Assembly: GCA_903902035.1 (NCBI GenBank)
Contig: CAIUTG010000183.1
Location: 1 to 41,363 of the forward strand
DNA: 41,363 nt
Reading direction: 5' to 3'
Source of the DNA: an uncultured Curvibacter sp.
GTDB taxonomy: Bacteria > Pseudomonadota > Gammaproteobacteria > Burkholderiales > Burkholderiaceae_C
Below the pieces are notes generated by a model. That model saw nothing but the letters and a program-made list of their open reading frames with translations, searched no databases and was not told the DNA's origin. Below are positions 1 through 41,363 of this stretch, in pieces; within the stretch, counting starts at the first letter, position 1; every line of letters starts with the position of its first letter. Both the position numbers and the translations under genes were made by a program.

Positions 1-941
1 GCGGCTTCAATGCCAGCGATGTCGCCGGGCTGGACGCCCTGGGGGGCTTGGGCGGTGAAGGTGGCGGTGCGCTTGACCCGGTCTATTTCGACGCTCAGGT
101 GGGGGTAGCGAATGGCGTTGGCTTCAAGCGTGCGGGGCAAGGGATTCAAAGTCACGCCTTTGGCACCGGCGCTGGCACCCGCCACGCCTGGACGGTCGCT
201 TTGTGCGGCCAAGGCCTGCGCCCGCTCTTGCACTTTTTGCGCAAAGACAGCGGGTTTGGCGATGTCGTCCACCAAGCGCCAGTCTTTGGCGCGCTGACCA
301 CGAACGCCTTCGACGCTGGTGCAAAAAATATCGGCCAAATCGTGGCGAACCTTGCGCTTGTCAGTCACCCGAGTCAACCCCCCCGTGCCGGGCAACACGC
401 CCAACAACGGCACTTCGGGCAGGCTGACGGCGCTGGAGCGATCGTCCACCAACACAATTTCGTCACAGGCCAAGGCCAACTCATAGCCGCCACCCGCGCA
501 AGCGCCGTTCACTGCGGCCAAAAATTTCAAACCGCTGTAGCGGGATGAGTCTTCAAAACCATTGCGGGTTTCGTTGGTGAATTTGCAAAAGTTGACTTTC
601 CAGGCATGGCTGGAAACGCCCAACATGAAGATGTTGGCCCCCGAACAAAACACCTTGTCTTTGGCGCTGGTGACCACCACGGTGCGCACTTCAGGGTGCT
701 CAAAACGAATGCGGCTGACGGCGTCGTTCAGTTCAATGTCCACGCCCAGGTCATAGCTGTTGAGCTTGAGCTTGTAGCCTTCGCGCAGGCCGGCGGTTTC
801 GTCAATGTCGATGGCCAGTGTGGCCACTTCGCCGTTGAAACTCAGCTTCAGGTGCCGGTATTGGCTGGGGTGGGTTTGGTACTCAACGCGGGCCGGGGCC
901 GGGGCCTGGACCTGGACCTCGGCTTGGTGAACACTGCTCAT
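1..941 (-). CDS. boxC: Benzoyl-CoA-dihydrodiol lyase BoxC (5' part; 3' end outside window)
   Basis: This is the N-terminal 313 codons of a crotonase-superfamily enzyme that hydrolytically opens the ring of 2,3-dihydro-2,3-dihydroxybenzoyl-CoA (or its epoxide form), giving 3,4-dehydroadipyl-CoA semialdehyde and formate in the aerobic benzoyl-CoA pathway. The translated minus strand begins MSSVHQAEVQVQAP and contains BoxC-like stretches such as YKLKLNSYDLGVDIELND, VFCSGANIFMLG and AAVNGACAGGGYELALACDE; the last is the oxyanion-hole region typical of crotonases. The ATG at 941 has a good AGGAG ribosome site (947-951 region). The gene lies downstream of boxR on the same strand, with its own promoter in the gap. 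boxB and boxA probably follow beyond the left edge (inference). It is absent from the supplied ORF track because it has no stop codon inside the window. Confidence 0.95.
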   Translation of the reverse strand, partial: MSSVHQAEVQVQAPAPARVEYQTHPSQYRHLKLSFNGEVATLAIDIDETAGLREGYKLKLNSYDLGVDIELNDAVSRIRFEHPEVRTVVVTSAKDKVFCSGANIFMLGVSSHAWKVNFCKFTNETRNGFEDSSRYSGLKFLAAVNGACAGGGYELALACDEIVLVDDRSSAVSLPEVPLLGVLPGTGGLTRVTDKRKVRHDLADIFCTSVEGVRGQRAKDWRLVDDIAKPAVFAQKVQERAQALAAQSDRPGVAGASAGAKGVTLNPLPRTLEANAIRYPHLSVEIDRVKRTATFTAQAPQGVQPGDIAGIEA

Positions 942-973
942 GGAAATCTCCTGTTTGACGTCGGTTTTATGAA

Positions 974-1015
974 TAATAATTCACATCAAAACCGGAAGTC
1001 AAGCATTTTTATGCA
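974..1015 (-). promoter_or_regulatory. boxC promoter with candidate BoxR operator
   Basis: Read on the minus strand, TGCATAAAAATGC (1015-1003) is followed at once by TTGACT (1002-997), a 17-nt spacer and TTATTA (979-974). This makes a good sigma70-type promoter and leaves a leader of roughly 26 nt before the boxC ATG. The GCAT-N4-ATGC inverted repeat abutting the -35 box is matched by a similar block upstream of the plus-strand box genes (TGCAATATATTGC then TTGACTTC). I infer that this is a BoxR operator. My recollection that BoxR/BzdR-type regulators use TGCA-containing sites fits, but I could not check it. Confidence 0.65.
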
Positions 1016-1031
1016 TGTTTTTTGAAAGTGT

Positions 1032-1946
1032 TCATGCAGGCAACTGCAGCTGCTCTCTCACCATCCCGCGCAACAACTGAAAAGTAAGGTCCAGGGGCTG
1101 GGCGCTGGTGTCCAACTTGAGTTGGGCCTTGGAATAAAAAGCCGCACGGCCCTGCAAAATGCTTTTGAGGTCTTCCATCGCCTCTGGGCTGGCTGCCATC
1201 GGGCGCATGTCCCCTTGGGCCTGAACCCGGGCCATGTGGTCTTGCGGGTCGGCCTGCAACCACACCGTGGTGCAATGGCTGAGCAACTGGTTGAAGGTTG
1301 CCGGGTCGGAGACCAAGCCGCCGGGAGTGGCAATCACGGCTTCGGGGTAAATTTGAATGGCCTCTTCCAATGCGCGTCGCTCGTAACGCCGATAGGCCGC
1401 CACGCCATACAAGGCCTGGATTTCCGCCACACTGCAGCCGGCAAATTGCTCAATTTCCCGGCTCAATTCCACAAAAGGAAAGCCCAGGTCCTGCGCCAGC
1501 ATCGAGCCCAAGGTGGACTTGCCCGCGCCCCGCAACCCCACCAAAGCGACACGGGGGTTGGCGTGCGGGCTGCTGCCCCCGGTGCCCAGGGCTTCCCCAA
1601 TGGCGATGCGGGCTTTGCGCAAGGTGTTTTCATCGGCCGACCCCAACAACTCGCGGATCAGCAACCACTCCGGGTTGGCGGTGGTGACATCGCCCAGCAA
1701 TTCCACCAATGAACACTGCAAGGCCGTGGCCACCTGCTGCAAGACCAAGATGGAAGCATTGCCTTCGCCGTATTCCAGATTGGCCAGATGCCGCTCCGAC
1801 ACCTGGGCCGCTTGTGCCACCGCTTTGCGGGTCATGCCACGACGCGAGCGCAGGGAGCGCACGCGCTCGCCCAAGGCCATCAGAAAGGGGTTCTTGGCGG
1901 CCGATTCAGACAGGCTTTGATCAGGGTCCAGGGCGACAGCATTCAT
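1032..1946 (-). CDS. boxR: BoxR-type transcriptional regulator (XRE HTH fused to shikimate-kinase-like domain)
   Basis: A 304-residue regulator that is expected to sense benzoyl-CoA and control the box genes. The first part of the protein holds an XRE/Cro-type helix-turn-helix (LRSRRGMTRKAVAQAAQVSERHLANLE, about residues 31-58). The C-terminal half resembles shikimate kinase, with a P-loop GLRGAGKST near residue 138. This two-domain arrangement is the hallmark of BzdR/BoxR. The ATG at 1946 is preceded by GAGATGAA as a plausible ribosome site; a TATACT -10-like hexamer (1974-1969) lies next to the palindromic operator, so autoregulation is likely (inference). It sits between boxC (same strand, 90 bp downstream) and the divergent DUF4863-boxD operon, which is the expected position for the pathway regulator. 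Confidence 0.92.
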   Translation of the reverse strand: MNAVALDPDQSLSESAAKNPFLMALGERVRSLRSRRGMTRKAVAQAAQVSERHLANLEYGEGNASILVLQQVATALQCSLVELLGDVTTANPEWLLIRELLGSADENTLRKARIAIGEALGTGGSSPHANPRVALVGLRGAGKSTLGSMLAQDLGFPFVELSREIEQFAGCSVAEIQALYGVAAYRRYERRALEEAIQIYPEAVIATPGGLVSDPATFNQLLSHCTTVWLQADPQDHMARVQAQGDMRPMAASPEAMEDLKSILQGRAAFYSKAQLKLDTSAQPLDLTFQLLRGMVREQLQLPA

Positions 1947-1968
1947 GTTTCATCTCAGGGCAAACCCG

Positions 1969-1974
1969 AGTATA
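1969..1974 (-). promoter_or_regulatory. Possible -10 box of boxR
   Basis: On the minus strand TATACT matches five of six positions of TATAAT and lies 22 nt upstream of the boxR ATG. The sequence 17 nt further upstream (ATGAAG) is a poor -35. The box adjoins the palindrome, which would fit control by a bound regulator. The call rests on the hexamer and its position only. Confidence 0.35.
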
Positions 1975-2016
1975 TGCAATATATTGCTTGACTTCATGGC
2001 AAGCAGGCTTTATCTT
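1975..2016 (+). promoter_or_regulatory. Promoter of the DUF4863-boxD-bclA operon with candidate BoxR operator
   Basis: The perfect 12-bp palindrome GCAATATATTGC (1976-1987; TGCA-N6-TGC from 1975) directly abuts TTGACT (1988-1993). A 17-nt spacer and TATCTT (2011-2016) complete a sigma70-like promoter. Over the 20 positions from GCA to TTGACTTC, it matches the boxC promoter block at 16 of 20. Transcription would start near 2022, about 70 nt before the GTG of the first gene. The palindrome also lies between the putative -10 of boxR and its upstream region, so a regulator bound here could control both directions. That the regulator is BoxR is an inference. Confidence 0.65.
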
Positions 2017-2092
2017 TCAAGCACGCACAATAATTCATGTCTTGAAAAAAAACAAGCCGCATTCTCAAGCTTTCTCAAATTTGGAGCCCCCT

Positions 2093-2578
2093 GTGACCCC
2101 CGCCGAGTTTCGCAACCTCTTAACCCCCTTGACGCAGGCCATCGCCCAGCAGCTCAATGGTCAGGCGTTGAGCGCCCGCTTGGGCCAATGGCTCAACCAG
2201 CATTACGGGCCCGCAAGCGCTCCCTACCAAGCCATCAAGCAAGCCTGTGAAACCGGTGTGCAGGCTGGCTGGCTGGCCCAATACGAAGGCAGCGGTCTGC
2301 GCTATGGCCGCATCTTCAAACCCGCCGACGACCTGCAGGGTTTTTCAGTCGATGTGGTAGACATGAACAACGTGGCGGGCCCCCACCATGTGCATCCCGA
2401 AGGCGAAATTGATCTGATCATGCCGCAAGACGGCGACGCCCTGTTTGATGGCACCCCGGCCGGTTGGCTGGTCTGCCCCCCCGGCAGCGCCCACGCCCCC
2501 ACGGTCACCCAAGGCCGCGCCTTGGTGCTTTATTTGCTGCCTCAAGGTCGCATCGAATTCACCACAGCCAGCGCATAA
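2093..2578 (+). CDS. DUF4863 family protein (PnbB / 4-hydroxylaminobenzoate lyase-like, cupin-type)
   Basis: A 161-residue soluble protein opening the plus-strand box operon. The start chosen is the GTG at 2093, with GGAG at 2083-2086; the longer track ORF from 1709 would run back through boxR and is not credible. The motif GPHHVHPEGEIDLIMP near the middle and PPGSAHAP near the end resemble a cupin metal site. I recognise the family as DUF4863, to which 4-hydroxylaminobenzoate lyases such as PnbB belong, and which often accompanies box clusters. No nitroreductase gene is nearby, so the lyase reaction itself is doubtful here. A role in benzoate or amino/nitrobenzoate handling is possible but not shown. 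It is followed after 31 bp by boxD. Confidence 0.7.
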   Translation: MTPAEFRNLLTPLTQAIAQQLNGQALSARLGQWLNQHYGPASAPYQAIKQACETGVQAGWLAQYEGSGLRYGRIFKPADDLQGFSVDVVDMNNVAGPHHVHPEGEIDLIMPQDGDALFDGTPAGWLVCPPGSAHAPTVTQGRALVLYLLPQGRIEFTTASA

Positions 2579-2609
2579 AAACACCTCCTTCCTGACTGGA
2601 ACAATCACC

Positions 2610-4178
2610 ATGACCGAACTTCTTTCCAATTACATCAGCGGCCAATGGCAAGCGGGCCAGGGCCCTGGCACCCCTTTGTTTGACCCGGTCACCGGCGCCG
2701 AATTGGTGCGGGTCGACGCCACGGGGCTGGACCTGGCGGCAGGCTTTGCCTTCGCCCGCGAACAAGGCGGCAGCGCCCTGCGTGCGATGACTTACCAGGC
2801 GCGTGGCGCATTGCTGGGGGCCATCGTCAAGGTGTTGCAAAGCCACCGCGATGCCTATTACGAGATGGCCACCGCCAACAGCGGCACGGTGCCAACCGAC
2901 TCGGCCGTGGACATCGATGGCGGCATTTACACCTTGGGCGTCTACGCCAAGATGGGCGAGAGCCTGGGCGCACGTCACTTTTTGCTGGACGGTGAGGCCA
3001 CCAAATTGGGCAAAGACCCGCTGTTCCAATCGCAGCACGTCTTGACGCCCACACGCGGTGTGGCCTTGTTCATCAATGCCTTTAACTTCCCTTCCTGGGG
3101 CTTGTGGGAAAAGGCCGCACCGGCCTTGCTGTCGGGCGTGCCCGTCATCATCAAACCCGCCACCGCCACCGCCTGGTTGACACAGCGCATGGTGAAAGAC
3201 GTGGTCGATGCGGGCGTCTTGCCGGCCGGCGCTTTGTCGGTCATTTGCGGCAGCTCGGCCGGGTTGCTGGACCAACTCCAGCCCTTTGATGTGTTGTCCT
3301 TTACGGGCTCGGCCGACACCGCGGCCGTGATCCGCTCACACCCCGCCGTGACGCAGCGCTCGGTGCGCGTGAACATTGAAGCCGACAGCATCAACTCGGC
3401 CCTGTTGTTGCCAGGCGAAGGCGCGGACAGCGAGGCCTTTGGCTTGTTTGTGAAAGAAGTGGCGCGTGAAATGACCGTGAAATCGGGTCAAAAATGCACC
3501 GCCATTCGACGCGCCCTCGTGCCCGAAGCGCTCTACAGCGCAGCGGCCCAGGCCATCAGCGCCCGCCTCGCCAAAACCGTGGTGGGCAACCCCCGCAATG
3601 AAAGCGTGCGCATGGGTGCTTTGGTCAACCGGGCGCAACTCAATACCGCCAAAGAAGGCTTGGCCTATTTGAGCGCCCAAACAGAAGTCTTGCACGACGG
3701 CAGCCAAACCGCTTTGGTGGATGCCGATGCCGCCGTGTCTTGCTGCATGGCCCCGACCTTGTTCGGCACACGCCATGCCGCCGGCAGCGACGCCGCCGAC
3801 CGCGTGCACGACACCGAAGTGTTCGGCCCCGTCGCCACCCTGGTGCCTTACCGCGACCTGGCCCATGCGCTGCATTTGGTGCGCCGTGGTTTGGGCTCCC
3901 TGGTGTGCTCCTTGTACGGCCAAGACCCCCAGGCCCTGGCGCATGCCGCCAGTGAATTGGCCGACAGCCATGGCCGCGTTCACCTCATTTCGCCCGATGT
4001 GGCGGCGCTGCATACAGGCCACGGCAATGTGATGCCTCAGTCTTTGCACGGCGGCCCCGGCCGTGCCGGCGGCGGCGAAGAGTTGGGGGGAATGCGTGCC
4101 CTGAATTTTTACCATCGCCGCAGCGCCCTCCAGGCCAGCACCACGGTCTTGGCGCTCCTGAGCCCGACCTCCCCTTGA
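2610..4178 (+). CDS. boxD: 3,4-dehydroadipyl-CoA semialdehyde dehydrogenase (NADP+-type) BoxD
   Basis: A 522-residue aldehyde dehydrogenase that oxidises the BoxC product 3,4-dehydroadipyl-CoA semialdehyde to 3,4-dehydroadipyl-CoA. The start is the ATG at 2610 (MTELLSNYISGQW), because the track ORF from 2445 overlaps the DUF4863 gene. Visible family features are INAFNFPSWGLWEKAAPALL, the general-base Glu257 in VNIEADS, and the catalytic Cys296 in VKSGQKCTAIRR; the Cys context is characteristic of BoxD/PaaZ-like ALDHs. A C-terminal GGPGRAGGGEELGGMRAL segment is also typical. It is in an operon with the DUF4863 gene and, 24 bp downstream, the CoA ligase. PaaZ-type enzymes are the nearest alternative, but no hydratase domain is present and the box context is decisive. 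Confidence 0.93.
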   Translation: MTELLSNYISGQWQAGQGPGTPLFDPVTGAELVRVDATGLDLAAGFAFAREQGGSALRAMTYQARGALLGAIVKVLQSHRDAYYEMATANSGTVPTDSAVDIDGGIYTLGVYAKMGESLGARHFLLDGEATKLGKDPLFQSQHVLTPTRGVALFINAFNFPSWGLWEKAAPALLSGVPVIIKPATATAWLTQRMVKDVVDAGVLPAGALSVICGSSAGLLDQLQPFDVLSFTGSADTAAVIRSHPAVTQRSVRVNIEADSINSALLLPGEGADSEAFGLFVKEVAREMTVKSGQKCTAIRRALVPEALYSAAAQAISARLAKTVVGNPRNESVRMGALVNRAQLNTAKEGLAYLSAQTEVLHDGSQTALVDADAAVSCCMAPTLFGTRHAAGSDAADRVHDTEVFGPVATLVPYRDLAHALHLVRRGLGSLVCSLYGQDPQALAHAASELADSHGRVHLISPDVAALHTGHGNVMPQSLHGGPGRAGGGEELGGMRALNFYHRRSALQASTTVLALLSPTSP

Positions 4179-4202
4179 GCCTTCCCGCGAACAGGAATCA
4201 CC

Positions 4203-5795
4203 ATGCCCCAAGACGACCCCATGGCCGGGCTGGCCTTGCCCAGGTCCTTCAACTTTGCTGCCCATTTGCTCGGCGTGAACAGTGGACGCGGCGAAAAAAC
4301 CGCCTTCGTTGATGACCAGGGCAGCCTGAGCTACGCCCAACTCGACGAGCGCGTGCGCCGCTTGGCGGCCGGCCTTCGGTCTTTGGGTTTGCGCCGCGAA
4401 GAGCGGGTGTTGTTGCTGATGCAAGACGGCACCGATTGGCCGGTGAGTTTTTTGGGGGCGATGTACGCGGGACTGGTGCCTGTGGCGGTCAACACCCTGC
4501 TCACCGCCGACGATTACGCCTACATGCTGGAGCACTCCAGAGCCCAAGCGGTGCTGGTTTCGGGGGCTTTGTTGCCCACGTTGACGGCGGCCTTGGTCAA
4601 ATCAGGCCACGAAGTCGGCAAGGTGGTGGTGTCGCGCCCAGCCGCGCCGCTGCACCCTGCCGAAGTGGATTTCGAGGCCTTTCTGCAAGCCCACCCCCCG
4701 CTCACAAAATCCGCCAACACCAGTGCCGACGACCCCGGTTTTTGGCTCTACTCCTCAGGCTCCACAGGCCGCCCCAAAGGCACGGTGCATTCGCACGCCA
4801 ATCCTTATTGGACCTGCGAGCTGTACGGCAAACGGGTGCTGCAACTGACCGAGGCCGATGTGTGCTTTTCGGCGGCCAAATTGTTTTTTGCCTACGGTCT
4901 GGGCAATGCGCTCACCTTCCCCATGAGCGTGGGCGCCACCACCCTCTTAATGGCCGAACGCCCCACGCCCGAAGCGACCTTCAAACGTTGGCTGGGCCAA
5001 ATCGGGGACCAAACGCCCACGGTGTTTTTTGGCGCGCCAACCGGCTTTGCCGGCATGTTGGCCCACCCCAAGCTGCCGCCGCGCGAACAAGTGGCCTTGC
5101 GCCTGGTGTCTTCGGCGGGTGAGGCCTTGCCGGCCGAACTCGGCGAGCGCTTTCAGCGCCACTTTGGCATCGACATTGTGGACGGCATTGGCTCGACGGA
5201 GATGCTGCACATCTTCCTGTCCAACACCCCGCAAAAAGTGCGCTACGGCACCACCGGCTGGCCCGTGCCTGGCTATCGGGTGGAACTGCGCGGTGACGAT
5301 GGCCTGCCCGTGCCCGACGGCGAGCCCGGCGATCTCTACATCCAAGGCCCCTCGGCGGCCATGATGTATTGGGCCAACCAAGAAAAAACCCGCGAAACCT
5401 TCCAGGGCGGCTGGACCAAAAGCGGTGACAAATACGTGCGCAATGCCGACGGCAGCTACACCTATGGTGGGCGCAGCGACGACATGCTGAAAGTCAGCGG
5501 CATCTATGTCTCGCCCTTCGAGGTCGAGGCCACCTTGGTGCAGCACCCGGCGGTGCTGGAGGCCGCCGTGATCGGTGTGCCCGACGCCGAAGGGTTGAGC
5601 AAAACCAAGGCCTTTGTGGTGCTGAAAGACCATGCCCAGGTCAGCACAGAAGAATTAAAGGCCTTCGTCAAGGACAAGCTGGCCCCTTACAAATACCCAC
5701 GCCAAATTGAATTTGTCAAAGAGTTGCCCAAGACCGCCACCGGCAAAATCCAACGCTTCAAATTGCGGGCCCAAGAAGCCGAGAACGCGGGCTGA
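4203..5795 (+). CDS. bclA: Benzoate-CoA ligase
   Basis: A 530-residue AMP-forming acyl-CoA synthetase that activates benzoate to benzoyl-CoA, the first step of the box pathway. The ATP/AMP motif YSSGSTGRPKGT starts at residue 183, the A5-like GIGSTEMLHIF lies in the middle, the hinge region is GRSDDMLKVSGIYVSP, and the C-terminal catalytic lysine is Lys515 in TATGKIQRFKLR. The stretch KLFFAYGLGNALTFPMSVGATT is typical of benzoate-CoA ligases. Length and motif set fit the family. It lies between boxD and an alpha/beta hydrolase in one operon. 2-aminobenzoate or 4-hydroxybenzoate ligase would be close alternatives, but the box context favours benzoate. Confidence 0.92.
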   Translation: MPQDDPMAGLALPRSFNFAAHLLGVNSGRGEKTAFVDDQGSLSYAQLDERVRRLAAGLRSLGLRREERVLLLMQDGTDWPVSFLGAMYAGLVPVAVNTLLTADDYAYMLEHSRAQAVLVSGALLPTLTAALVKSGHEVGKVVVSRPAAPLHPAEVDFEAFLQAHPPLTKSANTSADDPGFWLYSSGSTGRPKGTVHSHANPYWTCELYGKRVLQLTEADVCFSAAKLFFAYGLGNALTFPMSVGATTLLMAERPTPEATFKRWLGQIGDQTPTVFFGAPTGFAGMLAHPKLPPREQVALRLVSSAGEALPAELGERFQRHFGIDIVDGIGSTEMLHIFLSNTPQKVRYGTTGWPVPGYRVELRGDDGLPVPDGEPGDLYIQGPSAAMMYWANQEKTRETFQGGWTKSGDKYVRNADGSYTYGGRSDDMLKVSGIYVSPFEVEATLVQHPAVLEAAVIGVPDAEGLSKTKAFVVLKDHAQVSTEELKAFVKDKLAPYKYPRQIEFVKELPKTATGKIQRFKLRAQEAENAG

Positions 5796-5832
5796 GGCCA
5801 CTGAGCCCCCTTCATCCACACAAATAATCCAC

Positions 5833-6702
5833 ATGGCAACGCAACGCGTCACACTGTCCGGCTTGTCCCCATCGGGGTCAGGTGCTGTGCAGGCGCTGCA
5901 AGTGGAGTGGGCGTGGTGCGAGCCCGAGGGGCTCCATGAAAAAGACAGGCAGTCCACCCCGTTGATGGTTTTTTTGCACGAAGGCTTGGGCTCCTTGTCG
6001 ATGTGGCGTGACTTTCCGGCCCAGTTGTGTCAGGCCTTGGGCTGTCGGGGTTTGGTTTACTCACGCCCAGGCTACGGCCAGTCAACACCGCGCGCACCCG
6101 ATGAAAACTGGGGCTCGGATTTCATGCACCAACAGGCCCAGCAAGTCCTGCCCGCGCTGCTGGAAGCGCTCCAAATCGACCCCACCCAAACACCCATCTG
6201 GTTGTTCGGTCACAGCGATGGCGGCTCCATCGCCTTGTTGGCGGCGGCCCAACTCAGCGCGATCCGGGGCGTCATCGTGGTGGCACCGCATATTTTTGTG
6301 GAAGACCTGAGCGTGGCCAGCATCGCCCAAACCCGCACGGCCTATTTGAACGCCACGACCGGTTTGCGCCAACGCCTGGCCCGTCACCACGCCGATGTGG
6401 ACTCGGCTTTTTGGGGCTGGAACAACATTTGGTTGAACCCCGAATTTCGACATTGGCGGATTGACCATGCGCTTGGCCAAATCAAATGCCCCATTCTGGC
6501 CATCCAGGCCAGGGATGACGAGTATGGTACTTTGGACCAAATTCAAGGAATTGCAGAGATACTCCCGCTGTGCGAATTGGCGGTCCTGGACCACGGTGGT
6601 CATTCACCGCACAGAAACCAGCCCCAGGCGCTGATCGACTGTGTCAAGGTTTTTTTTCACAAACACCCAACATCCTTTTCGGAGACAAACCATGAAGCCT
6701 GA
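5833..6702 (+). CDS. Alpha/beta hydrolase of the box operon
   Basis: A 289-residue protein with a complete alpha/beta hydrolase triad: nucleophile Ser128 in GHSDGGS, an acid at Asp228 or Asp229 (ARDDEYGT) and His257 in DHGGHSPH. The oxyanion region is HEGLGSLSMWRDFP. The start is the ATG at 5833; the longer track ORF overlaps the ligase. The last 11 bp overlap the start of the substrate-binding protein gene, so the two are translationally linked. Hydrolases of this kind are seen in box clusters, but I know no proven function. A thioesterase that rescues CoA from stalled intermediates, or an esterase releasing benzoate, are guesses. Confidence 0.8.
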   Translation: MATQRVTLSGLSPSGSGAVQALQVEWAWCEPEGLHEKDRQSTPLMVFLHEGLGSLSMWRDFPAQLCQALGCRGLVYSRPGYGQSTPRAPDENWGSDFMHQQAQQVLPALLEALQIDPTQTPIWLFGHSDGGSIALLAAAQLSAIRGVIVVAPHIFVEDLSVASIAQTRTAYLNATTGLRQRLARHHADVDSAFWGWNNIWLNPEFRHWRIDHALGQIKCPILAIQARDDEYGTLDQIQGIAEILPLCELAVLDHGGHSPHRNQPQALIDCVKVFFHKHPTSFSETNHEA

Positions 6703-7924
6703 AAACCACCCCACCGCCTCAACCACCCGTCATCTGCGCCGAGTCGGTCTGGCCATGAGCGCCATGCTTGTGACCACGGGCTTGCTGCTGGCGCCACTGA
6801 AAACGGCGCAGGCGCAGACCCAGACCGCAGCCAACACCCCACTCAAAGTGGGCTTGATGTTGCCCTACACCGGCACCTATGCGTCCTTGGGCAATGCCAT
6901 CGAAAACGGCTTCAAACTCTATGTGAACGAACAGGGCGGCAAGCTCTCGGGCCGTGAAGTCGAATTCATCAAAGTGGACGACGAATCCGATCCCTCCAAA
7001 GCCACCGACAACGTCAACAAACTGGTCAAACGCGACCATGTGGATGTGTTGATCGGCTCGGTGCATTCTGGCGTGGCGATGGCCATGGCCAAGGTGGCCA
7101 AAGAAACCGACACCTTGATGATCGTGCCCAACGCCGGGTCTGACGCGGTGACCGGCCCCATGTGCGCGACCAATATTTTCCGCAGTTCGTTCAGCAACTG
7201 GCAAACCGGCTACGCCATGGGCGAAGTGTTGGCTAAAAAAGGCATCAAGCGGGTGGCCACCATCACCTGGAAATACGCCGCCGGGGACGAGAATGTGCGG
7301 GGCTTCAAAGAGGCCTTTGAAAAAGGCGGCGGCACGGTCATCAAGGAACTCAACCTGCCCTTTCCAAATGTGGAATTTCAGGCCCTGCTGACCGACATTG
7401 CCGCTGCCAAGCCCGAAGCGGTTTTCACTTTCTTTGCTGGCGGTGGTGCGGTGAAATTCGTCAAAGACTATGCCGCTGCGGGTTTGAAGAAAACCATCCC
7501 CCTTTATGGCGCTGGCTTTTTGACCGATGGCACGCTCGACGCCCAAGGCGAGGCAGCCGAAGGGCTCTTCACCACACTGCATTACGCCGACAGCCTGAAC
7601 CTGCCCAAGGACAAAAGCTTTCGCCTGAACTACGCCAAAACCTTCAAGCTCCAGCCCGATGTGTATGCCGTGCAAGGCTATGACGCAGCGCAAATCTTGG
7701 CCATTGGCCTCAAGGCCGTGAACGGCGATGTAAGCAAAAAAGCCGAGTTCGCCAAAGCCGTGGAAGCCGCCAAGATTGACAGCCCGCGTGGCACTTTCAC
7801 CTTGTCCAAAGCGCACAACCCGGTGCAGGACATGTACCTGCGTCAGGTCGTGGGCAAAGAGAACAAACTGGTGGGCATTGCCAGCAAGTCCCTGAACGAC
7901 CCCGCGCGCGGCTGCAAGATGTAA
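6692..7924 (+). CDS. ABC transporter substrate-binding protein (branched-chain amino acid/aromatic acid type)
   Basis: A 410-residue periplasmic binding protein of the Leu/Ile/Val (Peripla_BP_6) family. The ATG at 6692 follows GGAGA at 6681, whereas the track ORF start at 6641 has no comparable site. The N-terminus has a basic stretch (RHLRRVG), a hydrophobic core (AMSAMLVTTGLLLAPL) and an AQA|Q cleavage site near residue 40. The mature part begins TPLKVGLMLPYTGTYASLGNAIENGF, typical of the fold. It is the first of five transporter genes directly following the benzoate activation genes, which suggests that it binds benzoate or a related aromatic acid rather than an amino acid (inference from context). 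Confidence 0.88.
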   Translation: MKPENHPTASTTRHLRRVGLAMSAMLVTTGLLLAPLKTAQAQTQTAANTPLKVGLMLPYTGTYASLGNAIENGFKLYVNEQGGKLSGREVEFIKVDDESDPSKATDNVNKLVKRDHVDVLIGSVHSGVAMAMAKVAKETDTLMIVPNAGSDAVTGPMCATNIFRSSFSNWQTGYAMGEVLAKKGIKRVATITWKYAAGDENVRGFKEAFEKGGGTVIKELNLPFPNVEFQALLTDIAAAKPEAVFTFFAGGGAVKFVKDYAAAGLKKTIPLYGAGFLTDGTLDAQGEAAEGLFTTLHYADSLNLPKDKSFRLNYAKTFKLQPDVYAVQGYDAAQILAIGLKAVNGDVSKKAEFAKAVEAAKIDSPRGTFTLSKAHNPVQDMYLRQVVGKENKLVGIASKSLNDPARGCKM

Positions 7925-7938
7925 CAGGCGCACGCCCC

Positions 7939-8820
7939 ATGGATGCCTCCACTTTTTTCATTCAGTGCTTGAACGCGGTGCAGTACGGCTTGCTGCTGTT
8001 CCTGATCGCGTCGGGACTGACCTTGATCTTTGGCATCATGGGCGTGATCAATCTCGCGCATGGCAGCTTTTACATGCTGGGGGCCTACATGGCTTATGCG
8101 CTGGCCCCGCTGGTGGCGAGCACGTTTGGCGGGGGCTTCTTTGCCACCCTGGGCGTCGGGGTGGCTTTGGCCGTGCTGCTGGGTTATGTGCTGGAATGGG
8201 CCTTCTTCAGCTTCTTGTATGAGCGCGAACACCTGCAGCAGGTGCTGATGACCTATGGCCTGATTTTGGTTTTTGAGGAAGTGCGCAGCCTGCTGGTGGG
8301 CGATGATGTCCACAGTGTCGAGGTGCCCTCGCTGCTGTCGGGCAGTTTGCCGCTGGGCGAATTGATGAGTTACCCGGTTTACCGTCTCTTCATCTCGGGC
8401 GCTTGCTTGTTGCTGGCCCTGGGCATGTACTGGGTGTTCAAGTACACCCGCTTGGGCATGATGATCCGCGCTGGCAGCGCCAACCGCGAGATGGTGCAGT
8501 CCTTGGGCATTGACATCCGATTTCTGAACCGGATTGTGTTCGCAGCGGGCCTGGCCATTGCGGTGTTCGCCGGCATGTTGGCCGCGCCGGTGTCTTCGGT
8601 CTATCCGGGCATGGGCGACACCGTGTTGATCATTTGCTTTGTGGTGGTGGTGATTGGGGGCATCGGCTCCATTCGCGGTGCCCTGCTGGCCGCGCTGTTG
8701 ATTGGGGTGGTGGACACCTTTGGCAAGGTGCTGTTGCCTCAAGCTGCCGGCGTCCTCGTGTATGTGTTGATGGCACTGATTTTGTTGTGCAAGCCCACGG
8801 GCCTGTTCAAAGCGGGCTGA
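7939..8820 (+). CDS. ABC transporter permease, LivH type
   Basis: A 293-residue inner-membrane permease with about eight hydrophobic segments. The motif GLTLIFGIMGVINLAHGSFYMLGAYMAY at the N-terminus and VVVIGGIGSIRGALLAALLIGVVDTFGK near the C-terminus are classic LivH signatures. It begins 14 bp after the binding-protein stop and is followed 18 bp later by the second permease. It would form the translocation channel together with the LivM-type partner. Substrate is presumed to be benzoate or another aromatic acid from its place in the box cluster. Confidence 0.9.
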   Translation: MDASTFFIQCLNAVQYGLLLFLIASGLTLIFGIMGVINLAHGSFYMLGAYMAYALAPLVASTFGGGFFATLGVGVALAVLLGYVLEWAFFSFLYEREHLQQVLMTYGLILVFEEVRSLLVGDDVHSVEVPSLLSGSLPLGELMSYPVYRLFISGACLLLALGMYWVFKYTRLGMMIRAGSANREMVQSLGIDIRFLNRIVFAAGLAIAVFAGMLAAPVSSVYPGMGDTVLIICFVVVVIGGIGSIRGALLAALLIGVVDTFGKVLLPQAAGVLVYVLMALILLCKPTGLFKAG

Positions 8821-8838
8821 ACCAGGGCAAGTCTTTTG

Positions 8839-9834
8839 ATGCAAACACCGGCCTCCAAACTCTTTGTGATCGCTGCCTTCTTGTTGTTGGCGGTGTTCCC
8901 CACATTTGCCGGCGCTTATGGGCTGGACTTTGTCACCAAGATCATGGTCTATGCCTTGTTCGCGCTGAGCCTCGAATTGTTGGTCGGCTCGGCCGGTTTG
9001 GTCTGTTTTGGACAAGCGGCCTTTTTTGGCTTGGGTGCCTATGCCACGGTCTGGTTCTCGCCTGAAAGCCATTCGGCCTCACTGGCCTGGCTGCTGCCTG
9101 CTTGCGTGGCGTTGGCTGAGGCTTATGCCCTGGTGGTGGGGGCGCTGTCGCTGCGAACGCAAGGCGTTTACTTCATCATGGTCACCCTGGCCTTTGGGCA
9201 AATGGCGTATTACATGGTGCACGACACCCCCTGGGGCGGCGGTAGCGACGGGATTTATCTCCTGTTCAAACCTGTCTTGGGAACTTGGCTTGATTTAGAC
9301 CATGCCACCACGCTTTACGGCTTCACTTGGACTTGCTTGTTGGCCGTCTTTGGCATGTTGGCACTCCTCAACCGATCCCGCTTTGGCCGGGCTTTGGCGG
9401 GTATTCGGGTCAATGCCCAACGCATGCGTGCCACGGGATTCTCGACCTACCCCTATCAACTCGCGGCCTTTACCTTGTCGGGTGGCATCGCTGGGTTGGC
9501 AGGTTTTCTCTTTGCGGTCAAGGATGGTTTTGTGAACCCCGAGCTGTTGAGTTGGCATCTGTCCGGCGCGGTGCTGATCATGGTGATCTTGGGCGGCATT
9601 GGTCAACTCAGGGGCGCCTTGTTGGGGGCGTTTGCCTTTGCTTTGTTGCAAGAGTTTTTCAAATCAGAAGCGATTTTCGGGCATTGGGCAAAGCACTGGC
9701 ACTTGGGCCTGGGGCTGAGCATCATGCTCAGCGTGATGGGGCTGCCGCGCGGCTTGGTGGGCGTGCCCGAACAAATCAAAAACCGCCTGAAAGGCAAGTC
9801 GGTGGCCGCCAGCGATGAGGGCACCCCCCCATGA
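8839..9834 (+). CDS. ABC transporter permease, LivM type
   Basis: A 331-residue membrane protein with hydrophobic segments and the LivM signatures AFFGLGAYATVWF, GVYFIMVTLAFGQMAYYM and MVILGGIGQLRGALLGAFAFALLQE. The first ATG (8839) is preferred over the TTG three bases earlier in the track. Its stop overlaps the start of the ATPase gene in an ATGA. It pairs with the LivH-type permease in the same operon and probably transports an aromatic acid. Confidence 0.9.
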   Translation: MQTPASKLFVIAAFLLLAVFPTFAGAYGLDFVTKIMVYALFALSLELLVGSAGLVCFGQAAFFGLGAYATVWFSPESHSASLAWLLPACVALAEAYALVVGALSLRTQGVYFIMVTLAFGQMAYYMVHDTPWGGGSDGIYLLFKPVLGTWLDLDHATTLYGFTWTCLLAVFGMLALLNRSRFGRALAGIRVNAQRMRATGFSTYPYQLAAFTLSGGIAGLAGFLFAVKDGFVNPELLSWHLSGAVLIMVILGGIGQLRGALLGAFAFALLQEFFKSEAIFGHWAKHWHLGLGLSIMLSVMGLPRGLVGVPEQIKNRLKGKSVAASDEGTPP

Positions 9835-10610
9835 CCACACACTCAAAACCGGTGCTGATGCGTGGACATCAAATCACCCGCCGCTGGGGCGGTTTGGTGG
9901 CCTTGAACCAAGTCTCCATCGAACTGGTGGCGGGCAGCCTGCATGCAGTGATTGGCACCAATGGCGCGGGCAAATCCACCTTGATCAACATTTTGTCAGG
10001 GGAGTTCCCCCCCTCGCAAGGTCGGGTTGAATTGCTGGGTCAAGACGTCACGCATTGGCCACAAGCGCAACGTGCGCGGGCCGGGCTGGGGCGCAGTTAT
10101 CAGCGCAACAACATCTACCCCCCTTTCAGTGTTTTTGAAAACTGTCGCTTGGCGGCCCAGGCGCAGGATCAAAAACCCTGGCTCTGGTGGCGCAGCGCCC
10201 AAAGCGCCGAACTCAGCCGAGTGCGCGCACAAGAAGTCATGGCGCGTTGCGGACTGACCGAATGGCAGGATTGGCCGGCCGGCCTTTTGTCACACGGCCA
10301 AAAACGCCAACTCGAAATCGCCATGTGTTTGGCGACCCATCCCCAGGTGCTGCTGCTCGACGAGCCCCTGGCCGGCATGGGGGCCGAAGAAACCGAGCGC
10401 ATGCTGACCCTGCTGACCCAGTTGAAAGCAGACCATGCCATTTTGTTGGTCGAGCACGACATGGACGCGGTGTTCCGCATCGCCGACCGGATCACGGTCA
10501 TGGTCAATGGCAGCGTGATTGCCAGCGATGTGCCGCCAGCCATTCGACAAAATCCCGCCGTGCAAACCGCCTACCTGGGTGACCCCGAACACGACGAGGC
10601 CGCCGCCTGA
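9831..10610 (+). CDS. ABC transporter ATPase, LivG type
   Basis: A 259-residue ATP-binding subunit. It has the Walker A GTNGAGKST (about residues 41-49), a signature region LLSHGQKRQLEIAM in which the usual LSGG is replaced by LSHG as in LivG proteins, Walker B VLLLDEPLAGMG and the H-loop LVEHDM. It overlaps the LivM-type gene by 4 bp (ATGA) and is followed after one base by the second ATPase. The two ATPases would power the benzoate-type importer. Confidence 0.9.
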   Translation: MTTHSKPVLMRGHQITRRWGGLVALNQVSIELVAGSLHAVIGTNGAGKSTLINILSGEFPPSQGRVELLGQDVTHWPQAQRARAGLGRSYQRNNIYPPFSVFENCRLAAQAQDQKPWLWWRSAQSAELSRVRAQEVMARCGLTEWQDWPAGLLSHGQKRQLEIAMCLATHPQVLLLDEPLAGMGAEETERMLTLLTQLKADHAILLVEHDMDAVFRIADRITVMVNGSVIASDVPPAIRQNPAVQTAYLGDPEHDEAAA

Positions 10611-10611
10611 A

Positions 10612-11349
10612 ATGCCTGCAACGATGTCGCACCCGATGCCCACTGAAACCCTCCTGGAAGCCACCCATTTGCATGCCTGGTATGGGTCCAGCCATGTGCT
10701 GCATGGTGTCAGCCTGCAGTTGGGGCGTGGCCAGACCCTGGGCCTGCTGGGTCGCAATGGCATGGGCAAAAGCACCCTGATTCGCACCCTGCTGGGCCAT
10801 GTGACGCAGCGGGAGGGGCAGATCGTTTTCTTTGGCCACGACCTGTCCCGCGCCAAGCCCCATGAAGTGGCGCGTGCGGGCGTGGCCTATGTGCCCGAAG
10901 GCCGAGGCGTTTTTCCCAACCTCACCGTGCGCGAAAACCTGGTCATGGCCGCCAAACCCCATTCAGTCAGGCAAGAGGACTGGACTCTGGATCGGGTGCT
11001 GACCACGTTTCCGCGCTTGCAAGAACGCTTGTCCCATCTGGGTGGACAGTTGTCCGGTGGCGAACAGCAGATGCTCTCGATTGGCCGAGCCCTCATGACC
11101 CACCCCAGTTTGCTCATCCTGGACGAGGCCACCGAAGGCCTGGCCCCCTTGATCGTGGCCGAGATTTGGCGCGTGATCGCTGAAATCCGCGCCAGCGGCA
11201 TGGCCATCCTCATCGTGGACCGCGATTACAAAAAAGTGCTGCGCCATGCCGACACCGCCGTGGTGCTGCAAAAAGGCCAGGTGGTGCTGCACGGTTCGGC
11301 GCAAAGGGTGGCCAGCAGCCCCGAACTGGCCGGTTTCCTGAGCCTTTGA
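10612..11349 (+). CDS. ABC transporter ATPase, LivF type
   Basis: A 245-residue ATP-binding subunit and the last gene of the box/transport operon. It shows Walker A GRNGMGKST, the LivF-like VPEGRGVFPNLTVRENL, the signature QLSGGEQQML and Walker B LLILDEATEGLAP. After Walker B the usual LVEQN of LivF is replaced by LIVDRDYKKVL, so the H-loop position carries no histidine. The ATG at 10612, immediately after the previous stop, is chosen; the ATGs at 10624 and 10636 are alternatives that would remove only a few residues. Confidence 0.88.
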   Translation: MPATMSHPMPTETLLEATHLHAWYGSSHVLHGVSLQLGRGQTLGLLGRNGMGKSTLIRTLLGHVTQREGQIVFFGHDLSRAKPHEVARAGVAYVPEGRGVFPNLTVRENLVMAAKPHSVRQEDWTLDRVLTTFPRLQERLSHLGGQLSGGEQQMLSIGRALMTHPSLLILDEATEGLAPLIVAEIWRVIAEIRASGMAILIVDRDYKKVLRHADTAVVLQKGQVVLHGSAQRVASSPELAGFLSL

Positions 11350-11351
11350 TT

Positions 11352-11398
11352 CAGGGCCTTTGTTTCAGAGTCCTTAAAATAGCGTCTTAAAGGGCCTG
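11352..11398. repeat. Imperfect inverted repeat in the gap before bioA
   Basis: CAGGGCCTTT (11352-11361) and AAAGGGCCTG (11389-11398) can pair over ten positions with one mismatch across a 27-nt loop. The loop holds TTAAAAT, a possible -10, but no matching -35. The repeat has no T-tract, so it is not a standard terminator. It might be a weak attenuator or an operator for the biotin genes, or chance. Confidence 0.3.
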
Positions 11399-11415
11399 CA
11401 AGCCAGGCTGAACCG

Positions 11416-12756
11416 ATGAGCGCTGCCCCAACTCCCTTCCAAAATCTTGCCGTCCGCAGCCTGGCTGCTGTCTGGCACCCCTGCACCCAAATGGCCCGCG
11501 CGGCGGTGGTGCCCCCCCTGGCCATTGCCCGGGGCGAAGGCCCCTGGTTGTTGGATGTTGAGGGACGTCGCTACTTTGACGCCAACAGTTCTTGGTGGGT
11601 CAATTTGTTTGGCCACTCCGACCCGGGCATTCACCAGGCCATCAAGGACCAGCTTGACCGCCTGCCCCATGTGATGTTGGCCGGTTGTACCCACGAGCCC
11701 GCGGTGACGCTGGCAGAAAAATTATCGGCCTTGACCCAAGGGGCTTTGGGCCACACTTTTTTTGCCAGTGACGGGGCCTCGGCGGTGGAAATCGCGCTCA
11801 AGATGAGCTTTCACAGTTGGAAAAACCAGGGTCTGGCGCAAAAAAAAGAATTTATCTGCCTGCGCAACGGCTACCACGGCGAAACCATAGGGGCCCTGGC
11901 AGTCACCGATGTGGCGATTTTTCGGGATGCCTATGAACCCTTGCTGATGCAAGCGCATCTGGTGGCCTCGCCCGACTCCCGACATGAGGGCTCCGAAGCG
12001 CTGGCGCTGGCCGATTTGCGGCGCACCCTGAGCCAACGCCAGGGCCAGGTGGCCGCGGTCATCCTGGAGCCGCTGGTGCAATGCGCGGCGGGCATGGTAA
12101 TGCACAGCCCCGCCTATTTGCGCAGCGTGCGGGCTTTGTGCGACGAGTTCGAGGTGCACCTGATTGCCGATGAAATTGCCGTGGGCTGTGGCCGCACAGG
12201 CACTTTTTTCGCCTGGGAACAAACCCATGAGGGCCTGTCGGGCGATCCCGTCAAACATTGGCCCGACTTCATCACCCTGTCCAAAGGCATCAGCGGCGGC
12301 ACCCTGCCCCTGTCCCTGGTCTTGAGCACCGAAGCCGTGTTTCAAAGCTTTTGGAGCGACGAGGTGGCACGCGGCTTTTTGCACTCGCATTCCTACACCG
12401 GCAACCCACTGGCCTGTGCCGCCGCCAATGCGGTGCTGGACCGCTTTGCCCAAGCCCAAGTGGTGGCACAAAATCAAATTCAGGCACAACACCTGCGCCA
12501 GGCCTTGGCGCCACTGGCCCAGGACCCCCGGGTGCAACATTGGCGCCAGCGCGGCATGGTGGTGGCTTTTGATGTGGTCGGCAAGCACGACCGTTTTGCC
12601 GAGCGCTTTCACCAAGCGGCGCGCCAACATGAGTTGCTGATTCGCCCGATTGGTCAAACGGTCTATGTGATGCCGCCTTATTTGATCGACGCGGCGACCG
12701 CGCAATTTTTGTTCGAGGGCATTCGGCGCAGTCTGAACGAGGTAGTGCATGGTTGA
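11416..12756 (+). CDS. bioA: Adenosylmethionine-8-amino-7-oxononanoate aminotransferase
   Basis: A 446-residue class III PLP aminotransferase that converts KAPA to DAPA with S-adenosylmethionine as amino donor in biotin synthesis. It starts MSAAPTPFQNLAVRSLAAVWHPCTQM; the WHPCTQM motif is diagnostic of BioA. Others are DANSSWWVNLFGH, FFASDGASAVEIALKM, NGYHGETIGAL, IADEIAVGCGRTG and the PLP lysine Lys290 in TLSKGISGGTLPLS. Its 3' end overlaps bioF by 8 bp. It heads a bioA-bioF-bioD cluster. bioB is not in the window. Confidence 0.96.
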   Translation: MSAAPTPFQNLAVRSLAAVWHPCTQMARAAVVPPLAIARGEGPWLLDVEGRRYFDANSSWWVNLFGHSDPGIHQAIKDQLDRLPHVMLAGCTHEPAVTLAEKLSALTQGALGHTFFASDGASAVEIALKMSFHSWKNQGLAQKKEFICLRNGYHGETIGALAVTDVAIFRDAYEPLLMQAHLVASPDSRHEGSEALALADLRRTLSQRQGQVAAVILEPLVQCAAGMVMHSPAYLRSVRALCDEFEVHLIADEIAVGCGRTGTFFAWEQTHEGLSGDPVKHWPDFITLSKGISGGTLPLSLVLSTEAVFQSFWSDEVARGFLHSHSYTGNPLACAAANAVLDRFAQAQVVAQNQIQAQHLRQALAPLAQDPRVQHWRQRGMVVAFDVVGKHDRFAERFHQAARQHELLIRPIGQTVYVMPPYLIDAATAQFLFEGIRRSLNEVVHG

Positions 12757-14017
12757 CGAAATCTCTTCCCTGTTAAACCCCTTCAAAACCAAACTGCAAA
12801 CCCTGGCAGACCAGCAGTTGATTCGGGTGCTGCGCGCGGCCGAAACGGGCACCGCCCCACACCAGCGGGTGCACAGCGGCCAGCACCAAGACCCGCACAC
12901 CAGCCAAGACTTGCTGATGTTTTGCTCCAACGACTACCTGGGCTTGGCGGCCCATCCCGACATCGCAGCGGCCTTGATCGAGGGCGTGGATTTGTACGGC
13001 GCTGGCTCGGGTTCTTCGCACCTCATCAGCGGTCACTCGGTCGCCCACCAGGCCTTGGAAGCGGCCTTGGCCGCCTGGGTACAGCCCCAAATCCCGCAGG
13101 CCCAAGCGCTTTATTTTTGCACCGGCTACATGGCCAATCTGGCAGTGATTTCGGCTTTGGCCGATGAGCACACCGCCATTTTTTCGGAAGCCTTGAACCA
13201 TGCTTCCTTGATCGATGGGATTCGCCTGGCGCGGGCCAAGGGGGCCCAGATGCACCGTTACCCCCACCTGGATTTGGCCACCCTTGCCGAGCAATTGGCG
13301 CAGAGCCCAGCGGCGGTCAAACTCATCGTCACCGATGCCGTCTTCAGCATGGATGGCGAATTGGCGCCTTTGGCTGATTTGTTGGCGCTGGCAGAACAAC
13401 ACCAGGCCTGGCTGGTGGTGGACGATGCCCACGGCTTCGGCGTGCTGGGCCCCAACGGACAAGGCACGCTGGCGCATTTTGGCTGTCGCAGCCAGCGCCT
13501 GATTTTGGTCGGCACCCTGGGCAAGGCCGCCGGTGTGGCCGGGGCCTTTGTGGCGGCGCATCCCACCCTCATTCAATTTCTGATTCAAACCGCCCGCCCC
13601 TACATCTTCACCACCGCCGCGCCGCCTGCTGTGGCCCATGCCCTGTTGACCAGCCTGGCGCTGATGCAAGACGAGCGCGGCCAAGCCCGACGCGAACAGT
13701 TGAGGCGCCTGCAAACCCAGTGGCAAACCGGGATGCGCGCGCTCCTGGCACGCCGACCCGATCTTGGCTGGACCCTGATCGACAGCCCCACCCCCATCCA
13801 ACCCCTGGTGGTGGGTGACAACGCCACCGCACTGGCGCTGGCCGCTGGTTTGGAAAAACGTGGCATCCGGGTGCCTGCCATCCGCCCCCCCACCGTGCCG
13901 GCGGGCACCGCCCGCCTGCGCGTGACCCTGTGTGGCAGCCACACCGAAGCCGATGTGGCCCAGTTGCTGGCGGCCTTGGAAGCCGAAGCCAACGGACAAG
14001 CAAATTCGCCAACATGA
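12749..14017 (+). CDS. bioF: 8-amino-7-oxononanoate synthase
   Basis: A 422-residue alpha-oxoamine synthase that condenses pimeloyl-thioester with alanine to KAPA. The motifs CSNDYLGLAAHPD, GAGSGSSHLISGH, VTDAVFSMDGELAPL, VVDDAHGFGVLG and Lys259 in GTLGKAAGVAGAF (PLP lysine) are those of BioF. It is slightly longer than the usual 380-400 residues because of an insert around residues 30-50 (ETGTAPHQRVHSGQHQDPHTSQD). It overlaps both bioA (8 bp) and the bioD-purN gene (4 bp, ATGA), so all three are translationally coupled. Confidence 0.95.
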   Translation: MVDEISSLLNPFKTKLQTLADQQLIRVLRAAETGTAPHQRVHSGQHQDPHTSQDLLMFCSNDYLGLAAHPDIAAALIEGVDLYGAGSGSSHLISGHSVAHQALEAALAAWVQPQIPQAQALYFCTGYMANLAVISALADEHTAIFSEALNHASLIDGIRLARAKGAQMHRYPHLDLATLAEQLAQSPAAVKLIVTDAVFSMDGELAPLADLLALAEQHQAWLVVDDAHGFGVLGPNGQGTLAHFGCRSQRLILVGTLGKAAGVAGAFVAAHPTLIQFLIQTARPYIFTTAAPPAVAHALLTSLALMQDERGQARREQLRRLQTQWQTGMRALLARRPDLGWTLIDSPTPIQPLVVGDNATALALAAGLEKRGIRVPAIRPPTVPAGTARLRVTLCGSHTEADVAQLLAALEAEANGQANSPT

Positions 14018-15333
14018 CCCCTGCCTTCTCTGGATTTTTCATCACCGGCACCGACACCGAAATCGGCAAAACCGCCCTCACTGCGGCCCTCACCCATTTG
14101 CTGGGCCAAAGCGGTCGGCGCGCGGTCGCCATCAAACCGATTGCAGCGGGCCTGGAACAGGTGGATGGCCGCTGGGTCAACGACGATGTGCAACGCCTGC
14201 GTGCAGCCAGCAACATCGAAGTGCAAGACCAGGAGGTCGGCCCGCTGCAACTGCGCCATGCCTGTGCCCCGCACATCGCCGCCGTCTTGGAAAACGTGGC
14301 GATTGACCGCCAAGCCTTGCTGGCCGAGGTTCGGCGCACAGCGGCCAAGGCCGAGGTCAGTGTGGTGGAAGGGGTGGGCGGGTTTTGTGTGCCGCTGGTA
14401 GAGGGAGCGTCCCCCTGGGACAGCGCCGACCTGGCCGTGGACTTGGCCTTGCCGGTGGTGCTGGTGGTGGGCATGCGCTTGGGCTGCATCAACCATGCGC
14501 TGTTGAGCGCCGAGGCGATTCGCGCCCGGGGTCTGAAATTGGTGGCCTGGGTGGCCAACCAGGTGGATCCGAACATGGGCCATGCCGACGCCAACTTTGC
14601 CACTCTGAGTCAAAGGCTGCAAGCCCCCTGCTGGGGTCGGGTGCCCTTTTTGCTCCAAGCCGACCCGGCCCACATTGCGCCTTATTTGAATGCGCCAGCG
14701 GTGCTCCAGGAATTGGTGGCCCATCCGGCTCCGAGCCCACGCCAAAACATCGTCATTCTGATTTCGGGTTCGGGCTCGAACATGCAGGCCATTGCCGAAA
14801 CCGCACAGACCGAACAATGGGCCCAGCGCCACGGCATCCAGATTGCGGCGGTGATCAGCAACCGGGCCGACGCAGCGGGCCTGCCAATCGCCAAGCGCCT
14901 GGGCCTGCACACCGAGGTCTTGCCGCACACGCAGTTTGCATCACGCACCGATTTCGATGCCGCTTTGCGCCAATTGATCGACCGTTTTGCCCCCGATCTG
15001 GTGGTGCTGGCGGGCTTCATGCGGGTGCTCACGCCCGAGTTTGTGCAGCACTATGCGGGTCGGCTGATCAACATTCATCCCTCCTTATTGCCCGCTTTCC
15101 CTGGCTTGAACACCCACCAGCGTGCCATTGAAGCAGGCTGCAAAGTCGCCGGGGCCACGGTGCATGAGGTCAGTGTGGAGGTGGACCAGGGCCACATCCT
15201 GGCCCAGACCGTGGTGCCCGTCTTGCCCGATGACGACGCCGAGACTTTGGCGCAACGCGTGCTGGCTGCCGAACACCGGCTTTACCCAACCGCAGTGCGC
15301 CAAAAACTCAGCCAAAAACTCAGCCAAAATTGA
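14014..15333 (+). CDS. Dethiobiotin synthetase BioD fused to phosphoribosylglycinamide formyltransferase PurN
   Basis: One uninterrupted 439-residue reading frame containing two enzymes. Residues 1 to about 232 are BioD: P-loop GTDTEIGKT at 11-19, AIKPIAAGLE, VVEGVGGFCVPL and WVANQVDP. Residues about 245-439 are PurN: NIVILISGSGSNMQAI, INIHPSLLPAFPGLNTHQRAIE (catalytic Asn353 and His355) and VEVDQGHILAQ (Asp391). The PurN part has the usual full length, and no ATG lies where free PurN would begin; only in-frame TTG (14713) or GTG (14716) could restart translation. BioD closes biotin's ureido ring using ATP and CO2; PurN formylates GAR in purine synthesis. The ATG overlaps the bioF stop. The 3' end overlaps the convergent DODA gene by 14 bp. 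Confidence 0.92.
   Translation: MTPAFSGFFITGTDTEIGKTALTAALTHLLGQSGRRAVAIKPIAAGLEQVDGRWVNDDVQRLRAASNIEVQDQEVGPLQLRHACAPHIAAVLENVAIDRQALLAEVRRTAAKAEVSVVEGVGGFCVPLVEGASPWDSADLAVDLALPVVLVVGMRLGCINHALLSAEAIRARGLKLVAWVANQVDPNMGHADANFATLSQRLQAPCWGRVPFLLQADPAHIAPYLNAPAVLQELVAHPAPSPRQNIVILISGSGSNMQAIAETAQTEQWAQRHGIQIAAVISNRADAAGLPIAKRLGLHTEVLPHTQFASRTDFDAALRQLIDRFAPDLVVLAGFMRVLTPEFVQHYAGRLINIHPSLLPAFPGLNTHQRAIEAGCKVAGATVHEVSVEVDQGHILAQTVVPVLPDDDAETLAQRVLAAEHRLYPTAVRQKLSQKLSQN
15301..15324 (+). repeat. Tandem 12-bp duplication at the end of bioD-purN
   Basis: CAAAAACTCAGC occurs twice in a row and is followed by a partial third copy (CAAAAT). In the fusion gene it encodes QKLSQKLSQN at the very C-terminus. 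The stop codon of the convergent dioxygenase gene lies in the second copy, so the duplication shapes the ends of both genes. Confidence 0.85.
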
Positions 15334-16141
15334 AGCCAGACACGCGGGTTTCCAACACCCGGTCCGTGAACACCTTGCGTCCCAAGTCTTGGCCGGCAGC
15401 GCCAGCCACCACCATCAAGGGCAGCAGGTGTTCTTCTGCCCTGGGCGGGTGGCACCAGCGCGCCATCGGCGCTTGTGCCCAATCGATCAGGGCCTGATTG
15501 CGCTCAGGCACAGGGGAGGCCATTGCCTGGGTTAACCAATCGTCAAACGCATCGGAAATGGGGCCGAAACGCGGGTCACGGTAGCCCCGCATGTTGTGGA
15601 AACTCATGCCACTGCCGATGATCAAAATGCCTTCATCGCGCAAGCTCGCCAAGCTTCGCCCCAGTTGCAAATGGGCGGCCGGGTCCAGGCTTTTCAGCAA
15701 GGAAACCTGCACCACCGGAATGTCTGCCGCAGGGAACATCAGCATCATGGGAATGAACATGCCGTGGTCAAAACCCCGGTTGGGGTTGGGGTGCGAGGCC
15801 TGACCGGCCTGGGCCAACAAAGTCTCAACACGGGCGGCCAGTTCCGGCGAGCCCGGTGCGGGGTAGGTCAGCTCATAGGTGTGGGGCGGAAAACCATAGT
15901 AATCAAACAGCAGCTCAGGCCTGACCCCATTCATCACGCCCACATCGGACTCCAGCCAATGGGCCGAGACCATGACGATGCCCCGAGGCTTGGCGGGCAA
16001 AGTGGCGGCCTGGGATTTCAGGTAGTCGGCCATGCGGTCCCAAGTGTCTGGCGGGCTGTATTCCATGAAAAAGCAGGGGCCACCCCCATGCGGGATGTAC
16101 CAGGTGGGCATGCGAAGCGAGGGCGATGTGACGGTGTTCAT
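15320..16141 (-). CDS. DODA-type extradiol ring-opening dioxygenase (LigB superfamily, YgiD-like)
   Basis: A 273-residue class III extradiol dioxygenase of the 4,5-DOPA dioxygenase group. The likely metal ligands are the histidines in WYIPHGGGPCFF and SAHWLE, with further conserved His in RGFDHGMFIPM and SGMSFHNMRGY. The ATG at 16141 (AAGG 8 nt upstream) is preferred to the TTG at 16171 in the track. It is the last gene of a same-strand run (ligA, ligB, exonuclease, DUF294) and overlaps the convergent bioD-purN gene by 14 bp. Its natural substrate is unknown; a catecholic compound is expected from the family. Confidence 0.88.
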   Translation of the reverse strand: MNTVTSPSLRMPTWYIPHGGGPCFFMEYSPPDTWDRMADYLKSQAATLPAKPRGIVMVSAHWLESDVGVMNGVRPELLFDYYGFPPHTYELTYPAPGSPELAARVETLLAQAGQASHPNPNRGFDHGMFIPMMLMFPAADIPVVQVSLLKSLDPAAHLQLGRSLASLRDEGILIIGSGMSFHNMRGYRDPRFGPISDAFDDWLTQAMASPVPERNQALIDWAQAPMARWCHPPRAEEHLLPLMVVAGAAGQDLGRKVFTDRVLETRVSGFNFG

Positions 16142-16167
16142 GCCATCTACCTTAGCCGCCAGGCGGC

Positions 16168-17604
16168 TCAAAGGTGGTAAGCCAATTGCAATACATCCTG
16201 CAATTTTTTTGATTGTTTGAGCGCCATCTTCAACACGGCCCGATCGAGTTCATTGAGCTGGTCCGGGTCAATCCGGTTTTCAGCCCCCGAGGGCAGGTTC
16301 TCGCGCTGGTGCAGCAGGCGCAATTTCTGGATGAACAAGAACCCGTCCACCATGGCCTCCACATCCTCCCCCACCAAGGCCCCGCGCCGCACCAGGGTGC
16401 GCAGGCGCTCGATGGTGGAGGTTTCGCTCACCCCATGGGCCAAGGCCAAAATGCGCGCAGCATCGACAAACAGGCGCGAGCCAAAGGCCTTCAGGTCCAG
16501 GGTGTTGGGAAAGTCTTTGTCGTCGTCAAAAACAAAGTCCCGGATCAGGCCCAGCGGGGGACGGGCCTTGAGCGCCGTTTCTGCCATGAAGCGCAAGAAC
16601 AGGCCTTCCTGGGGCACGCTTTTTTGCAAGCCCAGATGCAAGGCTTCGGCCAAAGCCTCTTGGCCATAAAGGGGCCGAAAGTCAAAGAAGATCACCGCGT
16701 TGAGCATGGCCTGGGCATCGCCGCTGCGCATCCAGTCGGCAAAGCGTTGACGCCACTCGGCCAGCGACAAACACAGCTCGGGGTTGCTGGCCATGATGTT
16801 GCCCTTGCACAAGGGGAAACCACAGGTGTCCAGTCGGTCATTCACCACCGCAGCGAAGGGCAAGAAGGCTTGCCGGGTGGCCTCCACCTCTTCGGGCTTG
16901 CAATCGAACAGCAGGCCATTGTCCTGATCGGTGGCCAGGGTTTGCTCAAAGCGCCCTTCCGAACCAAAGGCCAGCCAGCACCAGGGCACCGGGGGCAGGG
17001 TGAAATCACGTCGGGTCAATTCCACCACCCGCATCACCAGCAAATCATTCAGGGTGGACAGGGTTTGCATGACCTGCTCGGCAGCAGCCCCCTCGGACAA
17101 CATGCGCTTGGCCACTTGTTGCGCCTCGTCAGCGGCCATTTCCAACACATGCATGTCGCGCGCCTCACGAATGGTCATGCTCAACGCTTTGGCGTTGCCA
17201 CGCTGCACATCCAGGATGTCGCTTTGCGAAATCACCCCCACCAAGCGCCCCGCCGCGTCGACCACGATCAGGTGATGAATGCCATGTCGGGCCAACAACA
17301 TCTCGGCCTGGTAAGCCTTGGCGCGCCAGTTCAACAGGATCAAATGGCTGTCGGAGATGAGCGACAAAATCATCGTGTCCAGGTCCAGGCCATGCAAAGC
17401 CACCTTGTGCAACAAATCGCGCAAGGTGAAAATGCCCATCGGGCGGCCGCTCTCAGGCTCAACCACCACCACCGAACCCACTTTTTCAGCGGCCATCAAA
17501 GCCACCACTTCGCGCAGCAAAGCGTCGGGCATGACCGTGACGGGCTTGCGACGCAGGAATTCAGCCAAGGGGCTGTGCAGGGTGAGGCGGTTGCGGGCGA
17601 CCAT
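16168..17604 (-). CDS. CBS-domain protein with DUF294 nucleotidyltransferase-like region
   Basis: A 478-residue soluble protein. Two CBS repeats occupy roughly residues 14-135 (PVTVMPDALLREVVALM and ILLNWRAKAYQAEMLLARHGIHHLIVVD). The DUF294 nucleotidyltransferase motif GSEGRFEQTLATDQDNGLLFD follows around residue 240, with the Asp pair kept, and a DUF294_C helical domain ends the protein. The family is known as a putative regulatory nucleotidyltransferase; the reaction is not established. The start is the ATG at 17604, one codon after the TTG start of the track. Only 13 bp separate it from the upstream exonuclease gene, and the two types are commonly adjacent, so they probably act together. 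Confidence 0.85.
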   Translation of the reverse strand: MVARNRLTLHSPLAEFLRRKPVTVMPDALLREVVALMAAEKVGSVVVVEPESGRPMGIFTLRDLLHKVALHGLDLDTMILSLISDSHLILLNWRAKAYQAEMLLARHGIHHLIVVDAAGRLVGVISQSDILDVQRGNAKALSMTIREARDMHVLEMAADEAQQVAKRMLSEGAAAEQVMQTLSTLNDLLVMRVVELTRRDFTLPPVPWCWLAFGSEGRFEQTLATDQDNGLLFDCKPEEVEATRQAFLPFAAVVNDRLDTCGFPLCKGNIMASNPELCLSLAEWRQRFADWMRSGDAQAMLNAVIFFDFRPLYGQEALAEALHLGLQKSVPQEGLFLRFMAETALKARPPLGLIRDFVFDDDKDFPNTLDLKAFGSRLFVDAARILALAHGVSETSTIERLRTLVRRGALVGEDVEAMVDGFLFIQKLRLLHQRENLPSGAENRIDPDQLNELDRAVLKMALKQSKKLQDVLQLAYHL

Positions 17605-17617
17605 CAACCAGCCAGCC

Positions 17618-19189
17618 TCAGTATTGAACCCGGGCGTACCGGGTTTTTTGTGAGGCTTGCAGCGCTTGTGCCAAGGTGTGAATACCGCGCTGACGCAACA
17701 AGGGCAAGAGTTTCAGGAACACCTGGCCGGTGATCAAGGCATCTTGCACCGCATCGTGCCGACCTTCGGCCTGCACGCCCAAGCGGGCGGCAATGGCTTC
17801 CAAAGCGTGGTTGTCCTGCTCCGGATGAAGCCAAGCCGAGAGCAGCAGGGTGTCAAGGACGGGCTGCAAGAATCGCACCCCACTTTTGTCTTCGCGCAAC
17901 TGCAAGAAGCGCAAATCGAAAGCGGCATTGTGTGCCACCAGCACCGTGTCACCACAAAAAAAGTGAAATTCAGGCAACACTTCGTCGATGCGGGGTTGGC
18001 CTTTGAGCTGGGCCTCGTGAATGCCGTGAATGGCCATGCTCGCCGGGGAGATCGGGCAGCCCGGATCGATCAACTGATTGAAAATTTCTGCCGTCAACAA
18101 ACGCCGGTTCACAATGCGCACCGCACCAATTTGAATGATCTGATCCACCGATGGGTTGAGTCCGGTGGTTTCGGTGTCAAAAACGGTAAAGCCTAAGCGG
18201 CCCAAATCCTGCTGCTGCAGCAAGGCCAGGCTGGGACTGGCCTCCAAATTCTGGAACAGGTCGAAATCATAAAACTCGGGCCGGTGGTGCCACGCCCGGG
18301 GCGTGGCGTTCAGGACCGAGGCCGGCACCAAGGGCGCGGAGGGGCTCGGGGTGTCAGCAAAATTCACGGGCTCCTGGTGCATGAACATCAACACATAGCC
18401 CGTGATGTCCAGGCCCTGCGCCTCGTCGGCACTGGCCATGCTGATGGGGGCCAGTTGGACCTCATAAACCTCGCCCGCGACCGCCCCCGGCAAGGCCAAT
18501 TGCAGCGAGGGCTCCGCCTCGCCTTGAATCACCTGCTCCAGCAATTGGGCTTGCGCCTGGGCCAGAGCGGGCTCCGACAAAACGCTGTAAATGGATCGGC
18601 CCAGACCAATTTTGGGATTGCCGCCCAAGCGGCCTTCCCGTGCCTTGGGGTTGTAGAGCACCACCCGCCCCGCTGGATTGACCACCACCACCCCCACCGG
18701 CAACTGGGCCAGCAGCACCGCCAGACAGCTGCGCTCTGACGCCACGGCTTCGCGTGCCGCTTGCACCTGGTTTTGCACATCCGCCAGGAGATGGTCACGC
18801 TGGTCGGCCAGTTGATTGGCGGCTGCGGCCAGGGCCTGCACTTCCAGCGGGCCCGTCACGGCCACCCGAAAATCCCGGTTGGATTCGTTCATGATCTGCA
18901 GCTGCTGGGCCATTTGAGCCAGGCCTTTGACATACGAACGAAAGAGCTTGTGCAGCAAGACCAAACCGGCCACAAAGCCCAAGAAAGTCAGCAAGCCACC
19001 CGTCAACCAATGTGGCGCAACCAAGCGCAGCACGTCGTGGCGCTCAGACTCGGGCATGTCCAGATACACCACGGTGACGGTCAAAACAAATGGCCCGGTC
19101 ATCAACAGACCCAGGGCCAGCGTCGCCAAAACAAAGCGGGCGTTGGCGCTGATCCGGGTCAGCTCAAGAGGGAGGGACAAGGGCTTCAC
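17618..19189 (-). CDS. Membrane-anchored PAS-DEDDh exonuclease (DnaQ/PolC-epsilon-like)
   Basis: A 523-residue protein of four parts. Two membrane segments (about 18-42 and 63-84) flank a short extracytoplasmic loop; a HAMP-like region and coiled coil follow (about 85-155). A PAS-like domain comes next (AVLLAQLPVGVVVVNPAGRVVLYNPKA, about 165-280). The C-terminus is a DEDDh 3'-5' exonuclease with Exo I VFDTETTGLNP, Exo II VAHNAAFDLRFL and Exo III GRHDAVQDA. The layout is that of a sensor whose output is a nuclease, not of the replicative epsilon subunit, which is about 240 residues. The start is a GTG without an evident Shine-Dalgarno site. It is followed by the CBS-DUF294 gene in an operon. 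Confidence 0.85.
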   Translation of the reverse strand: MKPLSLPLELTRISANARFVLATLALGLLMTGPFVLTVTVVYLDMPESERHDVLRLVAPHWLTGGLLTFLGFVAGLVLLHKLFRSYVKGLAQMAQQLQIMNESNRDFRVAVTGPLEVQALAAAANQLADQRDHLLADVQNQVQAAREAVASERSCLAVLLAQLPVGVVVVNPAGRVVLYNPKAREGRLGGNPKIGLGRSIYSVLSEPALAQAQAQLLEQVIQGEAEPSLQLALPGAVAGEVYEVQLAPISMASADEAQGLDITGYVLMFMHQEPVNFADTPSPSAPLVPASVLNATPRAWHHRPEFYDFDLFQNLEASPSLALLQQQDLGRLGFTVFDTETTGLNPSVDQIIQIGAVRIVNRRLLTAEIFNQLIDPGCPISPASMAIHGIHEAQLKGQPRIDEVLPEFHFFCGDTVLVAHNAAFDLRFLQLREDKSGVRFLQPVLDTLLLSAWLHPEQDNHALEAIAARLGVQAEGRHDAVQDALITGQVFLKLLPLLRQRGIHTLAQALQASQKTRYARVQY

Positions 19190-19213
19190 GGCGCCCAGTT
19201 TAGCAAGCGTCGC

Positions 19214-20050
19214 TCAGACCGTGGCCAAGGCCATCACACCCGCCGCTGTGTTGGAAATCGGGATGTGGTAATTTTGGTGAACGGTGCTGACCTGGTCGCC
19301 CAAAGCACCCCGCATGGCCAACCACATCACCAGCTCCACACCTTGGGTCCCGGTTTTTTCAACCAACTCATGGATGCTGAACTGTGTGGCCCAAGCCGGG
19401 TTGTCTTGCAGGCTCTTCATGAATTCCAAATCAAAAGGTTTGTTGATGTGCCCTGCCCGTGCCCCATCCAATTGATGGCTCAAGCCGCCGGTGCCGATCA
19501 CGACCACTTTTTTGTCGCTGTCCCAGTTTCGAATGGCCTCACCCACCGCCTGACCCAGCTTGTAGCACCGCTGCGCCGACGGCATGGGGAACTGCACCGT
19601 GTTGATGCACACCGGCACGGTCAATACCGGGCACTCGGCGCCGGGCCAGAACAACTTCAAAGGCAGGGTGAAGGCATGGTCCACCCACATTTCCTGGCAG
19701 GTCGTGATGTCGAACTCCTGCTCAATCAGGTGGTTGATCAAATGCCAAGACAATTCGGGCGTGCCCTTGAAGGGAGGCAGCGTCGGAATGCCCCAGCCTT
19801 CGTCGGCATTGCGGTACTCAGGGGCTGCGCCGACCGAGAAAGTCGGCATTTTGTCGAGGAAGAAATTCAGACCATGGTCGTTGTAAAACACCACAGCCAC
19901 ATCGGGCTGGGTTTGGGCCAACCATTCATGAATGGGGGGAAAGCTGTCAAAGAACGGCTTCCAGTAAGGGTCTTGTTGGGTTCCCTTGGCAATCGCTGCG
20001 CCAATGGACGGGATATGGGAAGAGGCGAGTCCGCCGACGATGTGGGCCAT
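19214..20050 (-). CDS. Protocatechuate 4,5-dioxygenase beta subunit-like (LigB/PmdB family)
   Basis: A 278-residue class III extradiol dioxygenase catalytic subunit. It begins MAHIVGGLASSHIPSIGAAI and contains VVFYNDHGLNFF, MWVDHAFTLPL, GTGGLSHQLDG, GVELVMWLAMRGAL and YHIPISNTAAGVM, which parallel LigB of Sphingomonas. The histidines of SSHIP and NDHG and the Glu of GVELVMW would be the Fe(II) ligands. The alpha subunit gene lies 10 bp upstream. Protocatechuate is the likely substrate, but gallate or a related catechol is possible: the 4,5-cleavage downstream genes are not in the window. Confidence 0.85.
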   Translation of the reverse strand: MAHIVGGLASSHIPSIGAAIAKGTQQDPYWKPFFDSFPPIHEWLAQTQPDVAVVFYNDHGLNFFLDKMPTFSVGAAPEYRNADEGWGIPTLPPFKGTPELSWHLINHLIEQEFDITTCQEMWVDHAFTLPLKLFWPGAECPVLTVPVCINTVQFPMPSAQRCYKLGQAVGEAIRNWDSDKKVVVIGTGGLSHQLDGARAGHINKPFDLEFMKSLQDNPAWATQFSIHELVEKTGTQGVELVMWLAMRGALGDQVSTVHQNYHIPISNTAAGVMALATV

Positions 20051-20060
20051 CTGATTCTCC

Positions 20061-20408
20061 TTATTGGGCCGCTGCCCGCAATTTGGCTTGAAATTGTGCT
20101 TTGGTCATGCCGGTCTGGGCTGCGCCCAGGTCTTGCACATCCAGGCCCAAAATGCCAGCAAATTTGGCCAGGTAATACACATTGCCGCCCGCAGCCAAAA
20201 GGCCCAGCACATCACGGTTTTGAATCGCTCGGCGTTGCGACTCGTTCAATCCATAGGACTGCATATAGGCCGCTTCATCGGCTTTGAACGCCTGGCGGTT
20301 GTCGGCTGAGTTGAAAGAAAAACACATCTTGTTGAGCGCATAGCCTTTTTGGGCCTGCTCGCCATCAAACAAGGTGGTACCTGGAATGGGGGGGTGGTGT
20401 TGGGTCAT
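20061..20408 (-). CDS. Protocatechuate 4,5-dioxygenase alpha subunit-like (LigA/PmdA family)
   Basis: A 115-residue small helical subunit. The sequence IPGTTLFDGEQAQKGYALNKMCFSFN, the stretch FKADEAAYMQSYGL, and NRDVLGLLAAGGNVYYLAKFAGI are characteristic of LigA, which caps the active site of LigB. It precedes the beta subunit by 10 bp on the same strand, so the pair is co-expressed. The upstream side faces a divergent LysR gene across 58 AT-rich bases. Confidence 0.88.
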   Translation of the reverse strand: MTQHHPPIPGTTLFDGEQAQKGYALNKMCFSFNSADNRQAFKADEAAYMQSYGLNESQRRAIQNRDVLGLLAAGGNVYYLAKFAGILGLDVQDLGAAQTGMTKAQFQAKLRAAAQ

Positions 20409-20427
20409 GGGCTGGAGTTTGTACGGT

Positions 20428-20444
20428 TTTATTCATAAAATAAA
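20428..20444. promoter_or_regulatory. Candidate LysR-type operator between ligA and the LysR gene
   Basis: TTTAT-N7-ATAAA (20428-20444) in a 58-bp AT-rich divergent gap fits the T-N11-A pattern of LysR sites; a tighter TTTAT-TC-ATAAA palindrome is nested inside it. The AT-richness makes chance matches likely, so only location and symmetry support the call. Confidence 0.4.
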
Positions 20445-20466
20445 CTCATATTTACTAATTTATTTA

Positions 20467-21357
20467 ATGAAAAATATCGATCATTTGGACCTGGATGGCC
20501 GTCTGCTCCAACTCTTGGTAACGCTGGTGGAGCTGGGCTCGGTGACCCAAACGGCGCAAAGGATGGACGTGACCCAATCCGCTGTGAGCCACCAACTGGA
20601 CCGGCTGCGGGCCATTGTGGGCGACGAACTGTTTGTGAAATCCGGACGAGGCATCGTCGCCACAGCGCGGGCCGAGGCCCTGGCCGATCAGGCCAAAGCC
20701 TTGCTGGCACAGATGCAGCGCCTAGTTCAAGCCGAGGTGTTTGATGCCAGCCGTTTGAAGCAATGTTTCACCATCGCGGCCAACGATTTGCAACGTGATT
20801 TTTTATTGCCCCAGCTGTTGAACCGCCTGCGGGAACAAGCACCCGGGGTGAGCTTGCGGGTGATTCCTTCCGATGTGCCCACCGCTGAGATGCTGCGCGA
20901 CCAGGCCTGTCAACTCGTGATCAGCCCGCGCCCGCCCGATGCCACCGACATCCGCCACAAACGCCTGTTCACCGACACCTATCGGGTCTTTTTTGACCCC
21001 AGCCAACGCAAGGCACCCCGCTCGCTCAAGGCCTTTGAAGCCGCCGACCATGTGCATGTGGTGCACACGACCCAGCGCAAGCTGGAGATTGATGAAGTGC
21101 TGGAAAAATCAGGCATCACGCGCCAGTTTGCCGTGACCGTCAGCCATTTTGGCGGGGTCGCCGCCTTCATCCAGGGCAGTCAGCGATTGGCCACCTTGCC
21201 CGGGCTGTTGCGCCAGGGCCTGCTCAGGGGCTTGGCCGATGCGCCGCTGCCGATGCCCACCCCAGACATGCCCATGTATGCCATTTGGCATGTGCGCCAC
21301 CAACGCGACCCGGCCCATGCCTGGCTGCGTGGGGCCTTGTTTCAACGAACCGTGTAG
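20467..21357 (+). CDS. LysR-family transcriptional regulator
   Basis: A 296-residue LysR regulator. The N-terminal winged HTH reads LLQLLVTLVELGSVTQTAQRMDVTQSAVSHQLDRLRAIVGDELFVKSGRG, and the effector-binding region follows from about residue 95. The ATG at 20467 is chosen; the track's earlier start at 20374 lies inside ligA. It diverges from ligAB, the usual position for the regulator of that operon, so it probably activates the dioxygenase genes in response to an aromatic ligand (inference). Its 3' end overlaps the convergent DUF6515 gene by 16 bp. Confidence 0.9.
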   Translation: MKNIDHLDLDGRLLQLLVTLVELGSVTQTAQRMDVTQSAVSHQLDRLRAIVGDELFVKSGRGIVATARAEALADQAKALLAQMQRLVQAEVFDASRLKQCFTIAANDLQRDFLLPQLLNRLREQAPGVSLRVIPSDVPTAEMLRDQACQLVISPRPPDATDIRHKRLFTDTYRVFFDPSQRKAPRSLKAFEAADHVHVVHTTQRKLEIDEVLEKSGITRQFAVTVSHFGGVAAFIQGSQRLATLPGLLRQGLLRGLADAPLPMPTPDMPMYAIWHVRHQRDPAHAWLRGALFQRTV

Positions 21358-21995
21358 CCGCGCGAATCCATGCACATCGCGAAAGCTTGGTTGTAAGCAT
21401 TCACATTGCCCGCCACATTGGGTTGCGCGGCGGCCCAGTTGCTGCATTGGTTGGCGTCGGCCTGAACCTGGGCGGCGGGCTGACCATTGCGGGGGTAGAT
21501 CATGGGGGCGGCAGGCAGGGCTTGGGGCGCCATGGGAGCGGGCTCAACCTGAGTCGGCACGACCGTTTCAATGCCTTGTGGGGGCTCCACCACCACATAG
21601 CCGCCCGGGGCGGCTTGGTAATAAACCCCGTTGGCGTAGTAGTAGGTCAAGCCGGCAAAAGCCAACACCATCATGTCGACGGGCAACATGGGCACCACCA
21701 AGCCAAAAGACGGACGGGCCACACAGTAATAACCCCCGCAAGGCGAATACCAAATACCGGCATGGTAAAAAAAGCGGCCGTCACCCACTCGAATGGCGGG
21801 GCCCGGCAGGGCGCCAATGCGCACGCCCACCGCTGGGTAAGCCGCAGGCCGACCATGACGGACCTCCATCCCAGGACGACCGCGCTCTTCACGCTCATGG
21901 GGTTCAGCCCAGACAGTCGTTTGAAAAGCCAGCAAGGTGGCGGTCAAAGCCGCCCACTTCAAAACGGGCCCATTGAATTCAAATGTCAATTTCAT
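21342..21995 (-). CDS. Exported DUF6515-like hypothetical protein
   Basis: A 217-residue protein with a signal peptide (hydrophobic LKWAALTATLLAFQTTVWA then EPHERE). The mature part is rich in Tyr, Gly and Pro, with RVGDGRFFYHAGIWYSPCGGYYCV and LTYYYANGVYYQAAPGGYVVVEPPQG. These match what I remember of DUF6515 proteins. The C-terminal region, DANQCSNWAAAQPN...YNQAFAMCMDSRGYTV, has a cysteine pair often seen in small exported proteobacterial proteins. The function is unknown; an envelope or periplasmic role is likely from the signal peptide. It converges on the LysR gene and diverges from the DUF3443 gene. Confidence 0.75.
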   Translation of the reverse strand: MKLTFEFNGPVLKWAALTATLLAFQTTVWAEPHEREERGRPGMEVRHGRPAAYPAVGVRIGALPGPAIRVGDGRFFYHAGIWYSPCGGYYCVARPSFGLVVPMLPVDMMVLAFAGLTYYYANGVYYQAAPGGYVVVEPPQGIETVVPTQVEPAPMAPQALPAAPMIYPRNGQPAAQVQADANQCSNWAAAQPNVAGNVNAYNQAFAMCMDSRGYTVR

Positions 21996-22056
21996 GATCG
22001 ATTACTCCAAGATTCAGCGATTCATTTTAGGAGGGGTTGATGAACTAAAGTAAATA

Positions 22057-22082
22057 ATCAGGGCCACATCTCACGCCCTGAT
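22057..22082. repeat. Perfect 8-bp inverted repeat between DUF6515 and DUF3443 genes
   Basis: ATCAGGGC and GCCCTGAT are separated by ten bases in the divergent gap (21996-22150). The site lies 62 bp from the DUF6515 start and 69 bp from the DUF3443 start and has no T-tract on the sense side of either gene. It therefore looks more like an operator or mRNA hairpin than a terminator. Confidence 0.6.
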
Positions 22083-22150
22083 CGGATTTATTACACTCAC
22101 TGACGATGCGTGTGTTGGGCCGTTCTTGGTCGATCTACTTTCAAATTTCT

Positions 22151-23380
22151 ATGTGGTTTCGCCGTTTCACCGCCCTGCTGAGTCTGGGACTTGTACTCTT
22201 ATCGGGGTGCGGAGGCGGTGGCAGCTCGTCTTCCGTCACGACCAGCAGCACCTCCAACACAGCCACCCCTTTGGCCGCCAACGCCATCAACGTGCAGGTG
22301 ACCGGTGGCATTCAAGGTGGTTTTTCCAACCTGCTGATGGCGTCGGTCACGGTCTGCATTCACGGCGCCACCCGCTGCCAAACAATTGACAATGTGCAAG
22401 TCGATACCGGCTCAACCGGCCTGCGCCTGCTGGCCTCGGCCTTGAGTGGCCTGGCCTTGCCAGCGATCGCGGGCAACAGCAACGGTTCGACTCTGTACGA
22501 ATGTGCCGACTTTGCCGATGGCGTGGTGTGGGGCCAAATGGCCACTGCCGACGTCAAATTGGCCAGCGAATTGGCCAGCAACCTCCCCATCCAAATCATT
22601 GCAGACACCTCGGCTTTCGCCAGCATGCCCAGAACTTGCAGCGACCTGGGCAGCAACCAAAGCTCTTTGGCGGCCTTGGGCGCGAACGGCATATTGGGTG
22701 TCGGCTTGTTTGCCCAAGATGGTGGCGCTTATTTCTCTTGCACTGCCGCTGGCAGTTGCAGCAGCACTCAGGTGGACACCGCCAACCGTACCAGCAATCC
22801 AGTGGCCAGTTTCAGTACCGACAACAATGGCGTGGTGATTCAATTGCCGGCGGTGGGAACCAGCGGCACGAACAGCCTCAGTGGCAGTTTGATTTTTGGC
22901 ATCAACACCCAAAGCAACAACCAATTGAGCAGCAGCGCCACCGTGATATCGGTCCCCGCCACAGGACCACAGGCGGGCTACTTCAGCGCCACCCTCAATG
23001 GCCTGACCCTGCCCGACAGTTTTCTGGATACGGGTTCCGGTGCTTATTTCTTTGATGACAGCGGCTTGCCGGTGTGCGCCAACAATAGCGATGCAAAAGA
23101 CATGTATTGCCCCGGCAGCAGCCAGGCCGCCTCGCAGCTCAGCCTGAGCGTCAACCTGGCAGGTCATGCGGTGACGGTGAATGTGGCCAACGCCAGTTTT
23201 TTATACCAACAGAGCACCAATGGGGCCGAAAATGCGGTGTTCAGCAACTTGGCTGGCACCACGGGCGGCGTGCTGGGCCAATCGTTTGACTTTGGTCTGC
23301 CCTTCTTCTTTGGCCGCACGGTCTACACCGGTTTTGCCGTGCCTGGCAACACCAGCGGCCCTTATTACGCATTCCAATAA
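22151..23380 (+). CDS. DUF3443 family lipoprotein with two aspartic-protease-like DTGS motifs
   Basis: A 409-residue lipoprotein. The ATG at 22151 gives a compact signal, MWFRRFTALLSLGLVLLSGC, with lipobox LLSGC; the track start at 22106 would add 15 residues and cannot be excluded. Family hallmarks are VTVCIHGATRCQTIDNVQVDTGSTGLRLL, GANGILGVGLFAQD, FSTDNNGVVIQLP, SGSLIFGINTQSNN and FGLPFFFGRTVYTGF. Two Asp-Thr-Gly-Ser motifs occur, at Asp85 and Asp293, resembling the two catalytic lobes of pepsin-like enzymes. Function in the family is unknown to me. It would be anchored in the outer membrane or inner membrane facing the periplasm. A strong bidirectional terminator follows directly. Confidence 0.82.
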   Translation: MWFRRFTALLSLGLVLLSGCGGGGSSSSVTTSSTSNTATPLAANAINVQVTGGIQGGFSNLLMASVTVCIHGATRCQTIDNVQVDTGSTGLRLLASALSGLALPAIAGNSNGSTLYECADFADGVVWGQMATADVKLASELASNLPIQIIADTSAFASMPRTCSDLGSNQSSLAALGANGILGVGLFAQDGGAYFSCTAAGSCSSTQVDTANRTSNPVASFSTDNNGVVIQLPAVGTSGTNSLSGSLIFGINTQSNNQLSSSATVISVPATGPQAGYFSATLNGLTLPDSFLDTGSGAYFFDDSGLPVCANNSDAKDMYCPGSSQAASQLSLSVNLAGHAVTVNVANASFLYQQSTNGAENAVFSNLAGTTGGVLGQSFDFGLPFFFGRTVYTGFAVPGNTSGPYYAFQ

Positions 23381-23407
23381 AAAAGCCACCTGAATCAGGT
23401 GGCTTTT
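23381..23407. terminator. Bidirectional rho-independent terminator
   Basis: AAAAGCCACCTGA and TCAGGTGGCTTTT are perfect 13-bp arms around one base. A-rich sequence on the left and TTTT on the right give a U-tract in both directions. It serves the DUF3443 gene (stop one base upstream) and the convergent HiPIP gene (stop at 23451). Confidence 0.9.
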
Positions 23408-23450
23408 CAGCGCTGACCGCAGAGGGGGCTCTGGTCAACCAGCAGGGAGC

Positions 23451-23741
23451 TTAAGCCTTCTTGGCGAATGCGCTGCACCAACCCTTGGCCGACACTTGCT
23501 TGCCCGCGAACAAGGCGCAACCCCCGGCGGCATCGCCCGCCTTGCCTTGGAACAAGGCGCATTGACCGCAAGCCTGACCGGGCTTGGCTTTGGCAGACTT
23601 GCTGGCGTCAGCCACATAACCCAAGGCAGCGGCTTGAGGGTCTTTTTCGTCCACCATGGCGGCTTCGGCCAGGGTCATCGTGGCCAGAGCGCCAGCGCCC
23701 AAAACGGATTGAATAACGAAGGTACGGCGGTTGGTTTTCAT
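23451..23741 (-). CDS. High-potential iron-sulfur protein (HiPIP)
   Basis: A 96-residue precursor of a small periplasmic [4Fe-4S] electron carrier. Its N-terminus MKTNRRTFVIQSVLGAGALATMTLAEA is a Tat-type signal with twin arginine. The four cluster cysteines are Cys58, Cys61, Cys75 and Cys89 (C-x2-C-x13-C-x13-C, ending GWCSAF), the HiPIP pattern. The start is the ATG at 23741, preceded by GAGG; the track start five residues earlier is less likely. It lies on the same strand as ccmI, 116 bp downstream. HiPIPs pass electrons to terminal oxidases or reaction centres; which partner is used here is unknown. Confidence 0.93.
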   Translation of the reverse strand: MKTNRRTFVIQSVLGAGALATMTLAEAAMVDEKDPQAAALGYVADASKSAKAKPGQACGQCALFQGKAGDAAGGCALFAGKQVSAKGWCSAFAKKA

Positions 23742-23828
23742 GAAAGCCTCTTTCAAAGAGTGGTTGCAGTTAAATGGTTCAAGCGCGACGATTCTAGCGA
23801 AATCAACTGAATTTTAGGTTCTCCAACC

Positions 23829-23842
23829 GCCCTTGCAAGGGC
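23829..23842. repeat. 14-bp perfect palindrome between ccmI and the HiPIP gene
   Basis: GCCCTTGCAAGGGC reads the same on both strands and lies 15 bp past the ccmI stop. As RNA it could form only a 5-bp stem with a TGCA loop, and it is not followed by a T-tract. It may be a weak end-of-operon hairpin or an operator for the HiPIP gene. Confidence 0.5.
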
Positions 23843-23857
23843 AAACACTGACGCAAG

Positions 23858-25174
23858 TCAAGGAACCGTTTCGTCTATTTCCAGAGCAATCCCGTGGGTC
23901 CCCAGTTTCAAAGCGGCAGATTGCCCTCTCAAATCACCCGACTGGGCCAGGGCCTGGCCCGAATGAGAAATGCGGGCTCGCACCCACACCCGGGCCTCGG
24001 GCGTTTGACGGGCCCATGCCGACAAGGAGGCCGCTGAACTCATGGCCAGGCGGTCATCGAGCTGAAAATCAAGGGTGTGGTTTGGGGCTTGCAGCAAATC
24101 CCGGGCTGGACGGCGCAACACCGCCAAAGGCATGGGCGGGCCATTCACCGCCACGGCCGTGATGAACAGCGTGTCTTGCGGCCCCACCTGTTGCCGCAAG
24201 GCTGGGGCCAAGCTGACATGGCCCTGCAAAACGGCCTGTGCATGCGGAGCCACCGGAGGCGCTGCTTCGGCGGGTCGGGACAAGTCCCCGCCTTTTTGAC
24301 GCGCCGCCGCCATGGCCTGTTGCACCGCCTGAGCCCCCTCAGAACCAGGTGGCAATTGGGCCAGCAAATGGCCCCAATGCACCAAGGCTTGGCTGAAATC
24401 ACCCATGGCAAAAGACACCTGGCCCGCCAGCAACAGGACCCGACTGTTGTTGGGGTCCGCCGCCAACGCGGCTTGAATCAGGCTGGCGGCCTCGCCTTCA
24501 AAATGCCCACCGTGCTGCATCGCCAGCGCCTCCAACCGCTCCAGGTTCAAGACCGGGTCTTGGGTCAAACGGTAAGCCTGCTCAAAACTTTGGGCGGCCA
24601 GCTCGAACTGCCCTTGCGCGCGTTGCACCCGCGCCAACACAATCCAGGCCTCCACGTCCGAGGGCCGACTCGCCAGACGTTTCGACAAGCCTCGCGCCAG
24701 GGCCTGCGGTGACAGGCCATCGGCCTGCGCCAGGGCCATGACATCGGGGTCCATCACATCGGTTTCGCCCCATTGGCGGTACAACCAAAAAGAAAGCGGC
24801 AACAACAGCAGCAAACCCAACACCGTGGCTTGCATGAAACGGGTCAGGCCCTGGGGCCGCTGAGCGGGGGCGGCGAGGGGCGTGGCATCCCCACTCAATT
24901 CACTGCTCAAGCGTTGGGCGATTTCGGCACGCGCCAGCCGCCACTGCGATTCGGACAGCTGACCTGCCGCATGCTCGGCATTCAATTCACCGAGTGCTTC
25001 TTGGTAAATGGCGGCACTGGTTTGGGCCTGGTCATCCAGCGAGGCCTCTGGCCAGTCGGTCTGCGCCATCCGTTGCACCGACGCACGCCACAAAGCACGG
25101 GCCAACACAAGGACCACCACCAAACTCAACAAAACCGACAAGGCCACAAAGGCCGGAGGCGCATTCAGGTTCAT
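23858..25174 (-). CDS. ccmI: Cytochrome c maturation protein CcmI (apocytochrome chaperone)
   Basis: A 438-residue protein. Residues about 8-30 form a membrane helix (FVALSVLLSLVVVLVLARALW), a cytoplasmic segment with YQEALGELNAEHAAGQLSESQWRLARAEIAQRL follows, and a second helix lies near 112-132. The C-terminal part contains TPR-like helices (WIVLARVQRAQGQFELAAQSFEQAYRLTQDP). CcmI holds the C-terminus of apocytochrome c for haem ligation with CcmF and CcmH. It overlaps ccmH by 4 bp and closes the ccm operon. Confidence 0.92.
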   Translation of the reverse strand: MNLNAPPAFVALSVLLSLVVVLVLARALWRASVQRMAQTDWPEASLDDQAQTSAAIYQEALGELNAEHAAGQLSESQWRLARAEIAQRLSSELSGDATPLAAPAQRPQGLTRFMQATVLGLLLLLPLSFWLYRQWGETDVMDPDVMALAQADGLSPQALARGLSKRLASRPSDVEAWIVLARVQRAQGQFELAAQSFEQAYRLTQDPVLNLERLEALAMQHGGHFEGEAASLIQAALAADPNNSRVLLLAGQVSFAMGDFSQALVHWGHLLAQLPPGSEGAQAVQQAMAAARQKGGDLSRPAEAAPPVAPHAQAVLQGHVSLAPALRQQVGPQDTLFITAVAVNGPPMPLAVLRRPARDLLQAPNHTLDFQLDDRLAMSSAASLSAWARQTPEARVWVRARISHSGQALAQSGDLRGQSAALKLGTHGIALEIDETVP

Positions 25175-25689
25175 ATTCCATCCCGGTCTTGCAAAACCGC
25201 GTCCACCAAACGCTGGGCCTCGTCACTGAGTGCCATCGGCGCTGGCGGCACCGTGGGCTTGGCGCGACGGGCACGCAAAGCCAGCCAGGCCAAGCCCAAG
25301 CCCAAGCCCAGCAGCGCTGCGGGCCCCCACCAAAGTGCCCAAGTGGTGGGCTTGACCTCGGGTCGGTAGAGCACAAAATCACCATACCGTGCGACCAAAT
25401 AGGCCTTGATCTCGGCATCCGTCTTGCCTTGACGGATCAGGCCACGGACCTCGTCACGCAAGTCTTTCGCCAAATCCGCCCGGGACGAAGCCAGGGTTTC
25501 GTTTTGGCACACCAGGCAACGCAGCTCTTCAGAAATGTGAACCATGCGCGCCTCCACCCAGGGCTCGTCACCCAAGGGAATGGCTTCTTTGGCCAGCACC
25601 GGGCAGGCGCACGTCAAAGCCAGCGCCAGCCAAACAGCCACCCACCAGGACCCGCCCCATGACCGCAGGAAAGTTAGACTCATCTTCAT
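25171..25689 (-). CDS. ccmH: Cytochrome c maturation thiol oxidoreductase CcmH
   Basis: A 172-residue protein with a signal peptide ending near VLAKEAI, the redox motif LRCLVCQNETLASS (Cys58, Cys61) and a C-terminal membrane helix (WWGPAALLGLGLGLAWLAL). It reduces the CxxCH cysteines of apocytochrome c in the periplasm. The ATG at 25689 overlaps the ccmG stop (ATGA); a second in-frame ATG lies two codons on. Repeated AAGCCC in the DNA encodes the GLGLGL stretch. Confidence 0.95.
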   Translation of the reverse strand: MKMSLTFLRSWGGSWWVAVWLALALTCACPVLAKEAIPLGDEPWVEARMVHISEELRCLVCQNETLASSRADLAKDLRDEVRGLIRQGKTDAEIKAYLVARYGDFVLYRPEVKPTTWALWWGPAALLGLGLGLAWLALRARRAKPTVPPAPMALSDEAQRLVDAVLQDRDGI

Positions 25690-26297
25690 GAGGCCTCCGA
25701 CTTTGGCAGAGGCTCGTGTTGCAACTTCTCAATCAGAGGCTTGACGGTTTCCGTCAAAATTTCAGGCGTCAAAACACCCACCACCTTGTAGCGAATCAGG
25801 CCAGCTTTGTCGATGACGTAGCTTTCCGGCACGCCATACACGCCATAGTCCATGCCCACCCGGCCATCGACATCCAGCACCGTGACCGCATAGGGGTTGC
25901 CATGTTTTTTTAGCCAAGCCGCCGTTTTGGTGCGCGCCATTGACAGCCGCGTGGACGCGGACAAGACTTGGCCCGCCTCGTCTTGGTCGGTCTGAATTTC
26001 TTTGTAATTCATGCCCACCACCGGCGCCAAGCCCTGCTGGGCAAACTGCATCAACATGGGGTGCTCTTGCTGGCAGGGCAGGCACCAGGTGGCCCAGACA
26101 TTGAGCAACCACACTTGGCCCTTCATTTGTTCGGGGCTGAAACGGGGGCCCTCTGCCCCCACGGTTTCCAACACAAAAGTGGGGGCGGGGCGGTCGATCA
26201 GGGGCGAGGGAATTTCATGCGGGTCGCGCTTCAGACCCACCGCCAAGAACGCCACCAACGCCAAAAACACAATCAAAGGAATGAGGGCCAAACGCAT
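25686..26297 (-). CDS. ccmG: Thiol:disulfide interchange protein CcmG/DsbE
   Basis: A 203-residue membrane-anchored thioredoxin-fold protein (hydrophobic LIPLIVFLALVAFLAVGL near the N-terminus). The active site is NVWATWCLPCQQEHP (Cys72, Cys75), and VYGVPESYVIDKAGLIRYK carries the usual cis-proline loop. It keeps apocytochrome/CcmH thiols reduced. The start ATG 26297, 10 bp after ccmF, is chosen over the track's 26360, which would overlap ccmF. Confidence 0.93.
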   Translation of the reverse strand: MRLALIPLIVFLALVAFLAVGLKRDPHEIPSPLIDRPAPTFVLETVGAEGPRFSPEQMKGQVWLLNVWATWCLPCQQEHPMLMQFAQQGLAPVVGMNYKEIQTDQDEAGQVLSASTRLSMARTKTAAWLKKHGNPYAVTVLDVDGRVGMDYGVYGVPESYVIDKAGLIRYKVVGVLTPEILTETVKPLIEKLQHEPLPKSEAS

Positions 26298-26307
26298 GGT
26301 CAATCTT

Positions 26308-28251
26308 TCATTTTTGCGATGGCTTTCGATAGCGCCGATCGGCAGCAGCCACCACGCCACCTGCCATCATCAACAAAACCCCCGCCCAAATCCAGGACAC
26401 AAAGGGTTTGTTGTAGACCCGCAAACTCCACTGGGTTTGCGCCGGGTTCATGGGCTCGCCCAAGGAGACATAAAGATCACGCCAGGGGGACACGTCAATC
26501 GCCGCCTGGGTCATGGGCATGGGACTGGAAAAATAGCGTCGTTTCTCGGGGTGCAAAACCGCGACCCTTTGCTCGCCCTGGAAGACCGAGACCTCAGCGC
26601 GTTTGGCGGCGTAATTGGGGCCCGGCACTTCTTGAACACCGTCCAACACAAAATGGTAAGTTTGCAAATTCAGGGTGTCGCCCAAACCCATGCTCACATC
26701 GCGCTCGACCTCATAGCCTTTGACCAAGGTGATCCCCAACACCAGCACGGCCAAGCCCAAATGGGCCAGGTGCATGCCCAAAAATCCCATCGACACCCGG
26801 CCGGGGGCCCACCAACGCGGCATCAAATGCTGCAGGGTACCGGCGGCCACCCAGGTCGCCAGCCCCACGCCCAAAGTCACGCCCGGCGACCAAAGCGAAA
26901 CACCCAGGGCGTGCCCCAACCACGCGGGCACCAGCAGCCCCACCGACCCGCTCAGCAAGACCAAAGGCCAGAGTCGGCGCAAAACCACCCCCCACTCGGT
27001 GTCTTTCCAGGTCGCCACCACGCCGGGCACCAAGAGCAACAAAACCGGCACCATCAGCGGCACAAAAACCAGGTTGAAGTAAGGGGCTCCGACCGATAAT
27101 TTGCCCAGATTCAAGGCATCAATCACCATCGGGTAGACCGTGCCCAGCAAGACCGCCGCGCAGGCCACCACCAAGAACACGCTGTTCAACAACAACAAGG
27201 TTTCGCGCAACACCGGGGTGCCCGCTACCGCCTTCAGCTTGGGCGCACGCCAGGCAAACAAGGTCAGCGAGGTGCCGACCACCAAGGCCAAAAAGACCAG
27301 AATAAACACGCCCCGCTTGGGGTCCGAAGCAAAGGCGTGCACCGAGTTGAGCACGCCCGAGCGAACCAAAAACGTGCCCAGCAACGACAAAGAAAACGCC
27401 GCAATCGCCAGCAACACGGTCCAGGCTTTGAAGCCGCCGCGCTTTTCGGTCATCATCAAAGAGTGCAACAAGGCCGTGCCACACAGCCAGGGCAAGAGCG
27501 AGGCGTTCTCCACCGGGTCCCAAAACCACCACCCCCCCCAACCCAACACGTTGTAGGCCCACCAGGAACCCAGGCCAATGCCAAAGGACATGAAGACCCA
27601 GGCCACCAAGGTCCAGGGCCGCGACCAACGCGCCCAAGCCACATCGAGCCGCCCCGACAACAGGGCCGCAATGGCAAAGGCAAAGGCCACCGAAAAACCC
27701 ACATAGCCCATGTAAAGCATGGGGGGGTGAATCACCAAGGCCGGGTCTTGCAGCAAGGGGTTCAGGTCTTTGCCCTCTTGCAAGGCGGGCACCAAACGCT
27801 CGAAGGGGTTGGAGGTGGTGAGGATGAACAGCAAAAAGCCCATCGCCACAAAGCCGAGCACCGACAGCACCCGCGCCACCATCGGCAAAGGCAGTGGTTT
27901 GGAAAACACCGCCACGGCCAAGCCCCAGAGGCTCAAAATTTCGACCCACAGCAACAGCGACCCCTCATGCCCGCCCCAAATGGCAGCGAACTGGTAGTGC
28001 GCGGGCAGCAGTGAATTGGAATGCTCGGACACATAGCGAACCGAAAAATCATTGCTCAAAAACGCGGCGGCCAGACTGGCGAACGCCAAGCTGATCAACA
28101 CAAACAACAGCACCGCACAGGGCCGCGCCAGGGCCTGCCAAAGGGCCATGCGCGAAGCCGGCTTCAAGGTGCCCAGCAGAGGCAGAACGGCCTGGATCAG
28201 GGACACCCCCAGCGCCAGAATCAAACAAAAATGCCCCAGTTCAACCCACAT
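26308..28251 (-). CDS. ccmF: Cytochrome c haem lyase CcmF
   Basis: A 647-residue polytopic membrane protein, the size expected for CcmF. It has many hydrophobic segments and the haem-handling WWD motif GWGGWWFWDPVENASLLPWL at about 237-256, with surrounding histidines such as IWGGHEGSLLLWV and HPPMLYMGYVG. It ligates haem from holo-CcmE to apocytochrome c. The downstream gene ccmG follows within 10 bp; ccmE lies 36 bp upstream. Confidence 0.96.
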   Translation of the reverse strand: MWVELGHFCLILALGVSLIQAVLPLLGTLKPASRMALWQALARPCAVLLFVLISLAFASLAAAFLSNDFSVRYVSEHSNSLLPAHYQFAAIWGGHEGSLLLWVEILSLWGLAVAVFSKPLPLPMVARVLSVLGFVAMGFLLFILTTSNPFERLVPALQEGKDLNPLLQDPALVIHPPMLYMGYVGFSVAFAFAIAALLSGRLDVAWARWSRPWTLVAWVFMSFGIGLGSWWAYNVLGWGGWWFWDPVENASLLPWLCGTALLHSLMMTEKRGGFKAWTVLLAIAAFSLSLLGTFLVRSGVLNSVHAFASDPKRGVFILVFLALVVGTSLTLFAWRAPKLKAVAGTPVLRETLLLLNSVFLVVACAAVLLGTVYPMVIDALNLGKLSVGAPYFNLVFVPLMVPVLLLLVPGVVATWKDTEWGVVLRRLWPLVLLSGSVGLLVPAWLGHALGVSLWSPGVTLGVGLATWVAAGTLQHLMPRWWAPGRVSMGFLGMHLAHLGLAVLVLGITLVKGYEVERDVSMGLGDTLNLQTYHFVLDGVQEVPGPNYAAKRAEVSVFQGEQRVAVLHPEKRRYFSSPMPMTQAAIDVSPWRDLYVSLGEPMNPAQTQWSLRVYNKPFVSWIWAGVLLMMAGGVVAAADRRYRKPSQK

Positions 28252-28287
28252 AAGAACCCACTTTCGAACTGCCCTTCAAAGCGACGC

Positions 28288-28740
28288 TCAAGGCGAATTG
28301 GCCAGCTTGCCGGCCAGTTTTCTGGCGGCCGCATCGTCCAAGGCCTGCTTGGCTTCGGGTGGCATGTAGTTCTCGTCGTGTTTGGCCAACACCTCCGAGG
28401 CAACGAATTGACCCTGGGCGTTGAGTTGGCCCTGAGCCACCACCCCCCGACCTTCTTTGAACAAATCGGGCAGCAAGCCGTCATACACCACCACCGCATC
28501 GTGGCGGGTGTCGGTCACCACGAAGGACACCTGCATGCCCTGGCGCTGCAAACTGCCCTCCTTGACCATGCCCCCCACCCGGAACACCTGGCCGTGCGGG
28601 GCCTGGCCCGACTGAATTTGGCTGGGCGTAAAAAAGAACACCAGATTGCTTTGGAAGGCGTTCAAGACAAAGTAGGCGGCAGCGCCCAAGGCCAGCAGGC
28701 CAATTCCAATGAACAAAAGACGTTGATGACGAGGTTTCAT
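28288..28740 (-). CDS. ccmE: Haem chaperone CcmE
   Basis: A 150-residue periplasmic haem shuttle tethered by one N-terminal helix (RLLFIGIGLLALGAAAYFVLNAF). It has an OB-fold with FRVGGMVKEGSL, and the covalent haem-binding His121 in AKHDENYMPPE with Tyr125. The ATG at 28740 overlaps the ccmD stop (ATGA); the track start at 28980 runs through ccmD and is rejected. Confidence 0.95.
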   Translation of the reverse strand: MKPRHQRLLFIGIGLLALGAAAYFVLNAFQSNLVFFFTPSQIQSGQAPHGQVFRVGGMVKEGSLQRQGMQVSFVVTDTRHDAVVVYDGLLPDLFKEGRGVVAQGQLNAQGQFVASEVLAKHDENYMPPEAKQALDDAAARKLAGKLANSP

Positions 28741-28913
28741 GGGGTCTGATTGTCGCTGAGTTCGTTGGCCAGAATTTGCCCTGTCCGGCGCGTGGTGCGG
28801 CGGGCTTGAAGCACTTCCAGCGCCAAAGCAGCCAGCACCGCACCGTAGCTCCCCCAAACATAAAAGCCATAGCCGCCCATGGCCCAAAAAGCCTCTGAAT
28901 TCGCCCAGTTCAT
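28737..28913 (-). CDS. ccmD: Haem exporter protein CcmD
   Basis: A 58-residue small membrane protein with one helix (FYVWGSYGAVLAALALEVLQARR) followed by basic residues. The start MNWANSEAFWAMGGYGFYVWGSYG is typical of CcmD. It overlaps ccmC and ccmE by 4 bp each. It helps release holo-CcmE from the CcmABC complex. Confidence 0.93.
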   Translation of the reverse strand: MNWANSEAFWAMGGYGFYVWGSYGAVLAALALEVLQARRTTRRTGQILANELSDNQTP

Positions 28914-29671
28914 GCCACTGCCTCCCATTCATTCTGCCGGACTCTGACCAGGTCTTGCACCCAAGCCGTCTCATGCTCACGCACCAGAATCAAGCTGCGG
29001 ACCCGGTACAAAGCCATGCCAATGGCATACGCCCAGCAGGCCAGGGTCACCAACAACAGGCTCCACAACATCGTCTGTGCCATGCTCGGGGCCCGGGTCA
29101 TGGAAATGCTGGCCCCCTGGTGCAAGGTGTTCCACCATTTGACCGAAAAATAAATGATGGGCACATTGATCACCCCGACCAAGGCCACCAAGGCCCCGGC
29201 CTGATCCCGCCGGCGGGGGTCATCAATCGCGCGGGTCAAGGCCAGATAACCCGCATACAAAAACAACAAAATCAGCTCGGAAGTCAGGCGCGCATCCCAA
29301 ACCCACCAGGTGCCCCACATGGGCTTGCCCCACAACGCGCCGGTCCACAAGGACAAAAAGCAAAACAGGGCGCCTGTCGGTGCCAGGGCTTGGGCCATCA
29401 AACCGGAGAGCCGGGTTTTAAAGCCCAAGCCCAAAGCCGACCAAAAAGCCATGGCCCCATAAATCACCATCGACATCCACGATGCGGGCACATGGATGAA
29501 GATGATGCGGTAGGCCTCACCCTGCTGGGCATCGGTCGGGGCCACAAAAAAACCCAGGTACAAACCCGCCAGGCCCAGCAAGGCCGCGAGCACAAAACAA
29601 AGGGGATAGAGCCGTCCCGCCAGACCATAAAACCGCTGCGGCGACGCATATTGAAGCCAAGGCAAAACCAT
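28910..29671 (-). CDS. ccmC: Haem exporter protein CcmC
   Basis: A 253-residue membrane protein with about six helices and the WWD-type motif MWGTWWVWDARLTSELILLFLYAGY. It loads haem onto CcmE on the periplasmic face. Conserved histidine context IIFIHVPASWMSM is present. It lies 3 bp after ccmB and overlaps ccmD by 4 bp. Confidence 0.96.
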   Translation of the reverse strand: MVLPWLQYASPQRFYGLAGRLYPLCFVLAALLGLAGLYLGFFVAPTDAQQGEAYRIIFIHVPASWMSMVIYGAMAFWSALGLGFKTRLSGLMAQALAPTGALFCFLSLWTGALWGKPMWGTWWVWDARLTSELILLFLYAGYLALTRAIDDPRRRDQAGALVALVGVINVPIIYFSVKWWNTLHQGASISMTRAPSMAQTMLWSLLLVTLACWAYAIGMALYRVRSLILVREHETAWVQDLVRVRQNEWEAVA

Positions 29672-29674
29672 GCT

Positions 29675-30379
29675 TTATTCCAACGCAATTTTCAGGGCCG
29701 ATGACGCGGCCCAAGGACACAAAAAGAGGGCCAGCATCAGCACCGCCATGAGCAAGGACACATGAGCCTGCGCCCCCAAACCACTCATTTCGGCCTGCAC
29801 GGCCCCCGCACCAAACACCAGGGTGGGAATATAAAGCGGCAGCACCAAGAGCGACAACAGCAACTCGCTGCTGCGCAAACCCAAGGTCAAGGCGGCCCCC
29901 ACGGCCCCGATCAACGACAGACTCAGGGTCCCCACCAGCAAAGTCAACATCAGAATTTTGACCGCATCCCAAGGCAAATCGAACTGCAAAGCCAACAGCG
30001 GCGACAAAATGACCAGGGGCAAGCCCGACAAAAGCCAATGCGCGACAATTTTGGTCGCCACCAACAAAGGCAAGGGCGTGGCCGACAACAGCAACTGCTC
30101 CAGGCTACCATCCGCCTCATCGGCCCCGAATAAACGCCCCATGGACAGCATCGCCGAAAGCAAGGCCGCCACCCACAAAATGCCGGGGCCAATCAAGCGC
30201 AAAGTGCCCATTTCAGGGCCAATCGCCAACGGGAACAACGCCGCCACCACCACAAAGAAAAACACCACGGTCGCCAGATCGCTTTGGCGTCGCGCCGCCA
30301 CTTTCAGGTCACGCAACAACAAAGCCCACAGGGTTTGGCGCAGGGAAGGGGCCGAGGACAACACAGGGGCGGCGCTCAT
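29675..30379 (-). CDS. ccmB: Haem exporter permease CcmB
   Basis: A 234-residue membrane protein with six hydrophobic segments. FGADEADGSLEQLLLSATPLPLLVATKIVAHWLLSGLPLVILSPLLALQ is typical of CcmB. It is the membrane partner of the CcmA ATPase; its start overlaps the ccmA stop by 4 bp. Confidence 0.95.
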   Translation of the reverse strand: MSAAPVLSSAPSLRQTLWALLLRDLKVAARRQSDLATVVFFFVVVAALFPLAIGPEMGTLRLIGPGILWVAALLSAMLSMGRLFGADEADGSLEQLLLSATPLPLLVATKIVAHWLLSGLPLVILSPLLALQFDLPWDAVKILMLTLLVGTLSLSLIGAVGAALTLGLRSSELLLSLLVLPLYIPTLVFGAGAVQAEMSGLGAQAHVSLLMAVLMLALFLCPWAASSALKIALE

Positions 30380-30999
30380 GCGGCAAACGCCCCCAAATCC
30401 AGCGTTTCACCCGGCGCCTGAAGCGCGATGGGCTGGTGGCTGGTGAACACCAGCAGACCGCCTCGCGCCAAGTGTTGGTCCAGCAGATCTTGCAGGCTGC
30501 TTTGCGCCGCCACATCCAGGGCGGCAACCGGCTCGTCCAGAATCCACAAGGGGGCTTGCCCCAAAATCAAGGCGGCCAGGGTCACGCGGCGTTTTTGCCC
30601 CTGCGACAAAACCTTCACCGGCCATTGCGACCGCCCCTTCAAGCCCACCTGGACCAAAGCGTCTTGCGCGGCCTGCGCTGACACCGAAGTGCCGCGCAAA
30701 GCGGCACCCGACATCAAATTTTCATGCGCGCTGAGCTCTTCTTTGAGGGCCAAACCATGGCCTTGGTAGTGCAACTCGGCATGGAATGCCGAGCGAGTCG
30801 TTTGGATGTTTTGGCCTTGCCAGCGCACTTCGCCCTGAGCGGGCGTTGACAGACCACACAAAATTCGCAGCAAACTGGTTTTGCCAGCCCCATTGGGGCC
30901 TTTGACCTGAAGCCAACGGCCCGGCTGGAGGTGGAAATGAAGGCCCTGAAACAACCGTTTGGAGCCACGCTGACAGGACAGTTGATGGGCCGAAAGCAT
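30376..30999 (-). CDS. ccmA: Haem exporter ATP-binding protein CcmA
   Basis: A 207-residue ABC ATPase. It has Walker A KGPNGAGKTSLLRILCGL, the signature VLSQGQKRRVTLAALIL, Walker B LWILDEPVAALD and the H-loop TSHQP. These and the neighbouring ccmB identify it as CcmA, whose ATP hydrolysis frees holo-CcmE. The start is the ATG at 30999 (MLSAHQLSCQRGSKRLF); the track start at 31434 lies well inside hemC. No Shine-Dalgarno site is visible. The gene diverges from hemC across 27 bp. Confidence 0.94.
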   Translation of the reverse strand: MLSAHQLSCQRGSKRLFQGLHFHLQPGRWLQVKGPNGAGKTSLLRILCGLSTPAQGEVRWQGQNIQTTRSAFHAELHYQGHGLALKEELSAHENLMSGAALRGTSVSAQAAQDALVQVGLKGRSQWPVKVLSQGQKRRVTLAALILGQAPLWILDEPVAALDVAAQSSLQDLLDQHLARGGLLVFTSHQPIALQAPGETLDLGAFAA

Positions 31000-31026
31000 G
31001 CAAGATGATACCAGTATGATTCGCCC
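31000..31026. promoter_or_regulatory. 27-bp divergent gap ccmA/hemC with two -10-like hexamers
   Basis: On the minus strand TATCAT (31010-31005) ends 5 nt before the ccmA ATG; on the plus strand TATGAT (31015-31020) ends 6 nt before the hemC ATG. Each matches five of six positions of TATAAT. Neither gene has an evident Shine-Dalgarno sequence, and neither hexamer has a good -35. If these are real, transcripts would begin at or near the start codons. Otherwise, both promoters must lie inside the opposite gene. Confidence 0.35.
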
Positions 31027-32004
31027 ATGCCGTCTCTTTACCTGACCATTGCCACCCGTGAAAGCCGCCTTGCCCTGTGGCAGGCCGAACATGTCAAAGC
31101 CCTGTTGCAACAACAAGGCCATCACATTGAACTGCTGGGCATGACCACCCAAGGCGATCAGATGCTGGAGGTGAGTTTGAGCAAAGTGGGCGGCAAAGGC
31201 CTGTTTGTCAAAGAACTGGAAGTCGCCTTGGCGCAAGGCCGCGCCCAATTGGCGGTGCATTCGCTCAAAGACGTACCGATGGAGCTGCCCCCCGGCTTCG
31301 AGTTGGCCTGTGTCATGCGCCGCGAAGACCCGCGCGATGCCTGGGTGTCCCCTGCCTACGCCAGCCTGGACGACTTGCCCGAAGGGGCCGTGGTCGGCAC
31401 TTCGAGCCTGCGCCGCACGGTCTTGCTGCGCCAACTGCGCCCCGACTTAAAAATCGAAGCCCTGCGCGGCAACCTGGACACCCGACTGCGAAAACTCGAC
31501 GCAGGCCAATACGCCGGTATTGTGTTGGCGGCCGCCGGTTTGAAGCGCCTGGGCCTGTCAGACCGGATTCGCACCATTTTTGACACCGAACAAATGCTGC
31601 CCGCTGCGGGCCAAGGGGCTTTGGGTATTGAAATTCGCCACTCAACGCAAGACCCCGCACCACCCGGTCTGCTCGACGCCTTGAGCCCCCTCGCCGACGC
31701 CAGTACCTGGCTGGCTGTTAGCGCCGAGCGCGCCGTCAGCCGCGCCCTGGGCGGCAGTTGCTCCATGCCCTTGGCCGCCCACGCCGTTTGGCAAGACGAC
31801 ACCCTGCACCTGCAAGCGGCCTGGGGCAACCCCCTCTCGGCCACGCCCCACTTGATTCGGGTGCAAGGCGAGGTCCGCTTGCCAGGGGCCACGGCCAACG
31901 CCCACCCACTCAACCCCGAAGCGGCCTTGGCCGCCAGCGCCCTGGGCGAGCAACTGGCCGCCCGACTGCGCCAGCAGGGTGCAACCTCTTCCAGTCCCGC
32001 CTGA
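31027..32004 (+). CDS. hemC: Porphobilinogen deaminase (hydroxymethylbilane synthase)
   Basis: A 325-residue enzyme that polymerises four porphobilinogens to hydroxymethylbilane. It starts [22 protein letters not shown] and has [35 protein letters not shown] and [11 protein letters not shown]. The dipyrromethane cofactor cysteine is Cys245 in [13 protein letters not shown]. The gene is followed 17 bp later by hemE; the more common neighbour hemD is absent from the window. It diverges from ccmA. Confidence 0.97.
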
Positions 32005-32021
32005 TTTTCCAGCCCTGCCCT

Positions 32022-33104
32022 ATGTTCGCCCCCCTCCAAAACGACACCTTCCTGCGCGCCTGCCTGGGCCAGACCACCGACTACACCCCCCTGTGGCTGA
32101 TGCGCCAAGCCGGTCGCTACCTGCCCGAATACCGCGCCACGCGCGCCCAAGCGGGCAGCTTCATGGGCCTGGCCACCAACGTGGATTACGCCACCGAAGT
32201 CACCCTGCAACCCCTGGAGCGCTACCCGCTGGACGCGGCCATTTTGTTCAGTGACATCCTGACCGTGCCCGACGCCATGGGCTTGGGCCTGTCGTTCGCC
32301 TTGGGTGAAGGCCCCAAATTTGCGAAGAACGTGCGCGACGAAGCCGCCGTGGCCGAATTGGCCGTGCCCGACATGGCCAAGCTGCGCTATGTGTTTGACG
32401 CCGTGACCTCGATCCGTCAAGCCCTCAACGGTCGCGTCCCCTTGATCGGCTTTTCAGGCAGCCCCTGGACCTTGGCCTGCTACATGGTCGAAGGCGCGGG
32501 CTCGGACGACTACCGCCACGTCAAAACCCTGATGTACGCCCGCCCCGACCTGATGCACCGCATTTTGACCCTCAACGCCGACGCGGTGGCGCTCTACCTC
32601 AACACCCAAATTGAAGCCGGTGCGCAAGCGGTGATGATTTTTGACAGCTGGGGTGGCGTCTTGGCCGACGGCGCGTTCCAAGCCTTTAGCTTGGCCTACA
32701 CGAAGCGCGTGTTGGCCCAACTCAAGAAAACCCAAGACGGCCAGACCATCCCCAGCATTGTCTTCACCAAGGGCGGCGGCCAGTGGCTGGACGACATGAA
32801 AGACCTGGATTGCAACGTCTTGGGCCTGGACTGGACCACCCACCTGGGCGCCGCCCGCGCCAAGGTGGCCCCCTACGGCAAGGCCTTGCAAGGCAATCTG
32901 GACCCCCATGTGCTGTTCGCCCCCCCAGACACCATCGCCGCCCAAGCGCGCCAGGTGTTGGACAGCTTCGGCCGCCCGAGTGCCGGATCGACCCACATCT
33001 TCAACCTGGGCCACGGCATCAGCCAACACACCCCGCCGGAAAGCGTGAGCGCCTTGGTGGAGGCGGTGCACTCGCATTCGCGGGCCATGCGCCAACGGAC
33101 TTGA
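32022..33104 (+). CDS. hemE: Uroporphyrinogen decarboxylase
   Basis: A 360-residue enzyme that decarboxylates uroporphyrinogen III to coproporphyrinogen III. Signatures are [19 protein letters not shown] near residue 23, [33 protein letters not shown] and [14 protein letters not shown]. The ATG at 32022 is right; the track ORF from 31758 overlaps hemC. It ends with TGA immediately followed by the TGA of the convergent hemF, giving the palindrome TGATCA with no spacer. Confidence 0.97.
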
Positions 33105-34034
33105 TCAAACCCCTGCCGCCAACCAATCCCGAGGCTGCAAAAAATAATCCAGCTGCTGCTGCTCGGCAGAGTCGGGGGCGTGTTGTTTTTGGTAAGACCA
33201 GCTCACCAAGGGCGGCATGGACAGCAAGATGGACTCGGTGCGTCCGCCCGATTGCAGGCCGAAATGGGTGCCCCGGTCCCAGACCAGGTTGAACTCCACA
33301 TAGCGCCCGCGCCGATACAGCTGGTGCTCGCGTTCGCGCTCGCCATAAGGCGTTTGGGCACGCCGGTTGACGATGGGCAAGTACGCGGGCAAAAAGCAAT
33401 GGCCCACGCTTTGCAGCATGGCCAGGCTTTGCGCCAGGCCCAGCTCCGAAAAATCGTCAAAAAAGATGCCGCCTACACCGCGCTGCTCACCCCGGTGTTT
33501 CAAACAAAAATAGTCGTCGCACCATGTTTTGAAGCGCGGGTAAAGCGTGGGGCCAAAAGGGGCAAGGGCGTCGTGGCAGGTGCGGTGGAAATGCACCGCG
33601 TCTTCTTTGAAACCGTAGTAAGGCGTCAGGTCCAGGCCGCCACCAAACCAGGCCACGGGCGCCGACCCGTTGGGGGGGCTGGCGGCGATCATGCGCACAT
33701 TCATGTGCACGGTCGGCACATACGGGTTGCGCGGGTGAAACACCAAGGAAACCCCCAGGGCTTCAAAAGGCGCGCCCGCCAATTCGGGCCGATGCTGCGT
33801 GGCCGAAGGCGGCAACTGAGCCCCTCGAACATGCGAAAACCCGCAGCCCGCACGCTCGAAGACCGTGCCGCCTTCCAGGATTTGGGTGATGCCATTGCCC
33901 TGCAATTTTTCTGTGGGCCCTTTGGCCCAGGGATCGACGACAAAAGTACCCCCGTCGATGTCAGCCACCGCCTGGGTGATATCGGCTTGAAGCTGAAGAA
34001 GATAGGTTCTGACCTGATCGATCAAGGCATTCAT
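33105..34034 (-). CDS. hemF: Oxygen-dependent coproporphyrinogen III oxidase
   Basis: A 309-residue enzyme for the aerobic conversion of coproporphyrinogen III to protoporphyrinogen IX. Motifs include [67 protein letters not shown] and [31 protein letters not shown]. It converges on hemE without any intergenic base. Together with hemC and hemE, three haem enzymes cluster beside ccm. Confidence 0.97.
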
Positions 34035-34097
34035 GGCGGCTCAAAAATGAGGGATGATAAACTCAAAGGTTTTCAACCTCACCGCATAGACAACACC

Positions 34098-34268
34098 ATG
34101 GGCAACAAAATCGTTACCGAAGCCGATCGCAAAAGCACACCCGCACCCAAACCCATGCCTGGCATGCCCACGCCCACCGGCGGCCGTGGTCAAAAAGTGA
34201 GCCGTGAGCGCGGTGTCGCCACCAACAACAAAAAGAACCCCGGCAAGCGCTCCAAAAAGGGCGGTTAA
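34098..34268 (+). CDS. Small basic hypothetical protein (56 residues)
   Basis: The frame MGNKIVTEADRKSTPAPKP...KKGG is too short for the ORF track (it appears only as the tail of an antisense hemF shadow). It is strongly basic, rich in Pro, Gly, Lys and Arg, and probably disordered (TPTGGRGQKVSRERG, NNKKNPGKRSKKGG). A strong terminator starts 31 bp after its stop, which supports a real transcript. GATGATAAAC at 34053-34062 is a possible -10, and AGGTT-TTC-AACCT (34067-34079) a small hairpin in the leader. No clear Shine-Dalgarno site is seen. I do not recognise the family; nucleic-acid or ribosome binding is a guess from composition. Confidence 0.65.
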   Translation: MGNKIVTEADRKSTPAPKPMPGMPTPTGGRGQKVSRERGVATNNKKNPGKRSKKGG

Positions 34269-34299
34269 GCCAGTCCCCTTGGCGACCCCAGGAGACCAC

Positions 34300-34323
34300 A
34301 GCGCACTTCGGTGCGCTTTTTTT
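34300..34323 (+). terminator. Rho-independent terminator
   Basis: AGCGCAC and GTGCGCT form a perfect 7-bp stem with a TTCG tetraloop, followed by a run of seven T. It ends the transcript of the small basic gene before gcdH. Confidence 0.93.
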
Positions 34324-34382
34324 CGTCCCCATTTGCCTCAAAATCTCGGTTGACCCTCCAACAGGGAACAGGAGTTTTTGAA

Positions 34383-35582
34383 ATGGCAAAGCACGCAAGT
34401 TTTGATTGGGCCGATCCTTTTTTACTGGACCAACAACTCACCACCGATGAGCGCATGGTGCGCGACGCCGCTGCCGCGTATTGCCAAGACAAACTGGCCC
34501 CGCGTGTGCTCGGCATGTTCCGCAACGAAAGCGTGGACACCGCCATTTTTCGTGAGATGGGCGAACTCGGCTTATTGGGCCCCACCATCCCCGAAGCCTA
34601 CGGTGGCCCCGGTCTGAACTATGTGGCCTACGGCCTGATTGCCCGCGAAATCGAACGCGTGGACTCGGGCTACCGCTCCATGGCCAGCGTGCAAAGTTCG
34701 TTGGTGATGGTGCCCATTTATGAATTCGGCAGCGAAGCGCAGCGCCAAAAATACCTGCCCAAACTGGCCAGCGGCGCGTCGATTGGCTGCTTTGGCTTGA
34801 CCGAGCCCGACCACGGCTCCGACCCCGGCAGCATGGCCACCCGCGCCCACAAGACCGCGGGCGGCTACCGACTCAAGGGCAGCAAGATGTGGATTTCCAA
34901 CAGTCCCATCGCCGATGTGTTCGTGGTCTGGGCCAAGGAAGTGTCCGAGGGCGGCGCGGTGGGCCCCATCCGTGGCTTTGTGCTGGAAAAAGGCATGAAG
35001 GGCCTGAGCGCGCCAGCCATCCACGGCAAGGTGGGTTTGCGCGCTTCGATCACCGGCGAAATCGTGATGGACGACGTGTTCGTGCCCGAAGAAAACGCCT
35101 TCCCGGAAGTGCAAGGTTTGAAAGGCCCGTTCACCTGCCTGAACTCGGCCCGCTACGGCATTGCTTGGGGCGCTTTGGGTGCCGCCGAAGATTGCTGGCA
35201 CCGTGCCCGCCAATACACCCTGGACCGCCAGCAGTTTGGCCGCCCTCTGGCCGCCAACCAATTGATCCAGAAAAAGCTGGCCGACATGCAAACCGAAATC
35301 GCCATCGGTCTGCAAGCCTGTTTGCGCATGGGTCAAATGAAAGACCAGGGCATTGCCTCGGTGGAAGCGACCTCCATCATCAAGCGCAATTCCTGCGGCA
35401 AGGCGCTGGACATTGCCCGCTTGGCACGCGACATGATGGGCGGCAACGGCATCAGCGATGAATTCGGCGTGGCCCGCCATTTGGTCAACCTCGAAGTGGT
35501 CAACACCTATGAGGGCACGCACGATGTGCACGCCCTCATTTTGGGTCGGGCGCAAACCGGGATCGCGGCTTTTGCGAATTAA
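34383..35582 (+). CDS. gcdH: Glutaryl-CoA dehydrogenase
   Basis: A 399-residue acyl-CoA dehydrogenase that oxidises and decarboxylates glutaryl-CoA to crotonyl-CoA. It has the FAD motif [35 protein letters not shown], the C-terminal [16 protein letters not shown] and the catalytic Glu377 in [20 protein letters not shown]; the last context is typical of GcdH. The start is the ATG at 34383 with AGGAG 8 nt upstream; the track start at 34311 lies inside the terminator. It converges on an acyl-CoA synthetase gene, 15 bp apart. It would serve lysine, tryptophan or aromatic-derived glutaryl-CoA. Confidence 0.94.
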
Positions 35583-35597
35583 ACCTCAGCCCACCGC

Positions 35598-37256
35598 TCA
35601 AACATCGATGGCCGAGGCCGAGCCCGCCCGCTGGCGCAGCTCGAACTTCTGAATCTTGCCGGTGCTGGTTTTGGGCAGCTCGCCAAACACCACCGCACGC
35701 GGCACTTTGAAGCCCGCCAAGTGCTTCTTGCAATGCGCCACGATGTCTTCGGGCGTGGCTTGTGCTTCGGCCTTCAACTCCACAAAGGCGCAAGGCGTTT
35801 CGCCCCAGCGCGCGTCGGGTTTGGCCACCACAGCGGCGGCCAGCACATCGGGGTGGCGGTAGAGCACGTCTTCGACCTCGATGGACGAGATGTTTTCACC
35901 GCCCGAGATGATGATGTCTTTGCTGCGGTCCTTGATCTTGATGTAGCCATCGGGGTATTGCACCGCCAGATCGCCGCTGTGAAACCAGCCGCCCGCCAAG
36001 GCGTCTTCGGTGGCCTGGGGGTTCTTCAAATAACCCTTCATGGCGATGTTGCCACGGAACATGATTTCGCCCATGGTTTCGCCATCCCAAGGCACGGGCT
36101 GCAAGGTTTCAGGGTTGCGAACCTGGGCCGCTGCCTGCAAGTGGTAGCGCACGCCTTGGCGCGCATTCAGCCGAGCCCGCTCGCCAATGTCGAGGGCCTC
36201 CCAATCGTCCTGTTTGGCACACACCACGGCGGGGCCATAGACCTCGGTCAGGCCGTAAACGTGGGTCAAATCGAAGCCCATGGTTTCCATGCCTTCAATC
36301 ATGGAAGCGGGCGGCGCCGCGCCCGCCACCATGGCTTTCACGCCGGTGGGCAGGCCCACTTTCAAGGCCGCTGGCGCATTGACCAGCAGCCCATGCACGA
36401 TGGGCGCACCGCAGTAGTGGGTCACGCCATGCTCGCGCATCATGTCGAAAATCAAGGCGGGGTCAATTTTGCGCAAGCACACATTCACCGCCGCCCGCGC
36501 CGCCACCGTCCAGGGAAAACACCAGCCGTTGCAGTGAAACATGGGCAGTGTCCAAAGGTAGACCGAGAACTTGGGCAGGTCCCACTCCAGCACATTGGAG
36601 ATGGCGTTCATGGCCGCGCCCCGGTGGTGATACACGACGCCCTTGGGGTTGCCGGTGGTGCCACTGGTGTAGTTGAGGGCAATCGCGTCCCACTCATCGG
36701 CCGGGCCTTGCCAATCGAATTCGGGGTCGCCGCTGGCCAAAAAGGCTTCATAGCCCAGGTGGCCCAATTTCAAAGACGCAGGGCCGTACAGATCGTCTTC
36801 CACGTCGATCAGCAAAATCGGCGTGGTCGAATGGCGCAAAGTCAGGGCTTTGGCGAACACGGCGGCAAATTCAGGGTCCACAATCGCGGCCTTGGCCTCG
36901 CCATGGTCCAGCATGAAGGCCAAGGCTTCAGCGTCCAAACGGGTGTTCAAGGCATTCAAGACCGCGCCCGCCATGGGCACGCCAAAATGGGCCTCGACCA
37001 TGGGCGGCGTGTTGGGCAACATCACCGCCACGGTGTCGTTTTTGCCCAAACCGGCTTTTTGCAAGGCGCTGGCCAGGCGACGGCAACGGGCGTAGGTCTG
37101 GCTCCAGGTCTGGCGCAGCGCGCTGGCACCCAAACCATGCACAATGGCGAGTCGATCGGGATAAACCGAAGCACTGCGCTCCAAAAAGCCCAAAGGCGAA
37201 AGCGGTGCAAAATTGGCCGCCGTTTTAGGCAGATCTTGATCAAAAATCGACGACAA
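35598..37256 (-). CDS. AMP-forming acyl-CoA synthetase (medium/long-chain, AlkK/FadD13-like)
   Basis: A 552-residue ligase. Motifs: ALNYTSGTTGNPKGVVYHHRG (ATP/AMP), LPMFHCNGWCFPW, HVYGLTEVYGP, GWFHSGDLAVQYPDGYIKIKDRSKDIIISGGENISSIEVED and the C-terminal lysine in LPKTSTGKIQKFELR. Translation probably begins at the TTG at 37256 (MSSIFDQDLPKTAANFAPL), which has AGGAG 7 nt upstream; the track TTG at 37274 lies before this ribosome site. Substrate is not fixed by sequence; such proteins act on fatty, dicarboxylic or aryl acids. It diverges from dnaG across 47 bp. Confidence 0.9.
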   Translation of the reverse strand: MSSIFDQDLPKTAANFAPLSPLGFLERSASVYPDRLAIVHGLGASALRQTWSQTYARCRRLASALQKAGLGKNDTVAVMLPNTPPMVEAHFGVPMAGAVLNALNTRLDAEALAFMLDHGEAKAAIVDPEFAAVFAKALTLRHSTTPILLIDVEDDLYGPASLKLGHLGYEAFLASGDPEFDWQGPADEWDAIALNYTSGTTGNPKGVVYHHRGAAMNAISNVLEWDLPKFSVYLWTLPMFHCNGWCFPWTVAARAAVNVCLRKIDPALIFDMMREHGVTHYCGAPIVHGLLVNAPAALKVGLPTGVKAMVAGAAPPASMIEGMETMGFDLTHVYGLTEVYGPAVVCAKQDDWEALDIGERARLNARQGVRYHLQAAAQVRNPETLQPVPWDGETMGEIMFRGNIAMKGYLKNPQATEDALAGGWFHSGDLAVQYPDGYIKIKDRSKDIIISGGENISSIEVEDVLYRHPDVLAAAVVAKPDARWGETPCAFVELKAEAQATPEDIVAHCKKHLAGFKVPRAVVFGELPKTSTGKIQKFELRQRAGSASAIDV

Positions 37257-37303
37257 AATACATCTCCTAGACAAAATTCAAATTCCGCAACCGCCGCGAC
37301 GCC

Positions 37304-39289
37304 ATGGCCATTCCTCAGAGCTTCATCCAAGAATTGTTGGCACGCGTTGACGTGGTCGACGTGGTGGGTCGCCACGTCACACTCAAAAAAGGCGGCGCTA
37401 ACTTCATGGGTTTGTGTCCTTTCCATGGGGAAAAGTCGCCCTCCTTCTCGGTCAGCCCGACCAAGCAGTTCTACCATTGCTTTGGCTGTGGGGCCAGCGG
37501 TGACGCCATCAAGTTCTTGACGGAATATACCGGCGCAAGCTTTATCGAAGCTGTCAACGACCTGGCCCAGCAATTTGGTCTGCAAGTACCCGAAGAAGAC
37601 ATTTCGCCGCAAGAACGCGCCCGCCAAAATGCGCTGCGCCAAAAGCAAACCAGTTTGTCCGACACGCTGGAAAAAGCGGGTGAGGCTTACCGAAACCAGT
37701 TGAAGCAGTCGCCCAAGGCGGTGCAATACCTCAAAAAACGCGGCCTCTCGGGCCAAATCGCCAAACGCTTCGGACTGGGCTACGCGCCGGAGGGGTGGCG
37801 CAGTCTGGCCAGCGTTTTTCCCAATTACAGTGACGCCAGCCTGGAAGAAAGCGGCTTGGTCATCACCTCGGCGGAGGAAGAAGAAAAGCGCTATGACCGT
37901 TTTCGCGACCGCATCATGTTTCCGATTCGCAATGTCAAGGGCGAGTGCATTGGTTTTGGCGGCCGGGTTTTGGGCGATGAAAAGCCCAAATACCTGAATT
38001 CCCCCGAAACCCCGGTCTTCAGCAAAGGGCGCGAACTTTATGGCCTGTTTGAAGCCCGCCAAGCCCTGCGCGAACACGGCTACGCGCTGGTGACCGAGGG
38101 CTATATGGACGTGGTGGCGCTGGCCCAACTCGGCTTTCCCAACGCCGTGGCGACCCTGGGCACCGCCTGCACATCGGAGCATGTGCAAAAGTTGTTTCGC
38201 TTCACCGAGTCGGTGGTTTTCAGCTTCGACGGGGACGCTGCAGGCCGACGCGCTGCCCGCAAGGCCTTGGACGCCGCCATTCCTTTCGCCAACGACACCC
38301 GCTCGGTGAAGTTTTTGTTTTTGCCCGCCGAACACGATCCCGACAGCTTCATCCGGGAATTCGGTGCCGATGCCTTTGCCCGCCATGTGCACGACGCCCT
38401 GCCCCTGAGCCGTTTTTTGGTGGAGGCGGCGCGCGAGCAATGCGACACCGGCACGGCAGAAGGCCGCGCCCACATGGCGGCCAATGCCCGGCCTTTGTGG
38501 AGTGCCCTGCCCGACGGCGTGCTCAAGCGCCAATTGCTGAGTGAGCTGGCGCAACTGGCCCAAATCAACGCCGCAGAACTGGCGGCGGTGTGGCAATCCA
38601 CCAGTCAATCCGTGGGCATCCCGGCCCACGCGGGGCAAACCAATGCCTCGCCCTACTCCCCGGAGCCCCAGTGGGGGATGTCCGCCCCGCATGGGGGGGA
38701 AGCCTCATTGGGTGCGCCCCACGGGCCCGCCGCCAAGCCCCCCTACAAAACCCCTTTTGTGCCTTATGCCAAAAACGGCGGGCGCTTCAACTCAAAATTT
38801 GCCCCCAAGCCCATCGAAAACGACGCTGCGCCACGGGTCTTGCTGTCCACCCGGGAAGATCAGGTGTTGCGCCTGCTGTTGACTGACTTGAGCGCCTTGG
38901 ACGGACTGGCTTTTGAAGACCGCGAGTTGTTGGGCCAATTGCCCACCCCGCATGGCGATCTGTTTCATTGGCTGGAACGAGAAGTGAATGAATCGGGTGT
39001 CTTGCCCTGGGCGGCCCTCAAGCAAGGCCTGCCGCCATCGCTCGGTGCCGCCGCAGAGCGCTTGATGGCGCACCCCTTATCGGTTTCAGCCACTGAGCCT
39101 GCAGCCGCTGATTTGCACGCTGAACTGCGCTCCACCCTGGATCGCCTTTTGATTGAGAAGCTCAAAAGCGAGGAACGCGCTGCCATTGCCGCCGCCGCAA
39201 GCGACCCCACGGCCCTGTCCCACTACCGACAACTGCAGCAGCGTCGGCTGGAATTGGAACGAAATTTAGCCAACAATTCCCAAGACTGA
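37304..39289 (+). CDS. dnaG: DNA primase
   Basis: A 661-residue primase that lays RNA primers at the replication fork. The N-terminal zinc domain has CPFHGEKSPSFSVSPTKQFYHCFGCGASGD. The catalytic region has YAPEGW, RDRIMFPIRNVKGECIGFGGR and a TOPRIM fold with LVTEGYMDVVAL and FSFDGDAAGRRAA. A Pro/Gly-rich linker (about 440-500) precedes the C-terminal DnaB-interacting helices. The ATG at 37304 is used. It is followed after 228 bp by rpoD. Confidence 0.97.
   Translation: MAIPQSFIQELLARVDVVDVVGRHVTLKKGGANFMGLCPFHGEKSPSFSVSPTKQFYHCFGCGASGDAIKFLTEYTGASFIEAVNDLAQQFGLQVPEEDISPQERARQNALRQKQTSLSDTLEKAGEAYRNQLKQSPKAVQYLKKRGLSGQIAKRFGLGYAPEGWRSLASVFPNYSDASLEESGLVITSAEEEEKRYDRFRDRIMFPIRNVKGECIGFGGRVLGDEKPKYLNSPETPVFSKGRELYGLFEARQALREHGYALVTEGYMDVVALAQLGFPNAVATLGTACTSEHVQKLFRFTESVVFSFDGDAAGRRAARKALDAAIPFANDTRSVKFLFLPAEHDPDSFIREFGADAFARHVHDALPLSRFLVEAAREQCDTGTAEGRAHMAANARPLWSALPDGVLKRQLLSELAQLAQINAAELAAVWQSTSQSVGIPAHAGQTNASPYSPEPQWGMSAPHGGEASLGAPHGPAAKPPYKTPFVPYAKNGGRFNSKFAPKPIENDAAPRVLLSTREDQVLRLLLTDLSALDGLAFEDRELLGQLPTPHGDLFHWLEREVNESGVLPWAALKQGLPPSLGAAAERLMAHPLSVSATEPAAADLHAELRSTLDRLLIEKLKSEERAAIAAAASDPTALSHYRQLQQRRLELERNLANNSQD
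38650..38725 (+). repeat. GC-rich palindrome cluster inside the dnaG linker
   Basis: CCCCA-G-TGGGG (38666-38676) and CCCC-GCAT-GGGG (38685-38696) lie close together in the part of dnaG that encodes SPYSPEPQWGMSAPHGGEASLGAPHG. The segment is read in frame. It looks like a REP-type palindromic element captured by a tolerant linker, but I see no second copy in the window. Confidence 0.45.
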
Positions 39290-39292
39290 CGG

Positions 39293-39298
39293 TATAAT
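39293..39298 (+). promoter_or_regulatory. Candidate -10 box of an rpoD promoter
   Basis: A perfect TATAAT starts 4 bp after the dnaG stop. The -35 position 17 nt upstream (CCAACA) is weak, and there is no TGn extension. The transcript would carry a leader of about 210 nt before the rpoD start. I see no further clear structure or gene in the 228-bp gap (39290-39517). Confidence 0.45.
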
Positions 39299-39517
39299 CC
39301 ATTTCACGATTCGGCAAGCGCGACAGCAACACCTCCGGACCGGGCCAGCCCTGCTTGAACAACACCCCACCTTGGGACGGCGCCCAACTACCGCAAGGAT
39401 TGCACACCAAATGATCGCCCGAGAGCTTGCTTAAACCCGTTCCCGTTGTCTGTGTCCTCACGCTGCCCTGTTGGCCGCGTTGGGCTTTGTGTTCCTGTTT
39501 CGATTCAGAGGTGCGAG

Positions 39518-41363
39518 ATGCCTGCTTCAAAGTCTACCAAGTCGGTCAAAGACAAAACCCCTGCTGCCAAGCAGGCCCCTGCGACCAAAACCAAAGCCGT
39601 GACCCCCGCCAAGGCGTCTGCGCCCGCGCCCGCGCCCGCCAAAGCCAGCACCAAAGCCAAGGCAGAGGCTGAAGTCGAGGTGAAGGCCAGCGCCAAAAAA
39701 GCAGCCCCTGTCAAAGCGGCATCGACCAAAGCCAGCGCCAAAACCGCTGCGCCGGCCAAAACCACGCCCGCCGCCAAACGCGGCCGCAAGGCCAAGGCCG
39801 ACAGCAAGGGGGCGGGCGAAGACGATCTGGACTTGTCCGACATCGAAGCCGACCTGGAAGGTGAAGTGGAGGCCGAAGCCGCGCCGGTCACTGAAACCGC
39901 TGAAAAAGTCAAACCCCTGCGCATGAAAATCAGCAAGGCCAAAGAACGCGCCTTGATGAAGGAATTCGGTCTGGAAGAGACGGTGTTGTCTGAAGAAGAC
40001 CTGGCCAAACGCCGTTCGCGCTTGAAAGCCCTGATCAAGCTCGGCAAAACCCGTGGTTACTTGACCCACGGCGAAATTTCCGACCACTTGCCCGACAAGT
40101 TGGTCGATGCGGAAACCATGGAAGTCGTGATCACCATGTTGAACGACATGGATGTGGCGGTGTACGAGCAAATGCCCGATGCCGAAACCCTGTTGATCAC
40201 CAACACCGCACAAACCGCGACCACGGAAGAAGAGGCCGAAGAACAGGCGGAAGCCGCCCTGTCCACCGTGGACAGTGAATTTGGCCGCACCACCGATCCG
40301 GTGCGCATGTACATGCGTGAAATGGGCACGGTGGAATTGCTGACCCGCGAAGGCGAAATTGAAATCGCCAAACGCATCGAAGGCGGTCTGCAAGCCATGA
40401 TGGAAGCCATCTCGGGCTCACCCGCCACCATCGCCGAAATTCTGGAGCTGGGCGAGCAAATCCGTGAGAACAAGGTCGTGATTTCCACCATCGTGGACGG
40501 CTTTTCCAACGCCGACGAGGCCGACGACTATGTGGCCGAAGAAGACTTCGACGAATTTGACGAAGCCGATGACGACGACGGCAAGGGCGGCTCCAAAGCA
40601 CTGACCAAGAAACTCGAAGAGCTGAAGAAAGAGGCCCTGACCCGTTTTGACAGCCTGCGCAACTGGTTTGAAAAAATGCACGCCATCTACGACAAAGAAG
40701 GCTATGGCAGCAAGGCTTATATGGAAGCCCAACGCCAGTTGTCGGCGGAGTTGATGACGATTCGCTTCACCGCCAAAACCATCGAAAAATTGTGCGACAT
40801 GGTGCGCGCCCAGGTCGATGATGTGCGCAAAAAAGAGCGCGAGCTGCGCCGCATCATTGTGGACAAATGCCATTACCCCCAAGAGCAATTCATCGCTGAT
40901 TTTTCGGGCGTGGACAAAAACGGCAACAAGGTCGCCAGCCAATTGCTCAACCTGAAATGGGTCGAAAAACAAGCCGCGGCCAACAAGCCCTGGAGCGTGG
41001 TCATGGCACGCAACATCCCACCGATTCAAGAGCTGCAACAAAAGCTGATGGACCTGCAAGCCAAGGTGGTGGTGCCCCTGCCCGGCTTGAAGGACATCAA
41101 CAAACGCATGAACGATGGCGAACGCGCCTCACGCGAAGCCAAGAAAGAAATGATCGAAGCCAATTTGCGCTTGGTCATCTCCATTGCCAAAAAATACACC
41201 AACCGGGGTTTGCAATTCCTGGACCTGATCCAGGAAGGCAACATTGGTTTGATGAAGGCCGTGGACAAATTTGAATACCGTCGCGGCTACAAATTCTCGA
41301 CCTACGCAACGTGGTGGATTCGTCAAGCCATCACCCGTTCAATCGCCGATCAGGCGCGCACCA
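39518..41363 (+). CDS. rpoD: RNA polymerase sigma factor RpoD (sigma70), 3' end outside window
   Basis: The first 615 codons of the primary sigma factor. The ATG at 39518 has AGAGG upstream. Residues 1 to about 110 are a Lys/Ala/Pro-rich tail. Region 1.1 follows ([40 protein letters not shown]). Region 1.2 is [29 protein letters not shown] near residue 258, then the acidic non-conserved region ([15 protein letters not shown]). Region 2 is [68 protein letters not shown], where the window ends. Regions 3 and 4 are beyond the edge. It is missing from the plus-strand ORF track because it has no stop in the window. Confidence 0.97.

Follow-up and report, generated by a model that had tools for sequence, protein, structure and literature searches.

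A bioD::purN fusion gene in the biotin operon of an uncultured Curvibacter sp. and two of its relatives

The fused gene and its domains

We analyzed a stretch of 41,363 nucleotides from an uncultured Curvibacter sp. (contig CAIUTG010000183.1), referred to here as the window. It contains a bioA-bioF-bioD::purN set with a branched-chain amino acid type ABC transporter located upstream. The fused gene is the third of the set. Its start codon (ATG 14014) and the stop codon of bioF overlap as ATGA, and the identical overlap occurs in one of the two related genomes described below (G008). The tail-to-tail overlap between the fused gene and the convergent dioxygenase gene comprises 14 bases (15320–15333). 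For coordinates and assignments see Table 1.

Table 1. Genes and protein domains at the fusion locus (window coordinates).
Feature	Residues	Position	Strand	Basis and remarks
bioA		11416..12756	+	open frame; Pfam Aminotran_3; overlaps bioF
bioF		12749..14017	+	open frame; Pfam Aminotran_1_2; stop overlaps ATG of fused gene
bioD::purN fused gene	439 codons	14014..15333	+	open frame; NCBIfam and Pfam matches in both halves
BioD domain	1–231	14014..14706	+	TIGR00347; alignment to E. coli 1a82
Linker	~232–243	14707..14742	+	no ATG; low model confidence; varies among relatives
PurN domain	244–439	14743..15333	+	TIGR00639; alignments to 4ds3, 3tqr and E. coli 2gar
LigB-type (DODA-like) dioxygenase gene		15320..16171	-	Pfam LigB; convergent with the fusion

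Translation of the fused gene gives 439 residues without a single stop. The BioD half matches the NCBIfam family of dethiobiotin synthases (TIGR00347) with 144.3 bits over residues 9–182, which passes the curated equivalog cut-off of 83.3 bits. The PurN half matches the phosphoribosylglycinamide formyltransferases (TIGR00639) with 220.6 bits over residues 245–435 (cut-off 150.1 bits). The Pfam assignments agree for both halves. An alignment to the E. coli enzyme (PDB-entry 1a82) showed that the motifs of BioD are kept: the P-loop GTDTEIGKT as well as KPIAAG, NDD, VEGVGG, LGCINHA and WVAN. In the PurN half, the catalytic asparagine and histidine (NIHPS) and the aspartate (VDQG) match NIHPS and LDGG of the E. 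coli enzyme 2gar. An earlier, sequence-only reading of this DNA had described one 439-codon frame with a complete BioD followed by a complete PurN and with active-site residues in both; the family scores and the alignments to solved enzymes bear out this description.

An AlphaFold model of the fused protein (mean pLDDT 80, pTM 0.60) consists of two well-formed domains that resemble solved dethiobiotin synthetases and GAR transformylases. Residues 237–240 of the linker have pLDDT values below 50. Within the BioD half, model confidence is also low over the C-terminal third.

Recurrence in related genomes and translation of the PurN half

The sequence-only reading had proposed a search for the same architecture in related genomes, and it does recur. 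The fused gene was found in three of the nine genomes of the genus, namely the window genome (G000) and two others (G007 and G008). In these two the neighbors are the same as in the window, i.e. bioA-bioF-bioD::purN followed by a convergent LigB-type dioxygenase gene. The two fused proteins have 76–78% identity to the window copy. The stretch between the end of BioD and PurN is longer in them and of different sequence, and it is in frame in all three genes. Both also contain a Pro/Ala/Ser-rich insertion of approximately 25–32 residues near residue 134 of the BioD half (loci L107 and L108), which the window copy does not have; between these two loci the dN/dS of the insertion is near 1. In a tree of PurN sequences the three fused domains form a single clade (support 100/100) on a long stem inside the PurN of the family. 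The genomes with the fusion are small (2.3–2.5 Mb vs 4.8–6.8 Mb for the unfused members of the genus).

In the unfused relatives that were inspected, the BioD stop codon comes a few codons past the last conserved residue, and PurN begins with MKN or MKS (as in MKNIVIL) or at an ATG located a few codons upstream. The equivalent positions of the three fused genes read RQNIVIL, KKIVIL and RNIVIL, and no ATG precedes NIVIL/KIVIL in any of the three linkers. The ATG missing from the PurN start, the PSPRQNIVIL found in its place and the two candidate codons TTG 14713 and GTG 14716 had all been read correctly from the window sequence. The dN/dS ratio lies at 0.09–0.25 in both domains; for the linker it is close to 0.7 or higher. 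These ratios indicate that both halves are under purifying selection, while the linker is unconstrained in sequence and in length.

Stop codons are scarce in every frame of the fused gene (0.5–4% per codon), so that the open linker alone is weak evidence for a fused product. The argument for the fusion rests on the frame kept in three species and on the loss of the ATG. It has to be weighed against a frame that is fused in the DNA while PurN is mainly made separately from a GTG or TTG of the linker, with the fused form as a minor product. Initiation at GTG 14716, which would extend PurN by about nine residues, is conceivable because AGGA is located 4 nt upstream. This is the sole four-base Shine-Dalgarno-like match, its spacing is short, and it is not conserved in the other two fused genes. 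In-frame GTG or TTG codons occur in all three linkers. However, at no position do the three genes share an internal start equipped with a ribosome-binding site, and the candidates in the linker of G008 have no Shine-Dalgarno-like site at all. Moreover, the ATG kept by the unfused relatives is gone from all three fused genes, and the frame was preserved through the length changes of the linker. We therefore regard a mainly separate PurN as unlikely. Since the ATG was lost, no internal start is shared and the domains are conserved in contrast to the free linker, a read-through protein is the best reading, and we infer that the full-length protein is made. Between the two alternatives named in the sequence-only reading, a bifunctional enzyme or an internal TTG/GTG start, the comparison thus favors the former, given the conserved fusion and the loss of the ATG. 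Some free PurN could possibly be produced by internal initiation alongside the fused protein.

Proposed function of the fused protein

BioD carboxylates diaminopelargonate to dethiobiotin at the expense of ATP, and PurN transfers the formyl group of 10-formyl-THF to GAR. The biotin and purine pathways have no common intermediate, and the two enzymes share only common cofactors. Based on the comparative results we propose that the fused gene encodes a single polypeptide with BioD at the N-terminus and PurN at the C-terminus, connected by a short flexible linker. Both halves would be active, and their active sites would work independently of each other. The effect of the fusion would be co-production, i.e. 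a fixed ratio of both enzymes through shared transcription and translation. We favor co-production over channelling because the pathways have no intermediate in common. That this is one real two-domain BioD-PurN polypeptide, derived from one rearrangement and carrying two independent activities without channelling, we consider highly probable.

The sequence-only reading had also raised the question of another purN in the genome. None was found in G000 besides the fused copy. Other formyltransferase matches in this genome (28–33% identity) resemble PurU- and Fmt-type enzymes rather than a second PurN. All nine genomes of the genus, the fused ones included, also encode PurT, which uses formate and ATP to form the same product as PurN. 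PurN activity therefore need not be essential and may be dispensable under some conditions.

It is improbable that the fusion has a selected function in the small-genome lineage, whether by holding biotin synthesis at a fixed ratio to formyl-folate-dependent purine synthesis or through an effect of the occupancy of one domain on the other. Channelling or allosteric coupling that ties biotin to purine or one-carbon metabolism, for example via the supply of ATP or CO2, would be in line with the retention of the fusion despite considerable divergence and with the purifying selection on both halves. The unconstrained linker and the separate intermediates of the two pathways argue against such coupling, which we consider very unlikely.

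Origin, distribution and comparison with known systems

That an assembly or binning error joined two genes is hardly credible and can be ruled out even though the draft genome of G000 is broken into 258 contigs, because the fusion occurs in frame and with the same neighbors and junction arrangement in three separately assembled, diverged genomes, on contigs of 23–55 kb.

The gene order in relatives points to the origin of the fusion. Their ancestral layout is bioA-bioF-bioD-bioB with purN elsewhere. The bioB gene immediately follows bioD in G002, G003 and nine other loci of the family, and purN adjoins rsmB and/or yceH at most of the family loci inspected. In the three fused genomes rsmB is found without adjoining purN or yceH, bioB is present on a different contig from the fusion, and purN occupies the former place of bioB after bioD. 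The fusion probably arose when a genome rearrangement placed purN behind bioD, as judged from these gene orders. It would have had a single origin in the ancestor of the small-genome lineage of the genus. In the simplest scenario, the rearrangement would have taken bioB away from behind bioD and inserted purN there; the stop codon of bioD and the start codon of purN would then have been lost, and purN would have come to be read through from the biotin operon. The gene order suggests a chance juxtaposition that was retained by descent.

Two further observations concern the biotin genes. The relocated bioB of G000 (contig C69, ~1200–3600, locus L124) adjoins an open frame on the same strand that resembles a biotin carboxylase (acyl-CoA carboxylase alpha type), possibly a pairing of enzyme and cofactor. 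At locus L112 (G006) the order is bioA-bioD-bioF, and its BioD is more diverged (49% identity).

Outside the genus, no BioD-PurN fusion scoring as one match was found in overlapping samples of 401 family, 399 order, 369 class and 399 phylum genomes, in surveys that could miss fusions with long or divergent linkers. A three-row profile survey breaks matches at gaps, that of G000 itself included, and absence there is therefore weaker than in the single-protein surveys. Among plasmid records, no single place covered 80% of the query. A number of candidates were discarded. The PurN matches of G161, G370, G032 and G085 that seemingly reach into BioD, and the PurN matches with long open frames, have no adjacent BioD; they reflect alignment overhang or frames opposite yceH. 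At locus L023 the contig ends within bioD; in that genome a second contig carries the remainder of bioD including a stop codon of its own, a third contig carries purN, and the genes are unfused. Three genomes of the same genus (G001, G004 and G005) gave no BioD match though bioB and purN are present, and many other family genomes likewise gave one match only. Loss or replacement of bioD may thus be common in the family.

The locus is a clean example of two enzymes from unrelated pathways merged following a rearrangement, and the two ancestral gene orders can still be seen in relatives. It is also a warning that a domain fusion is no proof of a functional link: fusion-based ('Rosetta stone') inference would here connect the biotin and purine pathways, whereas the gene order points to chance. 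The link between the two pathways would be shared production and not any known shared chemistry. Automated annotation may label the product by one half and count the other as missing.

The fusion resembles the unfused BioD of E. coli (TIGR00347; 1dts, 1a82) in the whole domain, in the nucleotide-binding and substrate motifs and in the place of the gene after bioF. It differs in that no stop ends the BioD domain, and G007 and G008 additionally carry the insertion. With the E. coli PurN (TIGR00639; 2gar) it shares the whole domain and the catalytic Asn, His and Asp, whereas the fused PurN has no start codon of its own, an N-terminal BioD and no rsmB neighbor. Trifunctional GART (GAR transformylase domain structures 1meo and 4zyt) likewise contains a PurN domain within a multifunctional protein. 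The partner domains of GART are purine enzymes, whereas the partner here is BioD. According to the passage on it in PMC3713238 (citing Muralla 2008 and Cobessi 2012), BIO3-BIO1 is a eukaryotic fusion of dethiobiotin synthetase and diaminopelargonate aminotransferase with reported substrate channelling. It is the nearest described BioD-type fusion and shares the BioD-type domain in a bifunctional protein, but its partner is the preceding biotin enzyme, whereas that in the window is the purine enzyme PurN. A joining of BioD to BioA is not seen in the window, where bioA is a separate gene (11416–12756). We found no described BioD-PurN fusion in the open-access literature, in agreement with the sequence-only reading, which knew of none. 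As far as can be told, BioD-PurN is a new, undescribed and lineage-restricted pairing of two well-known enzymes.
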